Assembly: GCA_003584895.1 (NCBI GenBank)
Contig: QVQF01000234.1
Span: forward strand, 1-40,048
From: Methylococcales bacterium
GTDB taxonomy: Bacteria > Pseudomonadota > Gammaproteobacteria > Methylococcales > Methylomonadaceae
DNA: 40,048 bases
Direction: 5' to 3'
Of the stretch, positions 1 through 40,048 are shown piece by piece. Below the pieces are notes generated by a model that was given only the letters and a program-made list of their open reading frames with translations, searched no databases and had not been told where the DNA came from. The translations under genes were made by a program, and so were the position numbers. The first letter of the stretch is position 1; every line of letters starts with the position of its first letter.

Positions 1-1257
1 GATAGAGCTTGCCTAGTCGTCGACACCGGCGGTATCGCTGATGATGCTGAAGGCATAGAAAGCTTTGCCAGAAAACAAGTGCAAATTGCTTTAGAAGAAG
101 CCGACTTAGTATTGTTTATGGTCGATGCCCGCGAAGGTCTTAGTGCCTCTGATAAAGTCATTGCTGATACGCTACGTAAACTAGATAAACCGATATTATT
201 AGTTACTAATAAAGTAGATGGCATCGATGCGACCATTGCTGCTGCGGATTTTTATTCGCTCGCACTAGGTGAGCCGGTACAAATTGCCGCGTCTCATGGC
301 AGAGGCATACCCGAATTATTACAACGCGTAGATCAACTATTACCGCCAGCCGATGAAGAACTGGTCGACGAAGAAAGTAAAGGTATAGCCATTGCCGTCG
401 TAGGTCGCCCTAACGTCGGTAAATCAACGCTAGTTAATCGCTTATTGGGTGAAGAACGCGTTATCGTGTACGATGAACCGGGCACTACGCGCGACAGTAT
501 TTACATTCCTTTTGAACGCAATGGCAAACAATTTACTCTGATTGATACCGCAGGTATGCGTAGGCGCTCTAGGGTTTCTGATGCCATAGAAAAATTCAGC
601 GTTATTAAAACGCTACAAGCCATCGAAAAGGCTAACGTCGTTATTTATTTAGTGGATGCCCGTGAAGGTATCACCGATCAAGATGCTCATTTATTAGGCT
701 TAGTACTAGAGGCTGGACGTGCGTTAATCATCGGCTTGAATAAATGGGATGGTATTAGTACCGAGCAAAAAGATACCATTAAACGTCATCTGGATGTAAA
801 ACTGTCTTTTCTTGAGTTTGCTGAAAAACATCCTATTTCTGCCTTGCATGGCAGTGGTGTCGGCAAATTATTTGATGTAGTTGGTAAGTTATATGCAGCG
901 GCTATGATCGATATGTCAACGCCAGTATTAACTCGTATCTTAAAAGAAGCGACTGACGCGCATCAACCACCAATTATTCATACCCGTCGGATTAAACTTA
1001 AATATGCTCACCAAGGCGGTCGTAATCCTCCGGTTGTTATCATTCATGGTGCACAAACCGACGCTTTACCCACCTCTTATAAGCGCTATTTAATGAACTA
1101 CTTCCGTGACAAGCTTAAATTGTCAGGAACACCTATACGCATAGAGTTTAAATCACCGGTTAATCCATTTCATGGTAATAAAACCAAACTAACTGATTGG
1201 GCTGTAGAAAAACGTATACGCCTCATTAAACGCGCAAAAAGTAAGAAAGATTCATAA
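1..1257 (+). CDS. der: Ribosome-assembly GTPase Der (EngA), 5' end outside window
   Basis: Tandem-GTPase protein needed for maturation of the 50S ribosomal subunit. The reading frame is open from base 1 and begins just before the first domain's G3 motif (DTGG); compared with the E. coli protein roughly the first 50 residues, with the first P-loop, lie beyond the left edge. Seen in the sequence: NKVDG (G4 of domain 1), a second P-loop GRPNVGKS, G2/G3 of domain 2 (PGTTRDS, DTAGM), NKWDG, then the C-terminal KH-like domain with KLKYAHQGG and SYKRYLMNYFR. It ends in a Lys/Arg-rich tail. All motifs of the visible part are intact, so the gene is functional as far as can be seen. A weak hairpin follows the stop codon. 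Confidence 0.97.
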   Translation, partial: DRACLVVDTGGIADDAEGIESFARKQVQIALEEADLVLFMVDAREGLSASDKVIADTLRKLDKPILLVTNKVDGIDATIAAADFYSLALGEPVQIAASHGRGIPELLQRVDQLLPPADEELVDEESKGIAIAVVGRPNVGKSTLVNRLLGEERVIVYDEPGTTRDSIYIPFERNGKQFTLIDTAGMRRRSRVSDAIEKFSVIKTLQAIEKANVVIYLVDAREGITDQDAHLLGLVLEAGRALIIGLNKWDGISTEQKDTIKRHLDVKLSFLEFAEKHPISALHGSGVGKLFDVVGKLYAAAMIDMSTPVLTRILKEATDAHQPPIIHTRRIKLKYAHQGGRNPPVVIIHGAQTDALPTSYKRYLMNYFRDKLKLSGTPIRIEFKSPVNPFHGNKTKLTDWAVEKRIRLIKRAKSKKDS

Positions 1258-1268
1258 GTACTCTGTGC

Positions 1269-1312
1269 AAGGCACTCAGCGAAAAGGATAAACTCTTAGC
1301 TTAGTGCCTTTT
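1269..1312 (+). terminator. Putative terminator after der
   Basis: Inverted repeat AAGGCACT (1269-1276) with AGTGCCTT (1303-1310), extended across one mismatch by AGC/GCT, and followed by only TTTT. The U-tract is short, so termination is plausible but weak. Confidence 0.4.
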
Positions 1313-1340
1313 GTCTCTAACCCTTAACCGAAACTTATTT

Positions 1341-1844
1341 ATGGCCACTATTAATTTTCAAGGCAAACCTTTAAACACTTCAGGTGAATTACCTGCAGTG
1401 GGCAGCAAAGCACCCGATTTTTCTTTAACAACGAATAAATTAACAGAGGTGTCGCTGGCAACTTATGCAAGACAAAAGAAGATATTAACCATCGTACCAA
1501 GTCTGGATACACCGACTTGCGCAGCCTCTACTCGTAAATTTAACGAGAAAGCATCGCATTTGTACCATACTGTAGTGCTAGTTATTTCAGCGGATTTACC
1601 CTTTGCACAGAGTCGCTTTTGTGAAACAGAAGGCTTGAAAAATGTGATTCCCTTATCCACTTTTCGCTCAACATTTGCTGAAGATTATGGTGTAAAACTA
1701 ACTGATACTTTTCTAGCTGGTTTAACCGCTAGAGCCATCGTGATTATCGATGAACATGATAAAGTCATTTATAGCCAATTAGTCAACGAACTCGCTGACG
1801 AACCTGATTATGAACACGCCTTAGCGGCACTGCATAATCATTAA
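1341..1844 (+). CDS. tpx: Thiol peroxidase Tpx (atypical 2-Cys peroxiredoxin)
   Basis: Reduces H2O2 and alkyl peroxides with thioredoxin as electron donor; known to be periplasmic or cytosolic depending on species, and no signal peptide is visible here. The 167-residue product matches the family length. The peroxidatic Cys60 lies in DTPTCAAS and the resolving Cys94 in SRFCETEG, which is the Tpx-specific spacing. Other conserved stretches are NTVVL-like HTVVLVISADLPFAQ and VIYSQLV. I chose the ATG at 1341 because the protein then starts MATINFQGKP as in E. coli; an in-frame TTG at 1311 would overlap the der hairpin. It is a single gene between der and a convergent minus-strand gene. Confidence 0.95.
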   Translation: MATINFQGKPLNTSGELPAVGSKAPDFSLTTNKLTEVSLATYARQKKILTIVPSLDTPTCAASTRKFNEKASHLYHTVVLVISADLPFAQSRFCETEGLKNVIPLSTFRSTFAEDYGVKLTDTFLAGLTARAIVIIDEHDKVIYSQLVNELADEPDYEHALAALHNH

Positions 1845-1857
1845 AATCTGCAATACT

Positions 1858-1882
1858 CAGTACGCTGTCAGACAGCGTACTG
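1858..1882. terminator. Bidirectional hairpin between convergent genes
   Basis: Perfect 11-bp inverted repeat, CAGTACGCTGT and ACAGCGTACTG, with a 3-nt CAG loop, located between the tpx stop and the stop of the minus-strand membrane protein at 1886. There is no strong T-run on either side, but the position and symmetry suit a shared terminator. Confidence 0.6.
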
Positions 1883-1885
1883 AAC

Positions 1886-2359
1886 TTAGCCAAACCAAGC
1901 ACTGAATTTTGTTTTAACTTCTACCTTAAACTGCTTAGCCCAGATATAGATTGGGGCATCAACGACTTTATCATGAGCCCATTTCAACCATCGAGTAATG
2001 GCCAGATAAATACTACGCAAAATACTAAAACTTAATAGTTGTGGCTTGGTTAAGGCAAAGACTCTAGAGACTAATAAGGTCGCCAATAACTTAACTAAAA
2101 CTTCCAGCATCAAGCCCTCTAAAACCATGCCTCTAGCTAATAAGCTAATCGCAATAACATTCAGTGGCGTAACAATCATGAGTGGAATACTAAACGCAAC
2201 TAGTGCTTGATTAGGCGTTCTTTGGCTTAACCAATATTCAAAAGACTCCAGCCTTACCCATTTTATGAGACTATGAGCTAATGCGTTTAAACCATCCCAT
2301 AACCATTCTTCTATAATCAATAGAATGGCTAAGCAAGCCAGCATTATTCTTTTCATCAT
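1886..2359 (-). CDS. Small membrane protein of unknown function
   Basis: 157 residues that I do not recognise as a named family. There is an N-terminal hydrophobic segment (about residues 4-17, followed by EEWLWDG), then two strongly hydrophobic stretches at about 52-75 and 80-102, and a basic, tryptophan-containing C-terminal region (WLKWAHDKVVDAP, KFSAWFG) that looks amphipathic and cytoplasmic. Two adjacent ATG codons can start it; a GGTGA stretch lies 3 nt upstream of the first. It follows trmB on the same strand with a gap of about 49 nt and may be the last gene of the aroG–thiSG–trmB run. It has normal local base composition. Confidence 0.6.
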   Translation of the reverse strand: MMKRIMLACLAILLIIEEWLWDGLNALAHSLIKWVRLESFEYWLSQRTPNQALVAFSIPLMIVTPLNVIAISLLARGMVLEGLMLEVLVKLLATLLVSRVFALTKPQLLSFSILRSIYLAITRWLKWAHDKVVDAPIYIWAKQFKVEVKTKFSAWFG

Positions 2360-2408
2360 GGTTCACCATTAACACGTTAAGTTGGGGCTTGAATTAGCCA
2401 CTCATAGT

Positions 2409-3110
2409 TTATTGTGAAATGTTACTTTTTGAAAAAATCAAATCCCAAACGCCATGGCCTAAGCGTAAACCTCGCTGTTCAAACTTAGTTAGCGGACGAT
2501 AGTCTGGACGCTCACAATAATCTTGAGTAAGACTGGTATTTTTTAAACCTTCACTGGCCGATAAAACTTCCAACATGGACTCAGCATAATGCTGCCAATC
2601 GGTTGCGGCATGAAAGTAACCATCCACTTGCAGTTTTTTATTCAATAAGTCGACAAAACTGGGCCGTACTATACGACGCTTATGATGTTTCTTTTTATGC
2701 CAGGGATCAGGAAAAAACAAATGCAAACCAGCTAGGCTATGATCAGGTATTTTTTGTTCTAAAATCTCAATAGCATCATGGCAATAAACTCTAACATTTG
2801 TTAAAGCTTGCTCATGTAACAATATCAGTAAATGACCTACACCCGGCTTATGAACTTCAATACCAATATAATCATGATCTGGATTAGCGGCCGCCATTTT
2901 GGCTAGGCTATCGCCATTACCAAAACCGATCTCTACAATCAATGGCGCTTGGCGACCAAATACCTTACTAAAGTCGTAATCTACCTCGGGCTCTAAACCA
3001 TATTGAGACCAATGCTGATCTAAGGCTACTTCTTGCCCAGGCGTAAGACGACCTTGCCTACGTATAAAGCTACGAATTCTTTGGGGCAGCGTTTGAGCTA
3101 AGTCCGTCAT
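2409..3110 (-). CDS. trmB: tRNA (guanine-N7-)-methyltransferase TrmB
   Basis: Methylates G46 in the variable loop of tRNAs using S-adenosylmethionine. The 233-residue product has the SAM-binding motif VEIGFGNGDSLAKMA near residue 55 and the TrmB signature FPDPWHKKKHHKRR, with the RPLTKFEQRG substrate-binding motif near the C-terminus, so both catalytic and tRNA-contact regions are present. The ATG lies 2 nt after the thiSG stop, which implies translational coupling in one operon (aroG, thiSG, trmB). Confidence 0.97.
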   Translation of the reverse strand: MTDLAQTLPQRIRSFIRRQGRLTPGQEVALDQHWSQYGLEPEVDYDFSKVFGRQAPLIVEIGFGNGDSLAKMAAANPDHDYIGIEVHKPGVGHLLILLHEQALTNVRVYCHDAIEILEQKIPDHSLAGLHLFFPDPWHKKKHHKRRIVRPSFVDLLNKKLQVDGYFHAATDWQHYAESMLEVLSASEGLKNTSLTQDYCERPDYRPLTKFEQRGLRLGHGVWDLIFSKSNISQ

Positions 3111-3112
3111 AA

Positions 3113-4090
3113 TTAGAAAAACAAGCCATCAATAGGCGATGAAGCAGAGGCAAAGCGTTTTCTCGGCATACGCCCAGCTAAATAGGCGGCTCTACCTGCT
3201 TCAATACCTTTACGCATAGCCGTTGCCATTAATATAGGATTTTTAGCTTCAGCAATGGCGGTATTCATTAATACACCGGCGCACCCTAATTCCATAGCAA
3301 TAGCCGCATCTGAAGCTGTACCTACACCCGCATCGACTAGAATAGGTACGCGTGCATTTTCGACGATGGTAAGAATATTATAAGGATTACGAATACCCAA
3401 ACCTGAACCTATAGGAGCAGCCAAAGGCATGACTGCGACACAACCAATTTCTTCTAAGCGTTTAGCGGCAATAGGATCATCATTAGTATAAACCATGACA
3501 TCAAAGCCTTCTTTAACCAACATTTCAGCCGCGATATAGGTTTGAGCAACATCAGGAAATAGCGTTTTTTGATCCGCTAAGACTTCCAGCTTAACCAATT
3601 TGTGGCCGCCCAATAATTCCCGTCCTAAACGACAAGTACGCACGGCTTCTTCAGCGGTATAACAACCTGCGGTATTTGGCAAAATAGTATATTTATCGGG
3701 AGAAATAACATCTAGCAAATTAGGTTCGCCTTGATGTTGACCAATATTAGTACGTCTAATAGCGACGGTTACAATTTGAGCACCACTGGCTTCAATAGCC
3801 AGGCGTGTTTCTTCCATGTCCTTATATTTACCCGTACCGACCAACAAGCGCGAATGATAAGTGACACCGGCGAGTACAAAAGTATCTTCTTGACCACCGC
3901 CGATGGCATGAACAATTTCTAAACGATCTTCTGTTTGCAACATCTGGTTGGCATAATATTGGAAAGGTAAAATTTCTTTATTCAATTCAACAGCAATTTT
4001 TTTACTGGTTAAACCCAAGTCTGCAATGACATCAGCGACACTGGTATTTTCTGCATAGTGATGCTCTTCACCATTAACATAAATAATCAT
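3113..4090 (-). CDS. thiG: Fused sulfur carrier ThiS / thiazole synthase ThiG
   Basis: Makes the thiazole phosphate half of thiamine from DXP, dehydroglycine and ThiS-thiocarboxylate sulfur. Residues 1-66 are a complete ThiS (beta-grasp) domain ending in HAIGGG; residues 68-325 are a complete ThiG TIM barrel with LVGTGKY, the probable Schiff-base Lys167 in [18 protein letters not shown] (phosphate binding) and [12 protein letters not shown]. In stand-alone ThiS the C-terminal Gly-Gly is free and is adenylated by ThiF; here it is internal, so either it is cleaved or sulfur delivery is altered. Such bifunctional proteins are known in some proteobacteria. The start ATG overlaps the aroG stop as ATGA, and trmB follows after 2 nt. 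No thiF, thiO or thiE is in the window. Confidence 0.93.
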
Positions 4091-5175
4091 ACGTTTAAGC
4101 TCCGATTACTATCGATGGTTCTGCGTTTTTGCACAGCTAGTGCGAGTGACTTTAATAATGGTACGGTGTCATCCCATGATAAACAACCATCGGTAATACT
4201 TTGGCCATAGACTAATTCTTGACCATCGATAACTTGTTGGTTGCCGGCCTTAAGATGACTTTCTATCATGACACCCATAATTCTATGATCACCATTGGCG
4301 ATTTGCCCTGCGACATCGTCACCAACTATCAATTGACGTTGGCATTGTTTTAGGCTGTTATCATGGCTAAAATCAATCATGATATTAGGTCTAAGTTCTG
4401 CTTTTTTCAGGCCTTCTGCCACTTGTTCAACACTGACTGCATCATAATTTGGACGACCGTTACCGCCTCTTAAAATGATATGCACATCATCATTGCCGGT
4501 GGTTGAGAAAATTGCGGAATGTCCGGCTTTAGTCAACGACAAAAAATGATGAGGGCTCATTGCCGCTCTAATCGCATCTATAGCAATTTTTATAGTGCCA
4601 TCAGTTGAGTTCTTAAAACCGATAGGACATGAAACACCTGAAGCTAATTCACGATGACCTTGGCTTTCAGTAGTTCTGGCACCTATCGCGCCCCAAGCGA
4701 CTAAATCTGATATATATTGCGGAGAAATTAAATCTAAATATTCGGTAGCGGCAGGAACGCCTAAGGTTGCAACATCCACCAATATTTGCCTAGCAACACG
4801 CAAACCTTTATTAATATTAAAACTAGAATTAAGGTCAGGATCATTAATTAAACCCTTCCAGCCCACTGTTGTACGCGGCTTTTCAAAATAAACCCGCATT
4901 ACAATCAATAGCTCATCTTTGAGCTCATCTTTAATGGCTTTCAACAGCTTAGCGTAGTCTAGTGCCGCTTTAGGATCATGAATAGAACAAGGTCCCACTA
5001 CGACTAGCACTCTGTCATCTTTGCCAGTTAAGATTTTATGTATCTCTGTTCGGGCTTGTAGCGTTGTTTGAGCGGCTATTTCATTAATCGGAATTTCATC
5101 ATGTACCTGAACAGGCGGAATAACTTCCTTAGTCGCACAAATTCGAAGGTCATCAGTATTATATTTTGTTTGCAT
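4087..5175 (-). CDS. aroG: 3-deoxy-7-phosphoheptulonate synthase (class I DAHP synthase)
   Basis: First enzyme of the shikimate pathway, condensing phosphoenolpyruvate and erythrose-4-phosphate. 362 residues, close to E. coli AroG/F/H (about 350). Class I motifs are complete: [61 protein letters not shown] and [11 protein letters not shown] cannot tell from sequence which amino acid feeds back on it, so the aroG/F/H letter is a convenience. It is the first gene of a minus-strand operon; its TGA overlaps the thiSG ATG. About 180 nt without a gene separates it from folA upstream; I saw no riboswitch motif there. Confidence 0.93.
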
Positions 5176-5355
5176 GTAGCTACCAAGCTGTTGCTTTTAG
5201 AGAAGTATCTTAAATTAGCGAGCGTTTAATGCGGCACATTAGGTTTAATCCTACATTCCACACTTTAACGCCAAATTCTAGGTTTTAATAATCGATGCTA
5301 GAAGAGAGCGCTGCCGTTATAGCCAAGCATTTTAACTGTTTTCATCGCTATCAGG

Positions 5356-5859
5356 TTAGTTATTGCTCAGCTTTATCTTGTTCAATTTCAAAAAGCTGTA
5401 ACTAAAGTCAACATCAGCGTCATCATCAATATCTATGCGTTCCATTTCCAGCCACTCATCCCTATTAAAATCAGGAAAGAAAGTATCGCCAGCAAAGACT
5501 TTGTTAATCAAAGTTAGATAAAGCGTATCTGCCAATGGCAAGGTCGCTTTATAAAGATCAAAACCACCAATGACAAACAATTCTTCAGCCGTTTCGCTCG
5601 CTTTTTCTAAAGCCACCTTAATATCGTTAACCACAACACAGCCGTCTTGCTGATAGTCTAGGTTACGGCTAATGATAATATTGGTACGACCAGGGAGGAT
5701 ACGACCTATAGACTCGTGGGTTTTTCTACCCATTAAAATGGGCGCACCCATAGTGATTTCTTTGAATTTTTTTAAATCCGCAGATAAATGCCAAGGCATT
5801 TTATTATTCAGTCCAATAGCCTGATTAGTAGCCATTGCAACAATGAGTGATATTTTCAT
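5356..5859 (-). CDS. folA: Dihydrofolate reductase
   Basis: Reduces dihydrofolate to tetrahydrofolate with NADPH. 167 residues from the ATG at 5859 (MKISLIVAMATNQAIG), which matches the usual N-terminus; an upstream TTG at 5871 would add four residues and is less likely. Motifs seen: NKMPWHLSADLKKFKEIT (substrate site, with the catalytic Asp), MGRKTHESIGRILPGRTNIIISR (NADPH binding), and VIGGFDLYKATLPLAD. The acidic C-terminal DIDDDADVDFSY precedes the final strand. It diverges from the asparaginase gene, with a 135-bp shared upstream region. Confidence 0.95.
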   Translation of the reverse strand: MKISLIVAMATNQAIGLNNKMPWHLSADLKKFKEITMGAPILMGRKTHESIGRILPGRTNIIISRNLDYQQDGCVVVNDIKVALEKASETAEELFVIGGFDLYKATLPLADTLYLTLINKVFAGDTFFPDFNRDEWLEMERIDIDDDADVDFSYSFLKLNKIKLSNN

Positions 5860-5994
5860 ATTTTTAATCAAGATGCTTTAATATTCTTTAATCGTTGTTC
5901 ATGCTACAGCTAAGCTTTTGCAAAACGCTGGACTAAGCGTTAAGCTTTGCACCTATCTGTTCTAAGTAAAACCTATAACATGCAGCATCATACT

Positions 5995-7026
5995 ATGAAA
6001 AATATTCTAGTTCTATTTACCGGTGGAACTATCGGCTCCACGGCGACTGGAGGAACTATCGACATTTCGGGCGGAACACCCTTTAAGCTGTTACAACTAT
6101 TTCAACAGCAGACTCCGAAACATCAGAACATTAATTTTACTACGCGCCAGCCTTTGCAGATTTTAAGTGAAAATCTTGCACCCCCCGCTTGGAAAATATT
6201 AATTGCCGCCTTAGAAGCTGAACACATTGATCAATACGATGGTGTCATTATAACCCATGGCACAGACACCTTGGCCTATACCGCATCGGCATTAAGTTTT
6301 TACTTTAACAATCTTAACGTACCCATACTGTTGGTTTCTAGTGATTATCCTTTAGATGATCCTAGAGCGAATGGCCTTAGTAATTTTAGTTGCGCCATCG
6401 AGTTTATTTTACAAAAGATTAAGTCGGGTGTTTTTGTACCTTATCGCAATCAACAACAGAAAAAGACTCTAGTTCATAAAGCTGCACGCTTAACCTGCTC
6501 TTTGCAATTAACGGGTGATTTTTACAGTGTACAAGGCAATAGTTTTGCGCAGTTTGAAAACAAACGTTTTTCAGGCTTACCTGTCGCCACGTCCCCTGAT
6601 GCAACTATAAATACCTCAACTACACCAACGATAGCGGCACGATTTTGTTCACGTATTTTAATGATCAAACCTTACCCTGGCTTAGATTACAGCCACTTTA
6701 ATCTAGAGCTTGTAGATGTGATCTTACATGACTTATATCATTCAGGCACGGCTTGTACCTCGATACAATGGGGCGAAAATCATTCATTACTTAGTTTTAT
6801 AAAGCGCTGTAATGACAAAAACATCCCTGTTTATTTAGCACCAGCGACTCAAACTACCGATGCTTATCAGAGCACTCGCGCCTTATTAGATTTAGGCGCA
6901 GAAATGATTTGGAATATGTCTATCGAAAGCGCTTACATCAAACTCATGCTAGCTTATGGAAACTTCAATAATAAACAGCAAATACTGGCTTATTTAAATC
7001 AAGATAGTGCTGGTGAGCATATTTAG
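5995..7026 (+). CDS. Asparaginase-family amidohydrolase (type I-like, divergent)
   Basis: Probably hydrolyses L-asparagine to aspartate in the cytoplasm. 343 residues from the ATG at 5995 (MKNILVLFTGGTIGS); two upstream in-frame ATG or TTG codons would only add a non-conserved leader. The first catalytic motif FTGGTIGS (Thr12) and the second THGTDT (Thr90/Asp91 region, residues 87-92) are intact, followed by LAYTASALSF as in AnsA. After this it departs from the family: the usual GSQ stretch is replaced by SSDYPLDDPRANG, and the C-terminal half is only weakly familiar. No signal peptide, which argues for the cytoplasmic type I. Substrate is an inference; another asparaginase-like amidase activity is possible. 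Confidence 0.8.
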   Translation: MKNILVLFTGGTIGSTATGGTIDISGGTPFKLLQLFQQQTPKHQNINFTTRQPLQILSENLAPPAWKILIAALEAEHIDQYDGVIITHGTDTLAYTASALSFYFNNLNVPILLVSSDYPLDDPRANGLSNFSCAIEFILQKIKSGVFVPYRNQQQKKTLVHKAARLTCSLQLTGDFYSVQGNSFAQFENKRFSGLPVATSPDATINTSTTPTIAARFCSRILMIKPYPGLDYSHFNLELVDVILHDLYHSGTACTSIQWGENHSLLSFIKRCNDKNIPVYLAPATQTTDAYQSTRALLDLGAEMIWNMSIESAYIKLMLAYGNFNNKQQILAYLNQDSAGEHI

Positions 7027-7038
7027 AAAGGGTAACGA

Positions 7039-8106
7039 TTAATCGCGCATTCGATTAACTGAATATAGCGCTAGCATCAACATGGTTAAACAGGGAATAA
7101 AAGCGATTAACGGCGGATTGAGGTTATAAATCAAACCTAAATGCCCCACCAATTTATCAACAACATTAAAGCCCATACCGATGGCTATACCTATCATCAT
7201 ACGTTCGCCTACACTGACGCCGCGTTTAACACTGATAATAAAAGGGGCCGATAACAACAGCATAATAAAGGTATCTAAGGGGCTAACAATTCGCTCCCAA
7301 AAGGCTAATTCAAACGCATGTGATTCTTGATGATTTTTCTTTAAAAAACTAATATAGCGACTCAAATCCACGAAGGTCAAATTATTTGGATTAATAACGA
7401 CACTCTTCAACAAATTAGGTGCGATTGAGGTTATCCAAAGCAGATGCTCTTGATTATTCACTAGAATTTGTTGTGTCGAAATGACGGAACTCTTAATGTT
7501 ATTAAGATGCCACTGCTGATTACCTAGAAAAACAGCGGAATCTGCATGCAACGTCTGTTGTAAATGCTGCTGATCATTTAACTCATAGATACTAATATCA
7601 GCTAAATGGTGATCATCGATAATCTGACGTACATTGATAAATTTTTTGTCCTCACGCAACCATATACCATAATCAGAATTAACCTGTACTGGACCATTCT
7701 GAGCAGTCAGTCTTAAATTTTTAGCAAACCGTTCAGTGATGGGTGCGACAAATTCACCTATCAATATTGATGATATCACCAACACGGCACCCGCTAACAT
7801 AACGGCTCTGATAATACCGAAGATAGAAAGGCCTGCGGCCCTCATCGCAATAAGTTCAAGGTTATTGCCCATTGCGCCTAGTATAAATAGACTACCCAAT
7901 AGGGCAGAGGCGGGCACTAATTCACAAAAAATGCCTGGTGTTGTTAAGGCAATATAATAAAAAATTTCTTTAAGGCCATAAGTTTCACTCAAATCACCCA
8001 ATTCATCACTAAAGGTAAATAAATTAAATAACGTCAATAATAATATGGCTGCAATAAAAGCGCCCTTAAGCACTTCTTTAACAATATAGCCTGTTAATAC
8101 CTTCAC
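7039..8106 (-). CDS. lptG: LPS export permease LptG
   Basis: Inner-membrane subunit of the LptB2FG ABC exporter, which extracts lipopolysaccharide and passes it to LptC/LptA. 355 residues. Hydrophobic segments occur near residues 13-35, 60-77, 95-120 and three more after a large periplasmic domain (about 125-265). The stretch ALLGSLFILGAMGNNLELIA, followed by MRAAGLS, is the cytoplasmic coupling region typical of YjgQ-family proteins. It starts with GTG placed directly after the lptF stop (TAA then GTG, no gap), so the two subunits should be made in step. It ends 12 nt from the convergent asparaginase-family gene. Confidence 0.95.
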   Translation of the reverse strand: MKVLTGYIVKEVLKGAFIAAILLLTLFNLFTFSDELGDLSETYGLKEIFYYIALTTPGIFCELVPASALLGSLFILGAMGNNLELIAMRAAGLSIFGIIRAVMLAGAVLVISSILIGEFVAPITERFAKNLRLTAQNGPVQVNSDYGIWLREDKKFINVRQIIDDHHLADISIYELNDQQHLQQTLHADSAVFLGNQQWHLNNIKSSVISTQQILVNNQEHLLWITSIAPNLLKSVVINPNNLTFVDLSRYISFLKKNHQESHAFELAFWERIVSPLDTFIMLLLSAPFIISVKRGVSVGERMMIGIAIGMGFNVVDKLVGHLGLIYNLNPPLIAFIPCLTMLMLALYSVNRMRD

Positions 8107-9249
8107 TTAAGCGACCTGCCCTTTTATTCTTAAAACCAACCATTGCCAGCTATATAATCTGGCCAATAAAAGACTACCGATTACAAATAACAGTACATCA
8201 ACGCCAATGCCTCCAAACCAAGTTGGAATAGTGCCATTAGTCACCCAGCCTTGACTGATACGAGTCAGATTTCCATAACTAAAATAAATTAAAAATCCCA
8301 CTACCATATTTCCGTAAACACCGCCTCTAGGCGAAATTTGCGCCAAAGGCACGGCAATAAAACTTAATAATAAAGCGCCAAAAGGTATAGAAAGGCGACG
8401 CTGAAATTCAGCAATATAAGCTTTAGTTTTATGCTGCCATAACATCTCACTAGGGATAGCGGGCATATTAACCGCTCTAGGAGCAGCTGTTTTGGTGTCT
8501 AGTCTTACGGCATACTCAGCAAATTGTTCGATAACATAATCTAAGTTGCCTGGCTGACCTTTTATGCGCTCACCTTGCTCAAAAATGATATAGCGTCCAT
8601 CCGCTGAATCTTCCATTCTGGCAGCTTCCGCATTAATGACACTGACCTTGGTATTATCGTGCTCTAAACTTTGTACGAACACTTTATGCATTTTTTTATC
8701 GGCACTGATAGTTTCCACGTAGAAAACTAAATCGCCCTGACTATATTCGCTAAACTTACCCGCAGCTATTCCTCTGGTTTCAGAGGTTTCTTCATCATGT
8801 ATGACCAACTTAAGTATTCTAGCTTCTGCCCAAGGTGCTGCAAGTAAAGACATACTTGCCGCTAAAAGGCTAACGGGAAAAACCAATAAAAATACGGCTC
8901 TATAAATAACACCAGAACCACCACCTGCTGAAGAAACAGCCGCCATCTCATGGTCTCGGTACATTCTACCCAGCACCATCAAAACTGCTAAAAATAAAGC
9001 GACAGGTAAAAACTCCGCGATAGCGACTATTGTTTTTAGCCCTAAAATACTTAACAAAGTTTCATTGGAAACCTGACCGCTAATCGCTTGATCAAGAATA
9101 CGAACAAACTGCCGACTGACGATAATCACGACGAGTACTGATAAACCTGCTAAAAAAGTCTTTAGCAAATCTTGGGCGACCATCTTATCGAGGACGGTAA
9201 TCCATGGTCGTACTGTGTTTTTGCGAGCTTTAGCTCCCTCTTTGTTCAA
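8107..9249 (-). CDS. lptF: LPS export permease LptF
   Basis: Partner of LptG in the lipopolysaccharide transporter. 380 residues with six predicted membrane segments and a periplasmic beta-jellyroll domain (about 130-270). Conserved pieces: RQFVRILDQAISG, LPVALFLAVLMVLGRMYRDH, EMAAVSSAGGG and RLSIPFGALLLSFIAVPLAQ. The start is uncertain. A TTG at 9249 has a GGAG seven bases upstream and gives a 22-residue leader; the first ATG (9183) has no visible ribosome-binding site but better matches the E. coli N-terminus. I give the TTG version because of the Shine-Dalgarno spacing. lptG follows with no gap. Confidence 0.93.
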   Translation of the reverse strand: MNKEGAKARKNTVRPWITVLDKMVAQDLLKTFLAGLSVLVVIIVSRQFVRILDQAISGQVSNETLLSILGLKTIVAIAEFLPVALFLAVLMVLGRMYRDHEMAAVSSAGGGSGVIYRAVFLLVFPVSLLAASMSLLAAPWAEARILKLVIHDEETSETRGIAAGKFSEYSQGDLVFYVETISADKKMHKVFVQSLEHDNTKVSVINAEAARMEDSADGRYIIFEQGERIKGQPGNLDYVIEQFAEYAVRLDTKTAAPRAVNMPAIPSEMLWQHKTKAYIAEFQRRLSIPFGALLLSFIAVPLAQISPRGGVYGNMVVGFLIYFSYGNLTRISQGWVTNGTIPTWFGGIGVDVLLFVIGSLLLARLYSWQWLVLRIKGQVA

Positions 9250-9320
9250 ACCAGCACTCCAATCATCGTTTGTATAGTCCTATTAAAATTTGCAGATGAC
9301 CTGTCATTCTCAGCCTTGAA

Positions 9321-9349
9321 AGACTAAAACTGTTTTCATGTTTTAGTCT
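9321..9349. other. Inverted repeat between rluB and lptF
   Basis: Perfect 10-bp inverted repeat AGACTAAAAC / GTTTTAGTCT with a 9-nt loop. It lies downstream of rluB and upstream of lptF (both minus strand). There is no T-run after it on either strand, so it may be an operator or an RNA hairpin rather than a simple terminator. Confidence 0.4.
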
Positions 9350-9380
9350 GGATTTCAGATAACCGTCTTAAAATAATAAC

Positions 9381-10382
9381 TTATCTTTTTCTAGAACCTT
9401 GACGCCTAACTTCTGGTTTGACGCCATTAGATTCGGGCTCTACTCTTTCTAAACCGGCAAACTCAAATAACAAGTCCAATTCTTTATCGGTCAGTTCATA
9501 AAAATCGCGAGTTCTTAACCCGTCTGGTAAGACGATAGGTCCATAACGCACACGCATCAATCGACTAACGACCACTTCCTGAGATTCCCATAAGCGCCTT
9601 ACTAAGCGGTTACGGCCCTCGTTAACAATGACGTGATACCATTTATTGGCACCTTCTCCGCCAAAGAATCGAATCGCATCAAATTTAGCAATACCATCTT
9701 CAAGCGCTACACCCTGCTTTAGTTTTTCCAGCGTTGCATCTGAAACATCACCTAAAATGCGCACGGCATATTCACGCTCTACTTCGGTAGAGGGATGCAT
9801 TAATCGATTCGCTAACTCACCATTATTGGTTACTAACAAAAGCCCAGAAGTATTAATATCTAATCTTCCTACGGAAATCCAGCGGGCAGTCAACAATTCA
9901 GGTAATTGAGTAAAGACTAGCGGCCGCCCTTCGGGATCACGCCGAGTAACGATTTCACCGGTGGGTTTATGATAAAGCAACACGCGCGTCGGTTGTATGG
10001 CAAATTTTTCCCAATGTACGACCCGCTCATTTAATTGAAGATGATCGCCCTCTTTTAACCTATCCCCTAATTTAACAATATTATGATTAAGCTTGAGTCG
10101 ACCTTCATCTATCCAACGCTCAATTTCTCTACGTGAGCCCAAACCACCACGTGCCAACACTTTTTGTATCCGCTCTCCGATTTCGGGCTGAACGCGATCA
10201 GGTCTTTTGATAACTTTGCTTACATTAGCGGCTTCTGGCGAAGGCGCAATTGTCTTAGCTTCAGTGGCTTTCGGTGCCTGTTTTTGTTGATTTCTTCGCT
10301 GTTGCTTAGGTGACTTATTCGCTCTCGCTGGCGAACTGCCTGGCCGTTTCGATGAATCATTAGTTGGTTTCTTGCTTTTCAC
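9381..10382 (-). CDS. rluB: 23S rRNA pseudouridine synthase RluB
   Basis: Converts U2605 of 23S rRNA to pseudouridine. 333 residues. A long low-complexity N-terminal extension rich in Lys, Gln, Ser and Pro (residues 1-65) is followed by an S4 RNA-binding domain (ERIQKVLARGGLGSRREIER) and the catalytic domain with GRLDINTSGLLLVTNNGEL, where the Asp is the nucleophile, then EGRNRLVRRLWESQ. It starts with GTG at 10382 and overlaps the 3' end of scpB by 23 nt. The order scpA–scpB–rluB is conserved in many gammaproteobacteria. Confidence 0.95.
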   Translation of the reverse strand: MKSKKPTNDSSKRPGSSPARANKSPKQQRRNQQKQAPKATEAKTIAPSPEAANVSKVIKRPDRVQPEIGERIQKVLARGGLGSRREIERWIDEGRLKLNHNIVKLGDRLKEGDHLQLNERVVHWEKFAIQPTRVLLYHKPTGEIVTRRDPEGRPLVFTQLPELLTARWISVGRLDINTSGLLLVTNNGELANRLMHPSTEVEREYAVRILGDVSDATLEKLKQGVALEDGIAKFDAIRFFGGEGANKWYHVIVNEGRNRLVRRLWESQEVVVSRLMRVRYGPIVLPDGLRTRDFYELTDKELDLLFEFAGLERVEPESNGVKPEVRRQGSRKR

Positions 10383-10992
10383 TCATTACCTGCATAGGTT
10401 GTTGCATTTTATCTATCGGCCACTCAAGATGTTGTATCTCTTGCAGAGTCGGTAGTTCATTTATTGATGCTATATTAAAATAATCTAAAAATTGTTTGGT
10501 TGTGCCATACAGCCCTGGCCGACCAGGCACTTCTTTATGGGCAACGACTCGCACCCATTCTCGCTCAAGTAACGTTTGAATAATGCTTGAGCTGACACCG
10601 ACACCACGTATATCTTCAATTTCACCCCGTGTTACCGGTTGTTTGTAAGCAATAATAGCTAAGGTTTCCAACAAAGCTCTGGAATATTTGGGCGGCTTTT
10701 CCTCAAATAAACGAGAAACCCAACGCGACAAGTCCTGCTTAACCTGAAACCGATAACCACTAGCGACGGCTTTTAATTCTATAGGTCGAAATCGATAATC
10801 CTCAATAATAGAATCTATTGCTGACAGTATATCCGGAAGTTCTGGCTGCTCCAGTTCAGGAAAAACCTGCTGCACTTGTTTAGGCGTCATTGGCCGTCTA
10901 GCAGCAAATAAAATAGCCTCAACGATACGTTTAGTTTTCACATTGGCTTCAGGTAGCTCAGAGACTATAGATACATTATTCAAAGGTGTCAT
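10360..10992 (-). CDS. scpB: Segregation and condensation protein ScpB
   Basis: Winged-helix subunit of the SMC–ScpA–ScpB condensin, which acts in chromosome compaction and segregation. 210 residues from the ATG at 10992. Core motifs: KRIVEAILFAARRPM, ALLETLAIIAYKQPVTRGEI, EDIRGVGVSSSIIQTLLERE and PGRPGLYGTTKQFLDYF. The open frame continues upstream into scpA, so the start is open: the ATG at 10992 has an AAGAAG six bases upstream and gives the usual family length, whereas a GTG at 11103 would add 37 basic residues and leave 7 nt after the scpA stop. The 3' end overlaps rluB. Confidence 0.93.
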   Translation of the reverse strand: MTPLNNVSIVSELPEANVKTKRIVEAILFAARRPMTPKQVQQVFPELEQPELPDILSAIDSIIEDYRFRPIELKAVASGYRFQVKQDLSRWVSRLFEEKPPKYSRALLETLAIIAYKQPVTRGEIEDIRGVGVSSSIIQTLLEREWVRVVAHKEVPGRPGLYGTTKQFLDYFNIASINELPTLQEIQHLEWPIDKMQQPMQVMSEKQETN

Positions 10993-11110
10993 GGTTAACT
11001 TCTTACGTCGTGATCTGATTTTTTCGGCTACATGCTGAATATCTTTAGCGTAGAGTTTAAGCTTAAGTGGTGCGACTTTTATAGTGACATTTTCTGATCG
11101 CACACGAGCT

Positions 11111-11935
11111 TTAGAGGCCCTGGGTTTCGGTATTACAATTGACTTTTCTAACTCGAATTTCGGTATAGGGCTCAGACTGGATGATTTCGATAAGTCCTTC
11201 TTTGCCAAGTTCGAGGATGGCCAAAAACGAGACAACAACTCCGTGTCGACCTTCTTTTCGGACAAATAATTGCGAGAAAAGGAGGTTATTTTCTCTTTCA
11301 AGGTATTCCAAAATGGTTGCCATTCGTTCACGGACAGATAACGCTTCTTTAGTAATTTGATGATGACTAAGTTGCGCAACCCGTTTAAAAACATCCTTAA
11401 GTGCCAGCAACATATCGTTTAACTGGACATCGGGTAACGGTTGATCAACGCCTAATAAAGACACATCGACATCAATGGCGAATATGTCACGTTCAATTCT
11501 GGCTAATAAATCGATCTCTTCAGCTGCAGCTTTAATACATTCATACTCCTGCAAGCGACGAATCAATGTGGCCCTAGGATCCTCTTCTTCGTCATCGGCT
11601 TCAACTTGTCTAGGCAGTAGCATTCTAGACTTTATCTCTGCCAATAAAGCCGCCATAACCAGATATTCTGCAGCCAACTCTAAATTTAATTCCCCCATCA
11701 ATTTAATATAACTAATATATTGTTGGGTAATTTGAGCAATCGGGATATTCACAATATCTAGATTTTGTCGCCGAATCAAATACAGCAATAAATCCAAAGG
11801 CCCTTCAAATAAATCAAGAAAGACCTCTAAAGCATCCGGCGGTATATAAAGATCTTCGGGTAACTTTTCAAAAGGTGCACCATTAACTATGGCGAAGGCC
11901 GGCGACATTGGCTGTATTGATACAATCTCAGTCAT
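11111..11935 (-). CDS. scpA: Segregation and condensation protein ScpA
   Basis: Kleisin subunit that bridges the SMC head domains. 274 residues, normal for the family. The N-terminal kleisin domain is clear: FEGPLDLLLYLIRRQNLDI, IPIAQITQQYISYI, ELAAEYLVMAALLAEIKSRM; an acidic linker (EADDEEEDP) separates it from the C-terminal winged helix (VVSFLAILELGKEGLIEIIQ). It is transcribed with scpB and rluB and stands upstream of them. Confidence 0.95.
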   Translation of the reverse strand: MTEIVSIQPMSPAFAIVNGAPFEKLPEDLYIPPDALEVFLDLFEGPLDLLLYLIRRQNLDIVNIPIAQITQQYISYIKLMGELNLELAAEYLVMAALLAEIKSRMLLPRQVEADDEEEDPRATLIRRLQEYECIKAAAEEIDLLARIERDIFAIDVDVSLLGVDQPLPDVQLNDMLLALKDVFKRVAQLSHHQITKEALSVRERMATILEYLERENNLLFSQLFVRKEGRHGVVVSFLAILELGKEGLIEIIQSEPYTEIRVRKVNCNTETQGL

Positions 11936-12025
11936 GTCCTAGCCTTATAAAAATGTAGATTTATAGCACCCACCTTATATTTTTTCAAATGCCACACTTC
12001 AGTTAGGATATTAACTTTTAAAAAG

Positions 12026-12685
12026 TTACATACCAGCAATGGAAAAAAACAATTTCTGAGCGATAAACAGAGGGTATTCTAAAATGACATTTAAAATTTT
12101 AGTATAAAGCAGCACTAATAAAAGTATAAAGCCATAGCGCTCTAGGCGATTATATTGCCAAGCCCAGTAACTTGGTAAAATACCGGTCAAAATACGACTG
12201 CCATCTAAGGGTGGAATCGGCAATAAGTTAATCATTGCCAAAACTAAATTAATTGAAATTCCCGCAACACCGGTATAAATCAAAGGCAATGAAATCGCTT
12301 CAGCATTAGTGCCAATAAAAATCCCTAATCGGATGATTAACGCCCAAATTAAAGCCATTATTAAATTTGAAACTGGCCCAGCCAAGGCAACGATAGCCAT
12401 ATCTTGCAAAGGTCTTTTAAAATTCCTAGGATCGACTGGCACAGGCTTGGCCCAACCAAAAATAAAACCAGTACCGGTCATTAATAATAAACCAGGCACA
12501 ATAATCGTCCCTAATAAATCAACATGCTTAACAGGATTTAAAGTTAATCTACCCAATCTAGACGCGGTATTATCGCCATATTTCTTTGCTACCCAACCAT
12601 GCGCCACTTCATGCACCGTAATTGCAAAAATAACCGGTAATATCCACACGGCTATGCGCTGGATAACACTCAACTCATCCATCAT
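12026..12685 (-). CDS. Site-2 protease family (M50) membrane metalloprotease
   Basis: Small intramembrane zinc peptidase of the YwhC/SpoIVFB-like group; substrate not known. 219 residues with about five membrane segments. Zinc ligands are visible: HEVAH at residues 25-29 and the third ligand Asp161 in NLLPIPPLDGSR. There is no PDZ domain, so it is not RseP. It sits between yciO (14 nt upstream on the same strand) and scpA (90 nt downstream), a neighbourhood found in several gammaproteobacteria. The start may be either of two adjacent ATG codons. Confidence 0.9.
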   Translation of the reverse strand: MMDELSVIQRIAVWILPVIFAITVHEVAHGWVAKKYGDNTASRLGRLTLNPVKHVDLLGTIIVPGLLLMTGTGFIFGWAKPVPVDPRNFKRPLQDMAIVALAGPVSNLIMALIWALIIRLGIFIGTNAEAISLPLIYTGVAGISINLVLAMINLLPIPPLDGSRILTGILPSYWAWQYNRLERYGFILLLVLLYTKILNVILEYPLFIAQKLFFSIAGM

Positions 12686-12699
12686 TTATCTATCCTCAC

Positions 12700-13320
12700 T
12701 TAATTCAACATTGGCGCAAGACCCTTGCCTTGACGGACAATCTCTATGCCATCATTTGAAAACTCAATCATAGTGGTATCTTCATGTTCGATAATACCAG
12801 CAGCTATAATCAAATCCAGCTCATGCTCTAATTTATCTTTGATGTCATAAGGATCATCAATAGCCTCAGTGCTCCCAGGTAAAGCTAAGGTGGAACTAAA
12901 CAAAGCTTCACCTAACTCCTGTAGCAGCAATTGTGTGACGGGATGATCCGGTATGCGTATGCCTATGGTTTTTTTCTTAGGGTGTTGTAATCTACGCGGC
13001 ACTTCACGCGTTGCCTCTAAAATAAAGGTAAAAGGCCCGGGAGTTAATGCTTTAATCAATCGATAGGCATCATTACCAATTTTGGTGAAGGTTGATACCT
13101 GAGTTAAATCTTTACAAACCAAAGTAAAATTATGTTTATCATCCAACAGCCTGATGCGTCGAATCTTATCCATCGCCTGTTTGTCGCCGACCTGACAAGC
13201 CAAGGCATAAGATGAATCAGTAGGGTAAGCAATAACTCCACCTTTGCGTATAATATCAACCGCTTGATGAATTAAGCGCAATTGCGGGTTTTCGGGATGT
13301 ATTTCAAAAAATTGAGCCAT
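12700..13320 (-). CDS. yciO: YciO-type Sua5/YrdC family protein
   Basis: Relative of the threonylcarbamoyl-AMP synthase TsaC, which acts in tRNA t6A synthesis; the exact role of YciO itself is not settled. 206 residues from the ATG at 13320 (MAQFFEIHPENPQ), which matches E. coli YciO; an upstream GTG/TTG leader to 13365 is not conserved. Motifs: RKGGVIAYPTDSSYALACQ, RIRLLDDKHNFTLVC, TPGPFTFILEATREVPRRL and KKTIGIRIPDHP. It is a full-length single-domain protein without the Sua5 C-terminal extension. It diverges from nadC across 185 bp. Confidence 0.92.
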   Translation of the reverse strand: MAQFFEIHPENPQLRLIHQAVDIIRKGGVIAYPTDSSYALACQVGDKQAMDKIRRIRLLDDKHNFTLVCKDLTQVSTFTKIGNDAYRLIKALTPGPFTFILEATREVPRRLQHPKKKTIGIRIPDHPVTQLLLQELGEALFSSTLALPGSTEAIDDPYDIKDKLEHELDLIIAAGIIEHEDTTMIEFSNDGIEIVRQGKGLAPMLN

Positions 13321-13505
13321 TATTACGATTTCTATACCATTATTTTTTTTAATTATACCGTACATCCCGACATGCTTGTATGTATGAATACAGGCAGTCA
13401 GTTTTCACACGCTTTACGCTAAAACTTTCGTATCTCACTCAACGCTAAAAATACAGTAAACTAAGCAACTTACTCTTTGATTTTGCCAGAAACAAAAATA
13501 CAGCC

Positions 13506-14336
13506 ATGACAACACTATCACCTGCCATTGACATAAAACCTTTCCTTGACGAAGACATGGGGACTGGAGACATTACCGCCGCAATCATTCCTGTAACAAC
13601 ACATGCGGTCGCTGAGGTCATTACACGTGAAGAAATGGTATTGTGTGGTAAATCTTGGTTTGATGCGGTATTTCAGCATTTAGACAGCAACGTTAATATT
13701 ACTTGGTATGCCAATGAAGGGGAAAGTCTACCAGTAGGCGCCACTCTCTGTAAGCTCAATGGTCCAGCAAGACCTTTATTAACAGGCGAACGCACTGCAT
13801 TAAATTTATTACAAACCTTATCGGCAACAGCAACACAGGCCAGGCTATATGCCGATGCCGTAGCCGGAACGCCTTGTAAAGTTTTAGATACCCGAAAAAC
13901 GTTACCAGGATTAAGAATAGCCCAGAAGTATGCAGTCACTTGCGGCGGCTGTTACAACCATCGCATAGGCTTATATGATGGTGTATTAATCAAAGAAAAT
14001 CATATTATGGCAGCGGGCTCTATTAGCAAAGCCATACAGCTAGCACGTGAACTCACCTCATTAACAGTGGAAATAGAAGTAGAATCTCTACAGGAATTCG
14101 CTGAAGCGATTGCCGCGGAGCCCGATCGCATTATGCTCGACAACTTTAGCTTAGAGGCATTAAGGCTAGCCGTATCATTGAATAATGGCGCTATAGAACT
14201 TGAAGCTTCTGGCAATATTGATTTAACTAACATTCGCGCCATAGCAGAAACAGGCGTTAATTTTATTTCCATAGGCTCATTAACCAAGCACATCAAAGCC
14301 GTTGACTTATCTATGCGCATAAGCTTGGTTAATTAA
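13506..14336 (+). CDS. nadC: Nicotinate-nucleotide pyrophosphorylase (carboxylating)
   Basis: Quinolinate phosphoribosyltransferase of NAD biosynthesis: quinolinate plus PRPP gives nicotinate mononucleotide, CO2 and PPi. 276 residues, usual length. Motifs: DEDMGTGDITAAIIP at the N-terminus, GERTALNLLQTLSATAT, DTRKTLPGLRIAQKYAV, GGCYNHRIGLYDGVLIKENH and DNFSLEAL. All basic residues that contact the pyrophosphate appear in place. It is a single gene; a 249-bp spacer separates it from dksA. Confidence 0.96.
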   Translation: MTTLSPAIDIKPFLDEDMGTGDITAAIIPVTTHAVAEVITREEMVLCGKSWFDAVFQHLDSNVNITWYANEGESLPVGATLCKLNGPARPLLTGERTALNLLQTLSATATQARLYADAVAGTPCKVLDTRKTLPGLRIAQKYAVTCGGCYNHRIGLYDGVLIKENHIMAAGSISKAIQLARELTSLTVEIEVESLQEFAEAIAAEPDRIMLDNFSLEALRLAVSLNNGAIELEASGNIDLTNIRAIAETGVNFISIGSLTKHIKAVDLSMRISLVN

Positions 14337-14498
14337 TCCCAGTCTATTTGCTATATCACGTAAACAGTAAAAGATAAATCTTACTCCAGATTGCCAAATG
14401 TATTCCAAAAACTATCTCGTCGACTTTTATTAAGGATGCGACTAATGATTTTTGATAGCTCATCACTGAGATAACTCAGCCTACTAAATTAATACTTA

Positions 14499-14528
14499 TT
14501 GATTAATGTCGATAAAACTTGCTATACA
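14499..14528 (+). promoter_or_regulatory. Possible sigma70 promoter of dksA
   Basis: TTGATT (14499-14504), an 18-base spacer and TATACA (14523-14528), about 60 bases before the dksA start. A small CTGAG/CTCAG inverted repeat lies just upstream (about 14466-14479). Inferred from pattern only. Confidence 0.35.
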
Positions 14529-14585
14529 GCGACTATTCTGCTAAAAATGCGCACTTTTTATTATCCAGTCTTTAGGAGTTAATGA

Positions 14586-15020
14586 ATGGCCGATAATGCT
14601 ACACCAAATGCATCACCTTTCAGCTTTAAGCCTTATACAGAAATAGACGGCGAAGAGTACATGAATGAAGCTCAACTTAAGCATTTTGAGACTATTCTGA
14701 AAAACTGGAAAAATGAGTTAATGCACGAGGTAGACCGTACAGTGCACCACATGCAGGATGATGCTGCTAATTTTCCTGATCCGAATGATCGTGCGACTCA
14801 AGAATCAGAATTCAGCCTTGAATTAAGAACGCGTGATCGTGAGCGCCGACTGATCAAAAAAATTGATGAGGCTCTAAAAGAAATTGAATCTGGCGGCTAT
14901 GGTTTTTGCGAATCATGCGGCATTGAAATAGGCATTCGTCGATTAGAAGCGCGTCCTACAGCAACATTATGTATAGATTGCAAAACTCTCGACGAAATTC
15001 GTGAAAAACAAATGGGCTAA
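14586..15020 (+). CDS. dksA: RNA polymerase-binding transcription factor DksA
   Basis: Binds the RNA polymerase secondary channel and, with ppGpp, mediates the stringent response. 144 residues. The coiled-coil tip carries [12 protein letters not shown] with Asp65, Asp68 and Ala70 at the positions equivalent to the E. coli tip residues. A C4 zinc finger is formed by Cys108, Cys111, Cys129 and Cys132. The ribosome-binding site AGGAG is ideal, seven bases before the ATG. A strong hairpin follows the gene, so it is a single transcription unit. Confidence 0.96.
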
Positions 15021-15034
15021 ATCAATTAAGATGC

Positions 15035-15066
15035 GAAATAATCGACCTTCAGAGGTTGATTATTTC
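15035..15066 (+). terminator. Terminator of dksA
   Basis: 14-bp stem (GAAATAATCGACCT with AGGTTGATTATTTC, one G·U pair) and a TCAG loop, starting 14 nt after the dksA stop. T-rich sequence follows a few bases later. Confidence 0.65.
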
Positions 15067-15180
15067 CTTACTGGATATCTTTCTTTTTTTTAGAAATCAC
15101 AATACTTAACGTCTCATCAGTTTACCAAACAACAAACGACTTCTTCTTAAAAGGTCGCCAAAACGCTCTAAAAACATCAA

Positions 15181-15198
15181 GTCATTATGGCTAATGAC
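15181..15198. other. Operator-like palindrome upstream of the glycogen pair
   Basis: Perfect inverted repeat GTCATTA–TGGC–TAATGAC, 37 bases before the DUF4912 gene. It could be a regulator site; no known consensus is recognised. Confidence 0.3.
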
Positions 15199-15234
15199 TA
15201 TCTATGAACGCTCGTATTCAGGTAATAGCCCAAG

Positions 15235-15735
15235 ATGAAGTTAACGCAATTAGACTTACTTGAGATTAGCCAAGAAATTAGGCAATGCTATGCGCCCAAG
15301 ATGTCAGCTAGCACACCTAAATTAATACTGATGCCTGTAGCTCCTAAGCATCTATATGCTTACTGGAGCCTAGGGAATAATAAGTCTATTCCCCTACAAG
15401 AAAGCTCGACTCAACCACTAACATTAAGAATCTATTCAGCATCTGATAAAAACAATTATCTCAGCAAAGGGTATGAAGATATCCCCATGAACCGCACTCA
15501 ATACCAACAAGATGTATTTTTATCAAACCCTACCAACGGTGCATCCTACCAAGCAAGTTTAGGTACCTGTTTTTCAGATAATTTTCTTGATGTTATTGCC
15601 TACTCCAACTTGACACAACTCCCTCAAGAAAAACCAGCTATAACTCAGGTTAAAGCGGATTTTCACCCCCTTTCTACAAACAAAGAAATTAAAGCCTCTG
15701 CCTATAACAACGACTCAGGACAAGGTATTAAGTGA
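15235..15735 (+). CDS. DUF4912-like protein, partner of GH57 branching enzyme
   Basis: 166 residues. The stretch LILMPVAPKHLYAYWSLG (about residues 30-47) resembles the DUF4912 signature in which a Pro, an aromatic residue and Trp form a carbohydrate-module-like strand; the rest is Ser/Asn/Gln-rich. Known DUF4912 proteins are often next to glycogen or GH57 genes. Its stop codon overlaps the next gene's GTG (GTGA), so the pair is co-translated. The role is inferred to be glucan binding or assistance to the branching enzyme; the family call is moderate because only the core motif is clear. Confidence 0.6.
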   Translation: MKLTQLDLLEISQEIRQCYAPKMSASTPKLILMPVAPKHLYAYWSLGNNKSIPLQESSTQPLTLRIYSASDKNNYLSKGYEDIPMNRTQYQQDVFLSNPTNGASYQASLGTCFSDNFLDVIAYSNLTQLPQEKPAITQVKADFHPLSTNKEIKASAYNNDSGQGIK

Positions 15736-17348
15736 CTGACTTAATGAAGCATGGATTTCTAAGCATCATACTTCATGCACACCTACCTTATGTACGCCAC
15801 CCAGAGCATGAAAGTTTTTTTGAAGAAAACTGGTTATTCGAGGCTATTACTGAATGCTATATTCCTTTAATTGGCGTACTAGACCGACTAGAAAACGATA
15901 AAGTACCTTATCGATTGACTCTGTCACTATCGCCGCCACTCATTTGCATGTTACGTGACGAACTATTACAAACCCGCTACCTAAAATATTTACATCAATC
16001 ACTGGAATTAGCCGAAAAAGAAATCATCAGAACGCGCCTACAACCTGAGTTTCAAAAATTAGCACGTTTATATCGCCGATTTTATAAAAAAACATTAACT
16101 ATTTATCAAGATCAATACGATTGCGATTTATTGATCGCCTTTAAAAAGCATCATACTATGGGTACACTGGAATTAATCACTTGTGCGGCAACTCATGGCT
16201 TACTTCCGTTGCTTAATATCAGTGAAATAGCCGTCCGTAACCAGATAAAAATAGGCATAGAAACCTTTAAAGCTAATCTAGGATTTTCTCCATCAGGATT
16301 TTGGTTACCAGAATGCGCCTACTATCCTGGCTTAGAAGCTTTATTAGCTGAAGCAGGCATCAACTATTTTTTTGTCGATAGCCACGGCATCACAAATGCT
16401 AGCCAAATCCCTCGTAATGGGGTCTATGCGCCACTAAATTGCGGAAATGGGGTTATGGCATTTGCACGGGACCCAGAATCATCCAGACAAGTATGGAGCT
16501 CTCAGGAAGGTTACCCAGGTGATCAGGATTACCGAGAATACTACAAAGACATCGGTTTTGATTTAGACCTTGATTATATTGCGCCCTATATACTCGATAG
16601 CGATATCCGCATCAATACCGGCATTAAATACTATCGCATCACAGGCAAAGATTTGCCCAAAGAAATCTACAATCCCAAAAAAGCGAGAGTAAAAGCACAG
16701 CAACATGCGCAGGACTTTATCAATAAACGCCAACAGCAGATTATTGATTTAAATACCACCATGGATAGACCACCCATCATCATTGCACCTTACGATGCGG
16801 AACTTTTCGGTCACTGGTGGTTTGAAGGCCCTCAATGGTTAGAGTGTGTATTACGCTTAGCCAGTAATCCAAGCAACCCTATTCAAGCAATCAGTTGTAG
16901 CGATTATTTAGCACAACAATCAAGCCATCAAATTGCTACACCCTCGGCATCAACTTGGGGTGATCAAGGTTATTTTAGTTACTGGCTCAATGAAACTAAT
17001 AACTGGATTTATCCTTTCCTACATAAAGCTGAAGCAGAGATGGAACAGTTAGCTTCAGATTTCCGAGATTTAACCATCAATTCATTACAAAAAAGAGCAC
17101 TGAATCAGGCGGCGCGATCTGTTTTATTGGCTCAAGCTTCTGATTGGCCATTCATAATGAAGTCAGAAACAACCACTGAGTATGCAAACAAACGCATCAC
17201 AGATCATCTTGCAAGATTTAACTATCTGCATGATGCTATTCGTAAAAACAATATAGACAATCGTTACTTAACTGCTTTGGAAATCATGGATAATATTTTT
17301 CCCAATATTGATTTCTGGGATTACCTGCCCTCAAAAAAGAAGAACTAA
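15732..17348 (+). CDS. GH57 1,4-alpha-glucan branching enzyme (DUF1957)
   Basis: Introduces alpha-1,6 branches in glycogen or a related glucan. 538 residues, the normal size for TK1436-type GH57 branching enzymes. Family motifs in order: HAHLPYVRHPE (residues 15-25), GFWLPECAY with the probable nucleophile Glu194, VDSHG, and APYDAELFGHWWFEGP with the probable acid/base Asp355; a helical C-terminal region (about 400-530) follows. The start is GTG at 15732, overlapping the DUF4912 stop. It replaces the common GH13 GlgB; no glgA, glgC or glgP lies in the window. The alternative call, an alpha-amylase of GH57, is less likely because of the C-terminal domain. Confidence 0.9.
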   Translation: MTDLMKHGFLSIILHAHLPYVRHPEHESFFEENWLFEAITECYIPLIGVLDRLENDKVPYRLTLSLSPPLICMLRDELLQTRYLKYLHQSLELAEKEIIRTRLQPEFQKLARLYRRFYKKTLTIYQDQYDCDLLIAFKKHHTMGTLELITCAATHGLLPLLNISEIAVRNQIKIGIETFKANLGFSPSGFWLPECAYYPGLEALLAEAGINYFFVDSHGITNASQIPRNGVYAPLNCGNGVMAFARDPESSRQVWSSQEGYPGDQDYREYYKDIGFDLDLDYIAPYILDSDIRINTGIKYYRITGKDLPKEIYNPKKARVKAQQHAQDFINKRQQQIIDLNTTMDRPPIIIAPYDAELFGHWWFEGPQWLECVLRLASNPSNPIQAISCSDYLAQQSSHQIATPSASTWGDQGYFSYWLNETNNWIYPFLHKAEAEMEQLASDFRDLTINSLQKRALNQAARSVLLAQASDWPFIMKSETTTEYANKRITDHLARFNYLHDAIRKNNIDNRYLTALEIMDNIFPNIDFWDYLPSKKKN

Positions 17349-17410
17349 TCACTTTTCAATATAAATCAAAACCCACACTCACTCCGGCATTAGCTGACTC
17401 GATATTTTTA

Positions 17411-17437
17411 TTTAAGGTTTATAATACAACCTTTAAA
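17411..17437 (+). terminator. Possible hairpin after the GH57 gene
   Basis: TTTAAGGTT and AACCTTTAAA pair around an 8-nt AT loop with one bulged T, about 60 bases after the stop and 100 before fbp. AT-rich and weak. Confidence 0.3.
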
Positions 17438-17534
17438 TAAGGGCTAATAACTAAGTAATCTATTGATTACGAGATAGGATTTTCGCCGTTAAATCTATTT
17501 CATACACTCACAGCTCCAGAGGAATAAACAAGAG

Positions 17535-18545
17535 ATGACCAACCCTATATCCTTAACCCAATTCATTCTTGAGCAGCAACGTGGCTTAAAGGATGCATCA
17601 GTGGCACTCAGCCCATTATTAATAGATATTGCAAGTGCATGTAAGCAAATATCTCATCTAGTCAGTCGCGGCGAACTCATGAATGTTTTGGGTAGCGCTG
17701 AATCAGAAAATATTCATGGCGAAGTACAAAAAAAACTAGACATTATCACCAATGATATTATGATTAATACCCTGAACTGGGGCGGTAGTTTAGCGGGTAT
17801 GACTTCAGAAGAAGCCGATGAGATTATTGCAATTCCTAAGCAATATCCGAAAGGCAAATACCTAGCGTTATTTGATCCTCTCGATGGCTCATCAAATATC
17901 GACGTTAATCTTGCTGTAGGGACTATATTTTCTATACTACATTGTCATGCAAACGACGAACCCAATACTGAAGATTTTCTACAAAAAGGTACAAATCAAG
18001 TCTGTGCAGGTTTCGTACTTTATGGACCATCAACCCTGATGATATTGACTACAGGCAACGGCGTTAATGGCTTTACGTTAGACCAAGACATAGGTGAATT
18101 CATATTGACTCAGCCAAACATCCGTATACCCGAAGAAACAGCTGAATTTGCCATTAATATGTCTAATCAACGTTTCTGGGAAGCTCCGGTGCAACGTTAT
18201 ATTGACGAGTGCTTACAAGGCACTGAAGGCCCTCGCGGAAAAAACTTTAATATGCGCTGGATTGCTTCATTAGTAGCTGAGGTTTATCGCATTTTAACGC
18301 GTGGAGGTGTGTTTTTGTATCCATTAGATCTAAGGAAACCCTTAACAGAGGGTCGATTACGTATTATGTATGAAGCTAATCCAATGGCTTTTATTATTGA
18401 GCAAGCGGGTGGCTCTTGCTCTACTGGACGGGAGCGTATGTTAGACATTAAACCCACTAGCATTCATCAACGTGTACCTCTAATTTTGGGCTCTAAAAAT
18501 GAAGTTGAACGTATCGTGGCTTATCACCAAGAAAGCGCTAATTAA
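17535..18545 (+). CDS. fbp: Class I fructose-1,6-bisphosphatase
   Basis: Hydrolyses fructose-1,6-bisphosphate to fructose-6-phosphate in gluconeogenesis and sugar-phosphate cycles. 336 residues. The metal-binding signature [11 protein letters not shown] is at about 113-123, with [16 protein letters not shown] (AMP/active-site region) earlier and [39 protein letters not shown] and AFIIEQAGG later. The ribosome-binding region has AGAGGA and a second AAGAG before the ATG. It follows the glycogen pair, which fits a role in storage carbon flow. It is a single gene flanked by hairpins. Confidence 0.96.
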
Positions 18546-18613
18546 CAAGAGCTTCCTTATCAAGCTCTAAACATTTCTTCCAATTTTTTACATTTTTAAA
18601 ATAGTTAAGATTG

Positions 18614-18628
18614 TGGATTTTAAATCCA
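18614..18628. other. Small palindrome after fbp
   Basis: TGGATTT–T–AAATCCA, followed by a run of seven A on the plus strand (T-run for the minus strand). Near a second hairpin downstream. Confidence 0.25.
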
Positions 18629-18633
18629 TAAAA

Positions 18634-18681
18634 AAATCAACTCCGTCGGGTTATATCACACTAACCCGTAAGTGTTGATTT
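18634..18681 (+). terminator. Two-part hairpin between fbp and tviB
   Basis: AAATCAAC pairs with GTTGATTT (outer stem), enclosing CGGGTTA and TAACCCG (inner stem, 8-nt loop). No U-run beyond TTTAT. Likely an fbp terminator or leader structure of tviB. Confidence 0.45.
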
Positions 18682-18771
18682 ATCTGATAAATTACCACTC
18701 AAAGTATACCTGCTTATAGCTTACTAAAAACTTTGTTATCAACAATTAATAACTTAAGGAAATAATGACAA

Positions 18772-20040
18772 ATGAATAATGTAAAAATTGGTGTTATTGG
18801 AATGGGCTATGTCGGCTTACCGCTAGCGGTAGAGCTTGGAAAAAAGTACCTAACAATCGGATTTGATATAAACCAAGAACGTATTGAAGAGTTAAAAACG
18901 GGCAAAGATCGCACACTAGAAATCAATGATATTGAACTAAACAAAGCGACTTACCTACGCTATAGTTATACCGTAAAAGAATTAGAGCCCTGTAATATTT
19001 ATATCGTAACCGTACCAACACCGATCAATATTTATAAGCAACCAGACCTAGCACCTCTAAAAAAAGCGAGTCGATTGCTAGGTAGCCTGCTTAAAAAGCA
19101 AGATATCGTCATTTATGAATCGACTGTTTATCCAGGCGCAACAGAAGAAATTTGTGTTCCTATCCTAGAACAAACCTCAGGCTTAGTTTTTAATACTGAT
19201 TTTTTTATCGGCTACAGTCCAGAAAGAATCAATCCCGGTGACAAAGAGCATCGTGTTACTAATATTTTAAAAATTACTTCAGGCTCGACTAAAGACACTG
19301 CAGATACCGTTGATAGCCTATATAAAAGTATTATTAGCGCAGGAACTCATAAAGCTAGCAGTATCAAAGTTGCTGAAGCGGCCAAAGTCATTGAAAACAC
19401 CCAACGCGACGTCAACATCGCATTAATTAATGAATTAGCTTTAATTTTTAATAAACTGGGCATCGACACTGAAGAAGTCTTATTAGCCGCTGGCACGAAA
19501 TGGAATTTTCTACCCTTTAGACCGGGCTTAGTAGGCGGGCATTGTATTAGCGTGGATCCTTATTATTTAACGTATAAAGCACAAGCTATAGGCTATAACC
19601 CAGAAATCATCTTAGCGGGTAGGCGTTTAAATGACAGCATGGGCAACTACATGGTCACTCAAATTATCAAGTTGATGTTGAATAAGCTCATACATATTAA
19701 TGAATCAAAAATATTAATCATGGGCTTAGCATTTAAAGAAAACTGCCCTGATCTTCGAAATACTCGCGTCATAGACATGATTAAAGAATTTAATAATTAC
19801 GGTGCCAAGGTCGACGTTTATGACCCCTGGGTTGACCCTAATGAAACCCAGCAAGCCTATGGTTTCACTCCATTATCAGCGCCTCAACCTGGTAGTTATG
19901 ACGCCATTATCTTAGCAGTTAAACATAAGCAATTTACAGAAATGGGGGCAGAAAAAATAAGAGCTTTAGGCAAAGCATGTCATGTGCTCTACGACGTTAA
20001 ATATATTCTGCCTGCTAATCAAGTCGATGGAAGGCTATAG
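18772..20040 (+). CDS. tviB: UDP-HexNAc 6-dehydrogenase (TviB/WbpO type)
   Basis: Oxidises UDP-GlcNAc or UDP-GalNAc to the uronic acid with NAD+, for an acidic surface polysaccharide or O-antigen. 422 residues. The N-terminal Rossmann motif is [17 protein letters not shown] (residues 7-23), with VPTP and [11 protein letters not shown]; the catalytic Cys258 is in [15 protein letters not shown], and the second Rossmann-like domain has [19 protein letters not shown] and [18 protein letters not shown] is typical of TviB/WbpO rather than Ugd. Thirteen bases separate it from tviC, so the two form an operon. Confidence 0.92.
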
Positions 20041-20052
20041 GAAATAAATTAT

Positions 20053-21081
20053 ATGAATCACTATGCAGAAGCATTATCTCGGCTACAAAAGAAACCAGAG
20101 CGCTGGCTAATTACCGGCGTCTCTGGATTCATTGGCTCTAATCTATTAGAGCACTTATTAAAAAACAATCAATTCGTCATAGGACTAGATAATTTTTCAT
20201 CTGGCTATCAGCATAATCTAGATCAAGTCAAAACATCCGTCACTACGGAACAATGGCATAATTTCAAATTCATTGAAGGCGACATTAGGGACCTAGAAGC
20301 TTGTCGAGAAGCCTGCCAATCAGCGACCTATATATTGCATCAAGCAGCACTAGGCTCCGTTCCTCGCTCCATCGCAGATCCCATTAATACTCATGCGAAT
20401 AATATCTCTGGATTTTTAAATATATTAGTCGCAGCCAGAGATGCCAGCGTTAATCGCTTGGTCTATGCAGCATCTAGCTCAACCTATGGCGATCATCCAG
20501 ACTTACCCAAAATTGAAGACAAAATAGGTTCGCCATTATCACCGTATGCGGTTACCAAGTTAGTTAATGAATTGTATGCACAGGTATTTGCTAATAATTA
20601 TGGATTTAAGAGTATCGGACTTCGATATTTCAATGTGTTTGGACAAAGACAAGATCCCAATGGTGCCTATGCAGCGGTTATTCCTAAATGGGTAGCAGCC
20701 ATGATAACAGGCAACCCTGTTGTGATTAATGGTGATGGGGAAAACAGCCGTGATTTTTGCTATATCGACAATGCCGTACAAGCCAATATTCTTGCAGCAA
20801 CCACCCCAGAAGCAGCCGCCAATCAAGTTTATAACGTTGCAGTAGGTGAGCGAACATCGCTTAACCAATTATTCAAATTAATCAGAACTGGCCTAGAAAT
20901 ACAATACCCTCACTTAATAAACCTCAAAGCTATCCACCAAGATTTTCGTGCCGGAGATATCAAACATTCGCAGGCTGATATTTCAAAAGCCAAAAATTTA
21001 CTCGGCTACGACCCTAAATACCGCATCAATGAAGGTCTTGATATGGCGCTGCAGTGGTACGTAAAAAATTTAGTGAGTTGA
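20053..21081 (+). CDS. tviC: UDP-HexNAc(A) 4-epimerase (TviC/WbpP type)
   Basis: Short-chain dehydrogenase family epimerase that interconverts gluco and galacto forms of UDP-N-acetylhexosamines or their uronic acids. 342 residues. NAD-binding [10 protein letters not shown] is at 21-30, GDIRD at about 76-80, [11 protein letters not shown] at 96-106, the catalytic Ser in [11 protein letters not shown], and Tyr165/Lys169 in [27 protein letters not shown] is the characteristic epimerase loop. With TviB it should yield UDP-GalNAcA, as in Vi antigen or B-band O-antigen pathways. No glycosyltransferase or export gene is in the window; the next genes are decayed. Confidence 0.92.
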
Positions 21082-21139
21082 TAGCGCTCTGTCACCGTGC
21101 AAGCAACATTATCACAGCCTTTAAATTGATAAACCAACG

Positions 21140-21955
21140 TTGTTGACTATATATAAAAAAATCTTACTCGTATTTGGCACTCGCCCAGAAGCAATCAAAA
21201 TGGCTCCGTTAGTGAAAGCATTTCAAGAACGAAGTCATGATTTCAAAACCAAGGTATGCGTTACCGGACAGAACAGACAAATGCTAAATCAAGTCTTATC
21301 ATTATTTGTAATTAAAGCTGACTTTGATCTTAATGTGATGCAACCTAATCAAGATCTATACGATATTACCGGTAATATTCTGATGAGTATGAAAACTGTA
21401 TTTCAAACTTATCGGCCTGATTATATTTTTGTACATGGTGACACAACAACCACCTTTGCTGCCAGCCTTGCTGCTTTTTATAAAAAAATAGCTGTTGGGC
21501 ACATAGAAGCAGGGCTAAGAACAGGCAACATCTATTCCCCATGGCCAGAAAAAGCCAATCGTAAGTTGTCATCACAACTTGCTCATTATCACTTTACCCC
21601 AACCATACAAAGCCAAAATAATTTGCTCAATGAAAATATAGCGGCTAAACAAATCATTATCACTGGTAATACCGTGATAGATGCACTACTTCTAATGAAA
21701 AATAAATTAGAAACAGATGCATATTTTCGTAACAAGATACATACATCTATAACTCAAAAATATTTTGATCCAGAAAAATCTGAATTCATATTAGTAACTG
21801 GACACCGTAGGGAAAATTTTGGAGAAGGCTTCATTAATATTTGTAATGCATTGAAAACAATAGCTCTGCAAAGACTCTCTATCAATATAGCCTATCCAGT
21901 TCATCTAATTCCTGACGTCAGCAATCCCGTTTACAGCCTATTATCCGAAATAGAA
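21140..21955 (+). pseudogene. wecB: Truncated UDP-GlcNAc 2-epimerase WecB (5' part only)
   Basis: The intact enzyme interconverts UDP-GlcNAc and UDP-ManNAc and is about 375 residues. Here only the N-terminal 270 or so residues can be read: LVFGTRPEAIKMAPLVKAFQ, FVHGDTTTTFAASLAAFY, HIEAGLRTGNIYSPWPE, TGHRRENFGEG, and YPVHLIPDVSNPVYSLLSEIE. There homology stops at about 21955, and the sequence continues as the 3' end of wecC in another frame. The C-terminal UDP-binding part is missing. No ATG is present; only a TTG at 21140 without a Shine-Dalgarno, and the place where MKKILLVFG would begin reads TATAAAAAA. The usual PWPEEANR reads PWPEKANR. I infer a non-functional remnant. Confidence 0.88.
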
Positions 21956-22236
21956 AAGCCATCATCGCTTGTATGGGACTCGCTTTCAAGGCCGATATTG
22001 ATGACCTTCGAGAGTCACCCGCCTTACAGATAACAAAAAACTAATTAATGATGGTTTTCATGTTTTAGCGGTTGAACCTAACATAATCACACACCCTGAC
22101 CTAGACATTGTTTAATTATCAAGAGGCTATCAATACAGCCGATATCATTGCCTTCTTAGTAGGGCATAAAGAATTCAAAGGCTATGCCATCAAACATGCA
22201 CTTGATTTTTGTGGGATTAATCATGGTGAGAAATAA
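21952..22236 (+). pseudogene. wecC: 3' remnant of UDP-ManNAc dehydrogenase WecC, two frameshifts
   Basis: Conceptual translation across three frame segments gives the C-terminal domain of UDP-N-acetyl-D-mannosamine dehydrogenase. In frame 1 from 21961: IIACMGLAFKADIDDLRESP, then ALQIT. After a run of six A (22035-22040) the frame must shift to read KLINDGFHVLAVEPNI (stop at 22113-22115). A second shift near 22108 gives EAINTADIIAFLVGHKEFKG and a natural-looking stop at 22234-22236. The order wecB then wecC is the usual operon order, so an internal deletion removed the wecB 3' and wecC 5' halves, and the rest is decaying. The start of the piece overlaps the wecB junction by a few bases. Confidence 0.85.
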
Positions 22237-22326
22237 GAATAGCTCGTAAAGTCTTAACTACACAAATTTTAAGGGTTTATCTGCTGATGTGATGAATGTT
22301 TTTAAAACAGAGTTCGCTAAGCCTAA

Positions 22327-22362
22327 TCGGCCCGGCCGACTGAGTATCGACTCCGCTCAGTC
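22327..22362. terminator. Overlapping GC-rich hairpins between wecC remnant and grxD
   Basis: TCGGCC–C–GGCCGA (22327-22339) overlaps GACTGAG / CTCAGTC (22338-22362). They lie between the decayed plus-strand wecBC and the convergent grxD. No clear T-run. The rest of 22237-22477 shows no gene that I can support. Confidence 0.35.
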
Positions 22363-22477
22363 TACAAGACCGTTATTAACTTACAGAACTAGGCATTCGA
22401 AAATAGGAATGCCGCAGCGACTCTTTGCGCTCTCGTCCTAACTTTGCTAAGGCACTATCATGCATATACGATTTAAC

Positions 22478-22801
22478 TTATTCGGCTAAACTATCAGCTT
22501 CGGCTAATAAAGTAACTAATTCGCCTTTTTTATACAAATCAATAATGATGTCACAACCACCAACTAATTCACCATTAATATACAATTGGGGATAAGTCGG
22601 CCAGTTTGAATAGTCTTTAAGAGCTTCACGTAGCTCAGGATCTTCAAAGATATTTACGGTGATGTATTTTGCTTTACAAGCACCTAAAATTTGCACTACC
22701 TGACCCGAGAAGCCACATTGTGGAAAATCAGGTGAACCTTTCATGTATAAAACAACTGGATTGTTTTCAAGTTGGTCTTTAATTCTTTCTATAACGCTCA
22801 T
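22478..22801 (-). CDS. grxD: Monothiol glutaredoxin GrxD (first copy)
   Basis: CGFS-type glutaredoxin that carries [2Fe-2S] clusters with glutathione and BolA partners. 107 residues from the ATG at 22801; a GTG four codons earlier is a less likely start. Active-site Cys29 is in PQCGFSGQ; YMKGSP, NWPTYPQLYINGELVGGCDI and the C-terminal helix match E. coli GrxD. It diverges from argD. A second GrxD at 37298 keeps the same motifs but differs at many other positions and lies next to bolA. Confidence 0.95.
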   Translation of the reverse strand: MSVIERIKDQLENNPVVLYMKGSPDFPQCGFSGQVVQILGACKAKYITVNIFEDPELREALKDYSNWPTYPQLYINGELVGGCDIIIDLYKKGELVTLLAEADSLAE

Positions 22802-22970
22802 CTTCGTATTCACTCAAACAAAATAAAAAATGATTTTAGCAACTTTATGAGCTTTAAAAAAGCTAATCTTGCTAGTCAGTGCTTGCCTGATACTAGATTG
22901 ATACCTATAATCAAACAATTTTATTATCAGGTAGTTGTAGCTACTTGCTATTCATTTAAGGCCAGACACC

Positions 22971-24143
22971 ATGACCAGCCATATTATGCCAACTTACGGT
23001 CGTTTACCGGTTACTTTTGAACGGGGTGAGGGCGCGTGGTTATTTGATGACGATAATAATCGTTATCTAGATGCTTTATCTGGTATAGCCGTATGCAGTT
23101 TAGGCCATGCTCATCCAGCTGTGCACAAGGCCATTTGTGAGCAAAGTAAAAAACTACTTCATACGTCTAACTTATATAGAATACCTGCACAAGAACAACT
23201 AGCGGATCGCTTAGTTAAAAAAAGCGGCATGGATAATGTCTTTTTCTGTAATTCAGGCGCAGAAGCAAATGAAGCAGCAATTAAATTAGCGCGTAAATAT
23301 GGTCATGAACGAGGTATAGAAAACCCTGCGATCATAGTCATGGACAAGAGTTTTCACGGCCGGACATTAGCTACACTAAGTGCGACAGGAAACCCTAAGG
23401 TACAGCAAGGTTTTGCACCACTAGTTGAAGGTTTTATTCGCGTGCCTTATAACGACATTAAGGCCATTGAATTAGCCATTCAGCAAGATAAAAACATAGT
23501 CGCTATTTTGGTTGAGCCTATTCAAGGTGAAGGTGGGGTTAATATCCCCGCTGACGACTATCTTAATACCGTACGTATTTTATGTGATCAACATGATTTA
23601 CTCATGATGCTAGATGAAATCCAAACTGGAGTAGGACGTACAGGCAAATTTCTTGCTTTCCAATATAATGGTATTTTGCCTGATGTCTGTACTCTTGCTA
23701 AAGCCCTAGGAAATGGCGTGCCTATCGGCGCTTGTTTAGCGCGAGGAAATGCTGCAAAACTTCTAACTGCAGGAGCACATGGCTCAACATTTGGCGGCAA
23801 CCCTTTGGCCTGTAGTGCCGCCTTAGCCGTTTTAGCGGTAATGGATGAAGATAATCTAATTGAAAGCGCAGAACAAAAAGGAAACATTATTTGCTCAGGC
23901 TTTACAGAACGCTTGCAAAAAAATACGCATGTTATTGATATACGTCACAAAGGTTTGATGATCGGCATTGAGCTTAATAAACCTTGTACTCAATTAGTTA
24001 CATTAGCATTAATGCAACATTTATTAATTAATGTCACGAATGAAACTACGATTCGATTACTACCTCCTTTAATTATAGACAATCAACAAATTAACTTGTT
24101 GATTGATATACTATCAACTCTGATTGATGAGTTTACAAAATAA
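22971..24143 (+). CDS. argD: Acetylornithine aminotransferase
   Basis: PLP enzyme converting N-acetylglutamate semialdehyde to N-acetylornithine; often also acts in lysine synthesis. 390 residues. Motifs: NSGAEANEAAIKLARKY, KSFHGRTLATLSATG, EPIQGEGGV, MLDEIQTGVGRTGK (Asp215 contacts the PLP ring N) and TLAKALGNGVPIG with Lys244 as the Schiff-base residue. The ATG at 22971 has no strong ribosome-binding site. argF follows after 15 nt, so the two are one operon. Confidence 0.95.
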   Translation: MTSHIMPTYGRLPVTFERGEGAWLFDDDNNRYLDALSGIAVCSLGHAHPAVHKAICEQSKKLLHTSNLYRIPAQEQLADRLVKKSGMDNVFFCNSGAEANEAAIKLARKYGHERGIENPAIIVMDKSFHGRTLATLSATGNPKVQQGFAPLVEGFIRVPYNDIKAIELAIQQDKNIVAILVEPIQGEGGVNIPADDYLNTVRILCDQHDLLMMLDEIQTGVGRTGKFLAFQYNGILPDVCTLAKALGNGVPIGACLARGNAAKLLTAGAHGSTFGGNPLACSAALAVLAVMDEDNLIESAEQKGNIICSGFTERLQKNTHVIDIRHKGLMIGIELNKPCTQLVTLALMQHLLINVTNETTIRLLPPLIIDNQQINLLIDILSTLIDEFTK

Positions 24144-24158
24144 GTTGCACACTGAATT

Positions 24159-25067
24159 ATGAATATGAATCCCCGACATTTTACTAGCCTTCTGGATTTA
24201 TCCAGCGAAGAGTTTCGGCATATTATCCATAGAGCCATAGAACTAAAAAATAACCGTGACCCTAATTACCAACCCTTAAAAGGTCGTGTCTTAGCGATGA
24301 TTTTTGAAAAATCATCAACTCGTACTCGAATCTCATTTGAAGCAGGTATGGCTCATTTTGGCGGCAGCGCTTTATTTTTATCACCTAGAGATACCCAACT
24401 AGGACGAGGCGAGTCCATGCATGACAGTGCCAAAGTCATTTCTAGTATGGTTGATTGCATCATGTTAAGAACCGACAAACATGAAACAGTAACAACTTTT
24501 GCTGAATATTCTAGTGTTCCTGTTATTAATGGCTTAACTGATAAGCAACACCCTTGCCAGTTATTGGCCGACATGCAGACCTATTTTGAATTTCGCGGCG
24601 ATATTCAGGGTAAAGTCGTTGCTTGGATAGGCGATGGTAATAATATGTGTCATTCTTATCTGCAAGCCGCCAAAATGTTGGATTTTACGTTACATATTGC
24701 TAGCCCAGCACAATATCAACCGTTACCTGAATTTGTCAGTGCAGCTGGCAAGCATGTTAAATTTTTTGACAACGCATTAGAGGCGTCAAAAAATGCAGAC
24801 CTTTGCGTAACCGATGTTTGGGCTAGCATGGGTCAAGAAGAAGAGCAAAAACAACGCGAACTCGCTTTTAAAGATTACCAAATTAATTCCGAAATCATGA
24901 GCGCAGCAAACTATGACGCCCTTTTTATGCATTGCTTACCTGCACATCGTGGTGAAGAAGTGACTGCTGAAGTTATTGATGGCTCACAAAGTGTGATTTA
25001 CGCAGAGGCTGAAAATCGTTTACACGTTCAAAAAGCCTTATTAGAATTTCTTTTAACCAGACCCTAA
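24159..25067 (+). CDS. argF: Ornithine carbamoyltransferase
   Basis: Makes citrulline from ornithine and carbamoyl phosphate. 302 residues. Carbamoyl-phosphate-binding STRTR is at 53-57, HPCQLLAD at 131-138, the ornithine loop near DVWASMGQEEE, and HCLPAHRGEEV carries the catalytic Cys. Full length with no gaps. It is the second gene of argD–argF; hairpins lie beyond the stop. Confidence 0.96.
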   Translation: MNMNPRHFTSLLDLSSEEFRHIIHRAIELKNNRDPNYQPLKGRVLAMIFEKSSTRTRISFEAGMAHFGGSALFLSPRDTQLGRGESMHDSAKVISSMVDCIMLRTDKHETVTTFAEYSSVPVINGLTDKQHPCQLLADMQTYFEFRGDIQGKVVAWIGDGNNMCHSYLQAAKMLDFTLHIASPAQYQPLPEFVSAAGKHVKFFDNALEASKNADLCVTDVWASMGQEEEQKQRELAFKDYQINSEIMSAANYDALFMHCLPAHRGEEVTAEVIDGSQSVIYAEAENRLHVQKALLEFLLTRP

Positions 25068-25081
25068 AATAAAGAACTAAA

Positions 25082-25120
25082 CTGATTCAATAGCTTTTGA
25101 GTCAGAAGACTACATAGTCT
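25082..25120 (+). terminator. Tandem hairpins after argF
   Basis: CTGATTCAA with TTGAGTCAG (25082-25105, one G·U pair), then AGACTA–CA–TAGTCT (25107-25120). No T-run follows, so the terminator role is uncertain. Confidence 0.4.
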
Positions 25121-25176
25121 ATAAAAATTAATACGGAATCATTTACAACCGGGCAATCTAACTTAAAAATAAAACC

Positions 25177-25845
25177 GTGAAAAAAATACTTTGTACTTTC
25201 TGTATGTTAATCATCATCAGCAGCTCCACTATAGCTGATATTGTTTATGTAAACGATGCGCAGAACTTGTCGCTATATGGCGCAGCCAGCAGTCATAGCA
25301 ATGTTATAAAAGTTCTACCTACTGATACCGCTTTGACTGTTCTTGATAAGAAACCTAAAAATGGTTTTATTAATGTACAGTTAACCGATGGTACAGAAGG
25401 TTACATCAAAGCACGCTATACCAAAATAGAACCTCCGGAAATAGACCCTAAAGATAGCTCTAGTAAAGTGATGTCGGTATTACAGTCAAATAACGTGACC
25501 TTACGCGCTGAATTATCTGCTTTAAAAGAAACCCTTACGCCAGGCACAACGCTTGAGAAATCTTTAGCCATTGAACGTGACAAATTAACTCGTGAATTAA
25601 ATGAGTTGAAAAAAACCATGTCTAGCTCAGCTCAATTAAGAAATGAGAGAGATGAATTGCAGGAGCGCGTTGTTAATGTTGAGCGAGATTTACAACAATA
25701 CAAACTCGAAAATCAGGCATTAAAAGACACCGCTAGTCAGGACTGGTTTCTCTATGGAGGTTTACTTTCATTATTTGGTGTTTTGTTAGGTTTTATATTA
25801 CCAAAACTCGGATGGCGTCGTAAAAGTAGCTGGGATTCTTATTAA
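25177..25845 (+). CDS. YgiM-like SH3-domain membrane protein (TIGR04211 type)
   Basis: 222 residues. A signal peptide or N-terminal anchor (KKILCTFCMLIIISSSTIA) precedes a bacterial SH3 domain (about 22-85: IVYVNDAQNLSLYGAASS, GYIKARYTKI), a coiled coil (about 100-190, Leu/Glu/Arg-rich) and a C-terminal membrane helix (WFLYGGLLSLFGVLLGFILP) with a basic tail. This architecture is that of the SH3-domain proteins like E. coli YgiM; the function is not known but it is probably periplasmic and envelope-related. It starts with GTG at 25177; the next ATG (25204) would lose the basic start of the signal. It lies between argF and ilvD. Confidence 0.85.
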   Translation: MKKILCTFCMLIIISSSTIADIVYVNDAQNLSLYGAASSHSNVIKVLPTDTALTVLDKKPKNGFINVQLTDGTEGYIKARYTKIEPPEIDPKDSSSKVMSVLQSNNVTLRAELSALKETLTPGTTLEKSLAIERDKLTRELNELKKTMSSSAQLRNERDELQERVVNVERDLQQYKLENQALKDTASQDWFLYGGLLSLFGVLLGFILPKLGWRRKSSWDSY

Positions 25846-25926
25846 GGTAAGAAAGGAAAACGTAGATCCATTGCTTACGCTCTAACACTATTCACTTAAA
25901 TCTTATAAATATCAGGAATTGATCAC

Positions 25927-27624
25927 ATGGCTCATTCAGATGACCACAACACCCGCAGCTTTTCGTCTTTAGTCGTTGATGGCATGGAACGCGCACCTAG
26001 TCGAGCCATGCTACATGCTGTCGGCTTTAAAAGTGAGGATTTCAAAAAGCCACAAATAGGCATTGCTTCAACTTGGAGCATGGTTACACCTTGTAACATG
26101 CATATCAATAAGTTAGCAGATGCGGCCGGCGCCGGTGTTGATCAAGCCAATGGTAAAGCCGTTATATTTAATACCATCACTATTTCGGATGGTATTTCTA
26201 TGGGCACTGAAGGCATGAAATATTCACTAGTATCCCGTGAAGTCATTGCCGATTCTATTGAAACAGTCGTAGGTTGCCAAGGCTTTGATGGTATCGTTGC
26301 CATCGGAGGTTGTGATAAAAATATGCCGGGCTGTATGATTGCAATCTCGCGCCTTAATCGCCCAGCTATCTTTGTCTATGGCGGCACTATTATGCCGGGT
26401 TGTCATAAAGATAAAAAACTCGATGTAGTCTCAGTTTTTGAAGCCGTTGGCGCTAGAGCCAATAACCAAATTGATGATGCTGAGCTAGCGGCAATTGAAG
26501 CCAAAGCTATTCCAGGCGCAGGTTCTTGTGGCGGTATGTATACAGCCAACACCATGGCCTCTGCGATTGAAGCCCTAGGCATGAGCTTACCTAATAGCTC
26601 AGCCCAAGCGGCCATTTCAAACGATAAAAGATTAGATTGCGAACGTGCTGGTGCTGCTGTTTTAGAGTTGCTGAAAAACGATATAAAACCCAGTGACATC
26701 ATGACCAAAGCGGCTTTTGAAAATGCCATTACCATTGTCATTGCTTTGGGAGGGTCCACTAATGCGGTATTGCACATCTTAGCCATGGCTAATGCAGCTA
26801 AAGTGGATATTAATTTAGATGACTTTACACGGATTGGCCAGCGCGTTCCTTTACTAGCGGATTTAAAACCTAGTGGTCGCTATTTAATGACCGAATTAAT
26901 TGAAATTGGAGGCATTCAACCTCTCATGAAAATTTTGTTGGACAATGGATTGTTACACGGTGACTGTATGACAGTAACTGGGAAAACATTGGCAGAAAAT
27001 TTAGTCAATGTAAAACCTTATCCAATAGAACAAGAAATCATTCATTCGCTAAAAAATCCAATTAAAAAAGACAGTCACTTGGTTGTGCTATATGGCAATC
27101 TAGCTCCAGGTGGCTCAGTTGCAAAAATCACCGGCAAAGAAGGTTTACGCTTTGTTGGCACAGCGAAGGTCTTTGATGCTGAGGAACAAGCACTAAAAAG
27201 TATATTAAATGGTGATATTGTTAAAGGTGATGTGATTGTTATCCGTTACGAAGGTCCTAAAGGTGGCCCAGGTATGCGTGAAATGCTATCACCTACCTCT
27301 GCCATTATGGGTAAAGGCTTAGGCAAAGAAGTAGCCTTAATTACGGATGGTCGTTTTTCTGGCGGCACACATGGCTTTGTTGTTGGCCACATTACTCCTG
27401 AAGCCTATGTAGGTGGCCCCCTAGCTATCATTGAAAATGGTGATACCATCACGATTGATGCAGAAACTAATGAATTGAAATTAGATATCAATGAACATGA
27501 AATCGCTCGTCGTTTAGAGTCATGGAAACAACCAGTTCCACGTTATACTCGCGGTGTATTGGCTAAATATGCTAAGTTGGTAAATTCTGCATCGCAAGGA
27601 GCGGTAACTGATAATTTGGATTAA
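25927..27624 (+). CDS. ilvD: Dihydroxy-acid dehydratase
   Basis: Iron-sulfur enzyme that dehydrates 2,3-dihydroxy acids in valine, isoleucine and leucine synthesis. 565 residues, the shorter subgroup compared with about 616 in E. coli. Cluster cysteines are visible in [22 protein letters not shown] and [14 protein letters not shown]; further motifs are [27 protein letters not shown] and [12 protein letters not shown] with [15 protein letters not shown] precedes the ATG by eight to nine bases. It needs Fe-S assembly, which links it loosely to the glutaredoxins in this window. Confidence 0.96.
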
Positions 27625-27704
27625 GTTAACTAATACCATGATATTGGCCGCATCTGTTGATTTGAATGCTGCAGCCAACCTATATCACTTCAAACTAAAT
27701 CGTT

Positions 27705-29021
27705 ATGCAATCAGAAAAGTCATTTGTTAGTTGGTTTAGGGACTCATCTCCTTATATCCATGCTCATCGCAACAAAACCTTTGTTATTTCATTAGGTGGA
27801 GAGGCTGTGCAGGCAGATGACTTTGATCATCATATACACGATATTGCTTTACTTAGCAGCCTTGGTATACGTTTAGTTTTGGTGCATGGCATACGTCCTC
27901 AGATAGACCAGCGCCTTAATAAACTTAACGCACCCGCCCTCTTCCATAAAAATCTGCGAATTACCGATGATTTAGCGCTGCAATGCGTTAAAGAAGCGGC
28001 GGGCTTAGTACGCGTCGAAATTGAAGCATTACTTTCCATGGGTTTATCCAACTCACCTATGGCGGGATCTAGCCTGAAAGTGGTATCAGGTAATTATGTC
28101 ATCGCCAAACCGATAGGGGTCATAGATGGCATAGATTACTGCCATACAGGCGAAGTTCGTCGTATAGATAGCATTGCAATTCATCAGCAACTTGATCAAA
28201 ATACGGTCGTACTAATATCACCGATAGGCTATTCGCCAAGTGGAGAGGTCTTTAACCTATCGGCCGAACAAGTCGCTACCGCCGTATCAATTGCCTTAAA
28301 AGCAGAAAAGTTAATTTTATTGACGGAGCATAGTTGCTGCAACCCTGATAACGGGGAGCACATTAGGCAAATGACCACCGATGAGACGGATATTTTTTTA
28401 CAAAATCATAAAGCAGCACCTGATCTTATTAAACTGCCGCTCACAGCAGCCATTCAAAGTTGCCAAGCAGGCATTGAGCGTGTTCATTTAATTAATCGAC
28501 ATATTGACGGCGCCTTGTTGCAAGAGTTATTTAGTCGCGATGGTATTGGCACCTTAATTAGCTCTGCTCCTTTCGAAGTATTACGCCCTGCTAAGCTAGA
28601 TGATATCGGCGGCATTATCGAACTTATTAAACCTCTTGAGCAACAAGGCATCTTAGTTAAACGCTCTAGAGAAAAAATCGAAATGGAAATAGCCGACTAT
28701 ATTGTCATAGAGAGAGACGGCTTGATTATCGCTTGCGCTGCTTTTCATGCTAATGAACAAGATTATTTTGGAGCAATTGCTTGCCTTGCTGTTCATGAAA
28801 ATTATCAGGGTGTTAGCCGTGGCGGCCGTCTTTTAAACTATGTTTATCAGAAAGCAATGCAAATGAAACTGAAAAAATTATTTGTACTGTCAACACAAAC
28901 TATGCAGTGGTTTATTGAACGAGGCTTTATAGCATCGAACATTAACAATCTACCAGACCCACTCAAAGAGCTGTACAACCCACAAAGAAACTCTAAAATT
29001 TTGTGTAAAAACATCGAATGA
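27705..29021 (+). CDS. argA: Amino-acid N-acetyltransferase (N-acetylglutamate synthase)
   Basis: First step of arginine synthesis: glutamate plus acetyl-CoA gives N-acetylglutamate. 438 residues, as in E. coli ArgA. Residues 1-285 form the amino-acid kinase-like domain that binds arginine (ISLGGEAVQADDF, LVLVHGIRPQIDQRL, SPIGYSPSGEVFNLSAEQVA), and 290-438 a GNAT domain (CLAVHENYQGVSRGGRLLNY holds the acetyl-CoA loop). The usual feedback by arginine is expected. The stop overlaps the cpdA ATG (ATGA). Confidence 0.95.
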   Translation: MQSEKSFVSWFRDSSPYIHAHRNKTFVISLGGEAVQADDFDHHIHDIALLSSLGIRLVLVHGIRPQIDQRLNKLNAPALFHKNLRITDDLALQCVKEAAGLVRVEIEALLSMGLSNSPMAGSSLKVVSGNYVIAKPIGVIDGIDYCHTGEVRRIDSIAIHQQLDQNTVVLISPIGYSPSGEVFNLSAEQVATAVSIALKAEKLILLTEHSCCNPDNGEHIRQMTTDETDIFLQNHKAAPDLIKLPLTAAIQSCQAGIERVHLINRHIDGALLQELFSRDGIGTLISSAPFEVLRPAKLDDIGGIIELIKPLEQQGILVKRSREKIEMEIADYIVIERDGLIIACAAFHANEQDYFGAIACLAVHENYQGVSRGGRLLNYVYQKAMQMKLKKLFVLSTQTMQWFIERGFIASNINNLPDPLKELYNPQRNSKILCKNIE

Positions 29022-29824
29022 ATGAGCTTATGACCGACCTATCAATCTTGCAAATAACAGATTGTCATATCTTACCTTGCTTAAATGAAACATTTTTAGG
29101 CATTAATACTGAGCATTACTTCCAAGCAGTAATTGAGCTCGCTTTGACTGAAAACTGCCCTTTTGATTTAATTATTGTTACCGGCGACCTCGCTCAAAAT
29201 CCCAGTCAAGGAAGCTATCAGCGAATTTTAAAGCAAATTGAAACGATTGAGACCCCTTGTATTTGCTTGCCTGGCAACCATGATGATACTCAGCTTATGC
29301 AGCAGATATTTAATACGCCACTAGTAAGCTGCCGCAAACAAATTTTGTTAGGAAACTGGCAATTAATCTTTTTAAATAGTCAGGTAAAAGGAGTCCCTAG
29401 CGGTCGATTATCAAATCAAGAATTATGCTTCCTTGATGACTGTTTAAGTAAACATCCAAATCACCACGCTCTTATTGCAGTACATCATCATTGTTTAGAA
29501 ACTAAAAGCGCCTGGATGGATGCCATGATGATAGAAAACAGCTTAGAATTATGGACAGTCATTGGTAAATATCCAAACGTTAAAATAATTACTACCGGAC
29601 ATATCCATCAATTAATGGATATTGAACATGAAGGCGTTCGTGTATTAGGAACACCATCAACTTGCTTCCAGTTCAAACCCGACAGCCCTACGTTTAGTTT
29701 AGATAATATTGCTTCACCAGGTTATCGCCAAATGACATTATCTTCAGACGGCAGGTTCAAAACATTAATTTCGAGACTACCAGAGCCCTTAAAAGACCTA
29801 CAAATTGATAGCTTAGGTTATTAA
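29018..29824 (+). CDS. cpdA: 3',5'-cyclic-AMP phosphodiesterase CpdA-like metallophosphoesterase
   Basis: Binuclear metallophosphoesterase that probably hydrolyses cAMP. 268 residues. Metal ligands are all visible: TDCHI (DxH motif), VTGDLAQNP, GNHDD, AVHHHC and TGHIHQ. Length and order match CpdA/Icc. Four codons after the ATG at 29018 lies a second ATG (29030) that gives the family-like MTDLSILQITDCH; either may be used. It is co-translated with argA through a 4-nt overlap. Another small-molecule phosphodiester as substrate cannot be excluded. Confidence 0.88.
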   Translation: MNELMTDLSILQITDCHILPCLNETFLGINTEHYFQAVIELALTENCPFDLIIVTGDLAQNPSQGSYQRILKQIETIETPCICLPGNHDDTQLMQQIFNTPLVSCRKQILLGNWQLIFLNSQVKGVPSGRLSNQELCFLDDCLSKHPNHHALIAVHHHCLETKSAWMDAMMIENSLELWTVIGKYPNVKIITTGHIHQLMDIEHEGVRVLGTPSTCFQFKPDSPTFSLDNIASPGYRQMTLSSDGRFKTLISRLPEPLKDLQIDSLGY

Positions 29825-29872
29825 AATTCATATAAATCATGGCCTATCTGATTTTTAAGAAACAAATACGGT

Positions 29873-29878
29873 TATAAT
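29873..29878 (+). promoter_or_regulatory. Possible -10 box before the 4-TM protein
   Basis: A perfect TATAAT about 60 bases before the start at 29938. The -35 region (TGATTT near 29849) is poor. Confidence 0.3.
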
Positions 29879-29937
29879 GAATACTTTTGTAAATCTAATC
29901 TGATTCTTCTTCGTTTATTAGTCCAAGCTTTTTCAAC

Positions 29938-30450
29938 ATGAATTTATTAAGACAATACCTATCGCTATGCTGGTTTAGAAATAACCCTGCAAAATTATCA
30001 CCCTCTAGATCATTTATGTGGAAGGCCGTGATTTTTTACCTTATTTCAGGATTTATAGTTGAAGGTTTAATTTCTGATCCTGCTGATGGCATGTTAGAAG
30101 TTTTATTACGTACTATCATGGCATTTTCATCCATAGCCATCTTATTATTTACTATTAAAGAGAAAGCATATTTTAAACAAGTATTTACTGCCATTTTTAT
30201 CTGTGAAAACTTTATTATGACACTCGCAATAGCCGCTGAAACATTAGACTTTATTATGGTTATGAACCATAAAACCTACCGGGAAACAGTATCTATTTCA
30301 TTAGCCATTATATTGGTTGCTTGGTACATTTCCATTGTTAGCTATATATTGCGCCAAACATTTGCTTTTAAAATGAGTATTAGTATAGTTTTAGCGTTTA
30401 GTTATTTTATTTTAACTTATGGCATTCCGATGCTATTTATGGATATATAA
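29938..30450 (+). CDS. Four-helix membrane protein of unknown function
   Basis: 170 residues, not recognised. Four hydrophobic segments are predicted at about 29-46, 57-74, 83-105 and 120-168 (the last probably two helices), with a basic N-terminal region (MNLLRQYLSLCWFRNNPAK). The N-terminal WFRNNP and the layout recall Yip1-like four-helix proteins, but I would not assign it. It stands alone with its own putative -10 box and is followed by tolB after 143 nt. Base composition and codon use look like its neighbours, so it does not look foreign. Confidence 0.65.
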   Translation: MNLLRQYLSLCWFRNNPAKLSPSRSFMWKAVIFYLISGFIVEGLISDPADGMLEVLLRTIMAFSSIAILLFTIKEKAYFKQVFTAIFICENFIMTLAIAAETLDFIMVMNHKTYRETVSISLAIILVAWYISIVSYILRQTFAFKMSISIVLAFSYFILTYGIPMLFMDI

Positions 30451-30593
30451 AAAAGACTAATATTATGTTACTAAAAACAGACTATTTAGCCTACAAAGCT
30501 TGAAATTTAATAGGTTACAGTCATAATGGCAGCAACTAATCTCGAGATATTGAGAACTCTATTCATAACATCATGTAATAATGACTTTAATTT

Positions 30594-31898
30594 TTGAAAA
30601 CCTTAGTAGAGGTGAGTGTGAGTTTTTTTAATAAATTTTTATTTCTTGTGGCTTTTAGTTTATCTGCTACAAATAGTCATGCAGCACTAACCATTGAAAT
30701 ATCTGAAGGCGTTAGTAGCACACTGCCTGTAGCAGTAGTCCCTTTCTCCTCAACTGGCGCCTCTGTTAACATCAGCGCAATAGTTAATGCTGATTTAGAG
30801 CGCTGCGGTTATTTTAAAATGATGGCTGAACAAGCCATGCCCAGCAAACCTAATACAGCATCGGCTGTCAACTTTAACGAATGGCAGTCGGCAAGCCAGA
30901 ATTATTTGGTTATAGGACAATTAGCTGATGCTGGTAACGGTCAATATAATGTTCAGTTTCAATTATTTGATGTCTATAAAAGTGGACAGTTATTAGGTTA
31001 CCGAATGACCTCTTCAGCAGCTGATTTACGAAAAACAGCTCACCACATCAGTGATCTTATTTTTGAAAAATTAACTGGTAAAAAAGGTGTATTTAGTGGC
31101 CGGATCGCTTATATCACCACGACTAATCCTGGCAGCAAACAACAATCACAACAACTTCAAATTGCTGATGCCGATGGATTTAACCCTCAAACTATTGCTT
31201 CATCAGTTGAACCATTAATGTCTCCTTCATGGTCTCCTGATGGAAAAAGAATGGCCTACGTTTCTTTTGAAAGAAAATCAGCAGCTATTTACGTTCAAAC
31301 ATTAGCCACCGGAGAGAGATTGCGTGTAGCTGAATTTCCTGGCATCAATGGCGCGCCTGCTTGGTCGCCAGATGGAACCCGCTTAGCGTTAACTTTATCT
31401 AAAGACGGTAGTCCTGATATCTTTATCCTCAACTTATCCACGCACTCTTTAACTAAACTAACGAGAAGCTTTGCTATTGATACAGAGCCCTCTTGGTCAC
31501 CTGACGGGAACTCAATTGTTTTTACATCAGATAGAGGCGGAAAACCACAAATCTACATAGTTTCTAGTCAAGGCGGAGATGAAAAAAGACTCACTTTTTC
31601 AGGTTCATACAATGCCAGAGCCAGTTTTTCTCCTGACGGTAGAAACTTAGTTATGGTACATGGTAATGGCAACGACTATCGTATTGCCATCATGGACATG
31701 TCAAACAAATCCATAAACGTACTAACAAGTGGGCGCTCAGACGAATCACCTAGCTTTGCACCCAATGGAAGTATGATTCTATATGCCTCCAAAAAAGGCG
31801 GCACAGGATTTTTATCCGCCGTATCAATCGATGGTAAGATACAACAGAAATTGGTTTTTAATAGCGGAGAGGTTAGAGAACCCTCTTGGGGCCCTTAA
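30594..31898 (+). CDS. tolB: Tol-Pal system protein TolB
   Basis: Periplasmic protein of the Tol-Pal envelope system that binds Pal and couples to TolA during division. About 434 residues: signal peptide (FLFLVAFSLSATNSHA), N-terminal domain (about 30-165), then a six-bladed propeller with repeats such as PSWSPDGKRMAYVSF, PAWSPDGTRLALTLS, PSWSPDGNSIVFTSDRGG and ASFSPDGRNLVMVHG. No ATG fits: the start is TTG (30594) or one of two GTG codons at 30612 and 30618; the AGAGGTGA stretch lies just before the latter. It heads tolB–pal–cpoB–queE–queC; tolQRA is not in the window. Confidence 0.95.
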   Translation: MKTLVEVSVSFFNKFLFLVAFSLSATNSHAALTIEISEGVSSTLPVAVVPFSSTGASVNISAIVNADLERCGYFKMMAEQAMPSKPNTASAVNFNEWQSASQNYLVIGQLADAGNGQYNVQFQLFDVYKSGQLLGYRMTSSAADLRKTAHHISDLIFEKLTGKKGVFSGRIAYITTTNPGSKQQSQQLQIADADGFNPQTIASSVEPLMSPSWSPDGKRMAYVSFERKSAAIYVQTLATGERLRVAEFPGINGAPAWSPDGTRLALTLSKDGSPDIFILNLSTHSLTKLTRSFAIDTEPSWSPDGNSIVFTSDRGGKPQIYIVSSQGGDEKRLTFSGSYNARASFSPDGRNLVMVHGNGNDYRIAIMDMSNKSINVLTSGRSDESPSFAPNGSMILYASKKGGTGFLSAVSIDGKIQQKLVFNSGEVREPSWGP

Positions 31899-31954
31899 AT
31901 TTAAAGATTATCCTGCAATTTTTTACAATTTATATATCAACTAGAGAATTAAAA

Positions 31955-32524
31955 ATGAAACTAAATAAAACAATCATCGCATTAGCAATAAGTGCAGCCT
32001 TTTTATCAGCCTGTAGTGATACTGACGAAAAAGACGCCAGCCTTACAGATGGTAGCCTAAATGCCAATAGCGGAATTAACGATGCATCAACTAATGGCTT
32101 GAATAAAGGCTATGGTATGAATGGTTCAACAATGAATGGCGATTACGCTAGCACTTTAGGCCCTGAATTTAATGATCCTAATAACCCTTTATCAAAACGT
32201 ACTATTTATTTCATGCTAGATAGCAGTGAAGTTATGCCAGATTTCGTTACCGTTATATCTGCTCACTCACAATATTTAATCGCAAATCCTTCACAACATA
32301 TTACCCTAGAAGGTAATGGTGATGAACGCGGATCTCGCGAATACAATATTGCGCTAGGCGAACAGCGTGCAAAATCAGTTGCTAGCATGATGAAAGCTCG
32401 AGGCGTTTCTGAAAACCAACTAAATGTCGTCAGCTATGGCGAAGAAAAACCAGCTGTTTTAGGCAATAACGAGGCTGCTTGGGAAAAGAATCGTCGTGTT
32501 GAAGTAGCGTATCAACCAAGGTAA
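31955..32524 (+). CDS. pal: Peptidoglycan-associated lipoprotein Pal
   Basis: Outer-membrane lipoprotein that binds peptidoglycan and TolB. 189 residues from the ATG at 31955. Lipobox AFLSACSD puts the lipidated Cys at about 20. A flexible Asn/Ser/Gly-rich linker (about 25-65) follows, then the OmpA-like domain: RTIYFMLDSSEV, LEGNGDERGSREYNIALGEQ, RAKSV, NQLNVVSYGEEKP and WEKNRRVEVAY. The typical DEKGT-like motif reads GDERGSREYN, which is the family form. cpoB follows after 4 nt. Confidence 0.95.
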   Translation: MKLNKTIIALAISAAFLSACSDTDEKDASLTDGSLNANSGINDASTNGLNKGYGMNGSTMNGDYASTLGPEFNDPNNPLSKRTIYFMLDSSEVMPDFVTVISAHSQYLIANPSQHITLEGNGDERGSREYNIALGEQRAKSVASMMKARGVSENQLNVVSYGEEKPAVLGNNEAAWEKNRRVEVAYQPR

Positions 32525-32528
32525 GTAA

Positions 32529-33422
32529 ATGAAAAAAACTAGCCTTATTTTTCTGCCCTTTATTTTTAGCAGCGCTTATGCAGACGTGCCGGTTGTGATT
32601 GACCATTCGTTATATCCACAATCTGCAACTCCTAACAACCCAGCCAACACACAATCGACAACGACGTTATATGAGTTGATGGGGCGATTGGAGCAAATGC
32701 AATCTGAAGTGCAACAGCTTACCGGCAAAATAGATGAACAAGCTAATCGAATCGATGACTTAAAAAAACATCAAGGAACAATGTATTCAGATTTTGATGA
32801 GCGCTTGCAAAACATAGAAAATAAGGCTAACGGTGTTACTGCAAATCCAAATGAAGTCGCCAAACCAAGCAGCATTACCACCAACGCTAAAGAAGTCCAA
32901 CCTACGACAGCAGCTCCAGTAGTAGTTCCAACTAATTCAGCGCAAAAAGCTAACCCTATCGAAAAAGCGACAGCCAATCAAGGATTAAAGTCACAAATTG
33001 ACAGCCCACAAAGCCAAGGGCCTGATAAACAAGGTTATTTTATGGCCTATGATGAGCTTAGAAGTGGACATACAGCTCAATCTATAGAACAATTCAAAGC
33101 TTATCTTAACCAGTACCCTACAGGTGAATATGCCAATAATGCACAATATTGGCTAGGTGAAGCTTATAGAGTCAATCAGGATAACGCTTCTGCTCGTAAA
33201 GCATTTAATGATGTACTCGAGAAATATCCTAATAGCTTAAAAGTACCTGATGCTATATTAAAACTTGGCTATATCGAAGTGGACCAAAAAAACTCAGTAA
33301 AAGCAACGGAATATCTCAATCGTGTTATTTCTGATTATCCTAAATCGCCCGCTGCAATACTGGCATCAAAGAAACTATTAAAACTCAATGAAGCAGCTCC
33401 TCATGAAGTAGCCCATCATTAG
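32529..33422 (+). CDS. cpoB: Cell division coordinator CpoB (YbgF)
   Basis: Periplasmic protein that links outer-membrane constriction with PBP1B activity in the Tol-Pal network. 297 residues: signal peptide (LIFLPFIFSSAYA), N-terminal coiled coil (about 48-100; YELMGRLEQMQSEVQQL), a Thr/Ala/Pro-rich linker to about 165, and tandem TPRs (GYFMAYDELRSGHTAQSIEQ, YANNAQYWLGEAYRVNQ, PDAILKLGYIEV). The C-terminus ends in HEVAHH. It is third in the tolB operon; queE begins 3 nt after its stop. Confidence 0.93.
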   Translation: MKKTSLIFLPFIFSSAYADVPVVIDHSLYPQSATPNNPANTQSTTTLYELMGRLEQMQSEVQQLTGKIDEQANRIDDLKKHQGTMYSDFDERLQNIENKANGVTANPNEVAKPSSITTNAKEVQPTTAAPVVVPTNSAQKANPIEKATANQGLKSQIDSPQSQGPDKQGYFMAYDELRSGHTAQSIEQFKAYLNQYPTGEYANNAQYWLGEAYRVNQDNASARKAFNDVLEKYPNSLKVPDAILKLGYIEVDQKNSVKATEYLNRVISDYPKSPAAILASKKLLKLNEAAPHEVAHH

Positions 33423-33424
33423 TG

Positions 33425-34066
33425 ATGAGCAGTCTTCGTATTACTGAAATTTTTTATTCTTTACAAGGAGAATCAAATACAGTGGGAATTCCCACTGTAT
33501 TTATTCGACTTACCGGATGTCCTTTGCGATGCGTTTATTGTGATACAGCTTATGCTTTTACAGGTGGAAAAAAGTTAAGCATTAACGACATTATTACCGA
33601 AGCAGAGCAATATAATACCCCTTTTATTACGGTAACCGGAGGAGAGCCCTTGGCACAACCAGGTTGCATAGAATTACTAACCGAATTACTCAATAAAAAC
33701 TTTAAAGTTTCACTTGAAACTAGTGGCGCCATTGATATTTCTAATGTAGATCAACGCACCGTAAAAGTCATGGATCTTAAAACACCTGGCTCAGGTGAAC
33801 TTAATAAAAATCTCTATGAAAATATTCAATATCTAAATAGTAAAGATCAAGTTAAATTCGTCATCGGTACTAATGAAGACTACAACTGGTCAAAAGCTAT
33901 TTTGACAGAATACGCACTATCCGATCGTTGCGAAATATTATTTTCACCGGTTATGGGACTACAAAATCCAACTGAACTTGCTGAAAAAATTCTCCGAGAC
34001 AGATTACCTGTTCGATTTCAAATTCAATTACATAAACTGCTTTGGGATGATGCTCAAGGCAAGTAA
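33425..34066 (+). CDS. queE: 7-carboxy-7-deazaguanine synthase
   Basis: Radical SAM enzyme of queuosine biosynthesis that converts 6-carboxytetrahydropterin to 7-carboxy-7-deazaguanine. 213 residues. The Fe-S motif CPLRCVYC (CxxxCxxC) follows TVGIPTVFIRLTG, and VTGGEPLAQPG is the SAM-binding motif. EIFYSLQGES is the usual N-terminus. A GTG directly before the ATG at 33425 could also start it. It sits between cpoB and queC, as in many gammaproteobacteria. Confidence 0.95.
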   Translation: MSSLRITEIFYSLQGESNTVGIPTVFIRLTGCPLRCVYCDTAYAFTGGKKLSINDIITEAEQYNTPFITVTGGEPLAQPGCIELLTELLNKNFKVSLETSGAIDISNVDQRTVKVMDLKTPGSGELNKNLYENIQYLNSKDQVKFVIGTNEDYNWSKAILTEYALSDRCEILFSPVMGLQNPTELAEKILRDRLPVRFQIQLHKLLWDDAQGK

Positions 34067-34072
34067 ATTATC

Positions 34073-34750
34073 ATGCAAAAAAAAGCCATTATTCTTCTAT
34101 CAGGCGGATTAGATTCAATTACTGTCCTTGCCCTAGCAAAACAACAAGGATACATCTGTTACGCCTTAAGCTTTGATTATGGACAAAGACATAATGCAGA
34201 GCTAATAGCTGCCGCTCAAATAGCAAAATATTATCAAGTTATTGATCATAAAATAATTAAACTTGGATTAGGAAGCATAGGTGGATCTGCCTTAACCGAC
34301 GAAAATATTGCTGTACCTAATAAACCACAAGCAGGCATCCCCGTCACTTATGTCCCAGCAAGAAACACCATATTTCTTTCCTTTGCCCTGGGTTGGGCAG
34401 AAGTATTAAATTTAACTGATATCTTTATAGGTGTTAATGCAGTGGATTACTCCGGTTACCCTGACTGTAGACCAGAATTTATTACTGCTTTTCAGAAATT
34501 AGCGAATTTAGCCACTAAAGCAGGTGTAAATGGAAACTTCTTTACTATACACACCCCCCTAATCTCTTTAAGTAAGGCAGAAATCATTAAACAAGGCATT
34601 GCTTTAGGTGTTGATTATCGTCAAACCGTTTCATGTTACTCAGCAGATGAGCAAGGCCAGGCCTGTGGCGTATGTGATGCATGTCGAATAAGAATAACAG
34701 GATTTTCAGAAGCAAATGTAAAAGACCCAACTCAATATAAAAATCAATAA
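34073..34750 (+). CDS. queC: 7-cyano-7-deazaguanine synthase
   Basis: ATP-dependent enzyme making preQ0 from 7-carboxy-7-deazaguanine and ammonia. 225 residues. P-loop SGGLDS is at about 9-14, [10 protein letters not shown] near 40-49, [16 protein letters not shown] near 100-115, [15 protein letters not shown] near 125-140, and zinc ligands in [18 protein letters not shown]. It is the last gene before the tRNA-Lys, with no obvious terminator in between. Confidence 0.96.
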
Positions 34751-34755
34751 AAGTA

Positions 34756-34783
34756 TTGCATAATCTGTAAAAATCATTATAAT
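34756..34783 (+). promoter_or_regulatory. Promoter of tRNA-Lys
   Basis: TTGCAT (34756-34761), 16-base spacer, TATAAT (34778-34783), 14 bases before the mature tRNA 5' end. Confidence 0.6.
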
Positions 34784-34797
34784 GGTCAATCTTTGTT

Positions 34798-34873
34798 GGG
34801 TCGTTAGCTCAGCCGGTAGAGCACCGCACTTTTAATGCGATGGTCGCGCGTTCGAATCGCGCACGACCCACCA
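34798..34873 (+). tRNA. tRNA-Lys (anticodon UUU)
   Basis: 76 nt with encoded CCA. Acceptor stem GGGTCGT / ACGACCC, D arm with AGCTCAGCCGGTAGAGC, anticodon loop CTTTTAA giving UUU (34831-34833), and T arm CGCGC-GTTCGAATC-GCGCG. The first pair of the anticodon stem is a C/A mismatch; the rest of the fold is standard. It reads AAA/AAG codons. Confidence 0.97.
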
Positions 34874-34891
34874 CCAAAGAACATATGAATC

Positions 34892-34923
34892 AAGTCCTTA
34901 CGTGCAAACGAAGGGCTTTTTTT
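34892..34923 (+). terminator. Terminator of tRNA-Lys
   Basis: AAGTCCTT pairs with AAGGGCTT (one G·U) around an 11-nt loop, then a run of seven T (34917-34923). A classic Rho-independent signal. Confidence 0.8.
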
Positions 34924-35505
34924 ATGCCTAAAATTTCTCATGGCGCACTGGTAGCGCAATTCGAAAAAACACGACTCCATTGGTCATTCCTACCAAATTC
35001 TACCTAATCAACTCCAATTAAACCTTTAAGTAATATAAATCAATCGATTGGGGGTTGGGGGGTTTAACTTTGTAAGTGGCCGCAGCTCAATCATCGTCTC
35101 GCTGACCCTAATGTTTGATAGGAGCATCAAAAATATTCGACACCCTTTTTTGAATTATTAGCTAAAAGTGATTTTTGAAATTTATTTTTGAAAAATTTAG
35201 GATTTAAGATCGGTATATTGGCACTTATAAAAACTATAAATTTGATCTGGCGACTTCAAAAATTAGTTTAAACGTTATCTTTCATTGGCTGCCTGTTCTC
35301 GACCCACTACGGTCGTTGACCTCTTTTTTTTTGGCGGCAGCTATCTCATGTATAGCTGTCATTCGTCTTATAAAAAATATTCCAATTCAACCACAAATCT
35401 TTCCATCAGTTTTTTGCCTGAATAATTGCTGGTTAGCGTTTACCTTTCTTTATTCTGCTGCGTAATTTTTTAATTTCTCAGGAGGCAGTGTAACGAAACA
35501 TAGAT
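34924..35505. other. Gene-free stretch downstream of tRNA-Lys
   Basis: About 580 bases with no supportable gene. It contains a G-rich patch (GGGGG TT GGGGGG at 35050-35062), a T-run (35323-35332) next to a 9-bp hairpin GGCAGCTAT / ATAGCTGTC (35336-35360, one G·U), and several in-frame stops in all readings. It may be degraded coding sequence, but no family could be recognised. Confidence 0.5.
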
Positions 35506-36412
35506 TTAAAGGGTGTTGCTGTGTTGTTTTAATAAATCCAAGCAATGCAATTTAATTGTTTCGCAGATATTATCTAAAGGCAAATGGCTTAAGCTTTTAC
35601 TATTAAAAGGCTTTTGCAACTCAATGCCAATCCGGTCCAACGATAACAACGGGTAAGCGACTAGAAAAAATATAGCGACTGTATAAACCCCCGCTTTTTC
35701 TAACAAAGAAAAGGGTAGCAGTAATAAAAACATAAAGACAAATCGGCGTATTTTTACAGCATAAACGAACGGCATCGGCGTTTTTAAAATGCGCTCGCAG
35801 CCGCCTAAATGATCGATCAATAGGCCCCGCTGTCCTTCTAGAAGACTAAATTCAAAGCCGTCTAATTCAAGTCCGTTGGTATTTGGGTAACCCGTGCGTG
35901 CTTTTTGCAATAATGTGGCTATTTTACTGACAACAAATAATGGCATGTGGATGGCTGATTTTAGTTCTACAAGCTCTTGCGCCGTCAGTAGACCAACTAA
36001 GGGGGTAAAATTATTACCATTTCGTAATGACTCTTTGGTGGCAAATGCAAAAGCAATGGCCCATTTCGTTAAGGCCTCTCTCCAAGCACTATCATGCGGT
36101 CCGTAGTTCAATCCGCCAATAATCAGGTTGCGGATTTGGTTGGCAATACCGCCCCATAATTTGCGAGCCTCCCACCAACGTTCGTAACCGGCATTAGTTC
36201 TAAAAACCAATACCATGCCCAAGACTACACCCGTGTATTGAAAGGGTGTGACATCAAGAGAAGGTAAAGGCCACCAGTAATGCAGGATAACAACATAATA
36301 ATAACAGCATGGGCAAAATGCGGGGTGTAACAGAACCTCGCCACATCAGGGAGCTGAGTAAAAAATTGGGATGCTCGTCTTTATTGGTCATTAAATGAGA
36401 AGAGTCTTTCAT
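35506..36412 (-). pseudogene. Bestrophin-like anion channel family gene with one-base frameshift
   Basis: UPF0187/bestrophin family (RFP-TM), probably a chloride channel. The 238-codon frame from 36222 begins in the middle of the family at GMVLVFRTNAGYERWWEARK; the missing start is found upstream. From the ATG at 36412, preceded by AGGA at good spacing, the frame reads RGSVTPRILPMLLLLC to about 36293; skipping one T (36292) it continues VILHYWWPLPSLDVTPFQYT and joins the long frame. So about 302 codons are present with a single extra base in a TTA/TGT repeat-like run. The rest is full length, with the C-terminal PLLSLDRIGIELQKPF. Either a real pseudogene, a sequencing error, or a slippage site. 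Confidence 0.85.
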
Positions 36413-36802
36413 AATTTATTCCTAATTAAACGCGAATTCAACTCTGAAGTGCAATTCCAGTATTCATGTCGCCTGCAGATTATCATCGCCAAAAAATACC
36501 GCATGGGTTGTTTTATAAATTAGTATTTTTCGAGGTTGGTGATTAAGTTTTTGCATGACCTCCTCAACCTAGCTCTCAGTTATATTTTCAAAACTGCTGC
36601 ATTTAGGGGTTAATTAATCCCTAGTAGAGTACAAAAATAATTTTAGCCATTTCTTTTTCCTCTGAGTTAAACATCGGTAATAGGTTGGAATAAGTATGTC
36701 GTCAGTCGCTCCGCCGCTTAGCGGATAGCACCCTGTTGCATATATTCGGCAAGGTTATAAAAGCGGATGCAGGGATTGTGAATGTAATTCTCCGAAGGTT
36801 AA
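36413..36802. other. Stretch between bestrophin and rhodanese genes
   Basis: About 390 bases without an intact gene. On the minus strand a well-spaced AGAGG precedes ATG at 36650, which encodes only MAKIIFVLY before a stop at 36621; this resembles the first residues of NAD-dependent formate dehydrogenase and may be a stump. A palindrome around TTAATTAA (36610-36621) follows, and a 32-codon ORF starts at about 36556 with AGGAGG too close to its ATG. None is called as a gene. Confidence 0.4.
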
Positions 36803-37138
36803 TTAGTCTACAATTCGATAGGTCGGTATCGTGCTGTCAACTTGCAACGCCCATGTATGAACGCCACCGGTTAGGTTTCTAATAGCTGTAAAACCATTCC
36901 GCTCTAAAAATAACGCAACCTGCATACTGCGCACGCCATGGTGGCAAATGCAGATAATTGTCTGCTGAGCATTCAGTTCGGACAGTCTGTCGGAAATGGT
37001 ATTCATCGGCATCGTTAAGGATCCGTTAATATGACCGGCCTGAAACTCCCACGGCTCACGCACATCGAGTAATAGGGGTTGCTCTCGTACTTCATCCGCA
37101 AGCCATGCGGCCAATTCAATGGGTGTCAAATTTTGCAT
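36803..37138 (-). CDS. Single-domain rhodanese-like sulfurtransferase
   Basis: 111 residues. The rhodanese active loop CHHGVRS carries the catalytic Cys65; LLLDVREPWEFQAGHINGS at about 22-40 has the conserved Asp25 and Arg, and LTGGVHTWA is the C-terminal motif. It may move persulfide sulfur, or it may be a GlpE/ThiI-like carrier; in operons with grxD and bolA it is often linked to Fe-S metabolism. It stands 160 nt after grxD on the same strand. Confidence 0.9.
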   Translation of the reverse strand: MQNLTPIELAAWLADEVREQPLLLDVREPWEFQAGHINGSLTMPMNTISDRLSELNAQQTIICICHHGVRSMQVALFLERNGFTAIRNLTGGVHTWALQVDSTIPTYRIVD

Positions 37139-37297
37139 AATTTTTCATATATAGGTGAGCCTTCGTGGTTGAATAAAGCCGCCTACCTCTTTATGTGTTA
37201 TGCCGAGTCTCATTTTATTCTCGCGCAATTCTTTTCGGTACAGCTACACCATTAACGCAATCAGGCATTGAAAATCAGCCTATCCAAACGGAGTAAC

Positions 37298-37618
37298 TCA
37301 TAGCTGTGCCGCTTGCAGCAATTGTTGTAGTTCGCCTTGCTCAAACATCTCGCGCATGATGTCGCAACCGCCAACAAATTCGCCCTTGATATAAAGCTGC
37401 GGAATGGTCGGCCAGTTAGCGTAGGACTTAATGCCATCTCGTATTTCTGGGTCAGCCAACACGTCCACCGTGAACAGATTCGGCCCGCCGCATGCCTTCA
37501 GCATCTGGATCGCAGCGCCGGAAAAGCCGCACTGCGGAAACTGGGGCGTACCTTTCATGTAGAGCACAACCGAGTTGGTCGTCACTTGTTGGTTAATTCT
37601 TTTCTGAACAGCCGTCAT
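37298..37618 (-). CDS. grxD: Monothiol glutaredoxin GrxD (second copy)
   Basis: CGFS glutaredoxin, 106 residues. Active Cys30 is in PQCGFSGAA; YMKGTP, NWPTIPQLYIKGEFVGGCDI and the EQGELQQLL tail are conserved. The ATG at 37618 has GGAG six to seven bases upstream; the ATG two codons earlier does not. Codons are visibly richer in G+C than in grxD at 22478, so it may have been acquired separately. It follows bolA by 19 nt; GrxD–BolA complexes handle [2Fe-2S] clusters. Confidence 0.95.
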   Translation of the reverse strand: MTAVQKRINQQVTTNSVVLYMKGTPQFPQCGFSGAAIQMLKACGGPNLFTVDVLADPEIRDGIKSYANWPTIPQLYIKGEFVGGCDIMREMFEQGELQQLLQAAQL

Positions 37619-37637
37619 AATCATTCTCCAAAGTAGT

Positions 37638-37883
37638 TTAATTGTTGCTTTTAATCCACGCCTCAGGCGTGAAGGTTTTTATCGACAGTGCGTGAATTTC
37701 TGTACGCATACGCTCACCCAATGCCAGATACACTAATTGATGTTGCTGCACCCTGTTTTTACCGGTGAATTTCGGGCTAACGATCACCGCCTCGAAATGC
37801 TGGCCGTCATCACCTTGCACTTCCACATAATCGCTAGACAAGCCATCCATGATGTAGTTTCTTAAGTCATTCGCTGTTAGCAT
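37638..37883 (-). CDS. BolA family protein (IbaG-like)
   Basis: 81 residues. [10 protein letters not shown] contains the invariant His; [20 protein letters not shown] is the beta-hairpin, and [14 protein letters not shown] ends the fold. The size is that of YrbA/IbaG rather than the longer BolA. GAGAG precedes the ATG. Upstream of grxD on the same strand; the pair probably forms a cluster-binding heterodimer. Confidence 0.92.
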
Positions 37884-38004
37884 CGCATTCTCTCAAGGTT
37901 AAAATTACAGTGAGCACAGATGAGGCATACAGGAACGACGAAATCCCTTAACCTTTGTGTACGTTATAGAAAAAATTATTTTCATATCTAGGCATCACCG
38001 ATCA

Positions 38005-38175
38005 TCAATCATGTTCCGCCTCGGTTGACGTGTTATCAATTGCGTTGAATGCGGCCTGTAGTGTGTACCACGGGAGTATCGCGCATTTGACGCGCACCTG
38101 CAGGTCGGCTATGCCGTTCTTCAAAAGCCGTGCCTGAATTTTTTTCGCAGCATTTTCCGCCAATGTAATCGCCAT
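38005..38175 (-). pseudogene. Chimeric stump: IscA/HesB-type 5' end joined to SufU-type 3' end
   Basis: A 56-codon ORF with ATG at 38175 and GGTGA six bases upstream. Residues 1-20, MAITLAENAAKKIQARLLKN, match the start of A-type Fe-S carriers (IscA/HesB), but the body with the conserved Cys-x-Cys is missing. From about residue 25, QVRVKCAILPWYTLQAAF, it matches the C-terminus of SufU/NifU-type scaffold proteins (usual form RVKCATLxWHTL), ending at a natural-looking TGA. The simplest explanation is an in-frame or near-in-frame deletion between two genes of a SUF operon. Codons are relatively GC-rich like those of bolA and grxD downstream. It could still be translated, but neither parent activity can survive. 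Confidence 0.75.
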
Positions 38176-38198
38176 CACTATTCACCAAGTTTTTATGC

Positions 38199-38235
38199 AA
38201 GTAAATACAGGACTATTTTAGTCCTGTATTTACTT
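38199..38235. repeat. Perfect 17-bp inverted repeat in the SUF-remnant leader
   Basis: AAGTAAATACAGGACTA and TAGTCCTGTATTTACTT separated by TTT. The centre reads GACTA–TTT–TAGTC, which is the half-site pattern of IscR-type sites. It overlaps the -10 region and would be a stable hairpin at the start of the minus-strand transcript. Confidence 0.7.
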
Positions 38236-38264
38236 TATAGTACCCGAGTAATTTAGTCAACTAC
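38231..38264 (-). promoter_or_regulatory. IscR-like operator over a sigma70-like promoter
   Basis: On the minus strand TTGACT (38260-38255) is a good -35; TAAAGT (38237-38232, spacer 17) or TATAAA (38239-38234, spacer 15) is the -10. TTGACT-N5-ACTCGGGTA over 38260-38241 is the form seen at promoters of isc/suf operons controlled by IscR (type 1 sites). It faces the SUF stump, bolA, grxD and rhodanese genes. Confidence 0.6.
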
Positions 38265-38306
38265 TCTGCTACTATGTGATTGTAAGTTCGCTGCCAACAC
38301 GGACCA

Positions 38307-38405
38307 ATTGCTATGGACTTTCAAGTCAAGCCCTAAATTGGCAACTAGGTTGTCGCGAAAACGCGCCATCTCAGCAAATTCCCAGATAGTATCAATATGC
38401 AATAA
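38307..38405 (-). pseudogene. cysD: Internal fragment of cysD (sulfate adenylyltransferase subunit 2)
   Basis: A 33-codon stretch reads LLHIDTIWEFAEMARFRDN and then LGLDLKVHSN, which lines up with the central part of CysD (usual LLHVDTTWKFREM..FRD..GLDLIVH). Neither the N-terminal P-loop region (SIGKDS) nor the C-terminal GARRDEEKSR part is present. The upstream end coincides with the edge of a 67-bp repeat at 38406; the downstream end runs to a stop at about 38253 in the IscR-like box. A broken remnant. Confidence 0.75.
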
Positions 38406-38472
38406 TGTAAAACAGCTTGAAAAAATGACCAACTAGTCAGCAAAAACAGCGTTAAAATTGATCTTGTAAAAT
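38406..38472. repeat. 67-bp direct repeat, copy 1
   Basis: Matches the copy at 39977-40043 with two mismatches. Starts TGTAAAACAGC, contains the near-palindrome TGACCAACTAGTCA, and ends CTTGTAAAAT, so TGTAAAA occurs at both ends. AAAACAGC occurs twice, 34 bases apart. It begins exactly where the cysD fragment ends. Confidence 0.9.
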
Positions 38473-38531
38473 CTATAACATACTGTTTTAATAAACATTA
38501 ACTAATAAAAAACCAATCCTGAAGATGGTCA

Positions 38532-38717
38532 ATGTTAGATGCTGTTTTACAGCGACTAGATCTACAAACACTTAAAATCACAGCAGAAGTGCTGCATACA
38601 CCCCAATTACAACGGTGGCTCAGTAGCTTTGGTCCTGATATTGAGATCCCCTCACCTTTAGTCCTTCGTGAACTTATGGCAACTCGTCATCAGCAAGCCG
38701 CAGAGCTTTATAAGTAA
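38532..38717 (+). pseudogene. C-terminal stump of a WYL-domain transcriptional regulator
   Basis: 61 codons. LKITAEVLHTPQLQRWLSSF, then GPDIEIPSPLVLRELMATR and AAELYK, matches the C-terminal extension (WCX) of WYL regulators, which usually reads RWLLSFGxxVEVLxPxxLRE. The N-terminal HTH and the WYL core are absent, and the frame upstream is closed by a stop at 38520-38522. It lies 59 bases after repeat copy 1. Almost certainly not functional. Confidence 0.65.
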
Positions 38718-38743
38718 GATTTATTTTCTTAACAGTTCTGCTG

Positions 38744-39760
38744 TTATTGCAGAGGTACTATTTCTTTTGACTTTATTTTCTTACCAATAATCTTTTCAGC
38801 GGCATCGCTTAATAAATCCCGATGCATCCTTTGGGCATCATTAAAGAAATTAGTGCCTATATCAGCATCAATCAGATGTGTTCCCAGTAAACGCAATGCT
38901 TTTTCTTCATCAAAGACATTTTCACCGTATATAAGACGAAAGCTATTATCTTTACTACTGCCTTCTTCTACATATCGACCCTCAAAATTCTCAGCCAATG
39001 CAGCTGAAAAATATTGCATAGCGAGATTACCGATGCGAGGCATATGAGAAGCGCCAACAACAACCCGTATATGTTGTCTTTCTTCCGGTGTCATATCTTT
39101 TACCCAGGATTTAAACTGGTGGTCCAAGGTATTAATTTGCTCTTCAGCCGCATCGGACATATTAGCAAGGCAATCGTCGCGTTGACTAAGGGTAAATTGG
39201 TGTAAGGCATCTTTCGAGATTATTTTATGGCTCAAAACAGTATCAATTAAGGATAGTGATCGCTTAATGAGCCGCCCTTGGCGATCAAGTTGTTCAGAGC
39301 TAAAGTTAAGCGTTGCGAGTGCATTGCTTACCGATCCGATGAGTGTGCGATAGTCACGCAATTTATCCAGTTGGACATCTGTCATTACCTTGTTAGTTTC
39401 ATTGCTTAGCATCACATATAAAGCTAACGGTAAATGAGCAATAGTTTTAAGTTCAGTATAGCGGGGGCTAATAGCCATTGACTCAGTGCGCATACCCTTG
39501 TTGAAAAGAATAATTTTGTCACCAACTTGAATAATGACAGGCGTCTGTGTGGCTTGTAGTTGACTGCGAAGATCAGCATAGGCGCTGCGAAAAGAGGCAT
39601 TTAATGCTATGAGTGGGTCAGGCTGCTCTATGTTTTTTATAGTTTCTAGTGGGGCTTGATAGCCATCTAGAGCAAATACTTGGTTTACATTTAAAACACC
39701 TATAACGACTATTAAAGATAATAAACAGTTTTTATTAAATTTATCCATACAGTCTTTCAT
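38744..39760 (-). CDS. Putative secreted protein of unknown family
   Basis: 338 residues (334 if the second ATG at 39748 is used). A clear signal peptide (LLSLIVVIGVLNVNQVFA, cleavage near LDGYQAP) leads to a soluble, mostly helical domain with no cysteine pattern, no membrane segment after the signal, and no motif I know. Noted stretches: PVIIQVGDKIILFNKGMRTE, TEERQ-like TPEERQHIRVVVGASHMPRI (about 225-245), RLIYGENVFDEEKALRLLG, and THLIDADIGTNFFNDAQR. It looks like a periplasmic protein with a conserved-looking VVGASHMPR core. It is the only intact gene between the two 67-bp repeats. I could not assign a function. Confidence 0.75.
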   Translation of the reverse strand: MKDCMDKFNKNCLLSLIVVIGVLNVNQVFALDGYQAPLETIKNIEQPDPLIALNASFRSAYADLRSQLQATQTPVIIQVGDKIILFNKGMRTESMAISPRYTELKTIAHLPLALYVMLSNETNKVMTDVQLDKLRDYRTLIGSVSNALATLNFSSEQLDRQGRLIKRSLSLIDTVLSHKIISKDALHQFTLSQRDDCLANMSDAAEEQINTLDHQFKSWVKDMTPEERQHIRVVVGASHMPRIGNLAMQYFSAALAENFEGRYVEEGSSKDNSFRLIYGENVFDEEKALRLLGTHLIDADIGTNFFNDAQRMHRDLLSDAAEKIIGKKIKSKEIVPLQ

Positions 39761-39796
39761 CAGATTACTCGGCTAGTGGTAACGATTTACTAGTAT

Positions 39797-39810
39797 ACGG
39801 TTAAAACCGT
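39797..39810. other. Palindrome upstream of the secreted-protein gene
   Basis: ACGGTT–AA–AACCGT, about 37 bases before the start at 39760; operator-like. Confidence 0.3.
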
Positions 39811-39976
39811 TGAGCCGACTATTTGCACATTAACATCTATCTATCTTTTAGATCTATTTCAATTCGACATTATTTGTCGCTAGTTAGTTTTATCTTAATA
39901 ACCGTACTAAAGAAAAAAGATCCAAGAGTTCTAAAAACTAGCCTTTCTTTACAGGCATAGAAGAGAATCCATAGTG

Positions 39977-40043
39977 TGTAAAACAGCTTGAAAAAATGAC
40001 CAACTAGTCAGCAAAAACAGCGTTAAAGTTAATCTTGTAAAAT
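39977..40043. repeat. 67-bp direct repeat, copy 2
   Basis: Same orientation as 38406-38472; the only differences are in the segment AATTGAT (copy 1) versus AGTTAAT. About 1.5 kb lies between the copies. Five more bases reach the window edge, so whether a third copy follows is unknown. Confidence 0.9.
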
Positions 40044-40048
40044 AGCTA

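Follow-up and report, generated by a model that had tools for sequence, protein, structure and literature searches.

The locus and its gene content

The stretch of DNA analysed here (the window) comprises positions 1 to 40,048 of contig QVQF01000234.1 in the genome assembly of a Methylococcales bacterium (GCA_003584895.1), which measures 2.6 Mb and is 96% complete. Two pieces belonging to the AMO/PmoA family were found at contig ends of this genome, and the host is therefore probably a methanotroph. Toward one end of the window, a promoter-like region with two operator-like sites reads on the minus strand into a 56-codon open reading frame (ORF, 38005-38175), which is followed by bolA, grxD and a rhodanese gene; we refer to this set as the cassette (Table 1). 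The preliminary description of this DNA had named these three genes downstream of the ORF, and Pfam confirms all of them. The grxD product scores 154.8 bits against TIGR00365 (cut-off 117.1) and contains the CGFS motif, and is thus a Grx4 glutaredoxin.

Table 1. Features of the cassette and the adjacent element
Feature	Position	Strand	Basis or remark
Operator 1, IscR type-1 box	38240..38264	-	22/25 consensus positions; overlaps -35 hexamer
Promoter-like hexamers TTGACT-17-TAAAGT	38232..38260	-	sigma-70 pattern scan
Operator 2, palindrome AAGTAAATACAGGACTA-aaa-TAGTCCTGTATTTACTT	38199..38235	-	self-match, perfect 17-nt arms
sufA remnant, codons 1-21	38113..38175	-	DNA alignment and protein comparison
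sufA/sufU junction	within 38112-38116	-	DNA alignment
sufU 3' remnant, 35 codons	38008..38112	-	DNA alignment and protein comparison
Former sufU 3' end and downstream spacer	37956..38007	-	DNA alignment
bolA, 81 aa, imported copy	37638..37883	-	Pfam BolA; bolA-grxD DNA tree
grxD, Grx4 monothiol glutaredoxin, imported copy	37298..37624	-	TIGR00365
grxD-rhodanese spacer, second loss site	37139..37297	-	comparison with Polaromonas plasmid
Single-domain rhodanese	36803..37138	-	Pfam
MITE-like element, 29-nt terminal inverted repeats, 79% complementary	38406..38551		beside cassette

A partial copy of the MITE-like element (97%) lies at the contig end (39977-40048), and two more partial matches (82-85%) are located on contig 65. 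The 61-aa ORF at 38532-38717, which matches the end of the WCX domain, starts inside the element, and thus looks like a gene truncated by it. Among the other ORFs nearby, a Bestrophin-like one (35506-36412) matches its model only from position 65; the short ORF at 36254-36412 could be its displaced N-terminus, and the gene may therefore be frameshifted. For the 338-aa ORF at 38744-39760, no Pfam match was found at E up to 1.

Structure of the 56-codon ORF

The product of the 56-codon ORF, MAITLAENAAKKIQARLLKNG/IADLQVRVKCAILPWYTLQAAFNAIDNTSTEAEHD, is encoded by codons 1-21 of sufA, to which the final 35 matching sufU codons are fused in frame. It had been described as starting like an IscA/HesB carrier and ending like a SufU scaffold, and the comparison of the two halves with these families agrees: the N-terminal part matches SufA (16 of 21 residues identical to that of Rhodoferax sp. 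KJN.1, designated L073), and the C-terminal part matches SufU (28 of 35 identical to that of L073). An isc origin was rejected, the C-terminal half being SufU (TIGR01994) and the one PF01592 copy of the genome being the native SufU.

At the DNA level, the halves with the promoter and the 3' flank match opposite ends of a single intact operon (E = 3e-8 and 3e-34). Window positions 38261-38112 align with L073 4105-4251, i.e. the sufA promoter and 21 codons, at 69% identity, and 38116-37956 align with L073 9767-9937, the sufU 3' end, at 77%; the two alignments share five bases, of which the first three (CGG) fit both sides. The two ends are thus collinear with a single operon on the same strand, as befits an operon remnant. 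The stretch that separates them in L073, about 5.5 kb in all, holds the remainder of sufA, then sufB, sufC, sufD, sufS and the greater part of sufU. This middle, present in the intact sufA-B-C-D-S-U operons of relatives, is missing from the window: no match to sufB, sufC, sufD or sufS was found in 35500-40048 below E 0.5, and the best one for sufS (E 0.57) lies away from the junction. In a Ramlibacter metagenome-assembled genome (L074), the match runs unbroken from the sufU end via bolA to grxD (76%).

Among the NCBIfam models the scar peptide matches SufU alone (E = 3e-5), with 23.9 bits against the TIGR01994 cut-off of 92.5, and thus does not qualify as a functional SufU; Pfam gave no match at E up to 1. 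Nor does it qualify as a functional SufA/IscA, as the C-terminal cysteines CGCG, present in all seven intact SufAs, are missing from it. Full-length matches to the peptide are confined to its own genome among 81 genomes (its own and 80 relatives), and DNA searches of the genus (35 genomes) and the family (237 genomes; E cut-off 1e-20, two candidates scored per genome) returned no second scar. These results support the view that the ORF is a deletion scar of a suf operon, and the earlier reading was in this respect essentially right.

Promoter, operators and candidate regulator

The IscR type-1 consensus ATASYYGACTRWWWYAGTCRRSTAT, taken from PMC3899308, has a single match with at most three mismatches in the window, namely operator 1 with three, and none in 100 shuffles. 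The match therefore exceeds chance and, as it overlaps the -35 hexamer, the IscR-type box that had been placed over the promoter is borne out. Such a site, with 1-3 mismatches, also precedes sufA in six of seven intact islands, L205 being the one without it, and all five genomes that carry the cassette retain operator 1, with 3-4 mismatches. The proposed sigma70-like promoter fares less clearly: its hexamers are present, and by eye also in the four other cassette genomes (G002, G023, G245 and G253, see below), but the pattern scan yields three sites in comparison with a mean of 4.0 in shuffles, i.e. not above chance.

Operator 2 agrees with the type-1 consensus at 21 of 25 positions. Its inner flanks are AG..CT in the window, TT..AA in Rhodoferax and TT..AT in Ramlibacter. 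Flanks of the window type occur in six of eight fetched sites upstream of sufU in relatives; more generally, a purine-G before and a C-pyrimidine after the core are found in nine of 30 fetched sites, six of which precede sufU. Genome-wide, the core pattern GACTAWWWTAGTC shows no enrichment: it occurs in 32 of 81 genomes, and a reversed control is often equal or commoner. In 11 of these 32 genomes, and in none of the other 21, a GACTAWWWTAGTC site lies 5.6-9.4 kb upstream of a sufU match on the same contig; the weight of the pattern is in its position, not in its frequency. The own genome has three other exact core sites, none with such flanks on both sides, and its native suf operator, also a GACTA...TAGTC site, departs from the core at one position. 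Operator 2 could thus have been retuned to the host, a suggestion to be read against just two donor-type islands that show the site and stand in for the real donor.

Two Rrf2 proteins were found in the own genome (96% complete). The first, with 172.7 bits against TIGR02944 (cut-off 110.65), is a SUF-type regulator, the second is NsrR-like but below its cut-off, and neither reaches the IscR cut-off. The type-1 box therefore need not be read as in E. coli.

Kinship of the retained genes

A scan for relatives of GrxD returned at least 583, of which the best 80 were kept; the closest among these 80 is GrxD of Rhodoferax sp. KJN.1 (90% amino acid identity; 87% for grxD DNA). The full sufA-BCDSU-grxD island is present in five of the best 80 (L073, L074, L106, L113 and L123), in L075 it begins within sufC, and two Polaromonas plasmids (L205 and L206) carry the same full island. 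The intact order in Burkholderiales is sufA-B-C-D-S-U followed by bolA and grxD, and bolA stands between sufU and grxD in seven of the eight islands, L073 being the exception. BolA and Grx4 proteins associate in complexes with a [2Fe-2S] bridge, and their genes often lie beside Fe-S operons (PMC10051749). The retained genes had been taken for the usual tail of suf clusters, which is correct for bolA and grxD, but the tail has itself been trimmed before rhodanese. The rhodanese is 75% identical to the one in the suf island of Polaromonas plasmid pE3SP1, its best plasmid match and the sole one of 273 records above 60%. Because the pE3SP1 rhodanese gene sits several genes beyond grxD (nifU, bolA2, folE, fdxA and lipA lie between them), the third cassette gene is likewise consistent with that source, provided that a second loss took place.

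In the bolA-grxD DNA tree, the window groups with G002 and G023 (bootstrap 96) and L073 with L074 (95), and the two groups are joined (100) apart from the other islands. The GrxD protein tree (105 columns) roots differently, with L073 and L074 inside the cassette clade; the DNA tree is preferred because the synonymous divergence agrees with it. The gene trees thus place the cassette with Burkholderiales islands and away from the native copy, as expected of acquired genes. The cassette, with a GC content of 0.44-0.49, is also the richest part of 33000-40048, which elsewhere has 0.35-0.43 except for 0.45 at 35750-36249.

A native suf operon of the host, Rrf2-sufB-C-D-S-U, lies on contig 23; the lost operon was therefore not the host's own, and loss of the host's own suf operon is rejected. 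A native bolA is found on contig 1, a second grxD within the window (55% identity), and the genome has its own ErpA. This ErpA is the one A-type carrier found (PF01521), and native SufU the one U-type scaffold (PF01592, one copy); most family members have at least two SufA-like matches, as against the single A-type carrier here. SufA of L073 matched 235 of 237 family genomes, with identities of at most 58% among the matches listed, and hence no island of such close type was seen there. The excision of the central suf genes proposed in the preliminary description thus stands, with about 5.5 kb gone, but it affected a laterally acquired operon rather than the host's own. The presumed transfer would have run from a Burkholderiales-type source to the host's lineage.

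The cassette in related genomes

Searches of 35 genomes of the genus and 237 of the family found the cassette in the own genome and four others. G002 and G023 have promoter-bolA-grxD-rhodanese, with the scar segment cleanly absent and the promoter plus ATGGCG joined straight to the bolA leader. In these two (L197 and L198), a frame of 20-22 codons begins upstream of bolA at what is left of the sufA start, closes at or just inside the bolA start and resembles translational coupling (examined by hand). G245 and G253, which belong to another genus, have promoter-bolA-rhodanese joined at the same place and lack the old sufA start codon; their grxD is broken by an early stop and the absence of about 200 bp, so that not every carrier needs the BolA-GrxD pair. 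The reading frames of bolA and rhodanese are open in each of the five cassette genomes. Among the window, G002 and G023, between which substitutions are few, dN/dS ranges over 0.15-0.38 for bolA, 0.16-0.21 for grxD and 0.15 to 0.72 for rhodanese. Smaller remains were found in G118 (the grxD end only, at a contig edge, then a nifU remnant of 25 aa with 64% identity) and in G009 (the rhodanese end only).

Judged by eye, the neighbouring ORFs seem to differ among the window, G002 and G023, and G002 and G245 seem to share a methyltransferase ORF downstream of the cassette, which favours a common block over independent insertion in those two. Whole or partial copies of the MITE lie within about 500 bp of the cassette in all five genomes.

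Interpretation

We consider it highly probable that a transferred suf island of Burkholderiales type was eroded by deletion, leaving the scar, the promoter and bolA-grxD-rhodanese. Such an island would have entered a probable gammaproteobacterial methanotroph lineage, where one deletion of about 5.5 kb would have joined sufA codon 21 to late sufU in frame, giving rise to the 56-codon hybrid, and another loss would have taken the genes between grxD and rhodanese. The sufA promoter and its two operators would then have remained, reading into bolA, grxD and rhodanese. On the simplest view, the cassette may be a spare BolA-GrxD-rhodanese unit under the former suf promoter and an Rrf2-type repressor. 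It would be transcribed from the old promoter and repressed at ample Fe-S supply; the likeliest repressor would be the SUF-type Rrf2 regulator that the host itself encodes (TIGR02944). Such control by Fe-S status is a prediction from the operator sequences. As for a putative benefit, the BolA-GrxD pair would add [2Fe-2S] relay capacity under iron or oxidative stress.

Within this history, the chance is somewhat less than even that the scar and its scar-free sisters stem from two separate deletions of the full operon, and not from a second, 230-bp deletion inside the scar. Their breakpoints differ, and trees including G245 and G253 leave the branching undecided and are partly contradictory; on the other hand, the window is sister to G002 plus G023 in the bolA-grxD tree, which fits a scar-bearing ancestor equally well.

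A bolder extension is, as a whole, less likely than not. The methanotrophs would have shed foreign suf machinery of a kind they already owned and kept an operator-run BolA-GrxD-rhodanese unit as a domesticated plug-in, often beside MITE copies and perhaps mobile between species. Operator 2 would have changed from the donor form (TT-GACTA..TAGTC-AA) to the host suf form (AG-GACTA..TAGTC-CT), and the host SUF regulator would now run the imported genes.

It seems rather unlikely that the cassette is a decaying leftover with no regulated function. This would agree with the dead grxD of G245 and G253, with the native bolA and grxD of the own genome, and with the erosion of operator 2, where one symmetric position is gone in G023 and two are gone in both G245 and G253; against it, operator 1 persists in all five genomes, bolA and rhodanese have stayed open in each of them, and dN/dS of bolA and grxD is below 0.4 in all three pairs tested.

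A functional new mini-protein encoded by the fused ORF, the alternative for which the preliminary description had seen no catalytic residues, is very improbable. The frame continues across the join, a start codon with a plausible ribosome site is kept, a SufU-derived cysteine (VKCAILPW) is retained, and dN/dS relative to Rhodoferax is low (0.10 for the sufA part, and 0.21 for the sufU part, with the out-of-register comparisons with L074 left out), but this divergence is probably mostly older than the deletion. Against it, the invariant T6 of SufA (7/7 intact proteins) and the invariant P and H of DLP..PWHTL in SufU (8/8) are altered, the SufU tail is frameshifted and truncated by a 10-bp deletion (DNA alignment, 37956..38007), and four cassette-bearing relatives have no scar ORF. 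A true fusion protein was rejected on these grounds, and the ORF is probably a non-functional by-product of the deletion.

An assembly or binning artefact, i.e. a foreign or chimeric contig, is extremely improbable: the assembly does consist of 235 contigs with a contamination estimate of 0.34, and the scar itself occurs in one genome only, but the cassette recurs in four other family genomes at 88-95% identity, the same contig carries a grxD that groups with genus copies, and the scar halves differ by 31% and 23% from Rhodoferax DNA and so were not joined from it by a recent chimera.

Seen as the eroded remainder of a transferred island, the locus belongs to an unusually legible record of how such an operon is pared down, as the intact operon, the hybrid scar, the scar-free join and the additional dead gene each occur in genomes available for comparison. 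For a cell already equipped with SUF, it is a natural test of what in a second SUF island repays keeping, and also of whether the operator that comes with it is adjusted to the regulator of the recipient. A small search of the open-access literature found no published report of the cassette.

Comparison with known systems

Operator 1 resembles the type-1 operators of isc promoters in E. coli and P. aeruginosa (PMC3899308), whose consensus it matches at 22 of 25 positions, and it overlaps the -35 hexamer just as the P. aeruginosa sites described there overlap the polymerase site. Unlike in those systems, no IscR-class protein above the cut-off was found in the own genome, and a second box (21/25) is present. 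The native suf operon of the host (C23, L003) likewise combines SUF genes with a GACTA...TAGTC-type operator that has a single change in its core, but it begins with its own Rrf2 gene, has neither sufA nor a bolA/grxD tail, and shows no deletion.

The Polaromonas plasmids pE3SP1 and pE10SP1, which the paper describing them presents as the earliest report, as far as its authors know, of replicons bearing Fe-S assembly genes (PMC6015842), have the same order sufA-sufBCDSU-bolA-grxD, with erpA after sufA in pE3SP1. Their islands are undeleted, whereas the window keeps the promoter, the scar, bolA, grxD and rhodanese only, and its contig, unlike the plasmid clusters, also carries host-type genes. 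Rhodoferax sp. KJN.1 has the closest GrxD (among the best 80 of at least 583) and the closest sufU end, with operators at the same two positions; it differs in its intact suf genes, in the absence of bolA between sufU and grxD, and in the TT..AA flanks of operator 2. At L073 9900-10010, where suf is kept and bolA is gone, the Rhodoferax island is roughly a mirror image of the window.
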